This document shows, one piece after another, positions 1 through 64,000 of a stretch of 64,000 nucleotides of DNA. Every line of letters starts with the position of its first letter. Within the stretch, counting starts at the first letter, position 1. The position numbers and the translations under genes are program-made. The notes beneath the pieces were generated by a model, which saw nothing but the letters and a program-made list of their open reading frames with translations, was not told the DNA's origin and made no database searches. Source of the DNA: Streptomyces sp. NBC_00464 (GTDB lineage: Bacteria > Actinomycetota > Actinomycetes > Streptomycetales > Streptomycetaceae); assembly GCF_036013915.1 (NCBI RefSeq), contig NZ_CP107899.1, positions 5,146,001-5,210,000 on the forward strand, in the 5' to 3' direction.

Positions 1-138
1 CTCGGCGTCGGCCGGCCCCGCGATCCTGCGGAGCCCGAGTTCCTCCACGGCCAGCAGCCCGGCCAGCGGTACGGGAGGGGTCGGCGGTCCGGCGGGGGAG
101 CCGGGCGGGGTGGGCGGTCCCTTGGAGACGTCGGGCAT
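1..138 (-). CDS. PucR-family transcriptional regulator (N-terminal fragment, cut by window edge)
   Basis: Only the first 46 codons are inside the window; the ATG is at 138 and reading continues off the left edge. After a Pro/Gly-rich leader the protein reads [19 protein letters not shown]. This resembles the start of the purine catabolism regulatory (PucR) N-terminal domain, where a hydrophobic helix is followed by LxLRxxAG. PucR proteins usually end in a helix-turn-helix of the HTH_30 type and control purine or nitrogen-compound catabolism in response to a metabolite. The gene diverges from the guanidino-hydrolase operon at 324 and shares its control region, so it most likely regulates that operon. 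The family call rests on a short stretch and is moderately sure. Confidence 0.6.
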
Positions 139-140
139 GG

Positions 141-180
141 ATGGTTCATCCGTTCAGCGAGGCAAGAATGGATGAAACAT
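141..180. promoter_or_regulatory. Inverted repeat between divergent PucR and ureohydrolase genes (candidate PucR operator)
   Basis: ATGGTTCATCC (141-151) and GGATGAAACAT (170-180) form 11-bp arms with one mismatch around an 18-nt spacer. The repeat begins 3 bp upstream of the regulator's start codon and lies in the shared divergent promoter region, the usual place for an autoregulated operator. Assignment to PucR is inference from position. Confidence 0.45.
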
Positions 181-323
181 ACACTTCAGGGTTGCCGTCG
201 GGCCGCCTAGCGTCATCAGCGGACCCGTACGCCTGTTTCCGTGCCGTGGTGAGGGTTCCGGCACACTCGAACCAGCGCGTCATCGATGGAACCGAAGGCA
301 CCGAAGGAAAGGTCACCCACCCC

Positions 324-1334
324 ATGAGCAGCAACGAGACGCCGCGCGGCCCCGTCGACTCCTCCCGCGTCCCGCGGTACGCCGGACCCGCGACGTTCGC
401 CCGGCTGCCCCGCCTCGACGAGGTCGGGACGGCGGACGTCGCCGTCGTCGGTGTGCCCTTCGACTCGGGTGTCTCCTACCGGCCCGGCGCCCGCTTCGGC
501 GGCAACGCGATCCGGGAGGCCTCGCGGCTGCTCCGCCCGTACAACCCGGCACAGGACGCCTCGCCGTTCGCCCTCGCTCAGGTCGCCGACGCCGGGGACA
601 TCGCGGCGAACCCGTTCAACATCAACGAGGCCGTCGAGACGATCGAGGCCGCGGCCGACGACCTCCTCGGAACCGGTGCCCGTCTGATGACGCTCGGCGG
701 CGACCACACCATCGCGCTGCCGCTGCTGCGCTCCGTCGCCAAGAAGCACGGCCCCGTCGCGCTGCTCCACTTCGACGCGCACCTCGACACGTGGGACACC
801 TACTTCGGCGCCGAGTACACCCACGGCACCCCGTTCCGCCGGGCCGTCGAGGAAGGCATCCTCGACACGTCCGCGCTCTCCCACGTCGGCACCCGCGGCC
901 CGCTGTACGGCAAGCAGGACCTCACCGACGACGCCAAGATGGGCTTCGGCATCGTCACCTCCGCCGACGTGATGCGGCGCGGCGTCGACGAGATCGCCGA
1001 CCAGCTGCGTCAGCGCATCGGGGACCGGCCGCTGTACATCTCCATCGACATCGACGTGCTGGACCCGGCACACGCCCCCGGCACCGGCACCCCCGAGGCC
1101 GGCGGCCTCACCTCCCGCGAGCTGCTGGAGATCGTGCGCGGGCTGTCCTCCTGCAACCTGGTCTCCGCCGACCTGGTCGAGGTGGCCCCCGCGTACGATC
1201 ACGCCGAGATCACCTCCGTTGCCGCCTCGCACACCGCGTACGAACTGACGACGATCATGACCCGCCAGATCGCGGAGGCCCGGAACCCGGCCACGGAGGC
1301 CCAGGAACAGATCGCGGAGGCCCGCCAGCAGTGA
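324..1334 (+). CDS. Ureohydrolase of the agmatinase/guanidinobutyrase family
   Basis: A 336-residue enzyme of the arginase/agmatinase superfamily, which hydrolyses a guanidino group to urea and an amine in the cytoplasm. The binuclear Mn/Ni site is complete: GGDHT (H128), DAHLDTWD (D151, H153, D155) and SIDIDVLD (D242, D244). The ATG at 324 is chosen because GGAAAGG lies about 12 nt upstream and the family alignment starts just after it; the frame is open further upstream but without coding character. The stop overlaps the GTG of the next gene, so the pair is translationally coupled. Because the partner is a TPP-dependent decarboxylase-like enzyme, 4-guanidinobutyrate (arginine transaminase pathway) is a better guess for the substrate than agmatine. 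The exact substrate cannot be read from sequence. Confidence 0.88.
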
Positions 1335-3016
1335 GTCACGACCACCACGACGAGCGGCCCGAGCTCACCCCCGGGCAGATCGCCGCCGCCCTGAACCCCC
1401 CGCCCGGACGCAACGGCGGGGACCTCGTCGTCGAGACCCTCCAGGGCCTCGGCGCGACCACCGTCTTCGGCCTGCCCGGACAGCACGCGCTGGGCATGTT
1501 CGACGCGCTGCGCCGCTCGTCCCTCGGCTACGTCGGCCTGCGCGTCGAGAACAACGCGGGCTTCGCCGCCGACGCCTACGGGCGCATCACCGGCGAGGTC
1601 GCCCCGCTCCTCCTGTCCACCGGACCCGGCGCGCTCACCTCGCTCGCCGCCCTCCAGGAGGCGGCGGCCGCCTCCGCTCCCGTACTGGCGATCTCCAGCC
1701 AGATCCCGACCGCGGGCCTGGGCGGCGGCCGGCACGGCTATCTGCACGAGCTGCGCGACCAGAAGGCGTCGTTCCGCGACATCGTGAAGTCGGTCCACAC
1801 CGTCCGTACCGCCTCGCAGATCCCGTCCGCGATCGCCGCCGCCTGGGAGTCCGCGCTCACGGCCCCGCACGGCCCGGTCTGGATCGAGATCCCCGAGGAC
1901 GTGCTCACCGCCGAAACGACGCTGCCCGTCGTCACGGCGATGGACGCCACCCCGCGCGAGGTGCACGCCCGCCCCGAGCTCATCGCGGTCGCGGCGCACC
2001 TGCTGTCGAACGCGGAGCGCCCGGCGATCGTCGCGGGCGGCGGAGTCGTACGCTCCGACGCGTCCGGCAAGCTGCGCGCCCTCGCGGAGAAGGTCGGCGC
2101 CCCGGTCGTCACCACCTACGGCGGCAAGGGTGCCTTCCCGTGGGAGCACCCGCTCTCGCTCCGGTCCTGGATCGAGGACCGGCACACGACGGACTTCCTG
2201 GAGGACGCCGACGTCCTGCTCGTCGTCGGCTCCGGACTCGGTGAGCTCTCCTCGAACTACTACACGTTCGCCCCGCGCGGCCGCATCGTGCAGATCGAGG
2301 CCGACGCCGGGAAGCTGGAGGCCAACCACCCCGCCCTCGGCATCCACGCCGACGCCCGCGACGCGCTGTCCGACCTCCTCGAAGCGGTCACCCCGCGCGA
2401 GGACCCGGCCGCCGCCGAGCGCGTCACGGCGGTGCTCGGGCGGGTACGGGACCGGATCGCCGCCCAGGAACGCACCCTGGAACAGCACCTCATCGCCGGA
2501 ATCCGGACCGCCCTGCCGGACACGTCCCCGAGCTTCTGGGACATGACGATCCTCGCCTACTGGGCCTGGGCCGCCTTCGACGCCCGCCACCCCAACACCA
2601 TGCACTCGGCCCAGGGCTCGGGCGGCCTCGGCTACGCCTTCCCGGCGGCCATCGGTGCGGCCGCCGCCGACCGCACGAAGCCCGTCCTCGCGGTCTCCGG
2701 CGACGGCGGCGCGATGTACTCGATCGCGGAACTCGCCACCGCCCGCCAGTACGACCTCCCGGTCACCTGGCTGATCGTCGACGACGGCGGCTACGGCATC
2801 CTGCGTGAGTACATGACCGACGCGTTCGGAGAGACCAGCGCGACGGAACTGTCCCGCCCGGACTTCGTCGCCCTCGCCGAGTCCTTCGGCGTCCCCGCGG
2901 TCCGTACGAGCCCCGAGACGCTCACCGACGACCTGGCCAAGGCCCTCGCACAGCCCGGCCCCTCGGTCGTCGTGCTCCCGGCGCTGCTGCGGATGTTCGA
3001 GCCGACGCACCTGTAG
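1331..3016 (+). CDS. TPP-dependent enzyme, acetolactate-synthase fold (candidate 2-ketoarginine decarboxylase)
   Basis: A 561-residue enzyme with the three-domain architecture of the pyruvate oxidase/acetolactate synthase family: N-terminal pyrimidine-binding domain with the activating Glu in [15 protein letters not shown], a central domain, and a C-terminal diphosphate-binding domain with [12 protein letters not shown] followed about 20 residues later by DDGGYG. The start is GTG in a GTGA overlap with the upstream stop. The enzyme is probably not a biosynthetic acetolactate synthase: no regulatory subunit gene or ilv gene is nearby. Known pathway: in Pseudomonas, AruI of this family decarboxylates 2-ketoarginine and a ureohydrolase later acts on 4-guanidinobutyrate. 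The operon pairing here fits that logic, but the substrate is inferred only. Confidence 0.8.
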
Positions 3017-3062
3017 AGCCGTGCCGTGCCCCGGGGCGGCGGCCGCGGGGCACGGGTGCGTA

Positions 3063-3422
3063 TCACCGCGGGGCGGTATCGAGCGCCTGAACCTGCGCGT
3101 GCCACCCGTCGCAGAACTCCTCCTGCTGCGCCGACGTCAGTGACCCGGGCAACTCCCTGGTGCGGGGCAGCAGGTCGGGTATGGACCGGAAGATGGCCAC
3201 CGACGCCTCCCCCCTGCGCTGGTTCTGCGCGCGCATGAGGTACGTCACCACCCGGTCCAGATGGTCCTTCAGCGCGCCCCGGGGGTTCTTCGACGCGGTG
3301 GCCCGGGCACCGGGCCGGTCCAGCGTGGCCTTCGCGTTCGGCGCACTGAGCCGCTCCAGCGCGGCCAACGCCGCGTACAACTGCCCACAACGATAGGCAT
3401 CCGTGGGCTGAGCGTCCGACAT
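3063..3422 (-). CDS. Orphan Cas8c/Csd1 C-terminal-like protein (Cas11c-like)
   Basis: A 119-residue protein whose ATG at 3422 follows a good GGGAGG site. The N-terminal AYRCGQLYAALAALERL resembles the AYxxGRLxAVLExxQ helix that opens the C-terminal domain of type I-C Cas8c (Csd1). The C-terminal LPGSLTSAQQEEFCDGWHAQ resembles the FPxxLxxEEQGxFxLGYYHQ ending of that family. In type I-C systems this segment is also made separately from an internal start as the small subunit Cas11c (about 120 residues), which is the length seen here. No cas gene, repeat array or other defence gene is nearby; the gene converges on the TPP enzyme. Function unknown: it may be a domesticated Cas11-like protein or a distant fold relative. 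The similarity was judged by eye, from memory of the family. Confidence 0.6.
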   Translation of the reverse strand: MSDAQPTDAYRCGQLYAALAALERLSAPNAKATLDRPGARATASKNPRGALKDHLDRVVTYLMRAQNQRRGEASVAIFRSIPDLLPRTRELPGSLTSAQQEEFCDGWHAQVQALDTAPR

Positions 3423-3908
3423 GGTCCCTCCCCGATTCCACCGGCGGAGGTCATCCCTACCCGTCCCGGGCCGCCGGGGAACGCCGGACACCCGGCGCGT
3501 ACGACCTTCCGTCAGTCCGCGGGGCAACCCAGTGGGCACGCCCCCCGAACCTCAGGGGCCGGAAGCCACACACATGAAGACACCTCCGGAGGAGACACAC
3601 TCCGGCTGCGGGTGAAGCTCCTCCCACCGGTCCGGTCCCCGCTCCTCCGCTTTAACGCAGGGGACACCTTCCGTAGCTCTCCCGTAACACCTGGGCGCAA
3701 GACTCTCGGTATCGCGCAGCTCCCGGGATCGACAGGCTCATCCGCCCGCCGGGGCTGCAAGCTCACGACGCGTCCGGCAGCAAGGCCGGCGCGTGCGTGC
3801 CCGGTCCGCCCTGTGCGGGCCGGTGGAAGCGCCGGGGGCGGTGACCGCGCTTCGTTCCCCCGCGTACCGGCTCGACGGCCGCGTACGCCGCGAAGAGGGA
3901 GAACCACG
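3423..3908. other. Intergenic stretch without a recognisable gene
   Basis: 486 nt between the Cas11c-like gene and the purine operon, to whose promoter it must contribute. I see no convincing coding frame, tRNA or known riboswitch. Two loose GTNAC-type half-sites (TTAAC at 3652-3656 with GACAC six bases later, and GTAAC at 3684-3688) recall the nitrogen regulator GlnR's box but are too degenerate to call. Confidence 0.4.
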
Positions 3909-4931
3909 TTGACCACAGAGCCGTACAGCATGCCCGCCGAGCGGGAGACCGGGGCCGAGCAGGAGCTCGACCGGGAGCGGCGGATGGGTGCCGCGACCGG
4001 GACCGCGACTGCTGCCCGGGACATCCGGGTCGTCGATCTGACCGACTTCGAGGCCCGCCGAGCCGAAATCACCGCGGAGTTGTGGCAGGCCGCCACCGAG
4101 ATCGGCTTCTTCCAGCTCTCGGGGCACGGCCTCGACCCGGCCGAGATCGACGCGGCGTTCGGCGCAGCCGAGGCGTACTTCGACCTGCCCGTCGGCATCA
4201 AGAGCCGCAACGCGCTCAAGAAGGGTCTGAACACGGGCTGGGAGTACCGCAGTCAGGTACGCCCCTCCACCGGTACCCCGGACGAGAAGGAGTCCTACCA
4301 GCTCACCCGGCCGCACATGGACGGGCTGTGGCCGGACGAGGGCGAACTGCCGGGATTCCGCGAGACCCTGCTCGATTTCGAGCGCCGCTGTCACACCGTC
4401 GCCCACCAGGTGCTGTCCTGCTTCGCCGAACGCCTCGGCTTCGCACGTGACTTCTTCGCCCGACGGCATGATCCGGCGAGCCCCCTGCACCAGAGCACCC
4501 TGCGGCTCCTGCACTACTACGCCGTACCCGAGCAGGAGCGCGGTCAGGCGGACGGCGGATGGCGCGCCGGAGCTCACACCGACTTCGACTGCCTGACCCT
4601 GCTCTTCCAGCGCGACGGGCAGGACGGTCTCCAGGTGTGCCCCGGCAAGGAGGCCGACGGCCGCGCATGGACGCCCGTACCGGCTCGTGGCGACCTCATC
4701 ACCTGCAACATCGGCGACATGCTCATGCGGTGGAGCGGCGATCTCCTGCCGTCCAATTTCCACCGGGTCGCCACGCCCGGTCCACAGGACGACCAGGGGC
4801 CGCGCTACTCCATCGCCTACTTCGCGCAGGCCGACCGGGACGCGGTGATCGCCGCGCCGGACGGGCGCCACGCGCCGATCACCGCCGAGGAGTACTTGCG
4901 GCAGCGCATCGCCGCCAACTTCGCCGGCTGA
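3909..4931 (+). CDS. 2-oxoglutarate/Fe(II)-dependent oxygenase, isopenicillin N synthase-like family
   Basis: A 340-residue cytosolic oxygenase. An N-terminal DIOX_N segment (about residues 39-170, including GFFQLSGHG) precedes the double-stranded beta-helix core. Fe(II) ligands are H223 and D225 (GAHTDFDCLTLL) and H285 (SNFHRVATP); RYS at 299-301 supplies the Arg/Ser that binds 2-oxoglutarate. The start is taken as TTG at 3909, preceded by AGGGAGAA; ATG at 3930 is an alternative. It is the first gene of an apparent operon with an amidohydrolase and a nucleobase permease, so a purine or related heterocycle is the likely substrate, by analogy with thymine 7-hydroxylase of the same fold. Gibberellin, ethylene or antibiotic chemistry typical of other family members has no support here. 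Confidence 0.85.
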   Translation: MTTEPYSMPAERETGAEQELDRERRMGAATGTATAARDIRVVDLTDFEARRAEITAELWQAATEIGFFQLSGHGLDPAEIDAAFGAAEAYFDLPVGIKSRNALKKGLNTGWEYRSQVRPSTGTPDEKESYQLTRPHMDGLWPDEGELPGFRETLLDFERRCHTVAHQVLSCFAERLGFARDFFARRHDPASPLHQSTLRLLHYYAVPEQERGQADGGWRAGAHTDFDCLTLLFQRDGQDGLQVCPGKEADGRAWTPVPARGDLITCNIGDMLMRWSGDLLPSNFHRVATPGPQDDQGPRYSIAYFAQADRDAVIAAPDGRHAPITAEEYLRQRIAANFAG

Positions 4932-5031
4932 CGGGCGGCCGCCCGCAGAGGCGGCCTCCGCCGCCGTGGCAGCTCGCGCGAGCGGCCACGGCGGCCCCTT
5001 CCGACACCCACGCACGAAAGCGGGGTCCCGC

Positions 5032-6474
5032 ATGTCCGCACCACGTCCGTGCACGCTGCTGCTGTCCGGTGCCCAGGTGGTCACCGTCGATGACGCGCGC
5101 ACCGTTCACCCCGACGGGGCGGTGGCCGTCGACGGCCACCGCATCGTCGACGTCGGCCCGACCGCCGACCTGGCCGCCCGCTGGCGGCCGCACCGCACCG
5201 TCGACTGCCGTGGCAGCGCCGTCCTGCCCGGTTTCACCGACGCCCACACCCACCTGTTCCAGAGCCTGGCCCGGGGCATCGGTGACGGCCTGGCCATCGG
5301 GCGGTGGCTGAACGAGTTCATGTGGCCGTACGCCATTCACCTCGACTCCGAGGACGCCCGGATCGCCGCCCGGCTGGGGGCCGTGGAGGCCGCCCGAGCC
5401 GGCATCACCACGGTCGTGGACCACCACTACGCGCCCAGCGACCCCGAGACCGTTCTGGCCGTCGCCGACGCGATCGAGGAGATCGGACTGCGCGGGGCGG
5501 TCGCCCGCGGCATGCTCGGCGACCGTACCGCCGTCGCGGAGGCGCGCGGCCTGCCGACCGCCCTCTACCGCTACAGCACCGACCAGGAACTCGACCTCAC
5601 CCGCCAGTGCATGGCCGCCCGTGGCGCCGAGTCCAGGGTGCGTGTCTGGCCCGCTCCCCTGAACCTTTCCTACGGCGACCGGGACCTGGTGCGCGGATCC
5701 GCTGCCCTCGCCCGCGAGCACGGGGTTCGCTGGCACACCCACTGCAGTGAGGGGGCCAAGGACCCGCAGAGCTTCCTGGACCGGCACGGGAAACGGCCGG
5801 TCGCCTGGTTGGCGGCGGAGGACCTGCTGGACGAGCACACCACACTGGCCCATGCGGTGTGGCTCGACGAGGAGGAGACCGAGGCGGTCGGCGCGTACGG
5901 GGCGGGCGTGGCCCACTGCCCCTGCTCCAACGCCTATCTGGCCTCCGGCGCGATGCCCTGGCGCGGCCTGCGCGACGCGGGCGCGGTGGTGGCCCTCGGC
6001 ACGGACGGCCCCAGCGCGGGCGGTCGCCAGGACATGTTCGAGGTGATGAAGCAGACCTTGTTCGGGCAGCGCCTGAGCAGGCTCGATCCATCGGCCGTGC
6101 GGTGCGAGGAGGCCATCGAGGCCGCGACACGCGACGGTGCCCGGTACGCGGGTATCGAAGGCGGCGGGGTGATCCGGCCGGGCTCGCCGGCCGACCTGGT
6201 GGTCGTGGACCTGACGGGAACAGCCGTGCAGCCCGTACACCGGGCGGTGTCCGCGCTCGTCTACTCCGCCCGTGCGGCGGACGTGGTGATGACGCTCGTG
6301 GACGGGCGCGTCGTGTACGAGAACGGCCGCTGCCCGGGCGTCGACGAGGAGGCGCTGGCCGCGCACGCCCGGGAGCGGGCGGAGCGCATGGTGCGGCGGG
6401 CGGATTTCGGGGCTCTGACCGAGCCGTGGCGTGACGGGAACCAGGACCGGCGGAGAAGGGTGGCGACATCGTGA
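5032..6474 (+). CDS. Amidohydrolase, 8-oxoguanine deaminase-like
   Basis: A 480-residue metal-dependent hydrolase of the ATZ/TRZ-guanine deaminase group, which hydrolyses an amino or halogen substituent on purine or triazine rings. The metal ligands are visible: H72 and H74 (DAHTHLFQ), H237 in HTHCSEG with E240, H274 (TLAHAVWL) and D325 (LGTDGPS). Length and the HTHCSE motif suit 8-oxoguanine deaminase and related enzymes. The neighbours (an oxygenase upstream, a xanthine/uracil-type permease starting inside its stop codon) support a role in purine salvage or degradation. The ATG at 5032 follows a GA-rich stretch 101 nt after the oxygenase stop. Alternatives are guanine or S-adenosylhomocysteine deaminase activity. 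Confidence 0.82.
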   Translation: MSAPRPCTLLLSGAQVVTVDDARTVHPDGAVAVDGHRIVDVGPTADLAARWRPHRTVDCRGSAVLPGFTDAHTHLFQSLARGIGDGLAIGRWLNEFMWPYAIHLDSEDARIAARLGAVEAARAGITTVVDHHYAPSDPETVLAVADAIEEIGLRGAVARGMLGDRTAVAEARGLPTALYRYSTDQELDLTRQCMAARGAESRVRVWPAPLNLSYGDRDLVRGSAALAREHGVRWHTHCSEGAKDPQSFLDRHGKRPVAWLAAEDLLDEHTTLAHAVWLDEEETEAVGAYGAGVAHCPCSNAYLASGAMPWRGLRDAGAVVALGTDGPSAGGRQDMFEVMKQTLFGQRLSRLDPSAVRCEEAIEAATRDGARYAGIEGGGVIRPGSPADLVVVDLTGTAVQPVHRAVSALVYSARAADVVMTLVDGRVVYENGRCPGVDEEALAAHARERAERMVRRADFGALTEPWRDGNQDRRRRVATS

Positions 6475-7880
6475 CCGACACACACACGCAACCGGCACAG
6501 GGGCAGGGGCAGGACAGGAAGGCTGCCGGAGGTACTGTCGCCGACCCGGTCGAGGCGGTGCCGCAGTGGTGGCGGCTCGGTGTGCTGGGCCTGCAGCACG
6601 TCCTCGCGTTCTACGCGGGTGCCGTGGTCATGCCGCTTCTGGTGGCCCAGGGCATGGGGCTGTCCGCTGCTGACACGGCGGCCCTGATCAACACCGCACT
6701 GGTGGCCTGCGGGGCCGCGACGCTGCTGCAGGCGGTCGGCCTGCCGGGCATCGGCATCCGGCTGCCCGTCGTCCAGGGCATGTCGACCGCGGCCGTGCCC
6801 TCCTTGGTATCGGTCGGTGTCGCCGCGGGCGGCGGGAAGGCGGGACTGCCCACGGTCTTCGGGGCGGTGATCACGGCGGGGGTGGTCCTCTTCCTTGTCG
6901 CACCCGTGTTCGGCCGGCTCATCCGCTTCTTCCCTCCGCTGGTCACCGGCACCATCGTGATCATCGTCGGCGTGACCCTGATGGGAGTCGCGGCGCGGCA
7001 GGTCGGCGGCGGCGACTCCTCCGCAGCCGACTTCGGCACCCCCGCGCATCTCGGCCTGGCCGGGGCCACTCTGGCGGTGATCGTGGTGCTGTCCCGGTTC
7101 GCCAAGGGCTTCCTCGCCTCCGTCGCCGTGCTCGTGGGCCTCGCCGCCGGAACGGCACTGGCCGCGACCGTGGGGCGTACGGACTTCTCCGGCATAGGCA
7201 AGGCCGACTGGGTCGGCATGCAGGCCCCCCTGCACTACGGCGCACCGCGCTTCGACGTCATGGCCGTCCTTGCGATCGTCCTCGTCCTCGTGATCATCGC
7301 GGTGGAGTCCATCGGCCAGTTCTTCGCTGTGGGAGAGATAGCCGGACGGGAGGTCGACGAACGGGACATCACCCGCGCCCTGCGCGCCGACGGACTGGCG
7401 ACCGTCCTGGCCGGGCTGATCAACTCCTTCCCGACCACGGTCTACTCGCAGAACGTCGGACTGCTGCGGCTGACCCGTGTCACCTCCCGCTGGATCGTCG
7501 CAGCGGCCGGCGTGTTCATGCTGGTCCTCGGTCTGATGCCCAAGGTGGGTGCGGTGGTCGCGGCCATGCCCGCCGCCGTGCTGGGCGGCGCGACCATCGT
7601 CCTGTTCTCCACGATCGCCGTCGTCGGCGTGCAGATCCTCGTCAAGGCCGACCTCTCCGATGCCCGCAACACCGTGCTGGTCGCGGCGAGCCTCGGCATC
7701 GGGTTCCTGCCCACCGCCTATCCCCAGTTTGCGGAGCACATGCCCACGCGGCAGCTCCAGGTGCTCTTCGAGAGCGGCATCATGCTCGGCACGCTGTCGG
7801 CCGTCCTGCTCAATCTGTTCTTCCACCATCTGGGGCGGCTCACGGCCCGCCCTGCGCGGGTCGCCACTGAACCGGCCTAG
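6471..7880 (+). CDS. NCS2-family nucleobase:cation symporter (xanthine/uracil permease)
   Basis: A 469-residue integral membrane protein with 12 or more hydrophobic segments. The family hallmarks are present: the QH motif in the first membrane helix (LGLQHVLAFYAG) and the NAT signature QNVGLLRLTRVTSR. These carriers import xanthine, urate, uracil or related bases with protons or sodium. The GTG start overlaps the deaminase stop (GTGA), so the three genes 3909-7880 form one purine uptake and conversion operon. The short N-terminal tail (about 35 residues, Gln-rich) is cytoplasmic and unconserved. Specificity among purines cannot be assigned. Confidence 0.9.
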   Translation: MTDTHTQPAQGQGQDRKAAGGTVADPVEAVPQWWRLGVLGLQHVLAFYAGAVVMPLLVAQGMGLSAADTAALINTALVACGAATLLQAVGLPGIGIRLPVVQGMSTAAVPSLVSVGVAAGGGKAGLPTVFGAVITAGVVLFLVAPVFGRLIRFFPPLVTGTIVIIVGVTLMGVAARQVGGGDSSAADFGTPAHLGLAGATLAVIVVLSRFAKGFLASVAVLVGLAAGTALAATVGRTDFSGIGKADWVGMQAPLHYGAPRFDVMAVLAIVLVLVIIAVESIGQFFAVGEIAGREVDERDITRALRADGLATVLAGLINSFPTTVYSQNVGLLRLTRVTSRWIVAAAGVFMLVLGLMPKVGAVVAAMPAAVLGGATIVLFSTIAVVGVQILVKADLSDARNTVLVAASLGIGFLPTAYPQFAEHMPTRQLQVLFESGIMLGTLSAVLLNLFFHHLGRLTARPARVATEPA

Positions 7881-7904
7881 ACGTACAGACCCGCACAGGG
7901 GAAG

Positions 7905-7917
7905 CCGGCCCGGCCGG
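7905..7917 (+). terminator. Short GC hairpin after the permease gene
   Basis: CCGGCC and GGCCGG separated by a single C, 25 nt after the permease stop. There is no T-run and the loop is too tight to be a strong terminator, so it is a weak candidate only. Confidence 0.25.
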
Positions 7918-8029
7918 ATCCGCACGAAAGGACCTACGCCCAAGGTCCCGTATTTGTTGCAGCGGGATGAAATCCGCAGCCCACCGCGTTGGTGCCTTCC
8001 GGCAGGGCAGGTCGATCGGGAGGCACCGG

Positions 8030-11000
8030 GTGTCGGACGCAGGGGAGCAAGGAAGCGGCGGGCAGCCCCGTGGCTGGGCGCGGAGGCTGAGCGGTTACGC
8101 CTGGCGCTACCGGCGCAACGTGCTGCTGGCGCTCGGTTCGTCGCTCGCCGGAATGGCCGTGATGGCCCTCGTCCCGCTGGTCACCAAGGTGATCATCGAC
8201 GACGTGGTCGTCGGCCACACCCGCTCCCTGGCCGTCTGGACGGGACTGCTGATCGTCGCGGCCGCGCTTGTGTACGTCTCCACCTACATCCGCCGCTACT
8301 ACGGCGGCCGGCTCGCCCTCGACGTCCAGCACGACCTGCGGACCGAGATGTACGGGACGATCACCCGCCTCGACGGCCGGCGCCAGGACGAGCTCTCCAC
8401 CGGCCAGGTCGTCGGCCGCGCCACCAGCGACCTCCAGCTGATCCAGAGCCTGCTGTTCATGCTCCCGATGACCATCGGGAACGTCCTGCTCTTCCTCATC
8501 TCCCTGGTGATCATGGCGTGGCTCTCGCCGCTGCTCACCCTCGTCGCCATCGCCGTCGCCCCCGCCCTCTGGTTCATCGCCCGCCGCTCCCGCACCCGCC
8601 TCTTCCCCGCCACCTGGTACGCCCAGTCGCAGGCCGCGGCCGTCGCCGGAGTCGTCGACGGAGCCGTCTCCGGCGTCCGTGTCGTCAAGGGCTTCGGGCA
8701 GGAGGACCAGGAGACCGGCAAGCTGCGCGAGGTCGGGCGCCGGCTCTTCGCCGGCCGGCTGCGCACCGTACGGCTGAACTCCCGCTACACCCCCGCCCTC
8801 CAGGCCGTCCCCGCCCTCGGCCAGGTCGCGATGCTGGCCCTCGGCGGCTGGCTCGCCACCCGCGGCGAGATCACCCTCGGCACCTTCGTGGCGTTCTCCA
8901 CCTACCTCGCCCAGCTCGTCGGCCCGGTCCGGATGCTCGCCATGGTCCTCACCGTCGGCCAGCAGGCCCGCGCCGGTGTGGAGCGCGTACTGGAACTGAT
9001 CGACACCGAGCCGTCCCTCCAGGACGGCACCAAGGAGCTCCCGGCCGACATCCCGGTCGGCGTCGAGTTCGAGGACGTACGGTTCGGCTACGACAAGGAC
9101 CGCCCCGTCCTCGACGGCTTCTCGCTGACCATCGAACCCGGCGAGACCGTCGCCGTCGTCGGCGCGTCCGGCAGCGGCAAGTCCACCGTCTCGCTGCTGC
9201 TGCCCCGGTTCTACGACGTGACGCACGGCGCCGTCCTCGTCGGCGGACACGACGTCCGCGAACTGACCCTCGACTCGCTGCGGGCCGCCATCGGACTCGT
9301 ACCGGAGGACAGCTTCCTGTTCTCCGACACCATCCGCGCCAACATCGCCTACGGCCTCCCCGGCGCCACCGACGAACAGATCGAGCAGGCAGCCCGCGCC
9401 GCCCAGGCCGACCGGTTCATCGCCGAGCTGCCCGACGGCTACGACACCACGGTCGGCGAGCACGGGCTCACCCTCTCCGGCGGCCAGCGCCAGCGCGTCG
9501 CGCTCGCCCGCGCCATCCTCACCGACCCCAGGCTGCTCCTCCTCGACGACGCCACCTCCGCCGTCGACGCCCGCGTCGAGCACGAGATCCACGAGGCGCT
9601 GCGCCAGGTCATGGCAGGCCGCACGACCCTGCTGATCGCTCACCGCCGCTCCACCCTGAACCTCGCCGACCGGATCGCCGTCCTGGAGAACGGCCGGCTC
9701 GCCGACATCGGCACCCACGAGGAGCTGGAGCGCCGCTCCGCGCTCTACCGGCGCCTGCTCACCGACCCGGACGAGCTGGGCGCCACCTCGCCCGGCCACC
9801 AGCTGACCAAGGCCGCCCCGGACCCCGCCGACGACCGTGCGCTCCAGGAGGAGATCGACGCCGAGTTCGACGCCGAGCGCGGCATCACCCCCGAGCTGTG
9901 GGTCCGCAAGGAGGGGGCACGCGAGACCGACGCGGCCGGCACCCCCGCCACCCCCGAGCTCCTCGCCCAGGTCGAGGCCCTGCCCCCGGCGACCGACACC
10001 CCGGACATCGACGAGGCCCGCGCCGTGCATGCCGAGGAGTCCTACGGGCTCCGCAGGCTGCTGCGCGGCTTCGGGCTGCCGCTGCTGGTCAGCCTGGCGC
10101 TGGTGGCCGTGGATGCCGGAGCGGGCCTGCTCCTGCCGGTACTGATCAGGAACGGCATCGACGAGGGCGTCACCCAGCTCGCGCTCGGCGCGGTCTGGAC
10201 CGCCTCCGCCTTCGGCCTCGTCGTCGTACTCGTGCAGTGGGCGGCCCAGGTCGGCGAGACCCGGATGACGGGCCGCACCGGCGAGCGGGTGCTCTACTCC
10301 CTGCGGCTGAAGATCTTCGCGCAGCTCCAGCGCCTCGGCCTGGACTACTACGAGCGCGAGCTGACCGGCCGGATCATGACCCGGATGACGACCGACGTGG
10401 ACGCCCTGTCCACGTTCCTCCAGACCGGCCTGGTCACGGCCTTCGTCTCCGTCGTCACCTTCTTCGGCATCATGGTCGCGCTGCTGGTCCTCGACGTGGA
10501 GCTGGCCCTGGTCGTGTTCGCGACGCTGCCGCTGCTCGTCGTCGGTACGTTCTTCTTCCGCCGCAAGAGCGTCAAGGCGTACGAGCTGGCCCGTGAGCGC
10601 ATCGGCGTCGTCAACGCCGACCTCCAGGAGTCCGTCTCCGGCCTCCGGATCGTGCAGGCCTTCCGCCGCGAGCGGGACGGCGCCGAGCGGTTCGCCGCGC
10701 GCAGCGACCACTACCGCGAGGCCCGGGTCCGCGGCCAGTGGCTGATCTCGGTGTACTTCCCGTTCGTCCAGCTGCTGTCGGCGGTGGCCGCCGCCGCCGT
10801 GCTGATCGTCGGCGCGGGCCGGGTCGACAACGGCACGCTCACCACGGGTGCGCTGGTCGCCTACCTGCTCTACATCGACCTGTTCTTCGCGCCGGTGCAG
10901 CAGCTCTCGCAGGTCTTCGACGGCTACCAGCAGGCCACCGTCTCCCTCGGCCGTATCCAGGAACTCCTCCAGGAACCGGCCTCCACCGCCGACCGCGACG

Positions 11001-11770
11001 AACCGCTGGACGTGAAGTCGCTGCGCGGCGAGATCGCGTTCGAGGACGTGTCCTTCGCGTACAGCGGCGAGGAGGCCGCGCTCACCGGCATCGACCTGCA
11101 CATCCCGGCCGGTCAGACGGTCGCGTTCGTCGGCGAGACCGGCGCGGGCAAGTCCACCCTCGTCAAGCTCGTCGCCCGCTTCTACGATCCGACGGGCGGC
11201 CGGGTCACCGCGGACGGCACCGACCTGCGCGCGCTGAACATGACCGCGTACCGGCACCGGCTCGGGGTCGTACCGCAGGAGGCGTACCTCTTCGCCGGCA
11301 CGGTCCGTGACGCCATCGCGTACGGGCGGCCGGAGGCCACCGACGCCGAGGTGGAGGCGGCGGCCCGGGCGGTCGGCGCGCACGACATGATCGCCACCCT
11401 GGAGGACGGCTACCTCCACACGGTCGCCGAACGGGGCCGCAACCTCTCGGCCGGCCAGCGCCAGCTGATCGCGCTCGCCCGCGCCGAGCTCGTCGACCCG
11501 GACATCCTGCTGCTCGACGAGGCCACCGCGTCCCTGGACCTCGCCAGCGAGGCCCTGGTCAACCAGGCGACCGACCGCATCGCGGGCCGGCGCACCACCC
11601 TCGTCGTCGCCCACCGTCTCACCACCGCCGCCCGCGCCGACCGGGTCGTGGTGATGGACCACGGCCGGGTCGTCGAGGACGGCACCCACGACGAACTCCT
11701 CGCCCTGGACGGGCGCTACGCGGTGCTGTGGCGCACCTTCATAGGGGAGGACGAGCCCGCGGGGGTGTGA
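8030..11770 (+). CDS. Single-chain ABC exporter with two TMD-NBD halves
   Basis: A 1246-residue fusion of two half-exporters (TMD-NBD-TMD-NBD). Each TMD has six predicted helices of the ABC_membrane type. NBD1 has Walker [10 protein letters not shown] (about residue 377), signature LSGGQ and Walker B ending LLLLDDAT. NBD2 has GETGAGKST (about 1034), signature LSAGQ and LLLDEAT. The catalytic Glu is thus Asp in NBD1, and the composite site it forms with NBD2 also has the LSAGQ signature. This asymmetry is typical of heterodimeric exporters such as BmrCD or TM287/288, which are normally two polypeptides. GTG 8030 has GGGAGG six bases upstream; ATG 7967 upstream lacks one. A charged linker (about 590-680) joins the halves. 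The substrate, a drug or lipid, is unknown. Confidence 0.9.
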   Translation: MSDAGEQGSGGQPRGWARRLSGYAWRYRRNVLLALGSSLAGMAVMALVPLVTKVIIDDVVVGHTRSLAVWTGLLIVAAALVYVSTYIRRYYGGRLALDVQHDLRTEMYGTITRLDGRRQDELSTGQVVGRATSDLQLIQSLLFMLPMTIGNVLLFLISLVIMAWLSPLLTLVAIAVAPALWFIARRSRTRLFPATWYAQSQAAAVAGVVDGAVSGVRVVKGFGQEDQETGKLREVGRRLFAGRLRTVRLNSRYTPALQAVPALGQVAMLALGGWLATRGEITLGTFVAFSTYLAQLVGPVRMLAMVLTVGQQARAGVERVLELIDTEPSLQDGTKELPADIPVGVEFEDVRFGYDKDRPVLDGFSLTIEPGETVAVVGASGSGKSTVSLLLPRFYDVTHGAVLVGGHDVRELTLDSLRAAIGLVPEDSFLFSDTIRANIAYGLPGATDEQIEQAARAAQADRFIAELPDGYDTTVGEHGLTLSGGQRQRVALARAILTDPRLLLLDDATSAVDARVEHEIHEALRQVMAGRTTLLIAHRRSTLNLADRIAVLENGRLADIGTHEELERRSALYRRLLTDPDELGATSPGHQLTKAAPDPADDRALQEEIDAEFDAERGITPELWVRKEGARETDAAGTPATPELLAQVEALPPATDTPDIDEARAVHAEESYGLRRLLRGFGLPLLVSLALVAVDAGAGLLLPVLIRNGIDEGVTQLALGAVWTASAFGLVVVLVQWAAQVGETRMTGRTGERVLYSLRLKIFAQLQRLGLDYYERELTGRIMTRMTTDVDALSTFLQTGLVTAFVSVVTFFGIMVALLVLDVELALVVFATLPLLVVGTFFFRRKSVKAYELARERIGVVNADLQESVSGLRIVQAFRRERDGAERFAARSDHYREARVRGQWLISVYFPFVQLLSAVAAAAVLIVGAGRVDNGTLTTGALVAYLLYIDLFFAPVQQLSQVFDGYQQATVSLGRIQELLQEPASTADRDEPLDVKSLRGEIAFEDVSFAYSGEEAALTGIDLHIPAGQTVAFVGETGAGKSTLVKLVARFYDPTGGRVTADGTDLRALNMTAYRHRLGVVPQEAYLFAGTVRDAIAYGRPEATDAEVEAAARAVGAHDMIATLEDGYLHTVAERGRNLSAGQRQLIALARAELVDPDILLLDEATASLDLASEALVNQATDRIAGRRTTLVVAHRLTTAARADRVVVMDHGRVVEDGTHDELLALDGRYAVLWRTFIGEDEPAGV

Positions 11771-11784
11771 CGGGTCACCCCGGT

Positions 11785-12248
11785 GCGGTTGTCCGGGGCG
11801 GGGGTTCCGTCCTCAATCGCCGGACGGGCTTGGTGCGGGTGCCCCGCGGGCGTTGCGCCGTTGCCCGGTGGGTGGGGGTCCGGGGCCCCTCCGGGGCGTC
11901 TCCTCGGACGACGAACGTTCCGCGGGTACGCGATGGACCCGGGTCGATGTTCGTCGTCCTGCGGGGACTCCCCTGCACGGCCCCGGACCCGGCCGTCGTG
12001 CGTCTGCGGCAGTCATCAGGGCCGGTGTGCAGACGCAGGTGATGCAGGGTGGGGGCGTGCAGGGGAGTCCCCGCAGAAAATGGCGTACGACCCGGGTGTC
12101 TGTTCGTTGTCGGGTGCACACGCCATTTTTGAGGAGTCTCCCCGGAGGGCCCCCACCCCCACCCACCGGGCAGGGGCGCACCCCGCGGGGGACCCGCACC
12201 CAAGCCCGTCCGGCGTTTGAGGACGGAACCCTCGCCCCGGACAACCGC
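11785..12248. repeat. ~460-bp imperfect palindrome filling an intergenic region
   Basis: The left arm, starting GCGGTTGTCCGGGGCG (11785), is matched in reverse complement by the right arm ending at 12248. Both arms carry GTTCCGTCCTCAA(A/T)CGCCGG, the CGGACGGGCTTG block, the CCCGGTGGGTGGGGG block, and GCGGGGACTCCCCTGCA. The centre (12000-12036) is a stem of GCGTCTGC and GCAGACGC. Nested hairpins occur in each arm: ACGACGAAC/GTTCGTCGT at 11930-11957, and AAAATGGCGT/ACGCCATTTT at 12077-12129. CCTCAAACGCCGGACGGGCT-like sequence is, from memory, a common intergenic repeat in Streptomyces. The element begins 14 nt after the exporter's stop codon. I see no coding sequence in it. Confidence 0.85.
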
Positions 12249-12346
12249 AACGGCAACCGCAACCGCCAAAGGGGGCCCCGCGTCGTACGCAGATACACGT
12301 GTGTGCGCTCATGTGTCGGGTAGGGGCGTGGACGTTCGATGAGGCG

Positions 12347-12775
12347 ATGGGGCTGCTGGTGACCAGAGGAACCGAAAGACACGGCGGGCGCATACGGCGC
12401 GGGGTCCCGTGCCGCCTGCTCGCCCTCGTCCTGACGACGGCCCTCGGGCTCGTCGTCGGCGGTGTGGAGGCGAGCAGTGCCGATGCCGCCTCGGTGTGTG
12501 CCGGACGGCCCGCGAAGACGGTGAAGTTCTCGACGGGAGAGCTCCGCGTCTACCGGACCCGCGACTACGCCTGCGCCACCGCCGTCGCGGCCAAGCCGGG
12601 CAAGCGCCGGCGGATGTCCGTACAGATCCAGGCCCGCGGCGGCCGGCCCGTCGTCGACAGCGGCTCCTTCACACAGCAGGCCGGACCGGTGACCGTCCAC
12701 GCGCTGAACCGCTGTGTCCGGGCCTCGGGCACGATCTCCGGGAAGACGGGCACCACGGCCTGGATCCTGTGCTGA
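12347..12775 (+). CDS. Small secreted protein, function unknown
   Basis: About 142 residues. A basic N-terminus (RIRRGVPCR) is followed by a hydrophobic run LLALVLTTALGLVVGG and a likely signal peptidase site near SSADAA-SVC, giving a mature domain of roughly 95 residues with four cysteines (two probable disulphides) and a predicted beta-rich sequence. I do not recognise the family; such proteins are common in Streptomyces exoproteomes. The start is uncertain: ATG 12347 has only a close GAGG, and GTG 12299, ATG 12311 or GTG 12359 are in the same frame. It lies just downstream of the large palindrome and upstream of an exported peptidase. Confidence 0.6.
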   Translation: MGLLVTRGTERHGGRIRRGVPCRLLALVLTTALGLVVGGVEASSADAASVCAGRPAKTVKFSTGELRVYRTRDYACATAVAAKPGKRRRMSVQIQARGGRPVVDSGSFTQQAGPVTVHALNRCVRASGTISGKTGTTAWILC

Positions 12776-12873
12776 CCGGGCGACACGAGCGCATGCCCGG
12801 GCAACAGGGTCTGGCGGTACGGGTATCGCCCCGCTAGGTTCGCGACGTCTGTTGTGAATCATGGGGAGGGTGA

Positions 12874-14349
12874 ATGCGTAAGGCGCTCAGAGGGTTCCTG
12901 CCGCTTGCGGTGCTCATCGGCACAGTGAGCGCGACGGGGGCCCCGGCCGGTGCGGCCACCGCCGCAGAACCGGTCGCGGTCCGTTCCGCCGTCAGTGACA
13001 GCGGTACGAGCACGGACATCAAGGACCGCATCCTGGCCATCCCGGGCATGAGTCTCATCGAGGAGAAGCCGGCCGCCGGATACCGCTACTTCGTTCTCAA
13101 CTACACCCAGCCGGTCGACCACCGGCACCCGTCCAAGGGCACGTTCCAGCAGCGCATCACCCTGCTGCACAAGGACACCTCACGCCCGACGGTCTTCTAC
13201 ACCAGCGGCTACAACGTCTCCACCAACCCCAGCCGCTCGGAGCCGACCAGGATCGTCGACGGCAACCAGGTCTCGCTGGAGTACCGGTTCTTCACCCCGT
13301 CGCGTCCCTCGCCCGCCGACTGGTCCAAGCTCGACATCTGGCAGGCCGCCAGTGACCAGCACCGGGTCTTCACCGCGCTGAAGCAGATCTACTCCAAGAA
13401 CTGGCTGACCACCGGCGGTTCCAAGGGCGGCATGACCGCCACGTACTTCGAGCGCTTCTACCCGAAGGACATGGACGGCGTCGTCGCCTACGTCGCGCCC
13501 AACGACGTGGTCAACAAGGAGGACTCGGCGTACGACCGGTTCTTCGCCGGCGTCGGCACCAAGGAGTGCCGCACCAGGCTGGAGGGCGTGCAGCGCGAGG
13601 CGCTGGTCCGCCGGGAGCCGCTGGAGGAGAAGTACGAGCAGTACGCCGCCGACAACGGCTACACCTTCACCACCGTCGGCACCCTCGACAAGGCCTACGA
13701 GGCCGTGGTCATGGACTACATCTGGGCGTACTGGCAGTACAGCCTGCTCGCCGACTGCGACACCATTCCGGCCGACGCCGCGAGCGCCACCGACCAGGCG
13801 ATCTGGGACTCGATCGACTCGATCTCCGGCTTCTCCGCCTACGCGGACCAGGGCCTGGCGAACTACACGCCGTACTACTACCAGGCGGGTACCCAGCTCG
13901 GCTCGCCCGACATCAAGCAGCCCTGGCTCGGCAAGCTGAGCCGGTACGGCTACCAGCCGCCGCGCAACTTCGTGCCGAGCTCCATCCCGATGAAGTTCCA
14001 GCCCTCGGTGATGCGCGACGTCGACACCTGGGTGAAGAACCACGCCAGCCACATGCTGTACGTGTACGGGGAGAACGACCCGTGGGGTGCCGAGCGCTTC
14101 CGGCTCGGCAAGGGCGCCCGTGACAGCTATGTCTTCACGGTGCCCGGCGGCAACCACGGCTCGAACGTCGCCGGTCTGGCTCCGGCGGAGAACGCCACCG
14201 CCACCGCGGCGATCCTGCGCTGGGCGGGCGTCGCCCCGGCCGCCGTCCAGGCGGACCCGGAGAAGGCGAAGCCGCTCGCGAAGTTCGACGCGCGGCTCGA
14301 CAAGAAGGACCTGACGACCGAGCACCGGCTCGGCGTCCGACGTCCGTAA
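12874..14349 (+). CDS. Secreted S37/S28-type serine aminopeptidase
   Basis: A 491-residue exported alpha/beta-hydrolase peptidase resembling the Streptomyces prolyl tri/tetrapeptidyl aminopeptidases (MEROPS S37; often annotated S28). There is an N-terminal signal peptide (MRKALRGFLPLAVLIGTVSATGAPAG region) and the catalytic triad is visible: Ser in GGSKGGMTA, Asp in YGENDPWG and His in GGNHGSN. ATG 12874 has GGGAGG just upstream. The family removes short N-terminal peptides from secreted proteins, often around Pro, and works with extracellular proteases. No operon partner; the following gene is on the other strand. Confidence 0.85.
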   Translation: MRKALRGFLPLAVLIGTVSATGAPAGAATAAEPVAVRSAVSDSGTSTDIKDRILAIPGMSLIEEKPAAGYRYFVLNYTQPVDHRHPSKGTFQQRITLLHKDTSRPTVFYTSGYNVSTNPSRSEPTRIVDGNQVSLEYRFFTPSRPSPADWSKLDIWQAASDQHRVFTALKQIYSKNWLTTGGSKGGMTATYFERFYPKDMDGVVAYVAPNDVVNKEDSAYDRFFAGVGTKECRTRLEGVQREALVRREPLEEKYEQYAADNGYTFTTVGTLDKAYEAVVMDYIWAYWQYSLLADCDTIPADAASATDQAIWDSIDSISGFSAYADQGLANYTPYYYQAGTQLGSPDIKQPWLGKLSRYGYQPPRNFVPSSIPMKFQPSVMRDVDTWVKNHASHMLYVYGENDPWGAERFRLGKGARDSYVFTVPGGNHGSNVAGLAPAENATATAAILRWAGVAPAAVQADPEKAKPLAKFDARLDKKDLTTEHRLGVRRP

Positions 14350-14387
14350 CGCGTGACGGGACCCGCGCCGGTGGCTGCCGGCGCGGG

Positions 14388-14765
14388 TCAGGCCGCGGTA
14401 CGCAGCCTGGTGAGCGCGATCGCCTGGCTGCCGGCGAACAGCGCGATATCGACGGCGACGGTCAGGATCACCAGCACCGCGAGCACGGGGACGGCGGCCA
14501 CCGCCAGCGCGCCGACGAGCACGGTCGCCGCGATGTTGGCGGTCAACACGATCCGCAGGGCGACCGGTTGCGGCAGCTTCGCCCGCATCCACTCCACCAG
14601 ACCCGCCCACAGGACGACGGCGGCCCCGACGGCGACGATCAGCGGCAGGGGCAGCGGGACGGCGGACTCGGTCGCGGGTGCGGTGAGGGCCACGAGGGAC
14701 CCCAGGACCAGGCAGTACAGAGCATCGAGCCGGAGGCTGAGCATCCCGAGCCGCTGTGACTTCAT
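14388..14765 (-). CDS. Small integral membrane protein, function unknown
   Basis: A 125-residue protein with four hydrophobic segments (LDALYCLVLGSLVALTA, LIVAVGAAVVLWAGLVEWM, a third around IVLTANIAATVLVGALAV and a fourth LVILTVAVDIALFAGSQAIAL). No catalytic motif is seen. ATG 14765 is chosen because a TACACT box ends 7 nt before it and no ribosome-binding site exists, which suggests a leaderless mRNA. It sits tail-to-tail with the secreted aminopeptidase gene. It resembles unnamed Streptomyces membrane proteins of similar length. Confidence 0.65.
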   Translation of the reverse strand: MKSQRLGMLSLRLDALYCLVLGSLVALTAPATESAVPLPLPLIVAVGAAVVLWAGLVEWMRAKLPQPVALRIVLTANIAATVLVGALAVAAVPVLAVLVILTVAVDIALFAGSQAIALTRLRTAA

Positions 14766-14772
14766 GCCGTCG

Positions 14773-14778
14773 AGTGTA
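14773..14778 (-). promoter_or_regulatory. -10 box of probable leaderless promoter
   Basis: TACACT on the minus strand with 7 nt before the ATG at 14765. This spacing places transcription start on the A of the start codon. Confidence 0.45.
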
Positions 14779-14849
14779 GGGACGCCGGGCGGACGCGACA
14801 ACGGTGGCGGTCGCGCACACCACGCACGACCGCCACCGGCCCCGCCCCG

Positions 14850-16712
14850 TTAGTACGTCAGCCCGTAACCCACCGGGTACAGCACCTGCGCGGGATCGTC
14901 CGCGCGCTGCACCGGCACCGGGAGCTTCCCCTCCGGCTCGGCCCGGCCCGCGATCACCCGGGCGGCCGCCCGCAGTTCGACGTCGGTCCAGGAGTACGAG
15001 GCCAGGCTCGCCGCGTATCCGGTCCCGGCCAGCTGGGCGATGTCGTACGGATTGCGGATGGCGACCGTGATCACCGGGACACCGGTCGCGGCCAGCTCCC
15101 TCACCAGGGTCCGCTGCGCACTGGTCGCCGTGACGTTGTACGTCCCCACGACCACCGCGTCCTTGCCCTGGGCGGCCGCCACCGCCGCGTCGATGCTCGC
15201 CCGGGTCGGAGCGGTACCGGTGGACAGGGCCGTGGCCGTGTACCCCAGCCCGTTGAACTCCTGGGCCAGGGTGGTGGTCGGCGGGCCCGTCGTGCCCGAG
15301 GGGGAGGCCGGGTCGGCGCCGACCACGAGCAGGTTCTTGTGCGAGCGGCGCGAGAGCGGCAGCAGCGCACCGGGGTTGTCCAGCAGCGTGGTGGTGTGCT
15401 CCGCGATGCGGTCGGCCGCGGCGAGGTGCGAGCGGGTGCCGACGGTACGGTCCACGCCCCGGTGGCTGACGAACGGGTCGTCGAACAGGCCCAGCTTCGT
15501 CTTCAGGCGCAGGATGCGCAGGATCGATTCGTCGAGCCGGGCCTCGCTGACCTCGCCGTTCTTGACGGCCGCCAGGAGGGCGTTCCAGGACACGTCCAGG
15601 CTCGGCGGGTTGAGCAGCTGATCGACGCCCGCCTGCAGGGCCAGCACCGGCACCCGCTCGTCGCCGTACTTGGTCCGCACGCCTTCCATGCCGAGAGAGT
15701 CGGTGACCACGACGCCGTCGTAGCCCAGCTCCTCGCGCAGGATGCCGGTGAGGATGGGCCTGGACAGCGTCGCCGGGTCCTCGGCCGGGTCGAGCGCGGG
15801 CACCACGATGTGCGCCGTCATGATCGAGTCGATGCCCGCGGCGATCGCGGCCCGGAACGGCGGCTCGTCCAGCTCGGCCCACTGCTCACGGGTGTGGGTG
15901 ATCACCGGCAGACCGGTGTGGCTGTCGGTGCTGGTGTCACCGTGACCCGGGAAGTGCTTGGCCGTGGAGGCGATCCCGGCGCTCTGGTACCCCTTCACCT
16001 GGGCGGCGACCATCCCGGCCACGGACTGCGGGTCGGAGCCGAAGGAACGCACGCCGATCACCGGGTTGGCCGGATTGACGTTGACGTCCGCGTCCGGGGC
16101 GTAGTTCTGGCAGATGCCGATCGCCGCGAGCTCGGCGCCCGCGATCTGCCCGGCCTGCCGCGCGTCGGACCGCGAACCGCCCGCGCCCAGCGCCATCGCG
16201 CCCGGCATCAGTGTGGCGGGCTCGCCGACCCGGCAGACGATGCCGTGCTCCTGGTCGGTGGAGATGAGGAGCGGCAGGGAGTTCGGCCCCGCCAGACCGG
16301 CCCGCTGGATGCCGTTGGAGAGATCGGCGATCTGGTGCGGGTCACGGGTGTTGTGCGCCCACGCGAAGTAGATGATGCCGCCCACGTGGTACTTGGCGAT
16401 CATCTCCGCGGCGGTGCGCACCCCGATCTCGGCGAGGTTGGCGTCGATGTCCGCCTGGTCGGGCTCGGTCGCGGAGTGCCCGTAGACCCGCATGACGAAG
16501 AGCTGGCCGACCTTCTCCTCCAGGCTCATCCGGGAGATGAGCCGCTTCAGCCGCCGGGTGGTGGCGGCGGAGGTGTGGCCGTGGCTGTTGCTGCTGCTTG
16601 CGGACTTCTGGGCGGCGACGGCGCCGGGGGCGACTGCCATACCCGCAGCCGCCGCGACAGCGGTTGCTGCGGTGGCGGTGAGGAGGGTGCGTCTGGAGGT
16701 GCGGTCGTGCAC
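14850..16712 (-). CDS. Exported glycoside hydrolase family 3, beta-N-acetylglucosaminidase (NagZ)-like
   Basis: A 620-residue enzyme with a twin-arginine signal (RTSRRTLLTATAAT...). The GH3 N-terminal barrel carries the NagZ signature KHFPGHGDTSTDSHTGLP, whose His-Asp dyad acts as acid/base, and the nucleophile Asp in VVTDSLGMEGV. A C-terminal GH3_C domain follows (from about residue 410). Such enzymes release N-acetylglucosamine from chitin or peptidoglycan fragments; Tat export implies action outside the cell. The GTG at 16712 has AAGGAG six bases upstream; the open frame extends upstream through a 15-bp repeat array but without coding character. It is transcribed away from the LysR gene behind it. 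Confidence 0.87.
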   Translation of the reverse strand: MHDRTSRRTLLTATAATAVAAAAGMAVAPGAVAAQKSASSSNSHGHTSAATTRRLKRLISRMSLEEKVGQLFVMRVYGHSATEPDQADIDANLAEIGVRTAAEMIAKYHVGGIIYFAWAHNTRDPHQIADLSNGIQRAGLAGPNSLPLLISTDQEHGIVCRVGEPATLMPGAMALGAGGSRSDARQAGQIAGAELAAIGICQNYAPDADVNVNPANPVIGVRSFGSDPQSVAGMVAAQVKGYQSAGIASTAKHFPGHGDTSTDSHTGLPVITHTREQWAELDEPPFRAAIAAGIDSIMTAHIVVPALDPAEDPATLSRPILTGILREELGYDGVVVTDSLGMEGVRTKYGDERVPVLALQAGVDQLLNPPSLDVSWNALLAAVKNGEVSEARLDESILRILRLKTKLGLFDDPFVSHRGVDRTVGTRSHLAAADRIAEHTTTLLDNPGALLPLSRRSHKNLLVVGADPASPSGTTGPPTTTLAQEFNGLGYTATALSTGTAPTRASIDAAVAAAQGKDAVVVGTYNVTATSAQRTLVRELAATGVPVITVAIRNPYDIAQLAGTGYAASLASYSWTDVELRAAARVIAGRAEPEGKLPVPVQRADDPAQVLYPVGYGLTY

Positions 16713-16748
16713 GTGAGCTCCTTCGGCCGTACTCGGTGACGAGGGGGT

Positions 16749-16808
16749 GGTGAAAGAAAACGCGGTGAAAGCGACTGCGGTGGAAGAATCCGTGGTGAAA
16801 GAAACTGC
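16749..16808. repeat. Four tandem 15-bp direct repeats upstream of the GH3 gene
   Basis: Units GGTGAAAGAAAACGC, GGTGAAAGCGACTGC, GGTGGAAGAATCCGT and GGTGAAAGAAACTGC follow each other without gaps. They lie 37-96 nt upstream of the GTG start of the NagZ-like gene, in its promoter or leader. The sequence is clearly AT-richer than its surroundings. The repeats may be binding sites for a regulator or a slipped-strand expansion. Confidence 0.75.
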
Positions 16809-16909
16809 CAAGGATCACGGATATCCAGAAAATAACTTCCGGTCAAGGGTGCGGACCGTTTTGAGCGAGTCTCCGCGCACCCTGATCCACTCCCGGCGCC
16901 GTCCTGCGC

Positions 16910-17818
16910 CTACCGCAGCCCCACACCGGCCCCATGCGCCTGAAGTGCCGAGGCGGCAGCCGTGATCGCCGGACGGCGCGCCGCCTCCGTGCGCCACAGC
17001 GCGTACAGCCGCCGCACCGGCACGGGATCGATCCGCACCGCCACCACGCCCTCCGGCAGCGGCCCGCGGCCCAGGCGGGGGATCATCGCCACCCCGAGAC
17101 CGGCGGCGAGCAGGGCGAGTTGGGTGTGGTTCTCCTCGGCCTGGTGACGGATGTCCGGCTCGTACCCGGCCGTGCGCAGCGTCCGTACGAGCCAGTCGTG
17201 GCAGACCGTCCCCGGCGGCTGGCAGATCCACCGCTCCTTCGCCAGCTCCTCGCGCCGCACCCCGTCCCGGCCCGCCAGCCGGTGGCCCGCCGGCACCAGC
17301 AGATCGCACCGGTCGTCCCCGATCACCGCCTGCGCCACCCCCTCCGGAGCGGGCAGCGGGGCGATGTCCCAGTCGTGCGCGACGGCCAGATCGATCACAC
17401 CCTTCGCCACCAGGTCCACCGAGAGATGCGGGTCGACCTCGGTCAGCCGCACCTCCAGCGCCGGGTGCTCACGGTCCAGCTCCGCCAGCACCCCGGGCAG
17501 CAGCCCGCGCGCCGCAGAGGCGAACGCGCCGATCGAAAGCCGCCCCGTCGGCAGCCCCCGCCGCTCCTCCAGTGAGGTCTCGGCGCGCTCCACGATCGCC
17601 AGCAACTCCTGGGCCGCGGTGGCCAGATGGACGGCCTCCTCGGTCAGCGCGACCCCGCGCCCGCGACGCTCCAGCAGCGTCGTGCGGGTCTCCCGCTCCA
17701 GCTTGGTGATCTGCTGCGAGACCGCCGACGGGGTGTAGCCGAGCGCGGCGGCGGCGCCCGCTACCGAGCCGTGGACGGAGATGGCGTGCAGGGCGCGCAG
17801 CCGGGCCAGATCGAGCAC
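16910..17818 (-). CDS. LysR-family regulator of the adjacent EamA transporter
   Basis: A 302-residue LysR-type regulator. The N-terminal winged helix (LRALHAISVHGSVAGAAAALGYTPSAVSQQITKLERET) is standard and the rest (about 90-295) forms the periplasmic-binding-like effector domain. The GTG at 17818 follows GGAGG. It diverges from a drug/metabolite exporter gene with a 100-nt shared control region, the classic arrangement in which a LysR protein activates its neighbour when the exported compound accumulates. The effector is unknown. Confidence 0.9.
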   Translation of the reverse strand: MLDLARLRALHAISVHGSVAGAAAALGYTPSAVSQQITKLERETRTTLLERRGRGVALTEEAVHLATAAQELLAIVERAETSLEERRGLPTGRLSIGAFASAARGLLPGVLAELDREHPALEVRLTEVDPHLSVDLVAKGVIDLAVAHDWDIAPLPAPEGVAQAVIGDDRCDLLVPAGHRLAGRDGVRREELAKERWICQPPGTVCHDWLVRTLRTAGYEPDIRHQAEENHTQLALLAAGLGVAMIPRLGRGPLPEGVVAVRIDPVPVRRLYALWRTEAARRPAITAAASALQAHGAGVGLR

Positions 17819-17844
17819 CGGAGCCTCCGGGATTCTCGGGAATC

Positions 17845-17860
17845 ATTAGCGATGCTCAAT
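17845..17860. promoter_or_regulatory. Candidate LysR box
   Basis: ATTAGCGATGCTCAAT is a partly symmetric T-N11-A sequence in the divergent region between the LysR and EamA genes, 27 nt from the regulator's start. It has the form of a LysR recognition site, but no experiment or second copy supports it. Confidence 0.4.
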
Positions 17861-17918
17861 TCCACCATGAAGAAATCCGCGCTGGTGCTACATGGTCCGC
17901 GCGCGCGACCCTCGGTGC

Positions 17919-18827
17919 ATGCGTCCCCTCCACATCGCCCTGGCCGTCCTGGTGGCCGCCCTCTGGGGTGTCAACTTCGTCGTCATCGAGCTCGGGCTCG
18001 ACCACTTCCCGCCGCTGCTCTTCTCCGCCCTGCGCTTCCTGGTCGCGGCGCTGCCCGCGGTGTTCTTCGTCGGCCGCCCGAAGGTCGCGTGGAAGTGGAT
18101 CGTGGGGGTGGGGCTGGCCCTGGGCGTGGCCAAGTTCGGCCTGCTCTTCATCGGCATGGACCGGGGGATGGGCGCCGGACTCTCCTCCCTGGTCCTTCAG
18201 GTGCAGGCGGTCTTCACCGCGCTCCTCGCGGCGCTCGTGCTGGGCGAACGGCCGGGGAAGGTACGGGTGTTGGGGATGGGGGTGGCTCTCGCCGGGATCG
18301 GGGTGGCCGCCGTCGACGAGGGGGCGAGCGGGCCCGTGCTCGCCTTCGTCCTGGTGATCGCGGCGGCCGCCTGCTGGGGCGTGTCGAACGTCCTGACCCG
18401 CAGGGCCGCCCCGCCCGACTCCCTCAACTTCATGGTCTGGGTCTCCACCGTGCCCGTCCTGCCGCTGCTCGGTCTCTCCCTGCTCTTCGAGGGCTGGGAC
18501 CGCGACCGGGACGCGCTCGCCGCGCTGGACTGGAGCGCCGCCGGAATCATCGTCTACGTCGCGTGGGTCGTCACGATCTTCGGCTTCGGGGCATGGGGAT
18601 TCCTGCTCAGCCGGTACCAGGCCTCGTCCGTCGCCCCGTTCACCCTGCTCGTGCCGGTCTTCGGCATGTCGTCGGCCGCGCTGCTGCTCGACGAGTCGGT
18701 GAGCCCGCTGCGGTGGTGCGCGGCGGCGCTGCTGGTCGGCGGGGTGGCCCTGACCTCGCTCGCGGGGGTGCGACGCCCCCGCGTCCCAGATCCGGGGGCG
18801 CCCGAGCCGGCCCCCGTACGCGGGTAG
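17919..18827 (+). CDS. EamA/DMT-family exporter
   Basis: A 302-residue membrane protein with ten hydrophobic segments in two EamA repeats (about residues 1-135 and 145-285), as in metabolite exporters such as YdcZ/RhaT relatives. The first repeat begins LHIALAVLVAALWGVNFVV and the second VLAFVLVIAAAACWGVSNV, both with the WG motif. ATG 17919 fits family starts; ATG 17892 in the same frame is possible. Neither has a clear ribosome-binding site. Probably exports an amino acid or related metabolite under the divergent LysR regulator. Confidence 0.85.
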   Translation: MRPLHIALAVLVAALWGVNFVVIELGLDHFPPLLFSALRFLVAALPAVFFVGRPKVAWKWIVGVGLALGVAKFGLLFIGMDRGMGAGLSSLVLQVQAVFTALLAALVLGERPGKVRVLGMGVALAGIGVAAVDEGASGPVLAFVLVIAAAACWGVSNVLTRRAAPPDSLNFMVWVSTVPVLPLLGLSLLFEGWDRDRDALAALDWSAAGIIVYVAWVVTIFGFGAWGFLLSRYQASSVAPFTLLVPVFGMSSAALLLDESVSPLRWCAAALLVGGVALTSLAGVRRPRVPDPGAPEPAPVRG

Positions 18828-18936
18828 CCGGAACACGCCGTCGAGGCCGGACCGCGAACCGCCCGGCGGCGCGGCTTCGACGGCGCCGGACAGCCCACGT
18901 CTCCGAGCGGCCGGGGGTGACCGGCACGAGGACTTG

Positions 18937-18946
18937 GACAGCGTCT
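18937..18946. repeat. Copy of IS5-type right-end sequence at the left side of the AT-richer island
   Basis: GACAGCGTCT followed by CAGGCG is nearly the same as the sequence directly after the transposase stop at 22250-22259 (GACAGCGTCT then TCAGGCTG), in the same orientation. The interval 18828-19114 has no gene. The two copies bracket the island and suggest two related IS elements, one reduced to its end. Confidence 0.5.
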
Positions 18947-19114
18947 CAGGCGTTATCCGTTCGCACTGACTTCTTGACCGGTCTGCGGATTGTCTCAGCG
19001 CTCGCACCGTGACCTATGGTCATTCTGGGTTGCTGAAATATCGCACTGAAGGGCACTAATCGGGCCAGTAGGGGATCTATTATTTGAGCATCAGTCACAG
19101 CGAAGAGGTATCCG

Positions 19115-19654
19115 ATGATCTATACCGTTGAGTGCAGCTTTGCCGAGCCGACGCGAGAAGAGGAGTGGAACGAGTTCTACTCCGAAATGAAGCTGCCTGC
19201 GCTCATCTCCGTCACGGGCTTTCACACCTCACAGCGGTTCAAGGCGATCACTTCCGGATGTCCCACCTATCTCGCAGCCCATACCGTCGAAGGGCTGGAG
19301 GTTCTCAGTGGAGATGAGTACGCAGAGAAGGGCGGCGGAAATTTCGCCCGCTGGCAGCCCGACATCATCGACTGGCACCGCAACCTGTACAGCGGACCGA
19401 GCCGGGTGCCTGATATCTCTGCGAACGAATACTTGGTTCTGGACTCGACCGGCCCCGATGCTCTGACGAGGCTAGGCCTCGTTCCGCACCCCATGCACGC
19501 CGTCGCGATGGAGAAGAACCCGGAACAGCGCTGGCTGGCCGCGACCACGAACTCTGGTTTCACGCTCCCCGCAAAGCTGCCGGATGGTGTCCACGTCTAT
19601 GTGGCGATAACTCCTCAGCTCAGGGCCCCAGCATCTCCGGCAGCCTTCGAATAG
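19115..19654 (+). CDS. Dimeric alpha/beta-barrel-like protein, function unknown
   Basis: A 179-residue cytosolic protein; ATG 19115 follows AGAGG. The opening MIYTVECSFAEPTREEEWNEFYSEMKLPALISVTGF, with its conserved acidic/aromatic pattern, resembles EthD-like ferredoxin-fold proteins and an uncharacterised family found in proteobacteria, sometimes mislabelled sugar ABC transporter. No catalytic motif is obvious. It heads an operon with a tautomerase (9-nt gap) and a metallo-beta-lactamase-fold enzyme. Codon use is less GC-biased than the rest of the window, which suggests transfer. TATTAT at 19078-19083 could be its -10 box. Confidence 0.7.
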   Translation: MIYTVECSFAEPTREEEWNEFYSEMKLPALISVTGFHTSQRFKAITSGCPTYLAAHTVEGLEVLSGDEYAEKGGGNFARWQPDIIDWHRNLYSGPSRVPDISANEYLVLDSTGPDALTRLGLVPHPMHAVAMEKNPEQRWLAATTNSGFTLPAKLPDGVHVYVAITPQLRAPASPAAFE

Positions 19655-19663
19655 AGGGCCGGC

Positions 19664-19990
19664 ATGCCGAACGTGACGCTGTACGTGGAATCCGGGGCCA
19701 TGCCGTCGGACGAGTCACTGGAAGCACTTACCGACCAGTGTGTTGAGCTGTGCACCAGCACGCTGCAGGCTGCGCTCGAGAACGTGCACATCATCTACGT
19801 TTCCGTGCGAAAGGGTAGGGGGCACCCGGTTTTCGCAGAAATCCTGTTCCGCGAGGAGCCGTTCCGTCCGCCGGCGGTCATGGGCCACTTTATGCAACAG
19901 GTCAGTGATGCGGTCATGGATACCATCGGCCTCACCGCCCGTATCCGTTGCTTCAGTTTCTCGAAGCAACACATTCACGCCCTCAACTAG
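19664..19990 (+). CDS. Tautomerase-superfamily protein (4-OT/MIF-like)
   Basis: A 108-residue protein starting MPNVTLYVESG. Removal of Met exposes the N-terminal proline that serves as catalytic base in 4-oxalocrotonate tautomerase and related enzymes, and the beta-alpha-beta pattern fits the fold. Family members move a double bond between keto and enol forms in degradation of aromatic or unsaturated acids. It lies in an operon between a dimeric-barrel protein and a metallohydrolase, so it likely isomerises an intermediate of the same unknown catabolic route. Confidence 0.75.
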   Translation: MPNVTLYVESGAMPSDESLEALTDQCVELCTSTLQAALENVHIIYVSVRKGRGHPVFAEILFREEPFRPPAVMGHFMQQVSDAVMDTIGLTARIRCFSFSKQHIHALN

Positions 19991-20010
19991 CGAGAGACAG
20001 GAGCAAAATA

Positions 20011-20850
20011 ATGGCACCCCCGCTCTTCCCCACCCGAAAGATCGGCCTGTACACGGTTACCGCCATCAGTGACGGTTATCTCACAGCGAGCCTGGACCTG
20101 CTGACGAACGTCGACCGTCAGGAGGCCTCGGCGTTGCAGCGGCGAGGCGGGCTGAACGATCAGTCGCCTATGCACATCAACAGCTACCTGGTACGTGGTG
20201 CCGACCGCACCATCCTTGTGGACGCCGGGGCCGGCGGCGTCAAGCAATGGGGCGGTCACTTGAAGGCCGGTCTGCCACTGGCGGGTGTGCAACCTTCGGA
20301 TATTGACGCTGTTCTTCTTACGCACGCACACCCGGACCATGTCGGTGGCCTGCTCGACGGTTCCGGGCGTGCCGTTTTCCCCAACGCCGAACTCCTGATT
20401 CACCAGCGCGAGGTCGCCTTCTGGCAGAACGACGGCAACCTCGCACATGCGAACGAACGCGCTCGGGGGAACTTCCGGATAGCTCGCAACGCCCTCGGTG
20501 CCTATGGCGGCAGACTCCGCAGGTTCGCACAAGGTGAAGTCTTGCCCGGGATTTCAGCAATACCACTTCCTGGCCACACGGAGGGCCACACGGGCTATCT
20601 CGTCGGCTCCGAAGACCAGAGCGTGTTCTTCTGGGGCGACACCGTTCATTTCCCGACCGTCCAAGTGACGCGGCCCGACGCATCGGTCACGCTGGACAAC
20701 GATCCATTCCGCGCCGCCGAAACGCGCGTCCGGGTGCTCGACATGGTCAGCGCTGAGCAGCTCATTGTCGCTGGTCCCCATCTCGACGACCGAGGATTTG
20801 CTCGGATCGAGCGGGTAAAGGGAGGCTATTCGATCACGGATGAGGGATGA
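20011..20850 (+). CDS. Metallo-beta-lactamase-fold hydrolase
   Basis: A 279-residue enzyme with the full metal-binding set: THAHPDHVGG (HxHxDH), His in PGHTEGHTG, Asp in FWGDTVHF and His in VAGPH. The ATG at 20011 follows AGGAG by 8 nt. It resembles the broad group of lactonase/hydrolase members with an N-terminal strand bearing MHINSYLV. Third gene of the island operon; it may open a lactone or thioester produced by the neighbours. Its last 25 bp overlap the 3' end of the convergent LysR gene. The substrate is unknown. Confidence 0.85.
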   Translation: MAPPLFPTRKIGLYTVTAISDGYLTASLDLLTNVDRQEASALQRRGGLNDQSPMHINSYLVRGADRTILVDAGAGGVKQWGGHLKAGLPLAGVQPSDIDAVLLTHAHPDHVGGLLDGSGRAVFPNAELLIHQREVAFWQNDGNLAHANERARGNFRIARNALGAYGGRLRRFAQGEVLPGISAIPLPGHTEGHTGYLVGSEDQSVFFWGDTVHFPTVQVTRPDASVTLDNDPFRAAETRVRVLDMVSAEQLIVAGPHLDDRGFARIERVKGGYSITDEG

Positions 20851-21773
20851 GCAATCGCGGCTTCTGGTGCGGCGGGAGGAGAGTCGGGTTCCGCTACGGC
20901 CACCAGCCAATCAGAGAACTCGTCGAGAAGTTTCGAACGAGAGCTCCGCGAGTTGATGACGAGGATGAATTCCTTGGCTGTCTGCTGTCCGGGCGGACCG
21001 ACTGCAACAAGTTTCCCCGTTCGCAATTCGTCGGCAATGTAGAGATACGGGACAAGTGCCACGCCCAAGCCGACGAGAGCCGCTTCGATCAACATGGAGA
21101 ACTGCTCGAAGCGGCCACCGGCCGTCGCTTCCTGAAGGTCGAGCCCGAACTCGCGAGAGTAACCACGCCAACTTTCAGGCGTCGCCGTCTTGTGCAGCAA
21201 CGGCAAGTGGGGCAATGCCCCAGAAGTCGCGCTGTGTCCCCGTGGCACGAGATCAGCCCTGCACACGGGGATCAAGGAAGTGCGGAACAGGTGCCTCGAT
21301 TCAGCTTCCGGCCACGCGGGATGAGCGAAGGTGACCGCAGCATCAAACGCACTGCCGTTCAGCACAAAAGGATCGTTTCGAGTGCTCAGATTTACCATCA
21401 CGTCCGGATGTTCGCGTGAGAACAACGGAAGCCGCGGTACCAGCCATCTGGATGCGAACGTTCCGATCACCGCGAGCTCCAGTACTTGCTGCTGCGGCGG
21501 GGACGCCATCACCTGAAGCGTTGACTGCTCCAACGACACGAGCGACCGCCCCACCTCTTCGGCATAGCGCGCCCCGTGCGCCGTCAGCTCGACACGATTG
21601 CCGCCCCGAAGGAACAAGGGAACCCCGAGAAACGCTTCCAGCCGTGCCACCTGCCGGCTGATCGCCCCTTCCGTGACGACCAGCTCCTGTGCGGCAAGCG
21701 AAAACCTGCCATGACGTGCCGCAGCCTCGAAGGCGAGCAACGTCGAGGTGCTGGGAATCTGCCTGGCCGCCAT
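20826..21773 (-). CDS. LysR-family regulator (GcvA-like)
   Basis: A 315-residue LysR protein. The winged helix (TSTLLAFEAAARHGRFSLAAQELVVTEGAISRQVARLE) and the effector domain resemble GcvA-type members. ATG 21773 has GGAAGG eight bases upstream. It converges on the three-gene tautomerase/metallohydrolase operon and probably regulates it, although it is at the operon's far end. Like those genes it has lower GC than the core chromosome. The C-terminal 25 residues are Ala/Pro-rich and unconserved. Confidence 0.87.
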   Translation of the reverse strand: MAARQIPSTSTLLAFEAAARHGRFSLAAQELVVTEGAISRQVARLEAFLGVPLFLRGGNRVELTAHGARYAEEVGRSLVSLEQSTLQVMASPPQQQVLELAVIGTFASRWLVPRLPLFSREHPDVMVNLSTRNDPFVLNGSAFDAAVTFAHPAWPEAESRHLFRTSLIPVCRADLVPRGHSATSGALPHLPLLHKTATPESWRGYSREFGLDLQEATAGGRFEQFSMLIEAALVGLGVALVPYLYIADELRTGKLVAVGPPGQQTAKEFILVINSRSSRSKLLDEFSDWLVAVAEPDSPPAAPEAAIAHPSSVIE

Positions 21774-21862
21774 AGCTGCCGCCTTCCTTGAAGCCCGACC
21801 AATGGTAAACCCAGGGCATTTCGAGACACCCCTGGCTCCGCCGCGCCCGACGCCCTCACCCA

Positions 21863-22249
21863 GCTCTGTGCCGGCTGTCACTCGGCATCTCCGGCGCCAA
21901 CATGCACGACAGCCAGGTCCTGGAACCGCTCATACCCGGCATCCCATCGATTCGTTCCCGCCGTGGCCCGCGCCGCAGGCGCCGGGCAAAGCTACCCGCG
22001 GACACAGGCTACGACTACGACCACCTGCGGCGATGGCTCCGTGGACGCGGCATACGCCACCGCATTGCCCGGAAAGGCGTCGAGTCCCCGCAACGACTCG
22101 GCCGCCACCGCTGGGTCGTCGAACGAACCGTCTCCTGGCCGGCCGGCTGCCGACGCCTGCACCGCCGCTACGAACGAGAACCCGAGCACTTCCTCGCCTT
22201 CGTCGGCATAGCAACAACCCTCATCTGCCACCGACGACTCACCAAGTGA
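21863..22249 (+). pseudogene. IS5-family transposase, C-terminal remnant
   Basis: The reading frame carries the C-terminal half of a DDE transposase: SLGISGANMHDSQ, ADTGYDYDHLRRWLR with the second catalytic Asp, and RHRWVVERTVSW with the catalytic Glu, ending RRYER...FLAFVGIA. The N-terminal half with the first Asp is absent; sequence upstream of 21863 loses similarity. No intact inverted repeats are found. It marks one edge of the AT-richer island and abuts the 3' end of the WYL regulator gene. Confidence 0.85.
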
Positions 22250-22259
22250 GACAGCGTCT

Positions 22260-23273
22260 TCAGGCTGACCGGCAAGGGGGAGGCGGGCTTCGCCGGGCAG
22301 AGTGCGTGAGCCGTTCGGCGAGAGCCTCGACGAGACCGCGGAGCTCATCCGGACGGTCGATGACGAAGGGCCGGTCCAGCGAGGCGAGTACAGCGGGCAG
22401 CCAGTCGAGCCGGTCCACCCGCAGCTCGACACGTGACCAGCGCTCCGTCTCCGGATCCGCGCCGCCCGGGGACGGCAGCTCCTCCACGATCGCGACGCCG
22501 GCGGGCAGCCGGGCGTGGATCTGCTCGGCCGTCCCCTGGACCCGCAGGGTCACCTCGTGCCGGTACGGAGCCGTCGCGAGCCCGGTCAGAACGCGCTTCG
22601 CCGGGTCGAGTCCGGCAGGTGGCTCGAACGAGCCGGGCAGCGTCCTCACACCGGAGATGCGATCCAGCCGGAACGTCCGGTCCTCGCCCGTCGTGAGATC
22701 CGCGGCCGTGACGTACCACCTGCCCGAGTGGGCGACGATCCCGTAGGGGTGCAGTGTGCGTTCGCTGCGCCGGCCGTCGGCGGCGGTGTATCCGAACGAG
22801 ACCGGCCGGTGATGGTTCACCGCGTCGGCGATCGGGAGCAGGACCGCGGATTCCGGGGTGGCTGCCGCGCCGGGCGGAGTCGTGAAGGCGAGCGAGCCGA
22901 GCACGGCGTCGAGCCTGAGGCGCAGCCGCTCGGGCAGCACCCGCCGGATCTTGGCCGCCGCCGTCTCGCTCGCCGTGCCCGTTGCCGTCGTCAGGCCGAC
23001 TCGCCGCCCCGCGACCAGACCGAGCAGCACGGCGAGCGCTTCGTCGTCGCTCAGCATGAGCGGAGGCATGCGAAAGCCGGGGGCGAGCCGGTAGCCGCCG
23101 TAGCGGCCGCGTACCGACTCGACGGGCACGTCGAGGTCGATGAGGTGGCCGACGTAGCGCCGTACGGTGCGTTCGTCGACGTCGAGCCGATCGGCGAGCT
23201 CGGTCACGCTCCGGATGCCGCCCGACTGAAGCAGTTCCAGCAGGGCGAGCACGCGGGCAATGGGGCGGGGCAT
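22260..23273 (-). CDS. YafY/WYL-domain transcriptional regulator
   Basis: A 337-residue regulator: an N-terminal DeoR/HTH_11-type winged helix (ARVLALLELLQSGGIRSVTELADRLDVDERTVRRYVGHL) is followed by the WYL domain (about 140-215, with GRWYVTAADLTTGEDRTFRLDRI) and a WCX extension. It diverges from a VOC-family gene and a perfect palindrome lies between them, so it likely controls both. The 3' end has been joined to IS5 sequence at 22259, and its last residues (SARRSPPPPCRSA) may not be the original tail. Confidence 0.88.
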   Translation of the reverse strand: MPRPIARVLALLELLQSGGIRSVTELADRLDVDERTVRRYVGHLIDLDVPVESVRGRYGGYRLAPGFRMPPLMLSDDEALAVLLGLVAGRRVGLTTATGTASETAAAKIRRVLPERLRLRLDAVLGSLAFTTPPGAAATPESAVLLPIADAVNHHRPVSFGYTAADGRRSERTLHPYGIVAHSGRWYVTAADLTTGEDRTFRLDRISGVRTLPGSFEPPAGLDPAKRVLTGLATAPYRHEVTLRVQGTAEQIHARLPAGVAIVEELPSPGGADPETERWSRVELRVDRLDWLPAVLASLDRPFVIDRPDELRGLVEALAERLTHSARRSPPPPCRSA

Positions 23274-23293
23274 GCCCGGAAGTCTCCCGCATA

Positions 23294-23316
23294 TACCGGG
23301 CGGATTCCGCCCGGTA
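23294..23316. promoter_or_regulatory. Palindromic operator between WYL regulator and VOC gene
   Basis: TACCGGGCGG and CCGCCCGGTA, perfect 10-bp arms around ATT. It overlaps a TATATG -10-like box for the regulator gene and lies just upstream of TAGCGT (23324-23329), the likely -10 of the VOC gene. It could repress both promoters. Confidence 0.6.
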
Positions 23317-23364
23317 CCGGTCGTAGCGTGCTGGTCAGGAACACCGGCCAGTCAGGAGAAAACC

Positions 23365-23763
23365 ATGGACTTCGTCTCCATCCGCATCATCACGGGCGAC
23401 ATCGCCCGCCTCGTCGACTTCTACGAGCGCGCCACCGGAGTACCCGCCGACTGGTCCAACGAGGACTTCGCCGAGCTCAGGACCACCTCCGCCACCCTCG
23501 CGATCGGCAGCACCCGCACCGTCCCTCTGTTCGCGCCCGGCTCCGCCCGCCCGGCCGACAACCACAGCGTCATCCTCGAATTCCTCGTCGACGACGTGGA
23601 CAGCGTGCACAAGAACCTGACCGGCTTCGTGAAGGACTTCGTCAACGAGCCCACCACCATGCCCTGGGGCAACCGCGCGCTCCTGTTCCGCGACCCCGAC
23701 GGCAACCTCGTCAACTTCTTCACCCCCGTCACCCCGTCCGCCATCGAGAAGTTCGCTCGCTGA
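23365..23763 (+). CDS. VOC (glyoxalase/dioxygenase-fold) family protein
   Basis: A 132-residue single-domain VOC protein. It opens with MDFVSIRIITGDIARLVDFYERATG and ends with FRDPDGNLVNFFTP, the two ends of the paired beta-alpha-beta-beta-beta modules. Such proteins bind metal and detoxify or sequester small electrophiles or antibiotics. AGGAGAA precedes the ATG at 23365. It pairs with the divergent WYL regulator. No specific substrate can be named. Confidence 0.85.
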   Translation: MDFVSIRIITGDIARLVDFYERATGVPADWSNEDFAELRTTSATLAIGSTRTVPLFAPGSARPADNHSVILEFLVDDVDSVHKNLTGFVKDFVNEPTTMPWGNRALLFRDPDGNLVNFFTPVTPSAIEKFAR

Positions 23764-23806
23764 GGGTCGACCTGCTGCTCGTGGACGGGGCTCGCCCCGT
23801 CCCTCT

Positions 23807-24595
23807 CTAGTCCTTCGGCGCCCCCAGCCGCAGCAGGTGCTCGCGCCCCGCGGCGAGCAGCCCCGGCAGCTCCGCCGCCTGCGGGTGCCAGCGCTTCTCG
23901 TACTCCCAGCAGACCCAGCTGTCCGCGTCCAGCGTGTCCAGGCACGCCCGCAGCGGCAGCACCCCCGCGCCCAGGGCCACCGGCGTGGTGTCCTCGGCCG
24001 ATGCGATGTCCTTCACCTGTACGTATCCCAGGTGCGGGGCCAGCACCGCATGGCTCGCCACCGGCTCCTCACCCGCCAGCCACGTGTGCATGATGTCCCA
24101 CAGCGCGCCGATGCTCCCGTGCCCCACCGTGCCGACCACCCGGGCGACATCGACCCCCGCGCGGTGCGAGTCGTGGGTCTCCAGCAGGACGCGTACGCCC
24201 AGGTCGGCGGCGTACGGAGCGGCGGCGGCCAGTCGGCGCGCGGCGGTCGCGTCGGCAGTCGCCGGGTCCTGGTCGCCGCCGCCCGGGAAGACCCGGACGT
24301 TTCGCGCACCCAGGTCGTGGGCCAGCTCGACCAGCCCGGCGAGCTCGTCCAGCACCGGCTGGTCGTCCCCCTCGGCGGCCGCCCGCACATAGCCCGCCAC
24401 GGTCAGGATCTCGACCCCGCCCCGCTTGAACTCATCGGCCACGCCGGCCCGTTCGGCCTTCGAGAGCCCGGGGTGCACCGGCTCCTCGGGATGGGCGCGC
24501 AGCTCCACCCCCTGGTAGCCGTGCTCGGCGGCCAGCCGGACGACCTCGGCCATCGGCAGTCCCGGAACCCCGAGGGTGGAGAAAGCGAGCTTCAC
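23807..24595 (-). CDS. TIM-barrel sugar isomerase/epimerase (AP_endonuc_2 family)
   Basis: A 262-residue protein of the xylose isomerase-like barrel family (IolE/hydroxypyruvate isomerase relatives). The typical metal-ligand strands are present: [23 protein letters not shown] and a late VCWEYE. The GTG start at 24595 follows GGAAGGAA. It faces away from the LacI/Gfo-Idh genes but is adjacent to the LacI gene (85-nt gap) on the same strand, and a second protein of this kind ends the plus-strand operon. It probably isomerises or epimerises a keto-sugar in the same pathway. Confidence 0.8.
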
Positions 24596-24680
24596 GTGCG
24601 TGTTCCTTCCGTCGGAATGTGCCCCTGCACCGTACGGACCGGGACACGTCCGACGCGTACCCCGGTCCCGGCGGCCCGAC

Positions 24681-25745
24681 TCACCCCCGGGGCGCGGCCG
24701 TCGACCCGCGCACCATCAGCTCCGCGGCGATCGTCGCGATGCCGCCCGGCGGCGGGGCCTCCTTGCCGGTCGCCAGCCGGCCCGCCCGCGCCCCCGCCTC
24801 GACGAGCGGCAGCCGTACGGTCGTCAGGGCCGGGACGACGTCCACCGAGAACGGCAGGTCGTCGAAGCCCGCCACCGAGATGTCCTCGGGGATGCGCAGC
24901 CCGCGGTCGCGGATCGCCGCGGCCGCGCCCAGGGCGACGGTGTCGTTCGCCGCGACGACGGCGGTGATCTCCGGTTCCCGGCGCAGGAGTTCGAGCGTGG
25001 CGTCGTAGCCGGAGCGGCGGTCGTAGGAGCCGTGCACGGTGAGCCGCTCCTCGTCGCCGACGAGCCCCACGGCCTTCATCGCGTCGCGGTGGCCCTCCAG
25101 TCGGTGCCGGGTCGTGGTCCGCTCGACCGGGCCCGCGACATAGCCGATGTTGCGGTGGCCCAGCGAGAGGAGATGCTCGGTGAGGCGCCGGCCGCCGCCC
25201 CGGTTGTCGAAGGCCAGTGCGGCCACCACGGAGGCGTTGTCGGGCAGCGGCGGCCGCCCGCACAGGACCACCCGGGTGCCCGCGTCCGCGAGTTTCGCCA
25301 GCTTCGCGGACATCGCGGCCTGGTGGGCCGGGTCCTCGACCGCGCCGCCGGTGAGGACGACGGCTGCGGCGCGCTGGCGCTGGAGCAGGGTGAGGTAGGT
25401 GAGTTCGCGTTCCGGGGTGCCACCCGTGTTGCAGACGATCGCGAGCTTCTCGCCGCCCGCCCGGCCCGAGCCGTCGCCCGGACCGCCGATCTCCGTCTGG
25501 GCCGCCCCCGCCATGATCCCGAAGAACGGGTCGGCGATGTCGTTGACCAGGATCCCGATCAGGTCGGACGTGGCCGCGGCGAGCGAACTCGCGGGCCCGT
25601 TGAGCACGTAGTCCAGGTCGTCCACCGCACGCAGGACCCGCTCCCGGGTGGAGGTCGCCACCGGGTAGTTGCCGTTCAGCACACGGGAAACGGTGGCCGG
25701 GGACACCCGGGCGCGAGCCGCCACATCCGCCAGGGTGACTGTCAT
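24681..25745 (-). CDS. LacI-family repressor
   Basis: A 354-residue regulator. The N-terminal helix-turn-helix and hinge ([27 protein letters not shown]) are classical, and the rest is a periplasmic sugar-binding-like domain. ATG 25745 has GGAGGA upstream. It diverges from a Gfo/Idh/MocA operon whose promoter contains a symmetric AAGCGCTT operator. It should repress the operon until its sugar ligand is present. The effector is unknown. Confidence 0.92.
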
Positions 25746-25804
25746 CGCATTCCTCCGAGGAGTGATCGAGGGGGAGTGGACCAAACCAATCAGCGCGCCC
25801 CCTC

Positions 25805-25858
25805 TTGTCCAGGCCGCTGTCGGCAGGCTAGCGTCATACCGCATAGAAAGCGCTTGCT
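25805..25858 (+). promoter_or_regulatory. Promoter and LacI-type operator of the sugar operon
   Basis: TTGTCC (25805-25810) and TAGCGT (25829-25834), separated by 18 nt, look like -35 and -10 boxes. GAAAGCGCTTGC with the core AAGCGCTT (25848-25855) sits at the expected transcription start, a typical roadblock operator for a LacI-family protein with central CG. Confidence 0.6.
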
Positions 25859-25880
25859 ACGGCTGTATGGAGGAACTTTC

Positions 25881-27032
25881 GTGACACGCAGGACAGTGCG
25901 CATCGCCATGAACGGCGTCACGGGTCGCATGGGATACCGGCAGCACCTGGTGCGCTCGGTCCTCGCGATCCGCGAGCAGGGCGGCCTCGACCTCGGCAAC
26001 GGCGACGTGCTGTGGCCCGAGCCGGTCCTCGTCGGCCGCCGCGCCCACGCGCTGGAGGCGCTCGCCGAGCAGCACGGTCTGACCGAGTGGTCGACCGACC
26101 TCGACGCGGTCCTCGCCGACGACACCATCGACATCTACTTCGACGCCCAGGTCACCTCGGCCCGCGTCGAGGCGATCAAGAAGGCCATCGCGGCGGGCAA
26201 GCACATCTACACCGAGAAGCCCACCGCCACCGACGTCGAGGGCGCCCTCGACCTCGCCCGCCTCGCCCGGGACGCCGGCATCAAGCACGGCGTCGTCCAG
26301 GACAAGATCTTCCTGCCGGGCCTGCTGAAGCTGAAGCGCCTCATCGACGGCGGCTTCTTCGGCGAGATCCTCTCCGTGCGCGGCGAGTTCGGCTACTGGG
26401 TCTTCGAGGGCGACTGGCAGGAGGCCCAGCGCCCCTCGTGGAACTACCGCTCGGAGGACGGCGGCGGCATCGTCGTCGACATGTTCCCGCACTGGGAGTA
26501 CGTACTCCACGAGCTGTTCGGCCGGGTCACCACCGTCCAGGCGCACGTCCAGACGCACATCCCCGAGCGCTGGGACGAGCACGGCAAGCCGTACGCCGCG
26601 ACCGCGGACGACGCCGCGTACGGCATCTTCCAGCTGGAGGGCGGCGCCGTCGCCCAGATCAACTCCTCCTGGACGGTGCGCGTCAACCGGGACGAGCTCG
26701 TCGAGTTCCAGGTCGACGGCACCCACGGCTCCGCCGTCGCGGGCCTGCGCAACTGCCGCGTCCAGCACCGCTCGGCCACCCCCAAGCCGGTCTGGAACCC
26801 CGACCTCCCGGTCACCGAGTCCTTCCGTGACCAGTGGCAGGAAGTCCCCGACAACGCGGTCTTCGACAACGGCTTCAAGGCCCAGTGGGAGCTGTTCCTC
26901 CGCCACATCGTGCTGGACGAGCCCTACACCTGGGACCTGATGGCCGGCGCGCGCGGCGTCCAGCTCGCCGAGCTCGGCCTCAAGTCCTCCGCCGAGGGCC
27001 GCCGTTTCGACGTCCCGGAGCTGACCCTGTGA
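25881..27032 (+). CDS. Gfo/Idh/MocA-family oxidoreductase
   Basis: A 383-residue NAD(P)-dependent dehydrogenase. The Rossmann domain starts TVRIAMNGVTGRMGYRQH (the usual GxGxxG is GVTGRMG), and EKPTATD carries the family's EKP Lys. GTG 25881 has GGAGGAAC upstream. Such enzymes oxidise a hydroxyl of a sugar, inositol or sugar acid. It is the first gene of an operon with DUF993 and a TIM-barrel isomerase, controlled by the divergent LacI repressor. The sugar is unknown; myo-inositol dehydrogenases have a different local sequence. Confidence 0.88.
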   Translation: MTRRTVRIAMNGVTGRMGYRQHLVRSVLAIREQGGLDLGNGDVLWPEPVLVGRRAHALEALAEQHGLTEWSTDLDAVLADDTIDIYFDAQVTSARVEAIKKAIAAGKHIYTEKPTATDVEGALDLARLARDAGIKHGVVQDKIFLPGLLKLKRLIDGGFFGEILSVRGEFGYWVFEGDWQEAQRPSWNYRSEDGGGIVVDMFPHWEYVLHELFGRVTTVQAHVQTHIPERWDEHGKPYAATADDAAYGIFQLEGGAVAQINSSWTVRVNRDELVEFQVDGTHGSAVAGLRNCRVQHRSATPKPVWNPDLPVTESFRDQWQEVPDNAVFDNGFKAQWELFLRHIVLDEPYTWDLMAGARGVQLAELGLKSSAEGRRFDVPELTL

Positions 27033-27054
27033 CGCGGCGTCCCACCCCTGTAGC

Positions 27055-27134
27055 ACCGGAGCGGACACCATGACGATGCACCTCCCGCAGGGCACACCGG
27101 AGTTGACCACGTGACCATCCACCTCCCGCAGGGC
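27055..27134. repeat. Tandem duplication of a translation initiation region
   Basis: Two 39-nt units (27055-27093 and 27096-27134) are identical at about 32 positions. Each holds ACCGGAG (ribosome-binding site), a start codon and the codons for MT(M/I)HLPQG. The second unit is the real start of the DUF993 gene; the first makes a 14-codon reading frame that stops on top of the second start. Confidence 0.85.
27070..27114 (+). CDS. 14-codon leader ORF overlapping the DUF993 start
   Basis: ATG 27070 to TGA 27114 encodes MTMHLPQGTPELTT, nearly a copy of the first residues of the DUF993 protein. Its TGA lies inside GTGA at the DUF993 start, so ribosomes ending here could restart on the GTG. The ribosome-binding sequence GGAG is 8 nt upstream. 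Whether it is translated is unknown; it arose by duplication. Confidence 0.45.
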   Translation: MTMHLPQGTPELTT

Positions 27135-28256
27135 CCGTACGAGCCCCGCACCACCCCGCTCGACCTCGCCCCCGGTGGCGCACCCCTGGCCTCCCGTACG
27201 GTCTTCTCCGCGGCCCACGTCGTGGCGGACCCGTACGCCGACATCAGCCCGGACTCCCCGGCCGCCGTCGACTGGGACGCCACCCTCGCCTTCCGCCGCC
27301 ACCTCTGGTCGCACGGTCTGGGCGTCGCCGAGGCCATGGACACCGCCCAGCGCGGCATGGGCCTGGACTGGGCCGGAGCCGCCGAACTGATCCGCCGCTC
27401 GGCCGCCGAGGCCAAGTCCGTCGGCGGTGCCATCGCCTGCGGCGTCGGCACCGACCAGCTGCCCGCGGGCCCGGCCACGCTCGCCGAGGTGCGCTCCGCG
27501 TACGAGGAGCAGCTCGCCCTCGTCGAGGAGAGCGGCGCCCAGGCGATCCTCATGGCCTCGCGCGCGCTCGCCGCCGCGGCGAAGAGCCCGCAGGACTACC
27601 TGGAGACGTACGCGCACCTGCTCCGCCAGGCCACGGAACCGGTCGTCCTGCACTGGCTGGGCCCGATGTTCGACCCCGCGCTGGACGGCTACTGGGGCTC
27701 CAGCGACCTGGACGCGGCCACCGACACCTTCCTCCAGGTCATCGCGGAACACCCCGACAAGGTCGACGGCATCAAGATCTCCCTCCTCGACGCTGAGCGC
27801 GAGATCGACGTCCGCCGCCGCCTCCCGAGCGGGGTGCGCTGCTACACCGGGGACGACTTCAACTATCCCGAACTGATCGCCGGCGACGACCGCGGCTTCA
27901 GTCACGCGCTGCTCGGGATCTTCGACCCGCTCGGCCCGCTGGCCGCGCACGCGGTACGGGTCCTGGACACCGGAGACACGAAGGGGTTCCGCGAACTCCT
28001 GGACCCCACGGTCGAGTTGTCCCGTCACCTCTTCCAGGCCCCGACCCGCTACTACAAGACGGGCGTGGTGTTCCTCGCCTGGCTGGCCGGCCACCAGGAC
28101 CACTTCACGATGGTGGGCGGCCTCCAGTCGGCCCGCTCGCTGCCGCATCTGGCGAAGGCCTACGAACTGGCCGACCGCCTGGGCCTGTTCCCCGACCCGG
28201 AACTGGCCGAATCCCGGATGCGCGCGCTCCTTACGGTCAACGGAGGCACCCGATGA
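27111..28256 (+). CDS. DUF993 protein, dihydrodipicolinate synthase-like lyase
   Basis: A 381-residue TIM-barrel protein matching DUF993. VDGIKISLLDAE places a lysine (K222) where class I DHDPS/N-acetylneuraminate lyase enzymes have their Schiff-base lysine (GIK), and CYTGDDFNYPELIAGD resembles the later GDD segment of that family. The Tyr of the usual YNxP motif is replaced by LHWLG. It may be an aldolase or lyase acting on a keto-sugar acid made by the upstream dehydrogenase. GTG 27111 has GGAG nine nt upstream. The next gene overlaps by ATGA. No characterised member is known to me. Confidence 0.8.
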   Translation: MTIHLPQGPYEPRTTPLDLAPGGAPLASRTVFSAAHVVADPYADISPDSPAAVDWDATLAFRRHLWSHGLGVAEAMDTAQRGMGLDWAGAAELIRRSAAEAKSVGGAIACGVGTDQLPAGPATLAEVRSAYEEQLALVEESGAQAILMASRALAAAAKSPQDYLETYAHLLRQATEPVVLHWLGPMFDPALDGYWGSSDLDAATDTFLQVIAEHPDKVDGIKISLLDAEREIDVRRRLPSGVRCYTGDDFNYPELIAGDDRGFSHALLGIFDPLGPLAAHAVRVLDTGDTKGFRELLDPTVELSRHLFQAPTRYYKTGVVFLAWLAGHQDHFTMVGGLQSARSLPHLAKAYELADRLGLFPDPELAESRMRALLTVNGGTR

Positions 28257-29080
28257 GTGACGGCCGGCTCTCCATCAACCAGGAGACCATCAAGCAGTGG
28301 TCGCTGCCCGAACTCGCCGAGGGCTGCGCGAAGGCGGGCATCGACAAGATCGGCCTGTGGCGGGCCCCCGTCCAGGAGTACGGCGTCGAGCGCACGGCTC
28401 AACTCCTCGCGGATTCCGGCCTGTCGGTCACCAGCCTCTGCCGGGGCGGCTTCTTCACCGCCCTCGACCCGGCCGAGCGGGCCCGCGCCCTGGACGACAA
28501 CCGCGCGGCGCTCGACGAGGCGGCGGGCCTGTCCACGGACACGCTGGTCCTGGTGTCGGGCGGCCTCCCGGAGGGCAGCAAGGACCTGTACGGGGCCCGC
28601 GAACGCATCGCCGACGCGCTGGCCGAACTGGCCCCCTACGCGGCCGAACGGGGAGTACGCCTGGCCATCGAGCCACTGCACCCGATGTTCGCCTCGGACC
28701 GCTGCGTCGTCTCCACCCTGTCGCAGGCCCTGGACATCGCGGAACGCTTCCCGGCCGAGCAGGTCGGCGTGGTCGTCGACACGTACCACCTCTGGTGGGA
28801 CGACCAGGCACCCGCCCAGATCGCCCGCGCGGGTGCGGCGGGCCGGATCCACTCCTTCCAGCTCGCCGACTGGATCACCCCGCTCCCGGCGGGCGTCCTG
28901 CTGGGGCGCGGCCAACTCGGCGACGGCAGCGTGGACTTCCGCGCCTTCCGCACGGCGGTGGAGGCCACCGGCTTCGACGGCCCGATCGAGGTGGAGATCT
29001 TCAACGAGGATCTGTGGGCGCGCGACGGCGCGGAGGTCCTGGCGGAGGTCGCGGCCCGTTACGCGGAGCACGCCTGCTGA
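28253..29080 (+). CDS. TIM-barrel sugar isomerase/epimerase
   Basis: A 275-residue xylose isomerase-like barrel protein. It starts MSDGRLSINQETIKQWSLPELAEGCAKAGID and carries metal-site strands LAIEPLHPMF, VVVDTYHLWWD, IHSFQLAD and IEVEIFNED. The ATG overlaps the DUF993 stop (ATGA), so both are in one operon that ends in a strong terminator at 29230. Relatives include IolE, hydroxypyruvate isomerase and D-tagatose 3-epimerase. It probably works on the same sugar as the dehydrogenase and DUF993 protein. Confidence 0.83.
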   Translation: MSDGRLSINQETIKQWSLPELAEGCAKAGIDKIGLWRAPVQEYGVERTAQLLADSGLSVTSLCRGGFFTALDPAERARALDDNRAALDEAAGLSTDTLVLVSGGLPEGSKDLYGARERIADALAELAPYAAERGVRLAIEPLHPMFASDRCVVSTLSQALDIAERFPAEQVGVVVDTYHLWWDDQAPAQIARAGAAGRIHSFQLADWITPLPAGVLLGRGQLGDGSVDFRAFRTAVEATGFDGPIEVEIFNEDLWARDGAEVLAEVAARYAEHAC

Positions 29081-29229
29081 GCCGACGACCGGGCCCTCCG
29101 AGCCTCTGAGGCAAAGAGATTGCCAAGACGTACAACCATCGGGCGTCCTCCCGGGTCATATCTGTCGTCGGACGCTTCCGGGGAGGGATCCGGGGGGATA
29201 GGGAAGCCCCGACGGAGGGGAAAGCGAGT

Positions 29230-29260
29230 GGGGCCCGGTCGAAAGACCGGGCCCCGTTTC
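29230..29260 (+). terminator. Intrinsic terminator of the LacI-controlled operon
   Basis: GGGGCCCGGTC and GACCGGGCCCC, perfect 11-bp arms around a GAAA loop, followed by GTTTCG. It lies 149 nt after the isomerase stop. Confidence 0.85.
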
Positions 29261-29324
29261 GCCTTCCGGAGTGACGTGAATGGGCGAGTGCTCGGCCGCG
29301 GTGACCCATGGCAGGCTGGGCGCC

Positions 29325-29897
29325 GTGACTGAATCGACGGCACGCCCCGGAACGCCGGTAACCGTCCTGCGGGACGGGAGACTTCGGGCCGCGGGCCTCA
29401 GGCAGGGGGATGTTGTCGCCTATGACTGGGGCTTCGAGCGGCAAGGACAGCACTACATCCAGCGCAGCTTCGTATTGCTCGACGACGGGATCCAGATCAA
29501 CCAGCCGGTTCTCTTTCCCTCTGAGCAGCAGGGCTGGTGGTACTGCGACCTGGTCGCTGTCGTCCAGGACGGTGAGCTGCTGCGGGTCGACGACCTGTGG
29601 ATCGACGTCATCGTCGGGCCGCCCGACCACCCCTACCGCCTCCTGGACCTTGACGAGTACGCCGAGGCCACGGCCGACGGCCGGCTGAGCCCTGCTGCGG
29701 CCGCGGACGGCTTGATCCGCACGCAACGCTTCCTGGACCGGCGGTTGAACCGCCGGCACGAAGTGGAACGCAGTTGGCCGGACTTCCCGCCCGCTGAGGT
29801 CACGGCCCTGCTGTCGGCCGACCTTCCTCGTGATTGGACGCTCGTGCGGAGTCCGGGCGGACCTCCTCAGGCCTCCGGAACAACGCCCCCCACATGA
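29325..29897 (+). CDS. DUF402-domain protein
   Basis: A protein of about 190 residues with the DUF402 fold (beta-barrel, FomD/FAU-1-like), known in some members as a nucleoside di- or triphosphate phosphatase or RNA-binding protein. Characteristic stretches are QRSFVLLDDGIQINQP and WWYCDLVAVVQDGELLRVDDLWIDVIV, ending in the DEYAEA helix. GTG 29325 is preferred: AGGCTGGGCGCC just upstream has the look of a leaderless -10 region; ATG 29280 with GGAG is an alternative that adds 15 residues. The last 98 bp overlap the convergent methyltransferase gene. Confidence 0.8.
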   Translation: MTESTARPGTPVTVLRDGRLRAAGLRQGDVVAYDWGFERQGQHYIQRSFVLLDDGIQINQPVLFPSEQQGWWYCDLVAVVQDGELLRVDDLWIDVIVGPPDHPYRLLDLDEYAEATADGRLSPAAAADGLIRTQRFLDRRLNRRHEVERSWPDFPPAEVTALLSADLPRDWTLVRSPGGPPQASGTTPPT

Positions 29898-30609
29898 ACT
29901 TCTCACCGAACCAGGGCGATTCGGCCGGCTCGTCCCGCATCCGGCGCAGCTCGATCTCCTCCAGCCCTCCCGTCACCCCGTCCGGACCCGTGAAGATCCA
30001 GCGCAGCGATTCCGCGGTGTACGCCAGACCGCCATGGAGTCGGGCTGTCCGGTACAGCTCCACATCGGGCAGCTCCGAACCCATCTCCCCGGAGGCGAAA
30101 GCGCCGAGCGACAGATGGCCGCCGGGCGCCAGAACCCGGTCCACGTAAGCGAGATACGTGATCCGGCGGTGCGGCGGCAGATGGTGGAAGCACCCGGAGT
30201 CATGGATCAGGTCGTACGGTCCTTCCGGCGCTCCCTCGGCGAAGGCGTCCCCGCAGTGGAACCGGATGTCCGCACCCGCCTCCCCGGCCCGCTCCTCGGC
30301 CCAGGCGACGGCCCCGGGCGACAGATCGACCGCGTCCACCTCGAAGCCGAGCGAGGCGAGATACAGCGCGTTGCGCCCCGGCCCGCAGCCCAGGTCGAGT
30401 GCGCGTCCGGGGGCGACCATCCCGCGTTCCACATACGAGACGAGCGTCTCGTCGGGCTTCGCCACGAAGAACGGCACCGGCTTCGACCGGTCCTCGTAGA
30501 AGCCGTCCCACCAGTCCCCGGCCTTCTCCGTCCACCGGTCCGCCTCAGGGGCGAACAGGTCGTCCATGAGCCGCAGAACGTCCTCGACCGAGCGCACATT
30601 CCGGTCCAT
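29800..30609 (-). CDS. Class I SAM-dependent methyltransferase
   Basis: A 269-residue methyltransferase. Motif I is LDLGCGPGRNALYLASLG (about residues 85-103), followed by a DAVDLSPGAVAWAEERA strand-loop (ribose-binding Asp) and a later HDSGCFHHLPPHRR. This resembles the thiopurine/tellurite (TehB)-like and small-molecule groups. ATG 30609 has a G-rich ribosome-binding site. The C-terminal 20 or so residues (after GALFRRPEE) run into the DUF402 gene and are probably an extension caused by loss of an earlier stop. The substrate is unknown. Confidence 0.85.
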   Translation of the reverse strand: MDRNVRSVEDVLRLMDDLFAPEADRWTEKAGDWWDGFYEDRSKPVPFFVAKPDETLVSYVERGMVAPGRALDLGCGPGRNALYLASLGFEVDAVDLSPGAVAWAEERAGEAGADIRFHCGDAFAEGAPEGPYDLIHDSGCFHHLPPHRRITYLAYVDRVLAPGGHLSLGAFASGEMGSELPDVELYRTARLHGGLAYTAESLRWIFTGPDGVTGGLEEIELRRMRDEPAESPWFGEKFMWGALFRRPEEVRPDSARASNHEEGRPTAGP

Positions 30610-30865
30610 CCGGAACCCCCTTTCCGATGAGGGAAGTTTAGGAGGGGCGCGTGTGTAAGGCCAGGTCAGAGTGCATGTGTAGGGCGTCCAGTAAGCCTTC
30701 TGGCGCCGCGGGAGGAGCGGAGCGCCACCCTCACCCACGTCCGCCACGCGCCCCGCTCCACGGGCCCCCGGAGGGCCTCCACGGGGGTTTCACGGACACT
30801 GCCGGGGCATGTTTTCCCATGGGTTTCGAGCAGCGTCGGTGCGCGGCCGGGTGACGGCGCCCCGC

Positions 30866-31267
30866 TCAGCGCGTGGCGGCCCCCTTGGGCAGGGACTCGG
30901 GGGCAAGGTCCCCCTCGTACGCCTCCCGCGCACCCTCCAGCTCCGGCAGATGCGTCGCCGCCCACGCGCAGCAGGCGGCCATCGGTGCGAGCAACGTCCG
31001 TCCGAGCGGGCTCAGTTCGTAGTCCACCCGAGGCGGGATCCCGCCGCCGACCGTACGAGTGATCAGGCCGTCCCGTTCCATCGAGCGCAGGGTCTCCGTC
31101 AGCACCTTCGGTGTGATGCCGCGCAGCGGGACCTCCAGTTCGGAGAAGCGCCGGGGGCCGGACTCCAGGCACCGGATGATCTTCGGGGTCCATTTGCCGC
31201 CGATCCGGAACGGCGAGGTGGTGTGGGAGCAGCCGGTGAACATTTCGGGATCAAGTGGTTGGCTCAC
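30866..31267 (-). CDS. HxlR-family transcriptional regulator
   Basis: A 133-residue winged-helix protein. The core IGGKWTPKIIRCLESGPRRFSELEVPLRGITPKVLTETLRSMERDGLI is the HxlR signature, with a Cys (C13) near the N-terminus as in redox-sensing members such as YodB. GTG 31267 is the start. It diverges from an NAD(P)-binding protein gene, a very common pair in actinomycetes where the regulator responds to electrophiles such as quinones or diamide. Confidence 0.9.
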   Translation of the reverse strand: MSQPLDPEMFTGCSHTTSPFRIGGKWTPKIIRCLESGPRRFSELEVPLRGITPKVLTETLRSMERDGLITRTVGGGIPPRVDYELSPLGRTLLAPMAACCAWAATHLPELEGAREAYEGDLAPESLPKGAATR

Positions 31268-31280
31268 CCTGTTGAGCGTA

Positions 31281-31296
31281 CGTAACTATCGTTGCG
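31281..31296. promoter_or_regulatory. Candidate HxlR operator
   Basis: CGTAAC-TATC-GTTGCG is a 6-4-6 inverted repeat with one mismatch, placed 14 nt from the regulator start and in the shared divergent promoter region. Its form (GTAAC/GTTnC) resembles sites of HxlR-type regulators. Confidence 0.45.
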
Positions 31297-31368
31297 GAAA
31301 CCATGGGGTGCGGAGCTAGCTTCCGAGGCATCGGCCGACGATCCGTCGGCTTTGTCGAGGGGATCCCC

Positions 31369-32019
31369 ATGAGCAGCAGGATTGTCATCTTCGGGGCGGG
31401 CGGACGCGCCGGACGGCGTGCGGTGGCCGAGGCCGTGGCGCGCGGGCACCAGGTCACCGCGGTGGTCCGCGACCCGGCCGCGTACGGGGACTTGGCCGGG
31501 GGCGGCGTGGCCGTGGTCGCCGGTGACGTCACCCGGGCGGACAGCGTCGCGGAGGTCGCCGCCGGGCATGACGCGGCGATCAGCGCGGCCGGCCGGATGG
31601 ACATGCCTTCGGACGAGTTCTACGTGAGCGCCGCCCACGCCCTGCTGGACGGCCTGGCCCGCGCCGGGGTCGGCCGGCTGGTGCTCATCGGCATCGGGTC
31701 CGTCCTGGAGACCGCGCCCGGTGTGGCCGTCCACGACGCTCCCGGATTCCCGGAGGAGGCACGGGCCTTCTCGCTCGGTCACACCGCCGAACTCGACGCT
31801 CTCCGCGCCGCCGAGACGGACATCGACTGGCTCGTCATCGCCCCGCCGCCCGTGATGCTGGACAACGAGGCCCCACGGACCGGCCGGTACCGGACGGGCG
31901 GCGGGCAGGTGATGGCCGACGGTGCCCCGTCCTTCTCCTACGCGGACCTGGCGGTCGCGCTGATCGACGAGATCGAGGCCCCGAAGCACCACCGCTCCCT
32001 CACCGCGGTGGCAGGCTGA
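31369..32019 (+). CDS. NmrA-like NAD(P)H-binding oxidoreductase
   Basis: A 216-residue atypical short-chain dehydrogenase. It starts [35 protein letters not shown] with the GxxGxxG nucleotide site, and AAISAAGRMD and LVLIGIGSVLE mark later strands. GAGGGG precedes the ATG at 31369. Regulated, by position, by the divergent HxlR protein; such pairs are induced by oxidative or quinone stress. The catalytic YxxxK motif is absent, as usual in this subgroup. Confidence 0.85.
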   Translation: MSSRIVIFGAGGRAGRRAVAEAVARGHQVTAVVRDPAAYGDLAGGGVAVVAGDVTRADSVAEVAAGHDAAISAAGRMDMPSDEFYVSAAHALLDGLARAGVGRLVLIGIGSVLETAPGVAVHDAPGFPEEARAFSLGHTAELDALRAAETDIDWLVIAPPPVMLDNEAPRTGRYRTGGGQVMADGAPSFSYADLAVALIDEIEAPKHHRSLTAVAG

Positions 32020-32085
32020 CCACTCCCGTGCCGGCCCAGGGCCGTCGCAGTCACGGGCACCGTCACGGCCAGGAGGAGTCGTCGC

Positions 32086-32556
32086 TCAGATGGCTACGGC
32101 CGACACGTCGGCCCCGGGCAGCGTGGCGGCGTACGCCTCGATGGCGTCGGTGTCGGAGGTCAGTACGACGCCTCCGCCGTGTGCGGCAGCGACGAAGACG
32201 GCCGGCGCATCCACCGGGTCCGGACGCTTCTTGGGAGGAAGTGCGGCAGCGCCGATCATGGCGCCGATCGTTTTCCAGTCCTCGATGGTCATTCCTCCCG
32301 CACAGGGAAGGCAGCGGGGCGCCTGCTCCTGGGGAAGGCGGGTCCTGGCTCCGGGGTGTACGACGACGTCGGCGAGAAGGCGCTTCCACGCATAGGCGGT
32401 CTTCGGGCTTGTTCGCCACGCCTGTGAGAGGGCGGGACCAGGGACGATCGGCTGGTGTCCACCTGCTCCTACGAAGCCCTTGTGCAGGATGTGGGCCCGG
32501 CGGTCCTGGCTCACCAACGCCATCAGCATGCCGGTGTCGTAGACGACGACAGTCAC
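32086..32556 (-). CDS. PIN-domain toxin (VapC-like)
   Basis: A 156-residue PIN-domain protein, a predicted Mg-dependent RNase toxin. Acidic residues at YDTGMLMAL, near PVDAPAVFVAA and in VVLTSDTDAI match the conserved aspartates; the second acidic position in QAWRT is Gln, as is common in the Streptomyces branch. It starts GTG at 32556, overlapping the antitoxin stop (GTGA), the usual toxin-after-antitoxin order. The PIN motif order, the overlap and the palindrome upstream support a TA module. Confidence 0.82.
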   Translation of the reverse strand: MTVVVYDTGMLMALVSQDRRAHILHKGFVGAGGHQPIVPGPALSQAWRTSPKTAYAWKRLLADVVVHPGARTRLPQEQAPRCLPCAGGMTIEDWKTIGAMIGAAALPPKKRPDPVDAPAVFVAAAHGGGVVLTSDTDAIEAYAATLPGADVSAVAI

Positions 32557-32852
32557 GCGGCGGCCTCGTTGGGGGAGGACCGGCCGAGGATTGCTTCGAC
32601 CTCCGCCCGTTCTTCCCTGGTCGGTTCGATTTCGTCGCCCGCCCAAGTGCCGGTGCCTGCTTGCTCCTCGGCCTCCGCGCGGGCCTCCTCGAACGGCTTG
32701 AAGATCCTCCTGACGCGGTCCTGCTGGTCCATCTGCGCTTGGGCGGCGATCGTGAGGAACGTGGAGACATCGAGTCCCGCGGCCGCCGCATGTTCTCTGA
32801 TGCGGTCGCGGACCTCGGCCGACATGCTGATGGAAAAGCGCTCGGTTGCCAT
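32553..32852 (-). CDS. Antitoxin of the PIN toxin (ribbon-helix-helix-like)
   Basis: A 99-residue protein with an N-terminal short DNA-binding pattern (MATERFSISMSAEVRDRIREHAAAAGLDVSTFLTIAAQ) of RHH form, then an acidic C-terminus (EARAEAEEQ...TREERAEVEAILG) that would wrap the toxin. ATG 32852. It precedes the PIN gene with an overlap, so the toxin is translated only after the antitoxin. A palindrome directly upstream would be its autoregulatory site. Confidence 0.8.
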   Translation of the reverse strand: MATERFSISMSAEVRDRIREHAAAAGLDVSTFLTIAAQAQMDQQDRVRRIFKPFEEARAEAEEQAGTGTWAGDEIEPTREERAEVEAILGRSSPNEAAA

Positions 32853-32854
32853 AT

Positions 32855-32884
32855 CGTCCCGGTAACACCGAGTGTTACGGGACG
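32855..32884. promoter_or_regulatory. Autoregulatory operator of the toxin-antitoxin operon
   Basis: The core GTAACAC-CGA-GTGTTAC (32862-32878) is a perfect 7-3-7 palindrome, extended by CGTCCC on the left and GGGACG on the right with one extra G. It begins 3 bp upstream of the antitoxin start codon. Confidence 0.75.
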
Positions 32885-32956
32885 CCTCGGGTTCGGCGTA
32901 CGCCGGCTTCCGGAGCGGACCCCGCGATGTCAGCCCCGCCCGGTACCGTCGCATCC

Positions 32957-35224
32957 ATGTCCACCAGGTCCTCCGCGACGTCCTCGACGCCATCGTCCAC
33001 GCCCAACATGGCCGTCCTGGAAGGCGTACTTGAGCGCATCACGTACGCCAACGAGGAGAACGGCTACACGGTCGCGCGCGTCGACACCGGCCGGGGGAGC
33101 AACGACCTGCTCACCGTCGTCGGGTCGCTGCTCGGGGCGCAGCCCGGTGAATCGCTGCGGATGGAGGGACGCTGGAGTTCCCACTCGCAGTACGGCAAGC
33201 AGTTCACCGTCGAGAACTACACGACGATCCTGCCCGCCACCATCCAGGGCATCCGCCGCTACCTCGGCTCCGGGCTGATCAAGGGCATCGGTCCGGTCAT
33301 GGCCGACCGGATCACCACCCACTTCGGCGTGGACACCCTCGACATCATCGAGCAGCAGCCGAAGCGCCTGGTCGAGGTCCCCGGGCTCGGGCCGAAGCGG
33401 ACGAAGATGATCGCCGCCGCGTGGGAGGAGCAGAAGGCGATCAAGGAGGTCATGGTCTTCCTCCAGAGCGTCGGCGTCTCGACCTCCATCGCCGTCCGTA
33501 TCTACAAGAAGTACGAGGACGCCTCGATCTCCGTCGTGAAGAACCAGCCCTACCGGCTGGCCGCCGACGTCTGGGGCATCGGCTTCCTCACCGCGGACCG
33601 GATCGCCCAGGCCGTCGGCATTCCGCACGACAGCCCGGAGCGGGTCAAGGCCGGACTGCAGTACGCGCTGTCGCAGTCCAGCGATCAGGGGCACTGCTTC
33701 CTGCCGGAGGAGCGGCTCATCGCGGACGCGGTCAAGCTCCTCCAGGTCGACACCGGGCTCGTCATCGAGTGCCTGGCGGAGCTCGCCGCGGAGCCGGAGG
33801 GTGTCGTACGGGAGAAGGTGCCCTCGCCCGAGGGCGGTGAGCCGATCACGGCCGTCTATCTGGTGCCGTTCCACCGGGCCGAGATTTCCCTCGCCTCGCA
33901 GGTGCGGCGGCTGCTGCGGACGCCGGAGGAGAGGATGCCGGCCTTCGGGGACGTGGACTGGGACGCGGCGTTGAAGTGGCTCGCGGGGCGTACGGGGGCG
34001 ACGCTGGCCCCCGAGCAGGAGGCCGCCGTGCGGCTCGCGCTCAGCCGGAAGGTGGCCGTCCTGACCGGGGGGCCCGGCTGCGGGAAGTCGTTCACCGTCC
34101 GGTCCATCGTGGAGCTGGCCCGCGCCAAGAAGGCGAAAGTGGTGCTGGCCGCGCCCACCGGCCGGGCGGCCAAGCGGCTCTCCGAGCTGACCGGCGCCGA
34201 GGCCTCCACCGTGCACCGGCTGCTGGAGCTCAAGCCGGGCGGCGACGCGGCGTACGACCGGGACCGTCCGCTGGACGCCGATCTGGTCGTCGTCGACGAG
34301 GCGTCGATGCTCGACCTGTTGCTCGCGAACAAGCTGGTCAAGGCCGTGGCACCCGGCGCCCATCTGTTGCTGGTCGGCGATGTGGACCAGCTGCCCTCGG
34401 TCGGCGCGGGGGAGGTGCTGCGGGATCTGCTCGCCGGTGGCAGCCCCGTCCCGGCGGTCCGGCTGACCACCATCTTCCGCCAGGCCCAGCAGTCCGGCGT
34501 CGTCACCAACGCCCACCGGATCAACTCCGGCGTACAGCCCCTCACCGAGGGGCTCAGCGACTTCTTCCTCTTCGTGGCGGACGAGACCGAGGACGCCGGG
34601 GTGCTTGCGGTGGACGTCGCGGCCCGGCGTATCCCGGCCAAGTTCGGGCTGAATCCGCGCCGGGACGTGCAGGTGCTCGCCCCGATGCACCGCGGCCCCG
34701 CCGGGGCCGGTCATCTCAACGGGCTGCTCCAGCAGGCCATCACCCCGGGCCGCCCCGATCTGCCCGAGAAGCGGTTCGGCGGCCGGGTGTTCCGGGTCGG
34801 CGACAAGGTCACCCAGATCCGCAACAACTACGACAAGGGCGAGAACGGTGTCTTCAACGGGACCGTCGGCGTCGTCACCGCCCTTGACCTGGACGAACAG
34901 AAGCTGAGCGTGCTCACGGACGAGGACGAGGAGATCAGCTACGACTTCGACGAGCTCGACGAGCTGTCCCACGCGTACGCCATGACGATCCATCGCTCCC
35001 AGGGCAGCGAGTACCCGGCCGTCGTCATCCCCGTGACGAAGAGCGCCTGGATGATGCTCCAGCGCAACCTGCTCTACACGGCCGTGACGAGGGCCAAGAA
35101 GCTCGTCGTGCTGGTCGGCTCCCGGCAGGCGATCGGCCAGGCGGTCCGCACGGTTTCCGCAGGCAGACGCTGTACGGCGCTGGATTACCGGCTGCGCGGA
35201 GGTGTGGAAGGAGGATCCTCCTGA
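32957..35224 (+). CDS. RecD2-like ATP-dependent 5'-3' DNA helicase
   Basis: A 755-residue SF1B helicase of the RecD2 type, which works without RecBC. An N-terminal OB-like domain and helix-hairpin-helix repeats (IGPVMADRITTHF, VPGLGPKRTKMI) precede the motor: Walker A GGPGCGKSF (about residue 370), Walker B VVVDEASMLD, motif III GDVDQLPSVGAG, and YTAVTRAKKL near the end. It should unwind DNA ends or forks in repair. ATG 32957 is preferred: TACCGT ends 7 nt before it and no ribosome-binding site is present, suggesting a leaderless mRNA. In Streptomyces this gene conventionally lies next to citrate synthase. Confidence 0.92.
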   Translation: MSTRSSATSSTPSSTPNMAVLEGVLERITYANEENGYTVARVDTGRGSNDLLTVVGSLLGAQPGESLRMEGRWSSHSQYGKQFTVENYTTILPATIQGIRRYLGSGLIKGIGPVMADRITTHFGVDTLDIIEQQPKRLVEVPGLGPKRTKMIAAAWEEQKAIKEVMVFLQSVGVSTSIAVRIYKKYEDASISVVKNQPYRLAADVWGIGFLTADRIAQAVGIPHDSPERVKAGLQYALSQSSDQGHCFLPEERLIADAVKLLQVDTGLVIECLAELAAEPEGVVREKVPSPEGGEPITAVYLVPFHRAEISLASQVRRLLRTPEERMPAFGDVDWDAALKWLAGRTGATLAPEQEAAVRLALSRKVAVLTGGPGCGKSFTVRSIVELARAKKAKVVLAAPTGRAAKRLSELTGAEASTVHRLLELKPGGDAAYDRDRPLDADLVVVDEASMLDLLLANKLVKAVAPGAHLLLVGDVDQLPSVGAGEVLRDLLAGGSPVPAVRLTTIFRQAQQSGVVTNAHRINSGVQPLTEGLSDFFLFVADETEDAGVLAVDVAARRIPAKFGLNPRRDVQVLAPMHRGPAGAGHLNGLLQQAITPGRPDLPEKRFGGRVFRVGDKVTQIRNNYDKGENGVFNGTVGVVTALDLDEQKLSVLTDEDEEISYDFDELDELSHAYAMTIHRSQGSEYPAVVIPVTKSAWMMLQRNLLYTAVTRAKKLVVLVGSRQAIGQAVRTVSAGRRCTALDYRLRGGVEGGSS

Positions 35225-35384
35225 GGAGCGTCCGGCAACCGGGGGGTGGCGTCGCGGGGCTGGGCACGCGTATCTGCGGCGTTGTCGTCAATCACCATGG
35301 CTCCGCCATGCCTCAATCCTCCGCCTTGCAGCTGCACGCACCCAGCCCCGCTCCTTCTTCCACCCCCCGATTGCCGGACGCTCC
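35225..35384. repeat. 160-bp palindromic element after the RecD2 gene
   Basis: The left arm (from 35225: GGAGCGTCCGGC, CGGGGGGTGG, GCGGGGCTGGG) pairs with the right arm (CCCAGCCCCGC, CCACCCCCCG, GCCGGACGCTCC ending 35384). The loop contains a second palindrome CATGGCTCCGCCATG. It begins exactly after the stop codon and may act as a terminator; the loop sequence looks like a dispersed Streptomyces repeat. Confidence 0.75.
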
Positions 35385-35590
35385 GAAAAATGATCGATCA
35401 AATCGGTGGCAAACATCACGGAGGTCTTCCGGAACCGCAGTCAAGGGGGCAGGATGAATAAGTTCGCGGCACTCAGTGCCGCGAGTAGGTCCAATGGACG
35501 ACCCCGAGTGCACTCTCCTGAGCCAAATGGGGGAGGGTGGAGACAGTCAGGGAACCTCGAAGAAGAGGCACTACGTCGGTGAGGGATGAC

Positions 35591-36889
35591 GTGAGCGAGC
35601 ACACCAGCAACGCTGTAGTACTGCGGTACGGCGATGACGAGTACACCTACCCGGTGATCGACAGCACCGTCGGCGACAAGGGCTTCGACATCGGGAAGCT
35701 CCGGGCGAACACCGGTCTGGTGACGCTGGACAGCGGATACGGCAACACCGCTGCCTATAAATCGGCCATCACCTACCTCGATGGCGAGCAGGGCATCCTG
35801 CGCTACCGCGGCTACCCCATCGAGCAGCTCGCCGAGCAGTCGACGTTCCTTGAGGTCGCGTACACGCTCATCAACGGTGAGCTTCCGAAGGTCGACGAAC
35901 TGTCGACCTTCAAGAACGAGATCACCCAGCACACGCTGCTGCACGAGGACGTCAAGCGGTTCTTCGACGGCTTCCCGCGCGACGCCCACCCGATGGCCAT
36001 GCTGTCCTCGGTCGTCAGTGCGCTGTCCACGTTCTACCAGGACAGCCACAACCCGTTCGATGAGGAGCAGCGTCACCTCTCGACGATCCGGCTGCTGGCC
36101 AAGCTGCCGACCATCGCGGCGTACGCGTACAAGAAGTCGATCGGTCACCCGTTCGTCTACCCGCGCAACGACCTTGGCTACGTCGAGAACTTCCTGCGCA
36201 TGACCTTCTCGGTCCCCGCCCAGGAGTACGTGCCGGACCCGGTCGTCGTCTCGGCGCTGGAGAAGCTGCTCATCCTGCACGCGGACCACGAGCAGAACTG
36301 TTCGACCTCCACCGTGCGTCTGGTCGGCTCCTCGCAGGCGAACATGTTCGCCTCGATCTCCGCCGGCATTTCGGCGCTGTGGGGCCCCCTGCACGGTGGC
36401 GCCAACCAGTCGGTGCTGGAGATGCTGGAAGGCATCCAGGCCAACGGCGGCGACGTCGACAGCTTCATCCAGAAGGTGAAGAACAAGGAGGACGGCGTCC
36501 GCCTGATGGGCTTCGGCCACCGGGTGTACAAGTCCTTCGACCCGCGCGCCAAGATCATCAAGGCCGCGGCCCACGATGTGCTGTCCTCGCTCGGCAAGTC
36601 CGACGAGCTGCTCGACATCGCGCTCAAGCTGGAGGAGCACGCGCTCAACGACGAGTACTTCGTCTCGCGCAACCTCTACCCCAACGTGGACTTCTACACC
36701 GGTCTGATCTACCGGGCCATGGGCTTCCCGAGCGAGATGTTCACCGTGCTCTTCGCGATCGGCCGGCTTCCGGGCTGGATCGCCCAGTGGCACGAGATGA
36801 TCAAGGAGCCGGGTTCCCGCATCGGCCGCCCGCGCCAGATCTACACCGGCGAGGTCCTGCGCGACTTCGTCCCGGTCGAGGGTCGCTGA
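35591..36889 (+). CDS. citA: Citrate synthase
   Basis: A 432-residue type I/II citrate synthase that joins oxaloacetate and acetyl-CoA at the entry of the TCA cycle. The catalytic triad is complete: H268 in GPLHGGANQ, H310 in GFGHRVYKSFDPRA and D367 in NVDFYTG. GTG 35591 with GAGGGA upstream fits the conserved start SEHTSNAVVLRYGD; the frame extends further upstream without support. Streptomyces coelicolor citA is the apparent counterpart, as I recall. Housekeeping gene; gltA is the general name. Confidence 0.95.
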   Translation: MSEHTSNAVVLRYGDDEYTYPVIDSTVGDKGFDIGKLRANTGLVTLDSGYGNTAAYKSAITYLDGEQGILRYRGYPIEQLAEQSTFLEVAYTLINGELPKVDELSTFKNEITQHTLLHEDVKRFFDGFPRDAHPMAMLSSVVSALSTFYQDSHNPFDEEQRHLSTIRLLAKLPTIAAYAYKKSIGHPFVYPRNDLGYVENFLRMTFSVPAQEYVPDPVVVSALEKLLILHADHEQNCSTSTVRLVGSSQANMFASISAGISALWGPLHGGANQSVLEMLEGIQANGGDVDSFIQKVKNKEDGVRLMGFGHRVYKSFDPRAKIIKAAAHDVLSSLGKSDELLDIALKLEEHALNDEYFVSRNLYPNVDFYTGLIYRAMGFPSEMFTVLFAIGRLPGWIAQWHEMIKEPGSRIGRPRQIYTGEVLRDFVPVEGR

Positions 36890-37437
36890 CCTCCGCACCA
36901 CCCCGGATCGCCCCTGCTCCACCCCGGCCCTCGGCCGGTTGCCTTCGCCCCGACTGCCGCGCTTTCGCACAGAGCGCGGTGTCCGGGGCGATTTGCTTGC
37001 CCGGAGCGTGCCGGGCGCTGCGCCCGGACGCGGGAGCGCTCCCGTAGGAAAGCGAGAAGCGCCCCGCCGTCGATCCCCCCACGGGCCGACAACGAGGCGC
37101 TTCCCATTCCCGGTGCGGATTCCCCCCACGGGATCCGGCCGGGCGTTCAGTGGGAGCCGAAGCTCCTGGGTTCCTCGGTACTGCTGGGTCCTGCTGGTCC
37201 TGCGCTTTTCCTCGTACCGCCTGCGCGTGCCGCCTGCGGTCTGCCGGGGTACGTACGGACGGGAGGGCCGCTCAAAGCTCCCCGGTGCACGTGCCCCGGC
37301 CCACGCTTGCCCGGAGCGTCCCCCAAGACCCTCCGTCGGACGTCCCCCAAGACATCCCTTGGCATCGCACTCTTAGACTCGCGAACCCACCGAATGGTTA
37401 CCCCCCAAACGGTGTGATCTAAGTCTCCTTGTGGAAA
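36890..37437. other. Hairpin-rich region between convergent citA and copA
   Basis: 548 nt without a credible gene between two 3' ends. It contains CCGGCC-CTC-GGCCGG (36924-36938), CCGGGCG-CTG-CGCCCGG (37011-37027), GGGAGCGCTCCC (37032-37043) enclosed by CGCTTTC (36960-36966) and GAAAGCG (37048-37054), and a twice-repeated CGTCCCCCAAGAC near 37320-37350. The short open frames have no coding signal. Confidence 0.5.
36924..36938 (+). terminator. Probable citA terminator hairpin
   Basis: Perfect 6-bp stem CCGGCC/GGCCGG with CTC loop followed by TTG, 35 nt after the citA stop. There is no long T-run, common in Streptomyces. Confidence 0.5.
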
Positions 37438-39792
37438 TTACGTGAAGGACCGCAGGCGCAGGCTGTTCGTTACGACGAAGACCGAGGAGAAGGCCATCGC
37501 CGCTCCCGCAATCATAGGGTTGAGCAGGCCAAATGCCGCAAGGGGTAGAGCGGCAACGTTATAGCCGAATGCCCAGAAAAGGTTGCCCCTGATGGTGGCC
37601 AGGGTGCGTCGGGAGAGCCTGATGGCATCGGCGGCCACCTTGAGATCTCCACGAACGAGGGTCAGATCGCTCGCCTCGATCGCGGCGTCCGTGCCGGTTC
37701 CCATCGCCAGACCGAGGTCCGCGGTGGCCAGTGCAGCCGCGTCGTTGACCCCGTCGCCGACCATGGCGACCGCCCGCCCCTGAGCCTGCAACCGCTCGAT
37801 GACGTGCGCCTTCTCCTCGGGCAGCACCTCCGCGCGGACCTCCTCGATGCCGACCTCGGCCGCGACCGCCTCCGCCACGGCCCGGTTGTCGCCGGTCAGC
37901 AGGATCGGCGTCAGGCCGAGCGCGTGGAGGTCGGCGACGGCCGCCGCGCTGGTCTCCTTGACCGCGTCGGCGACCTCCAGGACACCGCGTGCCTCGCCGT
38001 CCCAGGCGACCGCGATCGAGGTACGGCCCCGGGCGGCGGCCTCCGCCATCGCGGCGGCCAGGGCGCCGGGGATGCCGATTCCGGCGTCGGTGAGGAGCCG
38101 TGGGCGCCCGACGAGGACCGCGTGGCCGTCGATGACGCCCTGGACGCCGAGTCCGGGGACGTTGGTGAAGTCCTCGGGGGTGGGGAGGGGTGCGTCGGTG
38201 CGTGTGGTGGCTCCGGTGGCGACGGCCTGGGCGATGGGGTGTTCGGAGGCGTGTTCCAGGGCGCCGGCGAGGCGCAGGACGTCGGTCTCGGTGGTGCCGT
38301 CGGCGGTGTGGACGTTCTGGAGGGTCATCTTGCCGGTGGTGACGGTGCCGGTCTTGTCGAGGACGATGGTGTCGACGCGGCGGGTGGTCTCCAGGACTTC
38401 GGGGCCCTTGATGAGGATGCCGAGCTGGGCGCCGCGTCCGGTGCCGACCATGAGGGCGGTCGGGGTGGCGAGGCCCAGGGCGCACGGGCAGGCGATGATC
38501 AGTACGGCGACGGCGGCCGTGAACGCGGCCGTCACGTCGTCCGTCACCAGCAGCCAGACGACCAGGGTGACCAGGGCGATCGCCAGGACCACGGGGACGA
38601 ACACCACGGAGATCCGGTCGGCGAGCCGCTGCACCTCGGCCTTGCCGTTCTGCGCGTCCTCGACGAGCCGGGCCATCCTGGCGAGCTGGGTATCGGCGCC
38701 GACCCGGGTGGCCTCGACGACGAGCCGGCCGGAGACGTTCACGGTGGCGCCGGTGACGGAGTCCCCGGCCCGCACGTCGACGGGCACGGACTCGCCGGTG
38801 AGCATGGACGCGTCCACCGCCGACGCGCCCTCGACGACGGTGCCGTCGGTGGAGACCTTCTCGCCGGGGCGGACGACGAAGCGGTCGCCGACGGCCAGCC
38901 GGCCCACGGGGACGCGTACCTCCGTACCGCCCCGCAGCACCGCGACGTCCTTGGCACCCAGGTGCATCAGCGCCCGGAGCGCGGAACCGGCCTTCCGCTT
39001 GGACTTCGCCTCCAGATAGCGGCCCAGCAGGATGAAGGTGACGACCCCGGCCGCGACCTCCAGATAGATCGTGGAGGCCCCGTCGGCGCGCGAGACCGTG
39101 AAGTCGAAGCCGTGGCGCATGCCGGGCATGCCGGCGTCGCCCAGGAACAGCGCCCAGAGCGACCAGCCGAAGGCGGCGAGGGTCCCGACCGACACCAGGG
39201 TGTCCATCGTGGCCGCACCGTGCCGGAGATTGGTCCAGGTGGCGCGGTGGAAGGGCAGCCCGCCCCAGACGACGACGGGGGCGGCGAGCGTGAGGGAGAG
39301 CCACTGCCAGTTGTCGAACTGCAGGGCCGGGATCATCGCGAGCACCACGACGGGGGCGGCGAGGACGGCCGAGACGATGAGCCGTTGCCGCAGCGTGGCG
39401 AGAGCGGTGTCGCGGTCGGTGTCGCCGTCAGCCCCGGCTCCGGTGCCGGTGTCGGTCCCGGCACTGTCATCGGTCTCCGCAGCCGCTGCCGGGGCGGCCG
39501 GCGCCGGTGCGGGAGGAGCCGGGGCGGGCGGTGTCGGTGCCGGGCGGTGCACCGGCTGCGCCGTGTACCCGGTCTTCTCGACCGTGGCGATCAGATCCGC
39601 GAGACCGGTCCCGGGACCGAAGGCGACCCGGGCCTTCTCGGTCGCGTAATTGACGGTGGCGGTGACCCCGTCCATCCGGTTCAGCTTCTTCTCGACGCGG
39701 GCCGCGCACGACGCGCAGGTCATCCCGCCGATCGTGAGCTCGGCCTCCGAGCTCTCCGCTGCCGGGACCTCGACATCTGTTGCGCTGTGCAT
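37438..39792 (-). CDS. copA: Copper-exporting P1B-type ATPase
   Basis: A 784-residue Cu(I) efflux ATPase. An N-terminal heavy-metal domain with GMTCASC (about 23-29) is joined by a long Ala/Pro linker (about 80-115) to eight membrane helices. The hallmark CPC ([11 protein letters not shown]), phosphorylation [14 protein letters not shown] and [10 protein letters not shown] motifs are all present. It pumps Cu(I) out of the cytosol. It follows copZ on the same strand after about 105 nt and shares its CsoR-controlled promoter. The chain ends close to the usual family terminus. Confidence 0.95.
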
Positions 39793-39897
39793 GTCCGAAC
39801 TCCTGAAACGCCGACCGGGCCGTGCCCCACCAGTATCTGCTGGTCGGCCCGGCCCGGCGGCAAAGGGGTGATGCGGTTGCGGTGGATCCCGAAGCGG

Positions 39898-40212
39898 TCA
39901 GGCGGCCCGGCCGGCGAGCTCGTAACCCGCCTCGTCGACGGCCGCGCGCACGGCCTCCTCGTCCAGGGGGGACTCGGAGACGACCGTCACCTGCCCGGTG
40001 GACGACACGGCCTTCACCGAGGTGACACCCTTGATGCCGGAGATCTCCTCGGAGACCGCGCCCTCGCAGTGTCCGCAGGTCATGCCGGTCACCTGGTAGA
40101 CGGTGGTCACGCCGCCCTGCGCCGCGGCGTCCGCGCCCGCACTGTCGTGGCAGGAACCGCTGGGCGAGCAGCAGGAGCCGGTCGCCTGGGGGAGCTGGGT
40201 CTCGGCGGTCAT
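39898..40212 (-). CDS. copZ: Copper chaperone with Cys-rich N-terminal extension
   Basis: A 104-residue protein whose C-terminal 68 residues form an HMA domain with MTCGHC (C46, C49). The first 30 residues add three more cysteines (GSCCSPSGSC) and a His, unlike simple CopZ. It should hand Cu(I) to the adjacent CopA. ATG 40212 has AGGAGAA upstream. A CsoR palindrome about 90 nt upstream predicts copper induction. Confidence 0.92.
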   Translation of the reverse strand: MTAETQLPQATGSCCSPSGSCHDSAGADAAAQGGVTTVYQVTGMTCGHCEGAVSEEISGIKGVTSVKAVSSTGQVTVVSESPLDEEAVRAAVDEAGYELAGRAA

Positions 40213-40304
40213 CGTGTTCTCCTCTTCGACGAGCACAAATGGATGTGGCGGCGGGGGCCCAGGGGGACCACGGGAAGGCCGGTGCGCCTCCACACTCACG
40301 ACTA

Positions 40305-40322
40305 TATACCCCTAGGGGGTAT
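40305..40322. promoter_or_regulatory. CsoR copper-responsive operator
   Basis: ATACCCCTAGGGGGTAT is the classic CsoR box (TACCCC-TA-GGGGTA core). Copper binding to CsoR would release repression of copZ-copA. No csoR gene is in the window. Confidence 0.9.
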
Positions 40323-40376
40323 GAAGGCGAGTGGCCCCCGGGTCAGTGGGCCAAGCGGGTGACCGGGTTGGGGCGG

Positions 40377-40574
40377 TTACTCCCGTCGGCCCCGGTTGCC
40401 CGGACGGGCGGCGACCCAGGTGCGGATGGTGTCCGCGTACCAGTACGGCTTACCGCTCTCCACATGGTCCGGAGCCGGGAGAAGGCCGTGTTTGCGATAG
40501 GAGCGGACGGTGTCCGGCTGCACCCGGATGTGCGCGGCGATGTCCTTGTAGGACCAGAGCCTTCTGTCCGTCAT
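40377..40574 (-). CDS. Small helix-turn-helix (MerR/AlpA-like) DNA-binding protein
   Basis: A 65-residue protein: a single winged helix-turn-helix (LWSYKDIAAHIRVQPDTVRSYRKHGLLPAP) followed by PYWYADTIRTWVAARPG. This is the form of excisionase or AlpA-type proteins and of lone MerR-like HTH proteins of Streptomyces. GAGAGG precedes the ATG at 40574. No integrase is near, so it need not be a phage gene. Targets are unknown. Confidence 0.8.
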   Translation of the reverse strand: MTDRRLWSYKDIAAHIRVQPDTVRSYRKHGLLPAPDHVESGKPYWYADTIRTWVAARPGNRGRRE

Positions 40575-40839
40575 GCGTGCCACCTCTCTGCGCCGCAGCG
40601 TTGGCCTGGGGGCCGTCGGGGGAGCTGCGGCACGGACGCTGTTGATCACTCAGCCTCTGGCCGGTGAACGACGGCGACGGGAGGTGGGGTGGGGCTGTCG
40701 ACCGCCTGTGACGGAAAACCCGCGTAATGGAGACATGCGTGACGAAGGGATCACTTCCGAGACAGAAGAGGCACGCGGGGCGAAGGCGGCGGTGCCTGGC
40801 CGGCGGGTGCGCCCGGGACACCCGGGCGCACCCCGGTCG

Positions 40840-41211
40840 TCAGGCGTGCCAGAGCGCCGACCAGGTGCGCGGCCCGACGAGGCCGTCCGGGACGAGCGGC
40901 GGATGGTCGGCCTGGAAGCGCTGGACCGCGGCGAGCGTCCGCGCGCCGAACACGCCGTCGACCGCCTCCCACGGCAGGTAGCGCCGGTTGGCGAGCATGC
41001 ACTGCACCTGGGAGACGCGCTCGCCCTGTTCGCCGAACGCGGTCAGCCCGTCCCCGTCGTAGAAGGCGCAGACGGGGCTGGAGCCGGCCGGGGGCACGTT
41101 GCTCTCGTCGGCGGTGGCGCCGGGGGCCACGGCCAGTGCGGCGGCCAGGACGAGCGCGGCCAGGGCCGGGCCCCGGGCGGCGCGGCGGAACGGCGGAGTC
41201 GTACGGATCAC
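40840..41211 (-). CDS. Secreted peptidoglycan-binding-domain protein
   Basis: A 123-residue protein with a signal peptide (FRRAARGPALAALVLAAALAVAPGATA) and a C-terminal PG_binding_1 repeat (VSQVQCMLANRRYLPWEAVDGVFGARTLAAVQRFQADHP...GLVGPRTWSALW). A short loop contains two cysteines (C near PVCAFYD and QVQC), probably bonded. GTG 41211 has GAGGAG 10-15 nt upstream. It has no catalytic domain, so it may bind cell wall as an inhibitor, adhesin or wall modifier. No operon partner. Confidence 0.8.
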   Translation of the reverse strand: MIRTTPPFRRAARGPALAALVLAAALAVAPGATADESNVPPAGSSPVCAFYDGDGLTAFGEQGERVSQVQCMLANRRYLPWEAVDGVFGARTLAAVQRFQADHPPLVPDGLVGPRTWSALWHA

Positions 41212-41418
41212 GGTGGGGTACTCCTCGAACGATGCGGTGACGGTGGCCGGTGCCGGGAGCGCCGTGCCCCGTCCTCTCGTCGAGGACAACACCGCGTACT
41301 GCCGTGACGTCACTCCCGGGGTGGCTGCCGGGACCTGGAACCGGGAGGAGTTCACACACTTGTCACCGAGGGGAGTGAGTGGACCGTACTGCCGTTGACC
41401 GGTGGCTGTACGGTGCAC

Positions 41419-41432
41419 ATCTCAGATGAGAT
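41419..41432. promoter_or_regulatory. Perfect 14-bp palindrome
   Basis: ATCTCA-GA-TGAGAT, fully symmetric, in the region between the PG-binding protein gene and mmsA. It is AT-richer than its surroundings and has the look of a GntR- or TetR-type operator, but the regulator is unknown. Confidence 0.5.
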
Positions 41433-41806
41433 CTTTGAACTGCTGGGCCGGAAGAGCGTGTTCAGCGGGGTATTCGACTTCCCGTGTGTACGCGTGACGC
41501 CCATGCACAGATCGCCTCCGGCGCAGGCGGCCGCTTCGCCCTGGCAGGAGCGAAGTGCGAGCGACGACTCCCCGCTCGCTACGGCCCCGCGCCGGAGGTA
41601 CCCGTCGAACCGCGCGGGCTCTCGCAGTGGAGCAGTGGAGCAGCGGAGCGGCCGGCTTCCGCGACGCCCCGGGCCGTCCTCCTTGTGTCTACACCGGTAC
41701 CGAAACGGCAGACACAGTGTCGGGGCCCCTTCCTGTGCGGGCATGGTGGGATGTTGACGTAGCCGAAAAGGCCACTCGCCCGTCGGAGGTCCCAGCACGG
41801 GAAGAG

Positions 41807-41834
41807 CACGACCGACGCCTCACGACCGACGCCC
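41807..41834. repeat. Two tandem 14-bp repeats in the mmsA leader
   Basis: CACGACCGACGCCT and CACGACCGACGCCC follow each other directly, ending 8 nt before the AAGGAG ribosome-binding site of mmsA. Confidence 0.7.
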
Positions 41835-41856
41835 CCACCTCTGAAGGAGACACAGA

Positions 41857-43356
<1,500 letters not shown>

Positions 43357-43380
43357 CCCGTCACGTCACGCCGTACAGCA

Positions 43381-43413
43381 CTGAAGGGCCGCTCCCCCGG
43401 GGCGGCCCTTCAG
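43381..43413 (+). terminator. Strong terminator after mmsA (probably bidirectional)
   Basis: CTGAAGGGCCGC and GCGGCCCTTCAG are perfect 12-bp arms around a 9-nt loop. It lies between the convergent mmsA and VC0807-type genes and can serve both. Confidence 0.88.
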
Positions 43414-43427
43414 CGGTTCGTGAGAGG

Positions 43428-44138
43428 TCAGCGACCGCTACCGGCCTCCTCCTCGATCATCCGCTCCATCGGTACGACGGCGACCCGCCCCGAGACGACG
43501 AACGCCAGCACCATCGCCGCCACCAGGACCACCGTCCCGGCCCACACCATCGTCTCGACCGGCACGGTGTACGCCCCCACGGCCCGCACCGCGCACTCGC
43601 CCAGCAGCGCTGCGCCCCACACCACGGAGAACCGCACCTCGGCCCGCCGGAACGCGTCCGAATCCGTCGAAAGCCGCTGGTACGCAGCGGACTTGGCCGC
43701 CTCGCCCCGTGTCAGCCACGGCCGCAGCCCCGCCGACAGCATCGGCCGCCCGCGCAGTGCGGACACCAGGAACACCAGGCCGATGGTGCTGCTGATGCCG
43801 CTGTCCTTCAGCAGCATCAGCCGCGGGTCCCCGGCCGCCAGGCTCAGCAGCAGCCCCACCGCGTTGACGGTCACCATCAGTGCCGCGAGCCCGTTGAGCC
43901 GCCGGTCGCGCACCACACCCCACACGGTCCGCACGCCCGGCACCACACTGCTCCAGGCCAGCGCACCGAAGGTGCCCATCCCCGCCGCCTTCAGCAGGTA
44001 GTACGAGGCGAGCGGCACGGCCACATCCACGAGCAGCGGCATCATGCTGTCCAGCAGGGCCTTGCGGGGCGAGAACGGAACGGCACCGGCCGGAGCGTCG
44101 GCGACAGGTGCGGTGACTGTGGCGACCGGGCTGCTCAT
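43428..44138 (-). CDS. VC0807-family membrane protein
   Basis: A 236-residue membrane protein with about six hydrophobic segments (for example VAVPLASYYLLKAAG, LNGLAALMVTVNAVGLLLSLAAGD, VWAGTVVLVAAMVLAFVVSG). DSGISSTIGLVFLVSALRGRPML is characteristic of the VC0807-type family, of unknown function. ATG 44138 has GGGAGGAA seven nt upstream. The neighbours are unrelated. Confidence 0.75.
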   Translation of the reverse strand: MSSPVATVTAPVADAPAGAVPFSPRKALLDSMMPLLVDVAVPLASYYLLKAAGMGTFGALAWSSVVPGVRTVWGVVRDRRLNGLAALMVTVNAVGLLLSLAAGDPRLMLLKDSGISSTIGLVFLVSALRGRPMLSAGLRPWLTRGEAAKSAAYQRLSTDSDAFRRAEVRFSVVWGAALLGECAVRAVGAYTVPVETMVWAGTVVLVAAMVLAFVVSGRVAVVPMERMIEEEAGSGR

Positions 44139-44378
44139 GACGGGTTCCTCCCGTATCGGCGGCGCCCTTGCGGCTCCCGCTCTCGATACGTACAGACTGG
44201 CCGCCGGACCCCGGTCCCCGGCAGAGCCGGGTGTACCGACCTCGGTATGACGAATGTCAGGGCCCGCGAGTGACACGGTTCGGCCGACACCCAGTGGTGG
44301 GCCGTCAGATACGTTTCGTTCACGGCGGCTCAGGAAACCCGTTCGCCCACGAAGGCCCGCCGGTGCTGGGATGTCCCC

Positions 44379-44975
44379 ATGACCGCACCGACCCCACCAC
44401 AGCACGAGATCCGCGCGCTCCACACCGATACGACCGTCACCGTCTACCAGGCGTACTCCCCGGCCCTCGGCCTCCCCGCCGCCCGGGACGGCCGCTTCCC
44501 GCCGGCCTGGAAGCGTGACCGCATGACGTGGATCAAGCCGAGCTTCCTGTGGATGATGTACCGCTGCGGCTGGGCGGCGAAGGAGGGCCAGGAGACGGTG
44601 CTGGCCGTCGAGATCACCCGCGAGGGCTTCGACTGGGCGCTGGCCAACGCCGAACTCTCGCACTACGAACGCGGCGTGCACCCCGACCGGGCCACCTGGA
44701 AGCGCAACCTCCGCCACGCCCCGGCCCGCGTCCAGTGGGACCCCGAGCGCGACCTGCACCTGAACCGGCTCCCGTACCGCTCCCTCCAACTGGGCCTCGC
44801 GGGTGAGGCGTCGCGGCGGTACGCGGACGAGTGGACGGTGGCGATACGCGACGTCACCCCGCTCGCCCGGACGATCCACGAACTGGCGAGGGCGGGCCGG
44901 TCAGATGAGGCGACCCGGCTCCTGCCGGACGAACGGCCCTACCCGGCACCGGAGGCGAACCCGGGAACAGGATGA
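44379..44975 (+). CDS. DUF4291 protein
   Basis: A 198-residue cytosolic protein of the DUF4291 family, recognised by VYQAYSPALG, RMTWIKPSFLWMMYRCGWAAKEGQE and ARVQWDPERDLHL. The family is widespread and uncharacterised; its conserved aromatic/basic core suggests ligand or nucleic acid binding. ATG 44379. It stands alone. Confidence 0.88.
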   Translation: MTAPTPPQHEIRALHTDTTVTVYQAYSPALGLPAARDGRFPPAWKRDRMTWIKPSFLWMMYRCGWAAKEGQETVLAVEITREGFDWALANAELSHYERGVHPDRATWKRNLRHAPARVQWDPERDLHLNRLPYRSLQLGLAGEASRRYADEWTVAIRDVTPLARTIHELARAGRSDEATRLLPDERPYPAPEANPGTG

Positions 44976-45508
44976 GCCGAGCGCCCTGTCCGCCCAGCGA
45001 ACACTCGCAACATGACAGCTGGTCATTCGCGGAGTCCTGCCGGGCGCACGCTGAGCGAATGGCCCGGGCGCCGCCCTGCCGTTGGGTTCGGTATCGCGTG
45101 CATGAACATCCGGCCCAGGCGGAAACGCGCGCGAGCCCTTGGGCCGATGCGGTCCGGGTGGGGCGAAGTCGTGGGCGTAAGGCAGGCGCCCACCGTGTCG
45201 TGCCCCTAGAACGGTATGTCCTTGGCCCACCGCGTTCTTGTGACCATTCCCGGACACGCCGAAGGATCGCCGTCCGGAAGGCGGGTACTTTCGCCCGCTG
45301 TTCGGCGGACGGAACGGCGACGAGGCCATCTGCCGTTCGCGCAGGCGGATATCCATCGCGGCGCTGACCTGCTGCAGTTCCGGCCACAGGGCGAGGCTGA
45401 TCTACCTGCCACGGCGGTCTCGGCGTCCACAGACCCGCCGGCCTGCGGGACTTCCGCGATCCCGGCCCGGACCGTCCCGCCCCCCTTCACAGCCGAAGGG
45501 ACTGCGGA
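44976..45508. other. Intergenic region with possible degraded coding remnant
   Basis: 533 nt without a confident gene. On the minus strand near 45330-45400, WPELQQVSAAMDIRLRERQMASS has coding character but runs directly into a stop upstream and loses it downstream, so a decayed gene is possible. No RNA gene is seen. Confidence 0.35.
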
Positions 45509-45976
45509 TCACGATGACCCGGGCTGGGGCTCCTCGCCGTCGTAGGCAGCCAGCGCAGCCTGGCGGTATTCCAGCAGTTCGCCAAGGTCCTCGTAGGTCA
45601 CGAGCTCCTGGGCCAGTGCCACCATGGCCCTGGCCTCGACCGAGGCCCATGCGTGCCGGGCGCGTTTGTTGGCGCGGCGCCTGGCGTCGCTGCGCAGGAA
45701 GCCCGCCCCCGCGGTGAACCCGGCAGAGGCCAGAGCGGCGAGGGCGGCGGCAACGCGCACGTCCGCCGACGCCAGTCCTGCCGCTCCTGCGGTGCCCGCG
45801 AGCAGGGCTGCGGGGAAACCGAGGGCGATGTCCGTCCTGGCCCAGAACTCGGCTCGCCGGTGGGCGATCTTTCTCTGGCGCGTCGCCTCGTTTCTGATTC
45901 GCTCGATCTCGGCACGGAGACGCTGCGCGGGATCGTGTGGGCTCAGGCGCGTGGTTACGTCGGTGGAAGTGACCAT
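45509..45976 (-). CDS. SLATT-type two-TM protein (putative effector)
   Basis: About 155 residues: a charged amphipathic helix (PAQRLRAEIERIRNEATRQRKIAHRRAEFWARTD), two adjacent membrane helices (ALGFPAALLAGTAGAAGLAS and AAALAALASAGFTAGAGFL), then a second charged helix (RRRANKRARHAWASVEARAM). This is the architecture of SLATT (SMODS- and SLOG-associated 2TM effector) proteins, predicted pore-formers that act with nucleotide second-messenger defence systems. No SMODS or SLOG partner is visible. Start uncertain: ATG 45976 is used; the frame is open to 46084, and TTG 46060 is possible. Confidence 0.6.
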   Translation of the reverse strand: MVTSTDVTTRLSPHDPAQRLRAEIERIRNEATRQRKIAHRRAEFWARTDIALGFPAALLAGTAGAAGLASADVRVAAALAALASAGFTAGAGFLRSDARRRANKRARHAWASVEARAMVALAQELVTYEDLGELLEYRQAALAAYDGEEPQPGSS

Positions 45977-46084
45977 ATTGGCATTCCAACACGCCATCCC
46001 CAGAAGGTGCTTGGGGAGCTCGAACAGCCTTTGGGCCTGGTGGACGTGAGCTTCCCACAAGGGTGTGCCGCCAAGTCGTTCAGC

Positions 46085-46267
46085 TCATCCTGCCGGTGCG
46101 ATGGCAGGCGCGACCTGCACCTGAAAGTGCGGGTGTGGCGCGCCGAGTTGGGCCGATCGCCGTTCCTTGACGCAGTGCACAGCGAGGTCGGCGGCACCGG
46201 CGGGCAGCGCCTGGTCGATCTCCTTGGTGAACGTGCCCTTGCCCTCGACCGCGCGCAGGGAGCCCAT
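46085..46267 (-). CDS. Short unidentified ORF upstream of and in frame with the SLATT gene
   Basis: A 60-codon frame ([19 protein letters not shown]...) ending in TGA at 46085, followed in the same frame by 36 open codons up to the SLATT ATG. It may be a small gene coupled to the effector, or the front of one gene broken by a single stop. I see no known domain, and the surrounding 418-nt gap (45977-46394) holds nothing else clear. Confidence 0.3.
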
Positions 46268-46394
46268 GACAGCCCGTCAGGCAGGTCGCTCCGGCCCGGC
46301 ACGTCGACTGCCCGGGAACGGCCCCGGCTGGGCGGGCTGTAGTGAATCATGGTGCTGAGGTACCGGGTGCGACGCGCGGCCGAGGGGGAGCGGG

Positions 46395-47150
46395 ATGATT
46401 TCCGAGCCGGAGATGGCGGGGGAGTTCGACGCGTCCGCCGAGCGTGAAGTGCTGGACCATTCCGGCCCGCAGGCCGCGGGAGACCGCCCGCCCCGAGCCA
46501 CCAGGCCGCGGGCCCGGTGGTTGTGGGCGCTCGGTGGAGCCGTGGTGGCGTCGGCGGTGTGGGGGGCGGTGCTGTTCGCGGGCGGACCGCGTGACGGGGC
46601 GCCTGACATGCACGGGTACCGGCTGGGTCAGGATCCCTGCGGGGCCGTGGCGCTGAAGTCCATCGGGGCGGCGATCTCGCCGAGGGCGCCCGGGACCCGC
46701 TTCGAAGCGGGGATGCTCCGTCATGACGCTCTCGACCGGGCCCAGTGCTACATCCCCTTGCGGACAGAGAGCGAACAGCAGCGGTCGGACAAGGGCTGGC
46801 ACGTCAGCTACACCGTCACGATCAAGGTGGCGCTGCACAAGAAGACCGACCCGCGCGTCGAGTTCGAGGCGGGGCGGACCGCGACCGATCTCGGTGTGGA
46901 CCCGGAGACGGAGGTGGAAGTGGTGCCGGAGCTCGGCGACAAGGCGTACCTGCTCTCCTTGGAAGGTGGGGAGCAGGAGTTGCGGGTGCTGGACGGCGGG
47001 GCGGTCCTCTCTCTGGGCATCACGTCCTCCCTCGCTTGGGAGGACGATGGCCAGTCGCCTGATGCCGCGGTGGAACTGCCGGATCTGGCCCCCCACAAAG
47101 CCGCCATGATCAGCGACATGCGCGACCTCATGACCGACCTCAAGAGCTGA
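46395..47150 (+). CDS. Membrane-anchored protein, function unknown
   Basis: A 251-residue protein with a Pro/Arg-rich N-terminus, one membrane helix (about 41-64, RWLWALGGAVVASAVWGAVLFAGG) and an extracellular domain of about 185 residues with two cysteines (DPCGAVAL, AQCYIPL) likely bonded. It resembles unnamed sensor-like proteins of Streptomyces. ATG 46395 follows a GGGGGAG sequence closely. The last 11 bp overlap the convergent acetyltransferase gene. Confidence 0.7.
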   Translation: MISEPEMAGEFDASAEREVLDHSGPQAAGDRPPRATRPRARWLWALGGAVVASAVWGAVLFAGGPRDGAPDMHGYRLGQDPCGAVALKSIGAAISPRAPGTRFEAGMLRHDALDRAQCYIPLRTESEQQRSDKGWHVSYTVTIKVALHKKTDPRVEFEAGRTATDLGVDPETEVEVVPELGDKAYLLSLEGGEQELRVLDGGAVLSLGITSSLAWEDDGQSPDAAVELPDLAPHKAAMISDMRDLMTDLKS

Positions 47151-47589
47151 AGCCCCGCTCACACTCCGCGCCGAACTCCCACGTCAGCATCTCGAACCGC
47201 CCCTCGTCCACCGCGCCCGCCGAGCGGTACGTCGCCTGCGCGGCCTCGTTGTCGAGGTCCACGCCGACCCACATGTCGTCACAGCCCCGTTCCTGGGCCA
47301 CCGCCGCCAGTGCCCGCGTCAGTGCGCGGCCGATGCCCCGGCGGCGGTAGGGCGTGTCGACGGCGAGTTCGTACAGACACATCTCCGTGCCCTTGTCCGG
47401 GTGCAGCATCTCGATGCCGGACACGAAGCCCGCCGGGACGCCGGCCACGTACGCGATCACCATCAGGTGGCCCTCCGCGGCGAGGAAGCGGGCCGCCCAT
47501 TCCGTGCGCGCCGGACCGTCGTAGAGGTGCTGGGCCGCTTCGAGCTCGGCGACGGTCGTGGCGCGCCGGATTTCCACCGGGTTGTCCAT
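47140..47589 (-). CDS. GNAT acetyltransferase, AAC(3)-I-like
   Basis: A 149-residue GNAT enzyme. Motif A is LAVDTPYRRRGIGRALTRAL, in which the R/QxxGxG/A acetyl-CoA site is RRRGIG, preceded by MCLYELAV. This arrangement resembles AAC(3)-I aminoglycoside acetyltransferases and their relatives that modify other amines. ATG 47589 follows GAAAGG. It could give low-level resistance or be metabolic; sequence does not decide. Confidence 0.82.
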   Translation of the reverse strand: MDNPVEIRRATTVAELEAAQHLYDGPARTEWAARFLAAEGHLMVIAYVAGVPAGFVSGIEMLHPDKGTEMCLYELAVDTPYRRRGIGRALTRALAAVAQERGCDDMWVGVDLDNEAAQATYRSAGAVDEGRFEMLTWEFGAECERGFSS

Positions 47590-47725
47590 GGAACGCCTTT
47601 CGGAGGTCGGGCCGGGGCCGCGCGGCGGGCATACCGCGAGCGGAGTACGCCGGGGGAGTGCCGTACGCCTTGAGGATGCCCGGCACTTCCCCCTGACGGC
47701 AGCGTAGGCGGGGCAGCGGTCCGCT

Positions 47726-47731
47726 TAGGCT
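47726..47731 (+). promoter_or_regulatory. -10 box of probable leaderless promoter
   Basis: TAGGCT with 7 nt before the ATG at 47739 and no ribosome-binding site between, so the mRNA probably starts at the start codon. Confidence 0.5.
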
Positions 47732-47738
47732 CGACATC

Positions 47739-50399
47739 ATGGAGACCCCTATTGCGCGTACGTCCAGGTGGCGGCGTCTGCTGCCCCGCTCCCGAAGCCG
47801 GTGGGCGGCGGGTATCGCCGCGCTCGTCGTGCTGGCCGGTGCGGGCACCTGGACCGCCGTGGCCGACGACAGCGCGCCGGCCGTGCACCGGCAGGACCGG
47901 ATGATGCGCGTCGACGGGGTGTCCGTCGACACCTCGTACTTCACCACCGGCGGCACACAGCGCCGGCCCGCCGTCCTCATCGGCCACGGCTTCGGGGGCA
48001 GCAAGGACGAGACACGGGCCCAGGCCGAGCAGTTGGCCGACGACGGGTACGCCGTCATGACCTGGTCCGCGCGAGGGTTCGGGAAGTCCGGGGGCAGGAT
48101 CGGACTCAACGCACCCGACGGCGAGGTCAAGGACGTCTCCCGGCTGATCGACTGGCTCGCCGGCCGCCCCGAGGTGCAGCTCGACGGCAAGGGCGACCCC
48201 CGCGTCGGCATCACCGGCGCCTCCTACGGCGGAGCCGTCTCCCTCCTCGCCGCCGGGTACGACAAGCGCGTGGACGCCATCGCCCCGGAGATCACCTACT
48301 GGAACCTCGCTGACGCACTCTTCCCCGACGAGGTGTTCAAGAAGCTCTGGGCCGGCATCTTCGTCACCACCGGCGGCGGCTGCGCGAACTTCGAGAAGCA
48401 GCTCTGCGACATGTACGAGCGGGTCGCCGTCAGCGGCAAACCGGACGCTGCCGCGCGCGCCCTGCTCGCCGAACGGTCCCCGAGCGCCGTCGCCGACCGC
48501 ATCAAGGTCCCCGCGCTCATCGTGCAGGGGCAGACCGACTCCCTCTTCCCGCTCGGCCAGGCCGACGCCATGGCCAAGGCCGTCAAGGCCAACGGCGCAC
48601 CCGTCTCCGTCGACTGGATCGCCGGCGGACACGACGGCGGCGACAGGGAGACCGGCCGGGTGCAGAAGCGGGTCGGGGACTGGTTCGACCGGTATCTGAA
48701 GAAGGACGAGGGCGCCGACACCGGACCCGCCTTCCGTGTCACCCGGACCGGCGGCATCGACTCCACCGACGGGGCCGCCCTCACCCGCGGCGCGAGCAGC
48801 GACACCTACCCCGGGCTGCGCAGCGGCCCGCAGAGCGTCGAACTGCGCGGCGGTACGCAGAAGTTCAGCAACCCCGCCGGAGCCAACCCGCCCGCCATCT
48901 CCGCCGTTCCCGGCGTCGGCGGCGGCCTCGCCCAGCTCTCCACGCTCGGCGTCGGGCTCTCCGTCGACTTCCCCGGGCAGCACGCCACGTTCGACTCCGC
49001 CCCGCTGGCGGCCTCGCGGCGCATCACCGGCTCCCCGACCGTCCGGATGAACGTGAAGGCGGGGCAGGGCGACGCGGTGCTGTTCGGCAAGGTGTACGAC
49101 GTCTCGCCGGACGGGAAGCAGCAGGTGCTCCCCTCCCAGCTCGTCGCCCCCTACCGGATCACCCCCGAACAACAGGGCAAGCCGATCGAGCTGGCGCTGC
49201 CCGCCGTCGACCACGAACTCGACTCCGGACACCGCCTGCGCCTCGTGCTGGCCGCCACCGACCTCGGCTACGCGTCCCCGGCCGCGCCGACCACGTACAC
49301 CGTCTCCCTCGACGGACCGCTGACCATCCCCACAGCGCCCGGCCTGAAGACCGCGGCGGCCACGCTGCCCTGGTGGACCTGGGGGCTCCCGGCCGCGGCC
49401 GTGGTGATCGCGGCGGCCCTGCTGCTCACCGCCCGGCGGCGTACCGCCACACCCGCCCCGGACCCCGCACTCACCGACGTACCGCTGCAGATCACCGGCC
49501 TGTCGAAGAAGTACGCCAAGTCAGCCGACCGGTACGCGGTCAAGGAGCTGTCGTTCCGCGTCGAGAAGGGGCAGGTGCTCGGGCTCCTCGGTCCGAACGG
49601 CGCGGGCAAGACCACCACGCTGCGCATGCTCATGGGGCTCATCACGCCCGACGACGGCGAGATCCGCGTCTTCGGACGGGCCATCCGGCCCGGTGCGCCC
49701 GTGCTGTCCCGCGTCGGGGCCTTCGTCGAAGGAGCCGGCTTCCTGCCGCACCTGTCGGGCCGCGCCAACCTGGAGCTCTACTGGCAGGCCACCGGAAGGC
49801 CCGCCGAGGACTCACACATCGAGGAGGCCCTGGAGATCGCCGGGCTCGGCGACGCACTGGCCAGGGCTGTGCGTACGTACTCACAGGGCATGCGGCAACG
49901 CCTCGCCATCGCCCAGGCCATGCTCGGCATGCCGGACCTCCTCATCCTGGACGAGCCGACCAACGGGCTCGACCCGCCCCAGATCCGCGAGATGCGGGAC
50001 GTGATGATCCGGTACGCGGCCGGCGGCCGCACCGTCATCGTCTCCAGCCACCTCCTGTCCGAGGTCGAGCAGTCCTGCACCCATCTGGTGGTCATGGACC
50101 GCGGCCGGCTGGTCCAGGCCGGGCCCGTCGCCGAGATCACCGGCTCCGGCGACATGGTGCTGGTCACCTCCGCCGAGGAGATCAGCGAACCGCTCGTCGA
50201 GAAGATCGCCGCGCTCGCGGGGATCGGCTCCGCCGTCCGTACCGACGACGCGCACGGGCTGCTGGTCCGGCTCGACGGAGCGACCTCGCCGCAGCTCGTC
50301 ACCGAACTGGTGCGGCTGGACGTGCCGTTGACCGGTGTCGGACCGCACCGCCGCCTGGAGGACGCGTTCCTCACCCTGATCTCCGGAGGCTCCGCATGA
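47739..50399 (+). CDS. Alpha/beta hydrolase-ABC ATPase fusion protein
   Basis: An 886-residue protein joining two families. After a membrane helix (about 24-40) comes an alpha/beta hydrolase of the X-Pro dipeptidyl-peptidase/CocE type: nucleophile Ser162 in GITGASYGGAVS, an acid in VQGQTDSLFP, a His in AGGHDGGD, then a jelly-roll (about 320-535). A second helix (about 545-565, LPAAAVVIAAALLL) leads to an ABC ATPase (about 580-886) with GPNGAGKTT, YSQGM signature and LLILDEPTNGLDP. The topology would put the hydrolase outside and the ATPase inside. The permease gene follows with an ATGA overlap. Found in other Streptomyces as I recall, but uncharacterised. Confidence 0.88.
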   Translation: METPIARTSRWRRLLPRSRSRWAAGIAALVVLAGAGTWTAVADDSAPAVHRQDRMMRVDGVSVDTSYFTTGGTQRRPAVLIGHGFGGSKDETRAQAEQLADDGYAVMTWSARGFGKSGGRIGLNAPDGEVKDVSRLIDWLAGRPEVQLDGKGDPRVGITGASYGGAVSLLAAGYDKRVDAIAPEITYWNLADALFPDEVFKKLWAGIFVTTGGGCANFEKQLCDMYERVAVSGKPDAAARALLAERSPSAVADRIKVPALIVQGQTDSLFPLGQADAMAKAVKANGAPVSVDWIAGGHDGGDRETGRVQKRVGDWFDRYLKKDEGADTGPAFRVTRTGGIDSTDGAALTRGASSDTYPGLRSGPQSVELRGGTQKFSNPAGANPPAISAVPGVGGGLAQLSTLGVGLSVDFPGQHATFDSAPLAASRRITGSPTVRMNVKAGQGDAVLFGKVYDVSPDGKQQVLPSQLVAPYRITPEQQGKPIELALPAVDHELDSGHRLRLVLAATDLGYASPAAPTTYTVSLDGPLTIPTAPGLKTAAATLPWWTWGLPAAAVVIAAALLLTARRRTATPAPDPALTDVPLQITGLSKKYAKSADRYAVKELSFRVEKGQVLGLLGPNGAGKTTTLRMLMGLITPDDGEIRVFGRAIRPGAPVLSRVGAFVEGAGFLPHLSGRANLELYWQATGRPAEDSHIEEALEIAGLGDALARAVRTYSQGMRQRLAIAQAMLGMPDLLILDEPTNGLDPPQIREMRDVMIRYAAGGRTVIVSSHLLSEVEQSCTHLVVMDRGRLVQAGPVAEITGSGDMVLVTSAEEISEPLVEKIAALAGIGSAVRTDDAHGLLVRLDGATSPQLVTELVRLDVPLTGVGPHRRLEDAFLTLISGGSA

Positions 50400-51274
50400 G
50401 TACCGCAGCCGAAGTCGCCGAGGCCCCCGAGGCGCCCGGATACCGCGCCCGTCACACCCTTCCGCTGCGCGTGGAGGCCGTACGGCAGCTGCGCAGGCGG
50501 CGCACCCTGCTGATGGGCGGGGTGCTGGGCGCGCTGCCGTTCATCCTGATCATCGCGTTCGCGATCGGCGGCACCCCGGACGGCGGGCCCGGGGGCGGCG
50601 ACCGGCTCACCCTGATGGACACCGCGACCGCGTCCGCCGCGAACTTCGCTGCGACCTGTCTGTTCGTCTCGGCGGGCTTCCTGCTGGTGGTCCCGGTGGC
50701 GTTGTTCTGCGGCGACACCGTGGCCTCCGAGGCCAGTTGGTCCTCGCTGCGCTATCTGCTGGCGGCGCCCGTGCCCCGGGCCAGGCTGCTGTGGAGCAAG
50801 CTCGTCGTGGCGCTCGGCTTCAGCCTCGCCGCGATGGTGCTGCTGCCGCTCGTCGCGCTGGCCGCGGGGGCTGCCGCGTACGGCTGGGGGCCGCTCGAAC
50901 TGCCCACCGGCGGTGCGCTCGCGACCGGGGACACCGTGCCCAGGATCGCGCTCGTCGTCGCGTTCATCTTCGTGTCGCAACTCGTCACCGCAGGGCTGGC
51001 GTTCTGGCTGTCGACCAAGACGGACGCCCCGCTCGGCGCCGTCGGCGGCGCGGTCGGTCTGACCATCGTGGGCAATGTGCTGGACGCGGTCACCGCGCTC
51101 GGCTCCTGGCGCGACTTCCTGCCCGCCCACTGGCAGTTCGCGTGGGCCGACGCGCTCCAGCCCGATCTGGAGTGGGCCGGGATGGCGAAGGGCGCGGCGA
51201 TCTCGGTGACGTACGCCCTGATCCTGTTCGCCCTGGCCTTCCGGGGGTTCAGTCGTAAGGACATCGTGTCCTGA
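50396..51274 (+). CDS. ABC transporter permease partner of the hydrolase-ATPase fusion
   Basis: A 292-residue membrane protein with six hydrophobic segments in the ABC2_membrane style (TLLMGGVLGALPFILIIAFAIGG, ATCLFVSAGFLLVVPVALFCGD, LVVALGFSLAAMVLLPLVALAAG and others). SWSSLRYLLAAPVPRARLLWSKLVV is the coupling segment typical of ABC-2 permeases. The ATG overlaps the ATPase stop, so the complex is likely two ATPase-hydrolase chains with two permeases. The substrate is unknown, perhaps a lipid, peptide or antibiotic. Confidence 0.88.
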   Translation: MSTAAEVAEAPEAPGYRARHTLPLRVEAVRQLRRRRTLLMGGVLGALPFILIIAFAIGGTPDGGPGGGDRLTLMDTATASAANFAATCLFVSAGFLLVVPVALFCGDTVASEASWSSLRYLLAAPVPRARLLWSKLVVALGFSLAAMVLLPLVALAAGAAAYGWGPLELPTGGALATGDTVPRIALVVAFIFVSQLVTAGLAFWLSTKTDAPLGAVGGAVGLTIVGNVLDAVTALGSWRDFLPAHWQFAWADALQPDLEWAGMAKGAAISVTYALILFALAFRGFSRKDIVS

Positions 51275-51363
51275 CCTTGACATTCCGCCGGATCGGCGTC
51301 CGCCGTTGCCGCATCGAGATGGTTCCGCAACCCCTTCGACGGCTCCGGCGCCCCCGCTCGCAC

Positions 51364-51384
51364 GTCACATTCACACGTAGTGAC
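51364..51384. promoter_or_regulatory. Short inverted repeat upstream of the VWA lipoprotein gene
   Basis: GTCAC (51364-51368) and GTGAC (51380-51384), with TCAC/GTGA nested inside. Position 24-44 nt before the ATG suggests an operator. Not assignable to a known regulator. Confidence 0.3.
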
Positions 51385-51407
51385 ACGACGACACTGGGGG
51401 CCGAACG

Positions 51408-52994
51408 ATGGGACGCAGGACACGGATGTACCGGGGAGCAGCGGGGCTGCTCCTTGTAGGGGGCGTACTTCTCACCGGTTGCTCGGGTGGCGGCACGAAC
51501 GACACGAGCTCTGCCGAGAGCGGTAAACGGGCGGCCGGTCCCGCACCGGCCGCCCCCGGTGGAGGCACGGCCGCGGACGTGCCGAGGCCGACGGACGGTG
51601 CGGAGAGGACGGACCGGCTGAAGGAGCCCGCCGCGCCCGACTATCTCTCCACCTTCGCGCTGGACGTGGACACCGCTTCGTACGGATACGCGCGCCGCAC
51701 CCTCGCCGACGGCAGGCTGCCGGGCCCGGAGACCGTACGGCCCGAGGAGTTCGTCAACAGCTTCCGCCAGGGCTACCACCGCCCCGACGGCAACGGCTTC
51801 ACCGTCTCCGTGGACGGCGCACGGGCCGGCGGGGAGGACGGCGACTGGTCGCTGGTACGGGTCGGGCTGGCCACCAAGGCCGCGCCCAGCAGCGCCGAAC
51901 GGCCGCCCGCCGCCCTCACCTTCGTCGTCGACATCTCCGGCTCGATGGCCTCGCCGGACCGGCTCGGCCTGGTGAAGACCTCGCTCGGCATCCTCACCGA
52001 CGAGCTGCGCGACGACGACTCGGTCTCCCTGGTCACCTTCAGCGACGAGGCGGAGACCGTCCTGCCGATGACCCGGCTGCGGGACCACCGAGGGAAGATC
52101 CACGACGCCGTCGACTCCATGGAGCCCGCCGACTCCACCAATGTGGCGGCGGGCGTCCGGCGCGGCTACGAGGTGGCCGTCGATGGCCACCGCAAGGGCG
52201 CCAACAACCGTGTCGTCCTGCTCTCCGACGCGCTCGCCAACACCGGCGAGACCGACGCCGACGCGATCCTCGAACGGATCGACTCGGCCCGCCGCGACTA
52301 CGGCATCACCCTCTTCGGGGTCGGGGTCGGCAGCGACTACGGCGACGCCCTGATGGAACGGCTCACCAACAAGGGCGACGGCCACACCACCTACATCGCC
52401 GACGAGGAACAGGCCCGCAAGGTCTTCGTCGACCAGCTGCCCGCGCACATCGAACTGACGGCACGTGACGCGAAGGCGCAGGTCGCCTTCGACCCGAAGA
52501 CCGTGGAGAAGTTCAAGCTGATCGGATACGAGGACCGCAAGGTCGCCGACGACGACTTCCGAAACGACAGCGTGGACGGCGGCGAGATCGGCCCCGGGCA
52601 CACGGTGACGGCGCTCTACGCCGTACGCCTGCGGGACGGCGCATCCGGCCATGTGGCCACCGCGACCGTACGCTGGCTGGACCCCAAGTCCCGGGCGGCG
52701 CACGAGCGGACGGGATCGGTCGAGACCGGAGAGATTGACGGGAAGCTGTGGGGCGGCAGCAGTACGCGCCTCCAAGTGGCCGCTGTGGCTGCCTACTTCG
52801 CCGACAACTTGCGCGGCGGTGAACTCGCGGGCGCCCCCGCCCTCGGTGAACTCGCCACCAGGGCGGACGAACTGGCCCGGAAGACCGAGGACGACTCGGT
52901 GGCGAAGCTGGCCACCGCGATCGGCCGGGCGGACCGCCTCAAGGGTGGCCGCACCGACACCGGGACGGGTGTTGCCGAGGGCGAGATGGACTGA
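51408..52994 (+). CDS. VWA-domain lipoprotein (YfbK-like)
   Basis: A 528-residue surface lipoprotein. The lipobox LLTGC puts the lipidated Cys at C25. A vWF_A-N-type segment (STFALDVDTASYGYARRTL) precedes the von Willebrand factor A domain with a perfect MIDAS start D175-ISGS, and DUF3520 follows (about 350-520). Such proteins bind ligands through Mg and often serve as envelope assembly factors. ATG 51408. A long hairpin ends the gene. Confidence 0.88.
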   Translation: MGRRTRMYRGAAGLLLVGGVLLTGCSGGGTNDTSSAESGKRAAGPAPAAPGGGTAADVPRPTDGAERTDRLKEPAAPDYLSTFALDVDTASYGYARRTLADGRLPGPETVRPEEFVNSFRQGYHRPDGNGFTVSVDGARAGGEDGDWSLVRVGLATKAAPSSAERPPAALTFVVDISGSMASPDRLGLVKTSLGILTDELRDDDSVSLVTFSDEAETVLPMTRLRDHRGKIHDAVDSMEPADSTNVAAGVRRGYEVAVDGHRKGANNRVVLLSDALANTGETDADAILERIDSARRDYGITLFGVGVGSDYGDALMERLTNKGDGHTTYIADEEQARKVFVDQLPAHIELTARDAKAQVAFDPKTVEKFKLIGYEDRKVADDDFRNDSVDGGEIGPGHTVTALYAVRLRDGASGHVATATVRWLDPKSRAAHERTGSVETGEIDGKLWGGSSTRLQVAAVAAYFADNLRGGELAGAPALGELATRADELARKTEDDSVAKLATAIGRADRLKGGRTDTGTGVAEGEMD

Positions 52995-53012
52995 CCGGCG
53001 CACCGCGCCGCG

Positions 53013-53066
53013 GGCGGGAGCCGGTCGTGCAGCCCTGCGAATTCAGGCTGTACGACCGGTCCCGCC
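53013..53066 (+). terminator. Long terminator hairpin after the VWA gene
   Basis: GGCGGGA, CCGGTCGT and CAGCC on the left pair with GGCTG, ACGACCGG and TCCCGCC on the right, with short bulges, around a loop of about 11 nt. It ends 17 nt before the next start codon. Confidence 0.7.
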
Positions 53067-53082
53067 GCGCCATGATGAGCGC

Positions 53083-53529
53083 ATGGACTCCCCGTTCCTG
53101 ACTCTCGCCGTGATCACGACCGGCCTCTACGCAGGCTTCATGCTGACGTTCCTCGTCGCGATCATGCCCGGCCTCGCCGCCCTGCCCGACGAAGGCTTCA
53201 CCGCGGCGATGCGCCGCTTCAACGAGAAGGTTCCCGGGCCCGTCTTCCTCGTCCTCTTCCTCGGCGTGATCGCATTCCCGGCCGTCGTGACCTTCACCGA
53301 GAACGGTGAGCACGAGTGGCCGCTGGCGGCCGTGGCGCTGGCATGCGCCGTCGTCTCCCACCTGGTGACGATCATCGGCAACATTCCGCTGAACAAGGCG
53401 CTCGCGGAGTCCGAGGGAGGCGACGACAGTGCGGCACGGGCCGCGTTCGAGTCCCGCTGGAACGCCCTGCACCGCTTCCGTACCGCGCTCTCGCTCGTCG
53501 CCTTCATCCTTCTGGCCGCGGCGGGGTGA
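53083..53529 (+). CDS. DUF1772 membrane protein
   Basis: A 148-residue membrane protein with four hydrophobic segments (LTLAVITTGLYAGFMLTFLVAIMPGL, VFLVLFLGVIAFPAVVTF, LAAVALACAVVSHLVTIIGNIPLN, FRTALSLVAFILLAAAG). VTIIGNIPLNKAL...W is typical of the DUF1772 (anthrone oxygenase-like) family. Function in bacteria is unknown. ATG 53083; the hairpin just upstream separates it from the VWA gene. Confidence 0.82.
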   Translation: MDSPFLTLAVITTGLYAGFMLTFLVAIMPGLAALPDEGFTAAMRRFNEKVPGPVFLVLFLGVIAFPAVVTFTENGEHEWPLAAVALACAVVSHLVTIIGNIPLNKALAESEGGDDSAARAAFESRWNALHRFRTALSLVAFILLAAAG

Positions 53530-53547
53530 CGCGCTCCCGGAGGCGTG

Positions 53548-53862
53548 TCACGCCAGGTGGAACACCTCGGTGAGCGGCACCATCGCCTCGTCCGCCGCCT
53601 CCGACTGCTCGAAGAAGTCCGCCATGTCACGCTGCCACCGCTCGTTCACCTCGGTCGCGGCCATCGCCTCGCGGGCCGCGTCGAAGTCCTCGGTCTCCAG
53701 ATAGCCGACGAGCAGCCCGTCCTCGCGGAGGAAGAGCGAGTAGTTGTGCCAGCCCGCCGCCGAGAGCGCGTCGAGCATGTCCGGCCAGACGGCGGCATGA
53801 CGCTCGCGGTACTCGGCGATGCGGTCCTTGCGTACGTTCAGCAGAAAGCAGACGCGCTGCAT
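53548..53862 (-). CDS. rhaM: L-rhamnose mutarotase
   Basis: A 104-residue dimeric-barrel protein that interconverts alpha and beta anomers of L-rhamnose. The family pattern is complete: catalytic His in YRERHAAVWPDMLDAL, SLFLREDGLLVGYLET and FEQ..EVFHLA at the end. ATG 53862 has GGGAG nine nt upstream. No rhamnose isomerase, kinase or aldolase is nearby. A LacI-type operator 70-80 nt upstream suggests control by a distant rhamnose regulator. Confidence 0.88.
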   Translation of the reverse strand: MQRVCFLLNVRKDRIAEYRERHAAVWPDMLDALSAAGWHNYSLFLREDGLLVGYLETEDFDAAREAMAATEVNERWQRDMADFFEQSEAADEAMVPLTEVFHLA

Positions 53863-53930
53863 GAGCGGGACTCCCGGGCGGTGGGCGCGCCGGTGCGGGG
53901 CCGCAGGGCGCACGGACTGAAAAGGTCGAC

Positions 53931-53942
53931 TGAAAGGTTTCA
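53931..53942. promoter_or_regulatory. LacI-type operator upstream of rhaM
   Basis: TGAAA-GG-TTTCA, a perfect 12-bp palindrome, in the region between rhaM and the divergent VOC gene. It resembles operators of actinobacterial LacI regulators for sugars. Confidence 0.55.
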
Positions 53943-54151
53943 ACGTGCTCGTCGCAAGCTAGACGGACAGCGGGTGTGCGGTCAATGGATCGTCTCGGCG
54001 GTGGGCTGGTGCATCCGAATGAATCTCACCTGAGGCGCGATTCTGATCTTTCGGAGTCCGGCTGTCCGGGGATGTCGAGAACGAGCCGCCGGCTCCGTCC
54101 CAGGGGTATCGGCGGCCACCAGGGCCGCATGAGGAAGAAGGAGAAGCCGGT

Positions 54152-54589
54152 ATGGCGATTCAACGGATGGACAACGTCGGCATCGTCGTCGAGGACATGG
54201 ACGCCGCCATCGCGTTCTTCGTGGAGCTCGGCATGGAGCTGGAGGGCAGGGCGGAGGTCCAGGGCCCCGTCGCCGACCAGTGCACCGGACTCGACGGCGT
54301 CCACTGCGACATCGCGATGGTCCGGACCCCGGACGGCCACAGCCGGCTCGAACTGGCGAGGTATCGCAGCCCCGAGGCGATCGCCGGGCCGCGCAACCCG
54401 CCGCACAACGTTCTGGGCACGCACCGCGTCATGTTCGCCGTCGACGACCTTGAGGACACCCTTGCCCGCCTGCGCCCTCACGGCGCCGAACTCGTCGGGG
54501 AGATCGCCCGGTTCGAGGACAGCTATCTGCTCTGCTATGTCCGCGGCCCGGAGGGCGTCATCGTCGGACTGGCCGAGCAGCTGGGCTGA
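54152..54589 (+). CDS. VOC (glyoxalase/methylmalonyl epimerase-like) family protein
   Basis: A 145-residue VOC protein with two paired modules: MDNVGIVVEDMDAAIAFFVELGM and HRVMFAVDDLEDTLARLRPHGAEL. Metal ligands of the family (His/Glu in VRTPDGHSRLELARY and late GPEGVIVGLAEQ) are in place. AGGAG lies upstream of ATG 54152. Such proteins are often lactoylglutathione lyase-like detoxifiers or dioxygenases. No neighbour explains it. Confidence 0.85.
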   Translation: MAIQRMDNVGIVVEDMDAAIAFFVELGMELEGRAEVQGPVADQCTGLDGVHCDIAMVRTPDGHSRLELARYRSPEAIAGPRNPPHNVLGTHRVMFAVDDLEDTLARLRPHGAELVGEIARFEDSYLLCYVRGPEGVIVGLAEQLG

Positions 54590-54778
54590 GGAGGGCGTCC
54601 CGGGCCGTGCGGCCGAACGGACGCGGTGGGAGGGGTCTCGGTACGTAGGCGGCAGCGCGACGCGCAGAGACCGGTGGGAGCTGCACGACGCCGGACCTTC
54701 CCCACTGTGGCCTGGGGGCGGTCCGGCGCTTATGCGTTCTCTACGCCGTCCTCGCTACCTTGCTGTGACCTGCTCAAA

Positions 54779-54800
54779 AGGCCCTCCCGAGGGAGGGCCT
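54779..54800 (-). terminator. Terminator of tRNA-Arg
   Basis: AGGCCCTCCC and GGGAGGGCCT, perfect 10-bp arms with a 2-nt GA tip. On the minus strand the stem is followed by TTTTG, a normal U-tract. Confidence 0.85.
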
Positions 54801-54818
54801 GACGTCGTACGGGCTGTG

Positions 54819-54891
54819 CGCCCCCGGCAGGACTCGAACCTGCGGCCAAGCGCTTAGAAGGCGCCTGCTCTATCCACTGAGCTACGGGGGC
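54819..54891 (-). tRNA. tRNA-Arg (anticodon TCT)
   Basis: The minus strand folds into a full cloverleaf: acceptor GCCCCCG/CGGGGGC, D-stem GCTC/GAGC, anticodon stem GGCGC/GCGCT with loop CTTCTAA (anticodon TCT, reading AGA), and T-arm GCAGG-TTCGAGT-CCTGC. The discriminator base is G; CCA is not encoded. AGA is a rare codon in this GC-rich genome. It is followed by a strong terminator. Confidence 0.97.
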
Positions 54892-54966
54892 CGGGTGTTG
54901 GCCTCGGTGGCCTGGAGCCCTGGGACCCGGGCGGTCCGTGACCTTGCCGGGACAAGGATAGGGCTC

Positions 54967-55037
54967 CGATTGTCTCGGCCCGGTTGCTTCACCTGCGTGG
55001 CACGATGTGGAGGTTCAGTGAAGCGAGACGATAATCG
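54967..55037. promoter_or_regulatory. Extended inverted repeat upstream of the dynamin operon
   Basis: CGAT-TGTCTC and GCTTCAC on the left match GTGAAGC-GAGAC and ATCG on the right across a loop of about 25 nt. A second hairpin, GGTGC/GCACC, is at 55044-55060, and TATACG at 55159-55164 looks like a -10 box 36 nt before the dynamin start. The 309-nt space has no gene. Confidence 0.45.
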
Positions 55038-55200
55038 CAGGTAGGTGCGATTCATGCACCGCTTTTGGCGCCTCACGCCCCGGGTGTTGTGCACTCGTTA
55101 TGCCTGCGCCCCACTCGTCCCCTCTGTCCGGACGGGGGAACCGGCGCGCAGAGGTGGCTATACGCTTCAAAAAGGCGCCAAAATTGGGCATTCTTCACAT

Positions 55201-56862
55201 GTGGTGACCTTGGACGTACGGCCTCAGCTCATCGACGCACTTTCCGCCCTGCGCGACCGTGTCGCTGCCGTGCGTCTTCCACTCCCGCTCCCAGGAGCTC
55301 CACGCGCCCGGCAGACCAGGATCGAACTGCTCGCACAGCTCGACGACTACCTGCTGCCCCGGCTCAAGGACCCCGAGGCGCCCCTGCTCGCGGTCATCGG
55401 CGGATCCACCGGCGCGGGCAAGTCGACGCTCGTCAACTCCCTCGTCGGACGCCGGGTCAGCGAGGCCGGGGTGCTGCGGCCGACCACGCGCACACCGGTG
55501 CTCGTCTGCCATCCGGATGATCATCACTGGTTCGCCGGGATCCGGGTGCTGCCACAGCTCACCCGAGTCTGGCTGCCTCCCGAGGAGTCCGCCGACCCCG
55601 GCCAGTGCGACGACCTCGACGGACTCGACGGGAACGCGGCCGAGGAAGGGACCGCGCTGCGCGTGGAAACCGCCGCCGGGCTCCCGCGCGGCCTCGCCCT
55701 GCTGGACGCCCCCGACATCGACTCGCTCGTCGTACGCAACCGCGTCCTGGCCGCCGAACTGATCTGCGCGGCGGACATCTGGGTCATGGTGACCACCGCC
55801 TCCCGCTACGCCGACGCCGTGCCCTGGCATCTGCTGCGTACGGCCAAGGAGTACGACGCCTCCCTCGTCACCGTCCTCGACCGGGTACCGCACCAGGTGA
55901 TCGCCGAGGTCTCACGGCAGTACGGCGCACTGCTCACCAAGGCCGGACTCGGCGAGGTGCCGCGCTTCACCATCCCCGAACTGCCCGAGTCCGCCGGCGG
56001 CGGCAGCGGGCTGCTCCCCACCACCGCCGTCGCCCCGCTGCGCGCCTGGCTCACCCACCGCGCACAGGACCCGGCGGCCCGTCAGCAGGCCGTCGGGCGG
56101 ACGGCGGCCGGGGTCATCGACTCCCTCGACGTCCGGATGCCGGCCCTCGCCGGAGCCGTCGCGGCGCAGTACGCCGCCGCCGTACGGCTGACCGGTGTGG
56201 TGGAGGACGCGTACGGCAAGGAGGGCGCCCGTGTCCGCAAACGGCTCCAGAACGGCGGAGCGCTCGCCGGGGACGCCCGGACCCGTTGGCGCGGCTACCC
56301 GCTCTACAGCACCGCGGAGGAGGTACTCGACGCACTCGTGGACTCCCTCGCCGCGCTTCTGGAGTGCGCGGTGTCCGCCGCCGACGAACAGATCCGCACG
56401 ACCTGGCGGCGCGAGCCCGCAGCCGCCGTCCTCGGCTTCGAGGCGGCAGGCCGGGAAGCCGGCGGCTGGGGGCCCGCCGAGGACATCAGCGGCCGGATCG
56501 CCATGACCGTACGGCGGTGGCGCCGGGTCCTGGAGGAACTGGCCGAGGAAGAGCTGCGGCTCATGGAACGCAACACCGCGCCCGACACCGAGACCGTCGC
56601 CGCCCTCCTCGCCGCAGCCCTCCTCGGCGGACGCCGCGCCCGTACCGCCGGAGAGCAACTGGCCGAACGCATCGGCGTCCAGGGCGCCCTGCGGCTGCGC
56701 GACAAGGGCGGCGCGCTGCTCACCAGCTATCTCGACCAGGTGCTCGGCGGCGAACGCGACCGCCGGCTCGCCCCGCTGGACGCGCTCGACGTGGCCCCCG
56801 AACCGCAGGCCGAACTGATTGCCGCCCTGTCCGTACTGCAGAAGGAGAGGTGGCAGCGATGA
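55201..56862 (+). CDS. dynA: Dynamin-like GTPase, first of pair (DynA-like)
   Basis: A 553-residue dynamin-family protein. The P-loop [15 protein letters not shown] (G67-S75 region) and the G3 motif LLDAPDIDS identify the GTPase; the switch I threonine lies in RPTTRTPV. The G4 NKxD is degenerate (VLDRV). The C-terminal half is helical. Its gene overlaps that of a second GTPase (ATGA), followed by an SSB lacking an acidic tip. In Streptomyces, DynA and DynB act together at the division septum to stabilise FtsZ rings during sporulation (established knowledge); the locus fits. GTG 55201 or the next GTG 55204 start it. Confidence 0.75.
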
Positions 56863-58790
56863 CTGCCGTCACTGACGAAGGTCCGGGACAGAGCCAGGGA
56901 CGGACCCGGGCCCCGGAGCCGGCCCCCGGGCGGAACCGGGACGGCGCAGCCGCCCCCGGCGACAACCCCGGTCACGACCGGGACAGGCCGACTGGCGGCT
57001 GGGACGACGGACTCATCGCCCGCCGGTCCGCCACCGCCACCGACAAGGCCGCGCCAGACGCGGCCCCGGTGTCGGACCCGGAGGACGACGTACGGCCCCA
57101 GGTCGAGGCATACGTCCCCTCCGGCAGCCCGCTCAGTCCGCGCCTGGACGCGCTGCGCGAGCTCGTCGGCCTCTCCAGGGCCCGGCTCGACCGGACGGCC
57201 CTCGTCGAGGCGGGCCGGGTGCTCGACGAGGCCGCGGCCCGGCAGCGGCTCTCCTCCCGCCACACCGTCGTCGCCATCGCCGGAGCGAGCGGCAGCGGAA
57301 AATCGACCCTCTTCAACTCCCTCGCGGGCGCCCAGATCTCCGAAACGGGACTCCGCAGGCCCACCACCGCCGCACCGCTCGCCTGCTCCTGGACGGACGG
57401 TGCCGCGGGGCTGCTGGACCGGCTCGCCATCCCCGGACGGCTCAGGCGCAGGCCGCAGGCCGGCGGCACGGCGGCCGACGAGGCACTTCAGGGCCTCGTC
57501 CTGGTCGACCTGCCCGACCACGACTCGGCGGCGCGAGGGCACCGCGACCAGGTGGACCGGGTACTGGCGCTCGTCGACGCGGTGATCTGGGTGGTGGACC
57601 CGGAGAAGTACGCCGACGCCGCCCTGCACGAGCGCTATCTGCGGCCGCTCGCCGGGCACGCGGAGGTCACCTTCGTGGTCCTCAACCAGATTGACCGGCT
57701 ACCCGGTGAGGCCGCCGACCAGGTCCTGGACGACCTGCGCCGGCTCCTCGACGAGGACGGCATGGCGCTGGGCGAACACGGCGAACCGGGCGCCACCGTC
57801 CTGTCCCTGTCCGCGCTCACCGGCGACGGGGTCGGCGAGCTGCGTGAACTGCTCGGCCGGTTCGTCCAGGACCGCACGGCTGCGACCCGCCGGCTCTCGG
57901 CGGATGTGGACGCCGCAGCGGCCAGGCTCCGCCCGGTGTACGTCGCCGAGGGGCGGCCGGGACTGGGGGAGGGGGCCCGGGAGGAGTTCGCCGACCGGCT
58001 CGCGGAGGCCGTGGGCGCCTCCGCCGCCGGGCAGGCCGCCGAACGCGAATGGCGGCGCAACGCCGGACGGGCGTGCGGCACGCCGTGGCTGCGGCTGTGG
58101 CGCTGGTACGAGTCCACCCGGCAGCCCGGCGGCCTTGACCGCGGCGCACTCGCCGCGCCGCCCGAGGAACACCTCACCGCACGCCAACGGGTCGAACAGG
58201 CGGTGCGCACCGTGGCCGACGACGCCGCCGACGGGCTGCCCGCACCCTGGGCGCAGGCGGTGCGTGAGGCCGCGGTGCAGGGAGCACAGGGGCTGCCCGA
58301 GGCGCTCGACGAACTGGCCGGACGGGCTTCCGGGACGGAGGGCCGGGGCACGGATACCGGCAGCGGCACGGCCGGCGCGCGGCGCGCCGAGGGCCGGGAG
58401 CACGGCGGGCGAGGAGGCGCGAAGCCCCCGAGGCCGGCCTGGTGGCCCGCGGCCGTACTGGCTCAGGTGGCCATGACGTTGCTGCAGATCTTCGGCGGTC
58501 TGTGGCTGGCCGGCCAGATCATCGGCGTACTGCAGCCGGGGCTGCTGACGCCCGCTCTGGTGATGCTGGCGGGCATCATCGGCGGTCCACTGGTGGAGTG
58601 GTCGTGCGCGGCGGCCGCCCGGGGGCCGGCGCGGCGGTACGGCCAGGAGGCCGAGCGAAGGCTGCGCGAGGCGGCGGCGGCCTGTGGGCGGGCCCGGGTG
58701 CTCGATCCGGTGGCGGCGGAACTGGTGCGCTACCGGGAGGTGCGCGAGCGCTTCGTGGCGGTGACGGAGTTTTCCACAACGGGCCGTTAG
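56859..58790 (+). CDS. dynB: Membrane-anchored dynamin-like GTPase (DynB-like)
   Basis: A 643-residue protein with a disordered acidic N-terminus (about 1-85), a GTPase domain with [16 protein letters not shown], the G2 Thr in RPTTAAP, G3 VDLPDHDS and G4 VLNQIDRL, and two C-terminal membrane helices (about 530-590, [21 protein letters not shown] and [17 protein letters not shown]). Only this partner has a membrane anchor, so it may recruit the first GTPase to the septum. It overlaps the previous gene by ATGA. Probably part of cell division during sporulation. Confidence 0.77.
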
Positions 58791-58893
58791 TCCACAGGCC
58801 CCAGCAGGAATTCCGCCTCCCCTTCAGCATGGGATCAGTGACCGGACGCAGAAGTGCGGGCACCGATATCCGGACCGAAGGGGAGGCGAAGTC

Positions 58894-59472
58894 ATGAACG
58901 AGACCCTGGTGACGCTGGTGGGGAACGCGGCGACCGGCGTGGAGTTCCGGGAGACCGCGAGCGGGGGAATGGCGCGATTTCGGTTCGCGGTGACGCCGCG
59001 GCGGTGGGACCGGGAGAAACAGCTCTGGACGGACGGGCACACCAGCTTCTACACCGTCTGGGCCTGGCGCACCCTGGCGTCGAACCTGACGGGTTCGGTG
59101 GCGGTGGGGGAACCCTTGGTGGTGCACGGCAGGCTGAAGGTGCGCGAGGAGGAACGGGAGGGGCAGCGCCGGACCTTCGTGGACATCGAGGCGGTGGCGG
59201 TGGGACACGATCTGACCCGGGGGACGTCGGCGTTCCGGCGCGTGGTCAGGGGCGAGCCGGGGCTGACGGCGCGGACCGGTGGCCGGGAGACGGGCGAGCC
59301 GGACCGGTGGGCCGTGCGGGACCGTCCGGCGGACCGGGAACAGCTCGCGGACCGGGCGGGACCACGAGATGCGGAGCGTGCACCGGCAGCGGATGACCGG
59401 ACGGAAGTCCCTGTCGCGAGGCGTCGGACGGTACGTCAGAAGAGCAATCCGGAACTGGTGTCGGCGTCCTGA
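58894..59472 (+). CDS. ssbB: Single-stranded DNA-binding protein without acidic tail (SsbB-like)
   Basis: A 192-residue SSB. The OB-fold is clear (MNETLVTLVGNAATGVEFRETASGGMARFRFAVTPRRWDREKQLW...YTVWAWRTLASNL). The rest is a charged, low-complexity tail that ends in SNPELVSAS instead of the DDDIPF-type tip by which SSB recruits partners. Streptomyces have an essential SsbA with the tip and an SsbB without it that is needed for chromosome segregation in sporulating hyphae (established knowledge). Position next to dynamin genes agrees. ATG 58894 has GGGGAGG upstream. Confidence 0.87.
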   Translation: MNETLVTLVGNAATGVEFRETASGGMARFRFAVTPRRWDREKQLWTDGHTSFYTVWAWRTLASNLTGSVAVGEPLVVHGRLKVREEEREGQRRTFVDIEAVAVGHDLTRGTSAFRRVVRGEPGLTARTGGRETGEPDRWAVRDRPADREQLADRAGPRDAERAPAADDRTEVPVARRRTVRQKSNPELVSAS

Positions 59473-59479
59473 CGGACTA

Positions 59480-59533
59480 CCCGGTGGAGGAGGTGAGGGC
59501 CACATTCCGGCCCGAGTCCCATCCTCCACCGGG
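59480..59533 (+). terminator. Branched terminator after the SSB gene
   Basis: CCCGGTGGAGGA and TCCTCCACCGGG form perfect 12-bp arms; GGGCC/GGCCC makes a small inner hairpin. It starts 8 nt after the stop codon. Confidence 0.75.
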
Positions 59534-59534
59534 G

Positions 59535-59566
59535 CGTTACCCGGGATAACGATTCCGATTCGGAAT
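59535..59566. promoter_or_regulatory. Two adjacent palindromes upstream of the surface protein gene
   Basis: CGTTA-CCCGGGA-TAACG (59535-59551) is followed at once by ATTCCG-ATT-CGGAAT (59552-59566). They lie about 140-170 nt before the thioester protein start, between the SSB terminator and its promoter. They may bind a developmental regulator; no family match is certain. The remaining space to 59706 has no gene. Confidence 0.45.
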
Positions 59567-59706
59567 GGTTGTCGGACGGTATGACGGGGGACTGTGCTTC
59601 GCTCGGTCCTTAGGATTCCTTAGTACTCACAGGGCACTTGAGTCGGCTGGCGGGACATTCCCCACACGCGTAACGGACGCGAGGGTCTCGCCCGGAGGGG
59701 AATTCT

Positions 59707-61155
59707 GTGTTTTCTGCTTCTTCAGCGACCGCATCGTCATCCACGACGACGGCCAACCCTCGACGAACCCGCGGCATAGCCCGGCTGGCTGCCGCGGTGG
59801 TGGCATCCGGCCTGGTCGTCGCCGGCGCCCTCACCGGCGCGGGCGGCGCGGTCGCTGACGAGGCGCCCCTGCACCAGGGGGGAGCGACCGCGACCCTGGA
59901 CGGGCTGAAGACGTTCGACACCGCGATCCTCCGTGTGGACGGCAAGAACCAGAAGCTGCCCGCCGGTCTCTTCGAGATGACCGTCGACGGCGGCGGCACG
60001 TTCAAGACCTACTGCATCGACATCCACAACCCGACCCAGGACCAGGCGAAGTACCTGGAGACCCCCTGGAACCAGACCTCGCTCGGCACGAACAAGGACG
60101 CCGGCAAGATCCGCTGGATCCTGGAGCACTCCTACCCGAAGATCGACGACCTCCAGGCGCTCGCCGAGGAAGCCGGCACGGGCCCGCTCACCGAGGAGAC
60201 GGCGGCTGCCGGCACCCAGGTGGCCATCTGGCGCTACTCGGACAACGCCGACGTGACCGCATCCGACGGCCAGGCCGAGAAGCTCGCCGACTGGCTGCAG
60301 AAGTCCGCCGCCGACACCGCCGAGCCCAAGGCGTCCCTCGCCCTGGACCCGGCCGCGGTGTCCGGCCGCTCCGGCCAACGCGTCGGCCCCGTCACGGTCC
60401 GCACCAACGCCGGACAGGTCTCCGTGACCCCGCCCGCGGACTCCGCCAGCGGCGTTCGCATCACCGACAAGAAGGGCAAGGCGGTCACCACGGCCGCCAA
60501 CGGCTCCCAGCTCTACTTCGACATCCCGGCAGGCGCCGCCGACGGCTCCGCCTCCCTGACCGTCCAGGCCACCACCTCGGTCCCCGTCGGCCGGGCCTTC
60601 GCCGGTGCCACCAAGAGCCAGACCCAGATCCTGGCCGGCTCCAGCGAGTCCACGGTCTCCGCGAGCGCCACCGCGACCTGGGCCGGCAAGGGCGCGATCC
60701 CGGCGGTCACCGCGAAGAAGAACTGCGCCAAGGGCGGCGTGGACGTCACCGCGAGCAACAAGGGCGACGAGACGTTCACCTTCGACCTGGCCGGTGTGGA
60801 ACACACCGTCGAGCCCGGCAAGTCCGAGACGGTCACCGTCCCGGTCGCCGAGGACCAGGCGTACGACGTCACGGTCACCGGCCCCGACGGCTTCACCCGC
60901 ACCTTCAAGGGCGTGCTGGACTGCCTGACCACCGGCAGCGGCAACGAAGGCATCACCACCCAGACCGCCGAGCAGCCCACCACGACCACCGCCACGGCCG
61001 GCGGCAGCACGACCGGCACCGAGGGCAACCTCGCCGAGACCGGCAGCTCCAACGCCACCCCGATCATCGCGGGCATCGCGATCGCCCTGGTCGTCATCGG
61101 CGGCGGCGCGGTCTTCTTCCTCCGCCGGCGCAAGGGCCAGTCCGCGGGCGAGTAA
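59707..61155 (+). CDS. Sortase-anchored thioester-domain surface protein
   Basis: A 482-residue cell-wall protein. A signal peptide (LAAAVVASGLVVAGALTGAGG) is followed by a thioester domain (TED) in which C103 (TYCIDIHN) and Q171 (GTQVAIWRYSD) should form an internal Cys-Gln thioester for covalent binding to a host or surface amine. Ig-like domains follow, and the end has LAETG (442-446), a membrane helix and RRRKGQ. LAXTG is the signal used by class E sortases of Streptomyces. GTG 59707 has GGAGGGG upstream. Ends in a hairpin terminator. Confidence 0.9.
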   Translation: MFSASSATASSSTTTANPRRTRGIARLAAAVVASGLVVAGALTGAGGAVADEAPLHQGGATATLDGLKTFDTAILRVDGKNQKLPAGLFEMTVDGGGTFKTYCIDIHNPTQDQAKYLETPWNQTSLGTNKDAGKIRWILEHSYPKIDDLQALAEEAGTGPLTEETAAAGTQVAIWRYSDNADVTASDGQAEKLADWLQKSAADTAEPKASLALDPAAVSGRSGQRVGPVTVRTNAGQVSVTPPADSASGVRITDKKGKAVTTAANGSQLYFDIPAGAADGSASLTVQATTSVPVGRAFAGATKSQTQILAGSSESTVSASATATWAGKGAIPAVTAKKNCAKGGVDVTASNKGDETFTFDLAGVEHTVEPGKSETVTVPVAEDQAYDVTVTGPDGFTRTFKGVLDCLTTGSGNEGITTQTAEQPTTTTATAGGSTTGTEGNLAETGSSNATPIIAGIAIALVVIGGGAVFFLRRRKGQSAGE

Positions 61156-61196
61156 CGAGCACACACGTCAGGGCCCGGCCACTACGCCCTGATCAC

Positions 61197-61227
61197 GGCC
61201 CCGGTACGGCTTCGGCCGGCCGGGGCC
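61197..61227 (+). terminator. Terminator after the thioester protein gene
   Basis: GGCCCCGG and CCGGGGCC, perfect 8-bp arms around a GC-rich loop, followed by TTCG. It is 42 nt after the stop. Confidence 0.75.
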
Positions 61228-61271
61228 TTCGCGTAGCGCGGGCCCGGATCACGCCGTCCGCGAATGGGGGA

Positions 61272-62108
61272 TCACGGGCGCTCGAAGTACTGGAGCACCC
61301 CGCCGACGGAGAAACACAGTGCCCCCATGAGAGTGCCCCAGTTGGCGATGTCGACGTTCACGACGCTTCCCGTGGCGGGGCGGGTGAAGTCGGCCAGCGC
61401 CGCGCCAAGGAAGAGCAAGGACCCGAGCTGATTGACGGCGACGATCCACCAGCCCAGATCGCGCGCTCGGATGCCCGGACGGCCATGACAGACCTCGACC
61501 AGAGCAAGGTGCCCCGAGACGAGGAACAGGGCGCACCCGACCATGTCGGGGGCCCAGATCAGCCTGTTCACCTGCTGCGCCGAAAGCCCCTGCAACAAGG
61601 AACTCAGCAGGTTGATGCCGAACACAAGCGTTCCCACGAACAGCAGGAAGGTACTCAGCCAGTCGATGCGGCCCGGCTCGTAGCTCCACCATCTCCAACG
61701 CCGAGCGGCAAGCGCCCCCCTTTCGTCGTCCTGGCGAGGAGCGTTGACGGCTTGGAGAAGCGACACATAGCCGCCCGTGTTGAAGAACAGGCCGCCGACG
61801 AAGTAGATCCAGGCACCCGTCACGTCACCTGCGCCGAACTGCGCCACCGCTGCCCCGGAGGCGAATAAGCCCCCACCCACCGCGAACGCACCCGCCGCCA
61901 TGGCATTCAGCCTGCGGAGACGACTGACCGACGTGCTGTCCGCTCTTCGGGAGCGGGGCTCCGAATCGCCCGCTGCCCGCACGGTGAGCAGGCCGCGCTT
62001 GCGCGCCCGCCGTGACTCCCAGACCGCAGTGCCCCCGTCGCCGAGGCGCCAAGTCAGCCGTGTCGTGAAGGGCCCCGGGCCCTCGGCAGTCCTCTCGATG
62101 CGGCTCAC
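61272..62108 (-). CDS. Multi-pass membrane protein (YrhK-like)
   Basis: A 278-residue membrane protein with six or seven hydrophobic segments in the C-terminal 215 residues; a charged N-terminus (about 1-65) comes first. WIYFVGGLFFNTGGYVSLLQAVNAPR and IDWLSTFLLFVGTLVFGINLLSS resemble YrhK-type proteins of unknown role. The start GTG 62108 follows TAGGGT by 6 nt with no ribosome-binding site, suggesting a leaderless mRNA. It lies alone, facing the surface protein gene. Confidence 0.75.
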   Translation of the reverse strand: MSRIERTAEGPGPFTTRLTWRLGDGGTAVWESRRARKRGLLTVRAAGDSEPRSRRADSTSVSRLRRLNAMAAGAFAVGGGLFASGAAVAQFGAGDVTGAWIYFVGGLFFNTGGYVSLLQAVNAPRQDDERGALAARRWRWWSYEPGRIDWLSTFLLFVGTLVFGINLLSSLLQGLSAQQVNRLIWAPDMVGCALFLVSGHLALVEVCHGRPGIRARDLGWWIVAVNQLGSLLFLGAALADFTRPATGSVVNVDIANWGTLMGALCFSVGGVLQYFERP

Positions 62109-62365
62109 TTTTCGACCCTAGCCCTTGAGCGGACATTTGCCTCATATGTGGATCGGCATCCGAGAGTGCTAAGTGGCCACCCCATCTTTTCGGTCAGTTC
62201 GGCGAGTCACCGCCTACGACAGCCGGTGACAGGTCGGCTACCAGTCCCGTCCCGATCGTGAAGGGCCAGGTCACGGCCACCAGCCGATACGGGTTTCCGT
62301 CAAGAGGTGGCCGTCAGGCAAGATGGGGTGTATCTGCCCACTCATCGATTGCCGGACGGTTTCTC

Positions 62366-64000
<1,635 letters not shown>

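Follow-up and report, generated by a model that had tools for sequence, protein, structure and literature searches.

A stand-alone relative of the Cascade small subunit Cas11c at one chromosomal site in Streptomyces

What is a gene for a Cas11c-like protein doing on a Streptomyces chromosome, far from any CRISPR locus? Cas11c is the small subunit of type I-C Cascade and is made by internal translation of cas8c. We analyzed a 64,000-nucleotide stretch of the genome of Streptomyces sp. NBC_00464 (hereafter the window), in which the initial annotation had singled out a 119-residue protein matching both ends of the Cas8c/Csd1 C-terminal domain, with its own ribosome-binding site and no cas neighbours. 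It had been proposed that this solitary gene could be a domesticated remnant, a regulator or a new use of the fold.

Gene and product

The solo gene reads from an ATG at 3422 through 119 codons to a stop at 3063-3065 on the minus strand. Its G+C content by codon position (0.69/0.54/0.90) is typical of Streptomyces coding sequences. The leader GGGGAGGGACC-ATG makes the claimed ribosome-binding site plausible, and similar words were present in 43 of 53 family members, a count made without a shuffled control. Database relatives were approximately equal in length, and the close ones came from Streptomyces wherever the source gave an organism. Rfam, promoter, terminator and tRNA scans near the gene returned nothing useful. 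One family member from the S. rochei group (P0057) carries in one source the name EcoEI R protein C-terminal domain and had no Pfam match.

Table 1. Location of the solo gene, its associated elements and the syntenic anchors in the window.
Feature	Position	Strand	Remarks
Solo Cas11c gene	3063..3422	-	119 aa; whole Cas11c/Cas8c C-terminal domain
Purine-rich putative ribosome-binding site, GGGGAGGGACC ahead of ATG	3423..3433	-	
Family signature F-R-S-I-P-D-L-L-P-R, codons 78-87	3162..3191	-	Column comparison
TPP-dependent enzyme, syntenic anchor, convergent with solo gene	1331..3016	+	PF02775, PF00205, PF02776; start (GTG 1331) inferred, 1334-3013 used in searches
Arginase/agmatinase-family enzyme, syntenic anchor	141..1334	+	PF00491; ORF as listed, start possibly later
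Fused double ABC transporter, far-side syntenic anchor	7967..11770	+	PF00664, PF00005, two stretches each

Homology to Cas8c and Cas11c

The likeness to the Cas8c/Csd1 C-terminal domain goes beyond its two ends and covers the whole domain. PF09709 matched the window protein over profile positions 450-558 of 559 (30.5 bits, cut-off 27; E 2e-7), TIGR01863 matched with 22.4 bits (E 3.8e-5), a score far below its full-length cut-off of 218.65, and so did four PADLOC Cas8c models. The PDB Cas11c chains 9jhb_B and 7kha_K were reached at E 0.0015 with the single sequence as query, and at E 2.7e-8 and 2.8e-8, respectively, with a 46-member family profile. Sequence profiles of the solo family and of Cas8c/Cas11c matched each other both ways. 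Two alignments were built, one from 46 of 51 distinct locus proteins and the other from 62 of 76 database proteins plus the window protein, with fragments and some near-copies omitted; loci L095, L047, L053, L069 and L100 were excluded from the alignments and from the selection counts.

The predicted model of the solo protein also matched Cas11c in structure comparison, with a gap in Z scores from 12.8 to 4.0, and the match was weaker for the model of a divergent family member. The matches included 8dfo and 8dfs, two solved type I-C Cascades with anti-CRISPR proteins. No Cse2 chain was among the matches listed, an absence that is uninformative on likeness. The profile and structure comparisons proposed with the initial annotation thus both returned Cas8c or Cas11c rather than no match, the structural one on predicted models, and they establish the solo protein as a homolog of Cas11c with the same predicted helical bundle. 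Helical bundles often score middling in structure comparison, just 17 of 46 members reach PF09709 on their own with an E of 0.1 or lower, and the family profile also touches the designed helical protein 5cwb (E 0.0032); a bundle resembling Cas11c merely by chance is nevertheless hardly credible against profiles that match in both directions and against the Z gap.

Short Cas11c-like proteins are numerous in the database (335), although of 120 listed, nine were on contigs longer than 10 kb and the others could be genes cut off by the edge of a contig. Four of them (P0174, P0150, P0173, P0095), on contigs of 14.8 to 438 kb, are Cas11c-sized, begin approximately at the internal start and keep the canonical motif. 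These may be separate cas11c genes or the ends of broken cas8c genes.

A fixed chromosomal site in Streptomyces

In the window, the arginase/agmatinase-family gene lies behind the gene for the TPP-dependent enzyme, which is convergent with the solo gene. On the other side are genes for a 2-oxoglutarate oxygenase, an amidohydrolase, a permease and the fused double ABC transporter, the latter on the strand opposite to the solo gene. A long TPP-enzyme match was found in 49 of 55 carrier loci (L100 excluded), convergent with the solo gene in all 49, at a distance of at most 168 bp in 36 and of 0.8-6.4 kb in 13; the remaining loci had a partial match (two) or none within the examined stretch (four). 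Fourteen further carrier loci, including G118 and G401 with their odd-looking chromosome coordinates, had the ABC transporter on the other side in every case and the TPP enzyme in 13. The synteny survey suggested at the outset hence revealed one family, which occupies a single chromosomal site in the loci read. L100 (G289) was rejected as a false match inside a long unrelated frame at another location.

Genomes without a counted solo gene mostly have the TPP enzyme (27 of 30). The solo gene could not be traced in the 1.5 kb behind this enzyme in 28 non-carrier loci (best E 1.9 and 4.1), and in six non-carrier loci of 12 kb, the ABC, TPP and agmatinase genes were all in place and no significant match lay between them (best E 0.59); in one of the six, 101 bp separates the matches. 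These six loci, which retain the neighbours and lack the solo gene, bear on whether its product regulates the flanking ABC transporter or catabolic genes. Such a regulator would suit both the conserved place in the loci read and a start that diverges from the ABC transporter gene, or from the 2-oxoglutarate oxygenase gene in the window, but the gene immediately upstream varies among carriers (according to rough gene calls) and, with the six loci, makes this role unlikely.

The solo profile matched 75 of 392 Streptomyces genomes at E 0.01, and the solo gene was counted in 59 of the 392 by reading of the rows, partial or broken copies (G085, G194, G223) included. This number may be low because only 11 candidates per genome were scored after a first look. 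The other 16 matching genomes had full-length Cas8c only (eight) or weak matches that were left uncounted (G058, G083, G087, G107, G226, G268, G276, G370). Among the carriers are Streptomyces griseus NCTC13033, S. globisporus and S. anulatus. Across 147 genomes of the order, matches were confined to one of five genera, and in 197 genomes of the class, only two long frames (607 and 799 aa), both Cas8c, were found outside Streptomyces. The window protein had no match in 50,697 phage records and 72,556 plasmid records, which together with the fixed site argues against a recent mobile gene. Solo genes in L047, L095 and G416:C251:78-476 appear frameshifted or degenerate, which fits ongoing loss or draft-sequence error.

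Relation to CRISPR-Cas

The reported lack of cas neighbours held as far as examined, the solo gene being the sole Csd1 match in the genome and its neighbours being non-cas genes. It is therefore not an internal translation product of a cas8c gene in a type I-C operon, and the same two observations argue against a piece of a broken I-C locus. Matches to Cas1 and Cas7e were located on contig C2 and at C1:2.55 Mb, the latter approximately 2.6 Mb from the window (C1:5.146-5.210 Mb). They mark two type I-E-like loci, G000:C2:70000-89500 (L115; C2 is the second contig, 245 kb) and G000:C1:2545500-2565000 (L116), both with repeats at 61-base spacing; operon members beyond Cas1 and Cas7e were identified by eye.

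In a hand-picked panel of 40 carriers and 40 non-carriers, Cas1 was found in 7 and 13 genomes, respectively, and Cas7e in 13 and 16. Neither was found in 26 carriers versus 23 non-carriers, so that the solo gene is present in genomes without CRISPR-Cas, absence being judged by these two proteins alone. A Cas8c-type C-terminus was detected in 13 genomes of the 392-genome and order sets, three of which (G075, G475, G482) also have the solo gene; within the 392-genome set, the solo gene occurred in one of nine genomes with full-length Cas8c versus 59 of 392 overall. Co-occurrence counts this small can neither show a link nor exclude a weak one. Across the CRISPR genes tested (Csd1/Cas8c, Cas1, Cas7e), the solo gene showed no link to any. 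The solo carrier G482 has a 484-residue frame with a Cas11c-type match (G482:C28:19367-19693, 34 bits), possibly a shortened Cas8c.

Could the protein still act in trans as a small subunit or regulator of the cell's CRISPR-Cas, type I-E here and I-C in a few genomes? The two I-E-like loci with repeat arrays in the genome of the window would provide a partner, as would the Cas8c-type C-termini in the three co-carriers, if the frame in G482 is included. Such a role is quite improbable in view of the carriers that have neither Cas1 nor Cas7e, the single carrier among nine full-length Cas8c genomes, and the loss of Cas8c-conserved residues described below.

Descent and selection

In a TPP-enzyme tree of 49 carriers and 27 non-carriers, built by a quick method and with many weak forks, carriers were spread throughout. 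Parsimony required at least 16 changes in the presence of the solo gene, of which well-supported branches force only four. Pairwise identities of the solo protein and of the TPP enzyme were correlated (r 0.72; 0 of 2000 permutations; 44 rows). Median pairwise identity was 34% for the solo protein and 86% for the TPP enzyme, and the former therefore evolves much faster. Pooled pN/pS over 22 close pairs, which are mostly from one clade and non-independent, was 0.39 for the solo gene in frame and 0.12 for the TPP enzyme, and the same solo DNA read out of frame gave 1.44 and 1.43. Over all 1226 pairs with dS 0.05-1.2, a set that includes distant, saturated pairs, the median ratio was 0.91. Descent thus follows the neighbour gene, with many absences, and close pairs show purifying selection; vertical inheritance is judged here from the TPP-enzyme tree, not from a species tree. 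Instead of a gene missing from relatives or free of selection, as would be expected had the initial annotation been wrong, we found it in many relatives with its frame under purifying selection.

Two alternatives depend on these results. The first, a decaying and non-functional leftover of a vanished type I-C locus, would account for the many absences, for the degenerate-looking copies in L047, L095 and G416, and for the faster evolution relative to the neighbour. It is very improbable, since the in-frame and out-of-frame ratios differ as neutral evolution would not predict, one site is kept in carriers spread through the TPP tree, and the family conserves residues of its own. The second is a defence or counter-defence factor, such as an anti-CRISPR decoy or a sensor of phage nucleic acid. 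Fast evolution with patchy retention is what arms-race genes display, and Cascades with anti-CRISPR proteins (8dfo, 8dfs) are among the fold matches. We consider this factor rather unlikely, given the fixed place, seen in the window and in the loci read, amid unremarkable genes for metabolism and transport, a descent that tracks the TPP enzyme, and the failure of the window protein to match any of the phage or plasmid records.

A joint tree of 41 of the 110 solo proteins (less than 60% identical) and 15 Cas8c/Cas11c stretches separated the two groups by one branch (SH-aLRT 100), a result possibly helped by long branches and obtained with six near-copies among the 15. The donor Cas8c lineage was not revealed by this tree.

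Residues lost, kept and gained

In the 15 Cas8c/Cas11c stretches, N-T-T-x-x-D-K/R-Y, Q23, Q100 and R111 are conserved (residues numbered as in the window protein), apart from one or two exceptions at some columns; the 110 proteins of the solo family conserve none of these. The window protein itself has Q100 and, in NAKATLD, a vestige of the Cas11c motif; in the family, the near-invariant Cas8c residues N-T-T-x-x-D-K/R-Y, Q23 and R111 are not retained. The solo family does keep G13, A17, P47, F103, G106 and, for the most part, Q110. Conserved stretches of its own are A-R-x-R-G and V-F-R-x-I-P-D-L-L-P. The FRxIPDLLP-like signature was absent from the Cas8c sequences compared. A candidate internal start lies 15 residues ahead of the first motif glycine in 10 of 14 Cas8c genes and 12, 16, 17 and 19 residues ahead in the other four; the solo gene starts 12 residues ahead. 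Taken with the residue losses, this start position means that the solo gene has the bounds of the Cas11c unit without its conserved residues. Net charge averaged +2.1 over the 110 solo proteins (range -4 to +11; +3 in the window protein) and ranged from +1 to +8 in the 15 Cas8c/Cas11c stretches.

A proposed role

Altogether, the solo gene is likely a domesticated, stand-alone relative of Cas11c. Of the readings offered initially, a domesticated gene that puts the fold to a new use fits best and a plain decayed remnant is contradicted. Because the gene stands alone at a fixed site, also in genomes without detected CRISPR genes, its product probably has a different job. We propose that a Cas11c unit became a gene of its own in a single capture early in the history of Streptomyces and then escaped from Cascade. 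More tentatively, and with less than even confidence, the resulting independent protein could still use the small-subunit bundle to self-assemble along single-stranded nucleic acid or R-loops, or to scaffold a partner protein, in a dispensable role outside CRISPR. The putative contact surface of this scaffold would be the newly conserved face that the ARxRG loop and the FRxIPDLLP helix end form.

Several observations weigh against parts of this proposal. The only mildly positive net charge speaks against nucleic-acid binding by the putative scaffold, and the many absences argue against an important function. The low median identity (34%) weakens the case for a single origin, in both number and place. 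The median ratio of 0.91 over the 1226 pairs also counts against our preferred explanation, although the distant pairs are saturated, and so does the vestige NAKATLD that the window protein retains.

If domestication is correct, this would be the first lineage in which a Cascade small subunit was domesticated, as far as our searches show. In the open-access journal literature searched, the titles and abstract openings listed contained no mention of a stand-alone Cas11c, nor did the accessible parts of PMC12669027, PMC8730458 and PMC5294841, and no independently maintained, lone Cascade small subunit was reported there. The accessible part of PMC11417383 had nothing on Cas11 residues. A vertically kept, CRISPR-independent solo gene in a well-studied genus would provide a clean, testable case of re-use of a Cascade part, and the family would record which residues serve the fold and which serve only Cascade. 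In practice, a PF09709 match in Streptomyces does not always imply a type I-C system.

Comparison with known systems

The nearest relative is the Cas11c/Cas8c C-terminal domain itself (7kha, 8dex, 9jhb, 8g9s), with which the solo protein shares whole-domain homology, the same predicted bundle, and nearly the same start point and length. Unlike Cas11c, it comes from a separate gene at a non-cas site where no I-C partners were found, and its family has lost N-T-T-x-x-D-K/R-Y, Q23 and R111 and carries its own FRxIPDLLP-like signature. In excerpts of PMC7684278, Cas11c, which derives from Cas8c residues 489-612, is shown to be a bundle of helices, and its positively charged path is suggested to hold the non-target strand. 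Cse2 (Cas11e) of type I-E is alike in the wide sense of a small-subunit helical bundle, by description only (PMC7684278, in part).

The type IV-B Csf complex, as presented in the accessible part of PMC7937560, is another Cas11-bearing complex, one that assembles without crRNA. There, Cas11 sits on the Cas7-like Csf2 with a distinct helix arrangement and is itself occluded from the bound RNA, whereas the surroundings of the solo gene contain no known gene for a Cas7-like partner.

Solo versions of Cas4 and Cas1 are already known (PMC5704561, in part), and Solo-Cas4 is the closest precedent for the solo Cas11c. According to the sections of that paper available to us, it is likewise a cas gene outside CRISPR loci, mainly vertically inherited, with no sign there of a functional link to the form encoded in CRISPR loci. 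Solo-Cas4 differs in being a nuclease of many archaea and bacteria that evolves near the genomic median, whereas the solo Cas11c, detected here in no genus but Streptomyces, is a small subunit that evolves faster than its neighbour.
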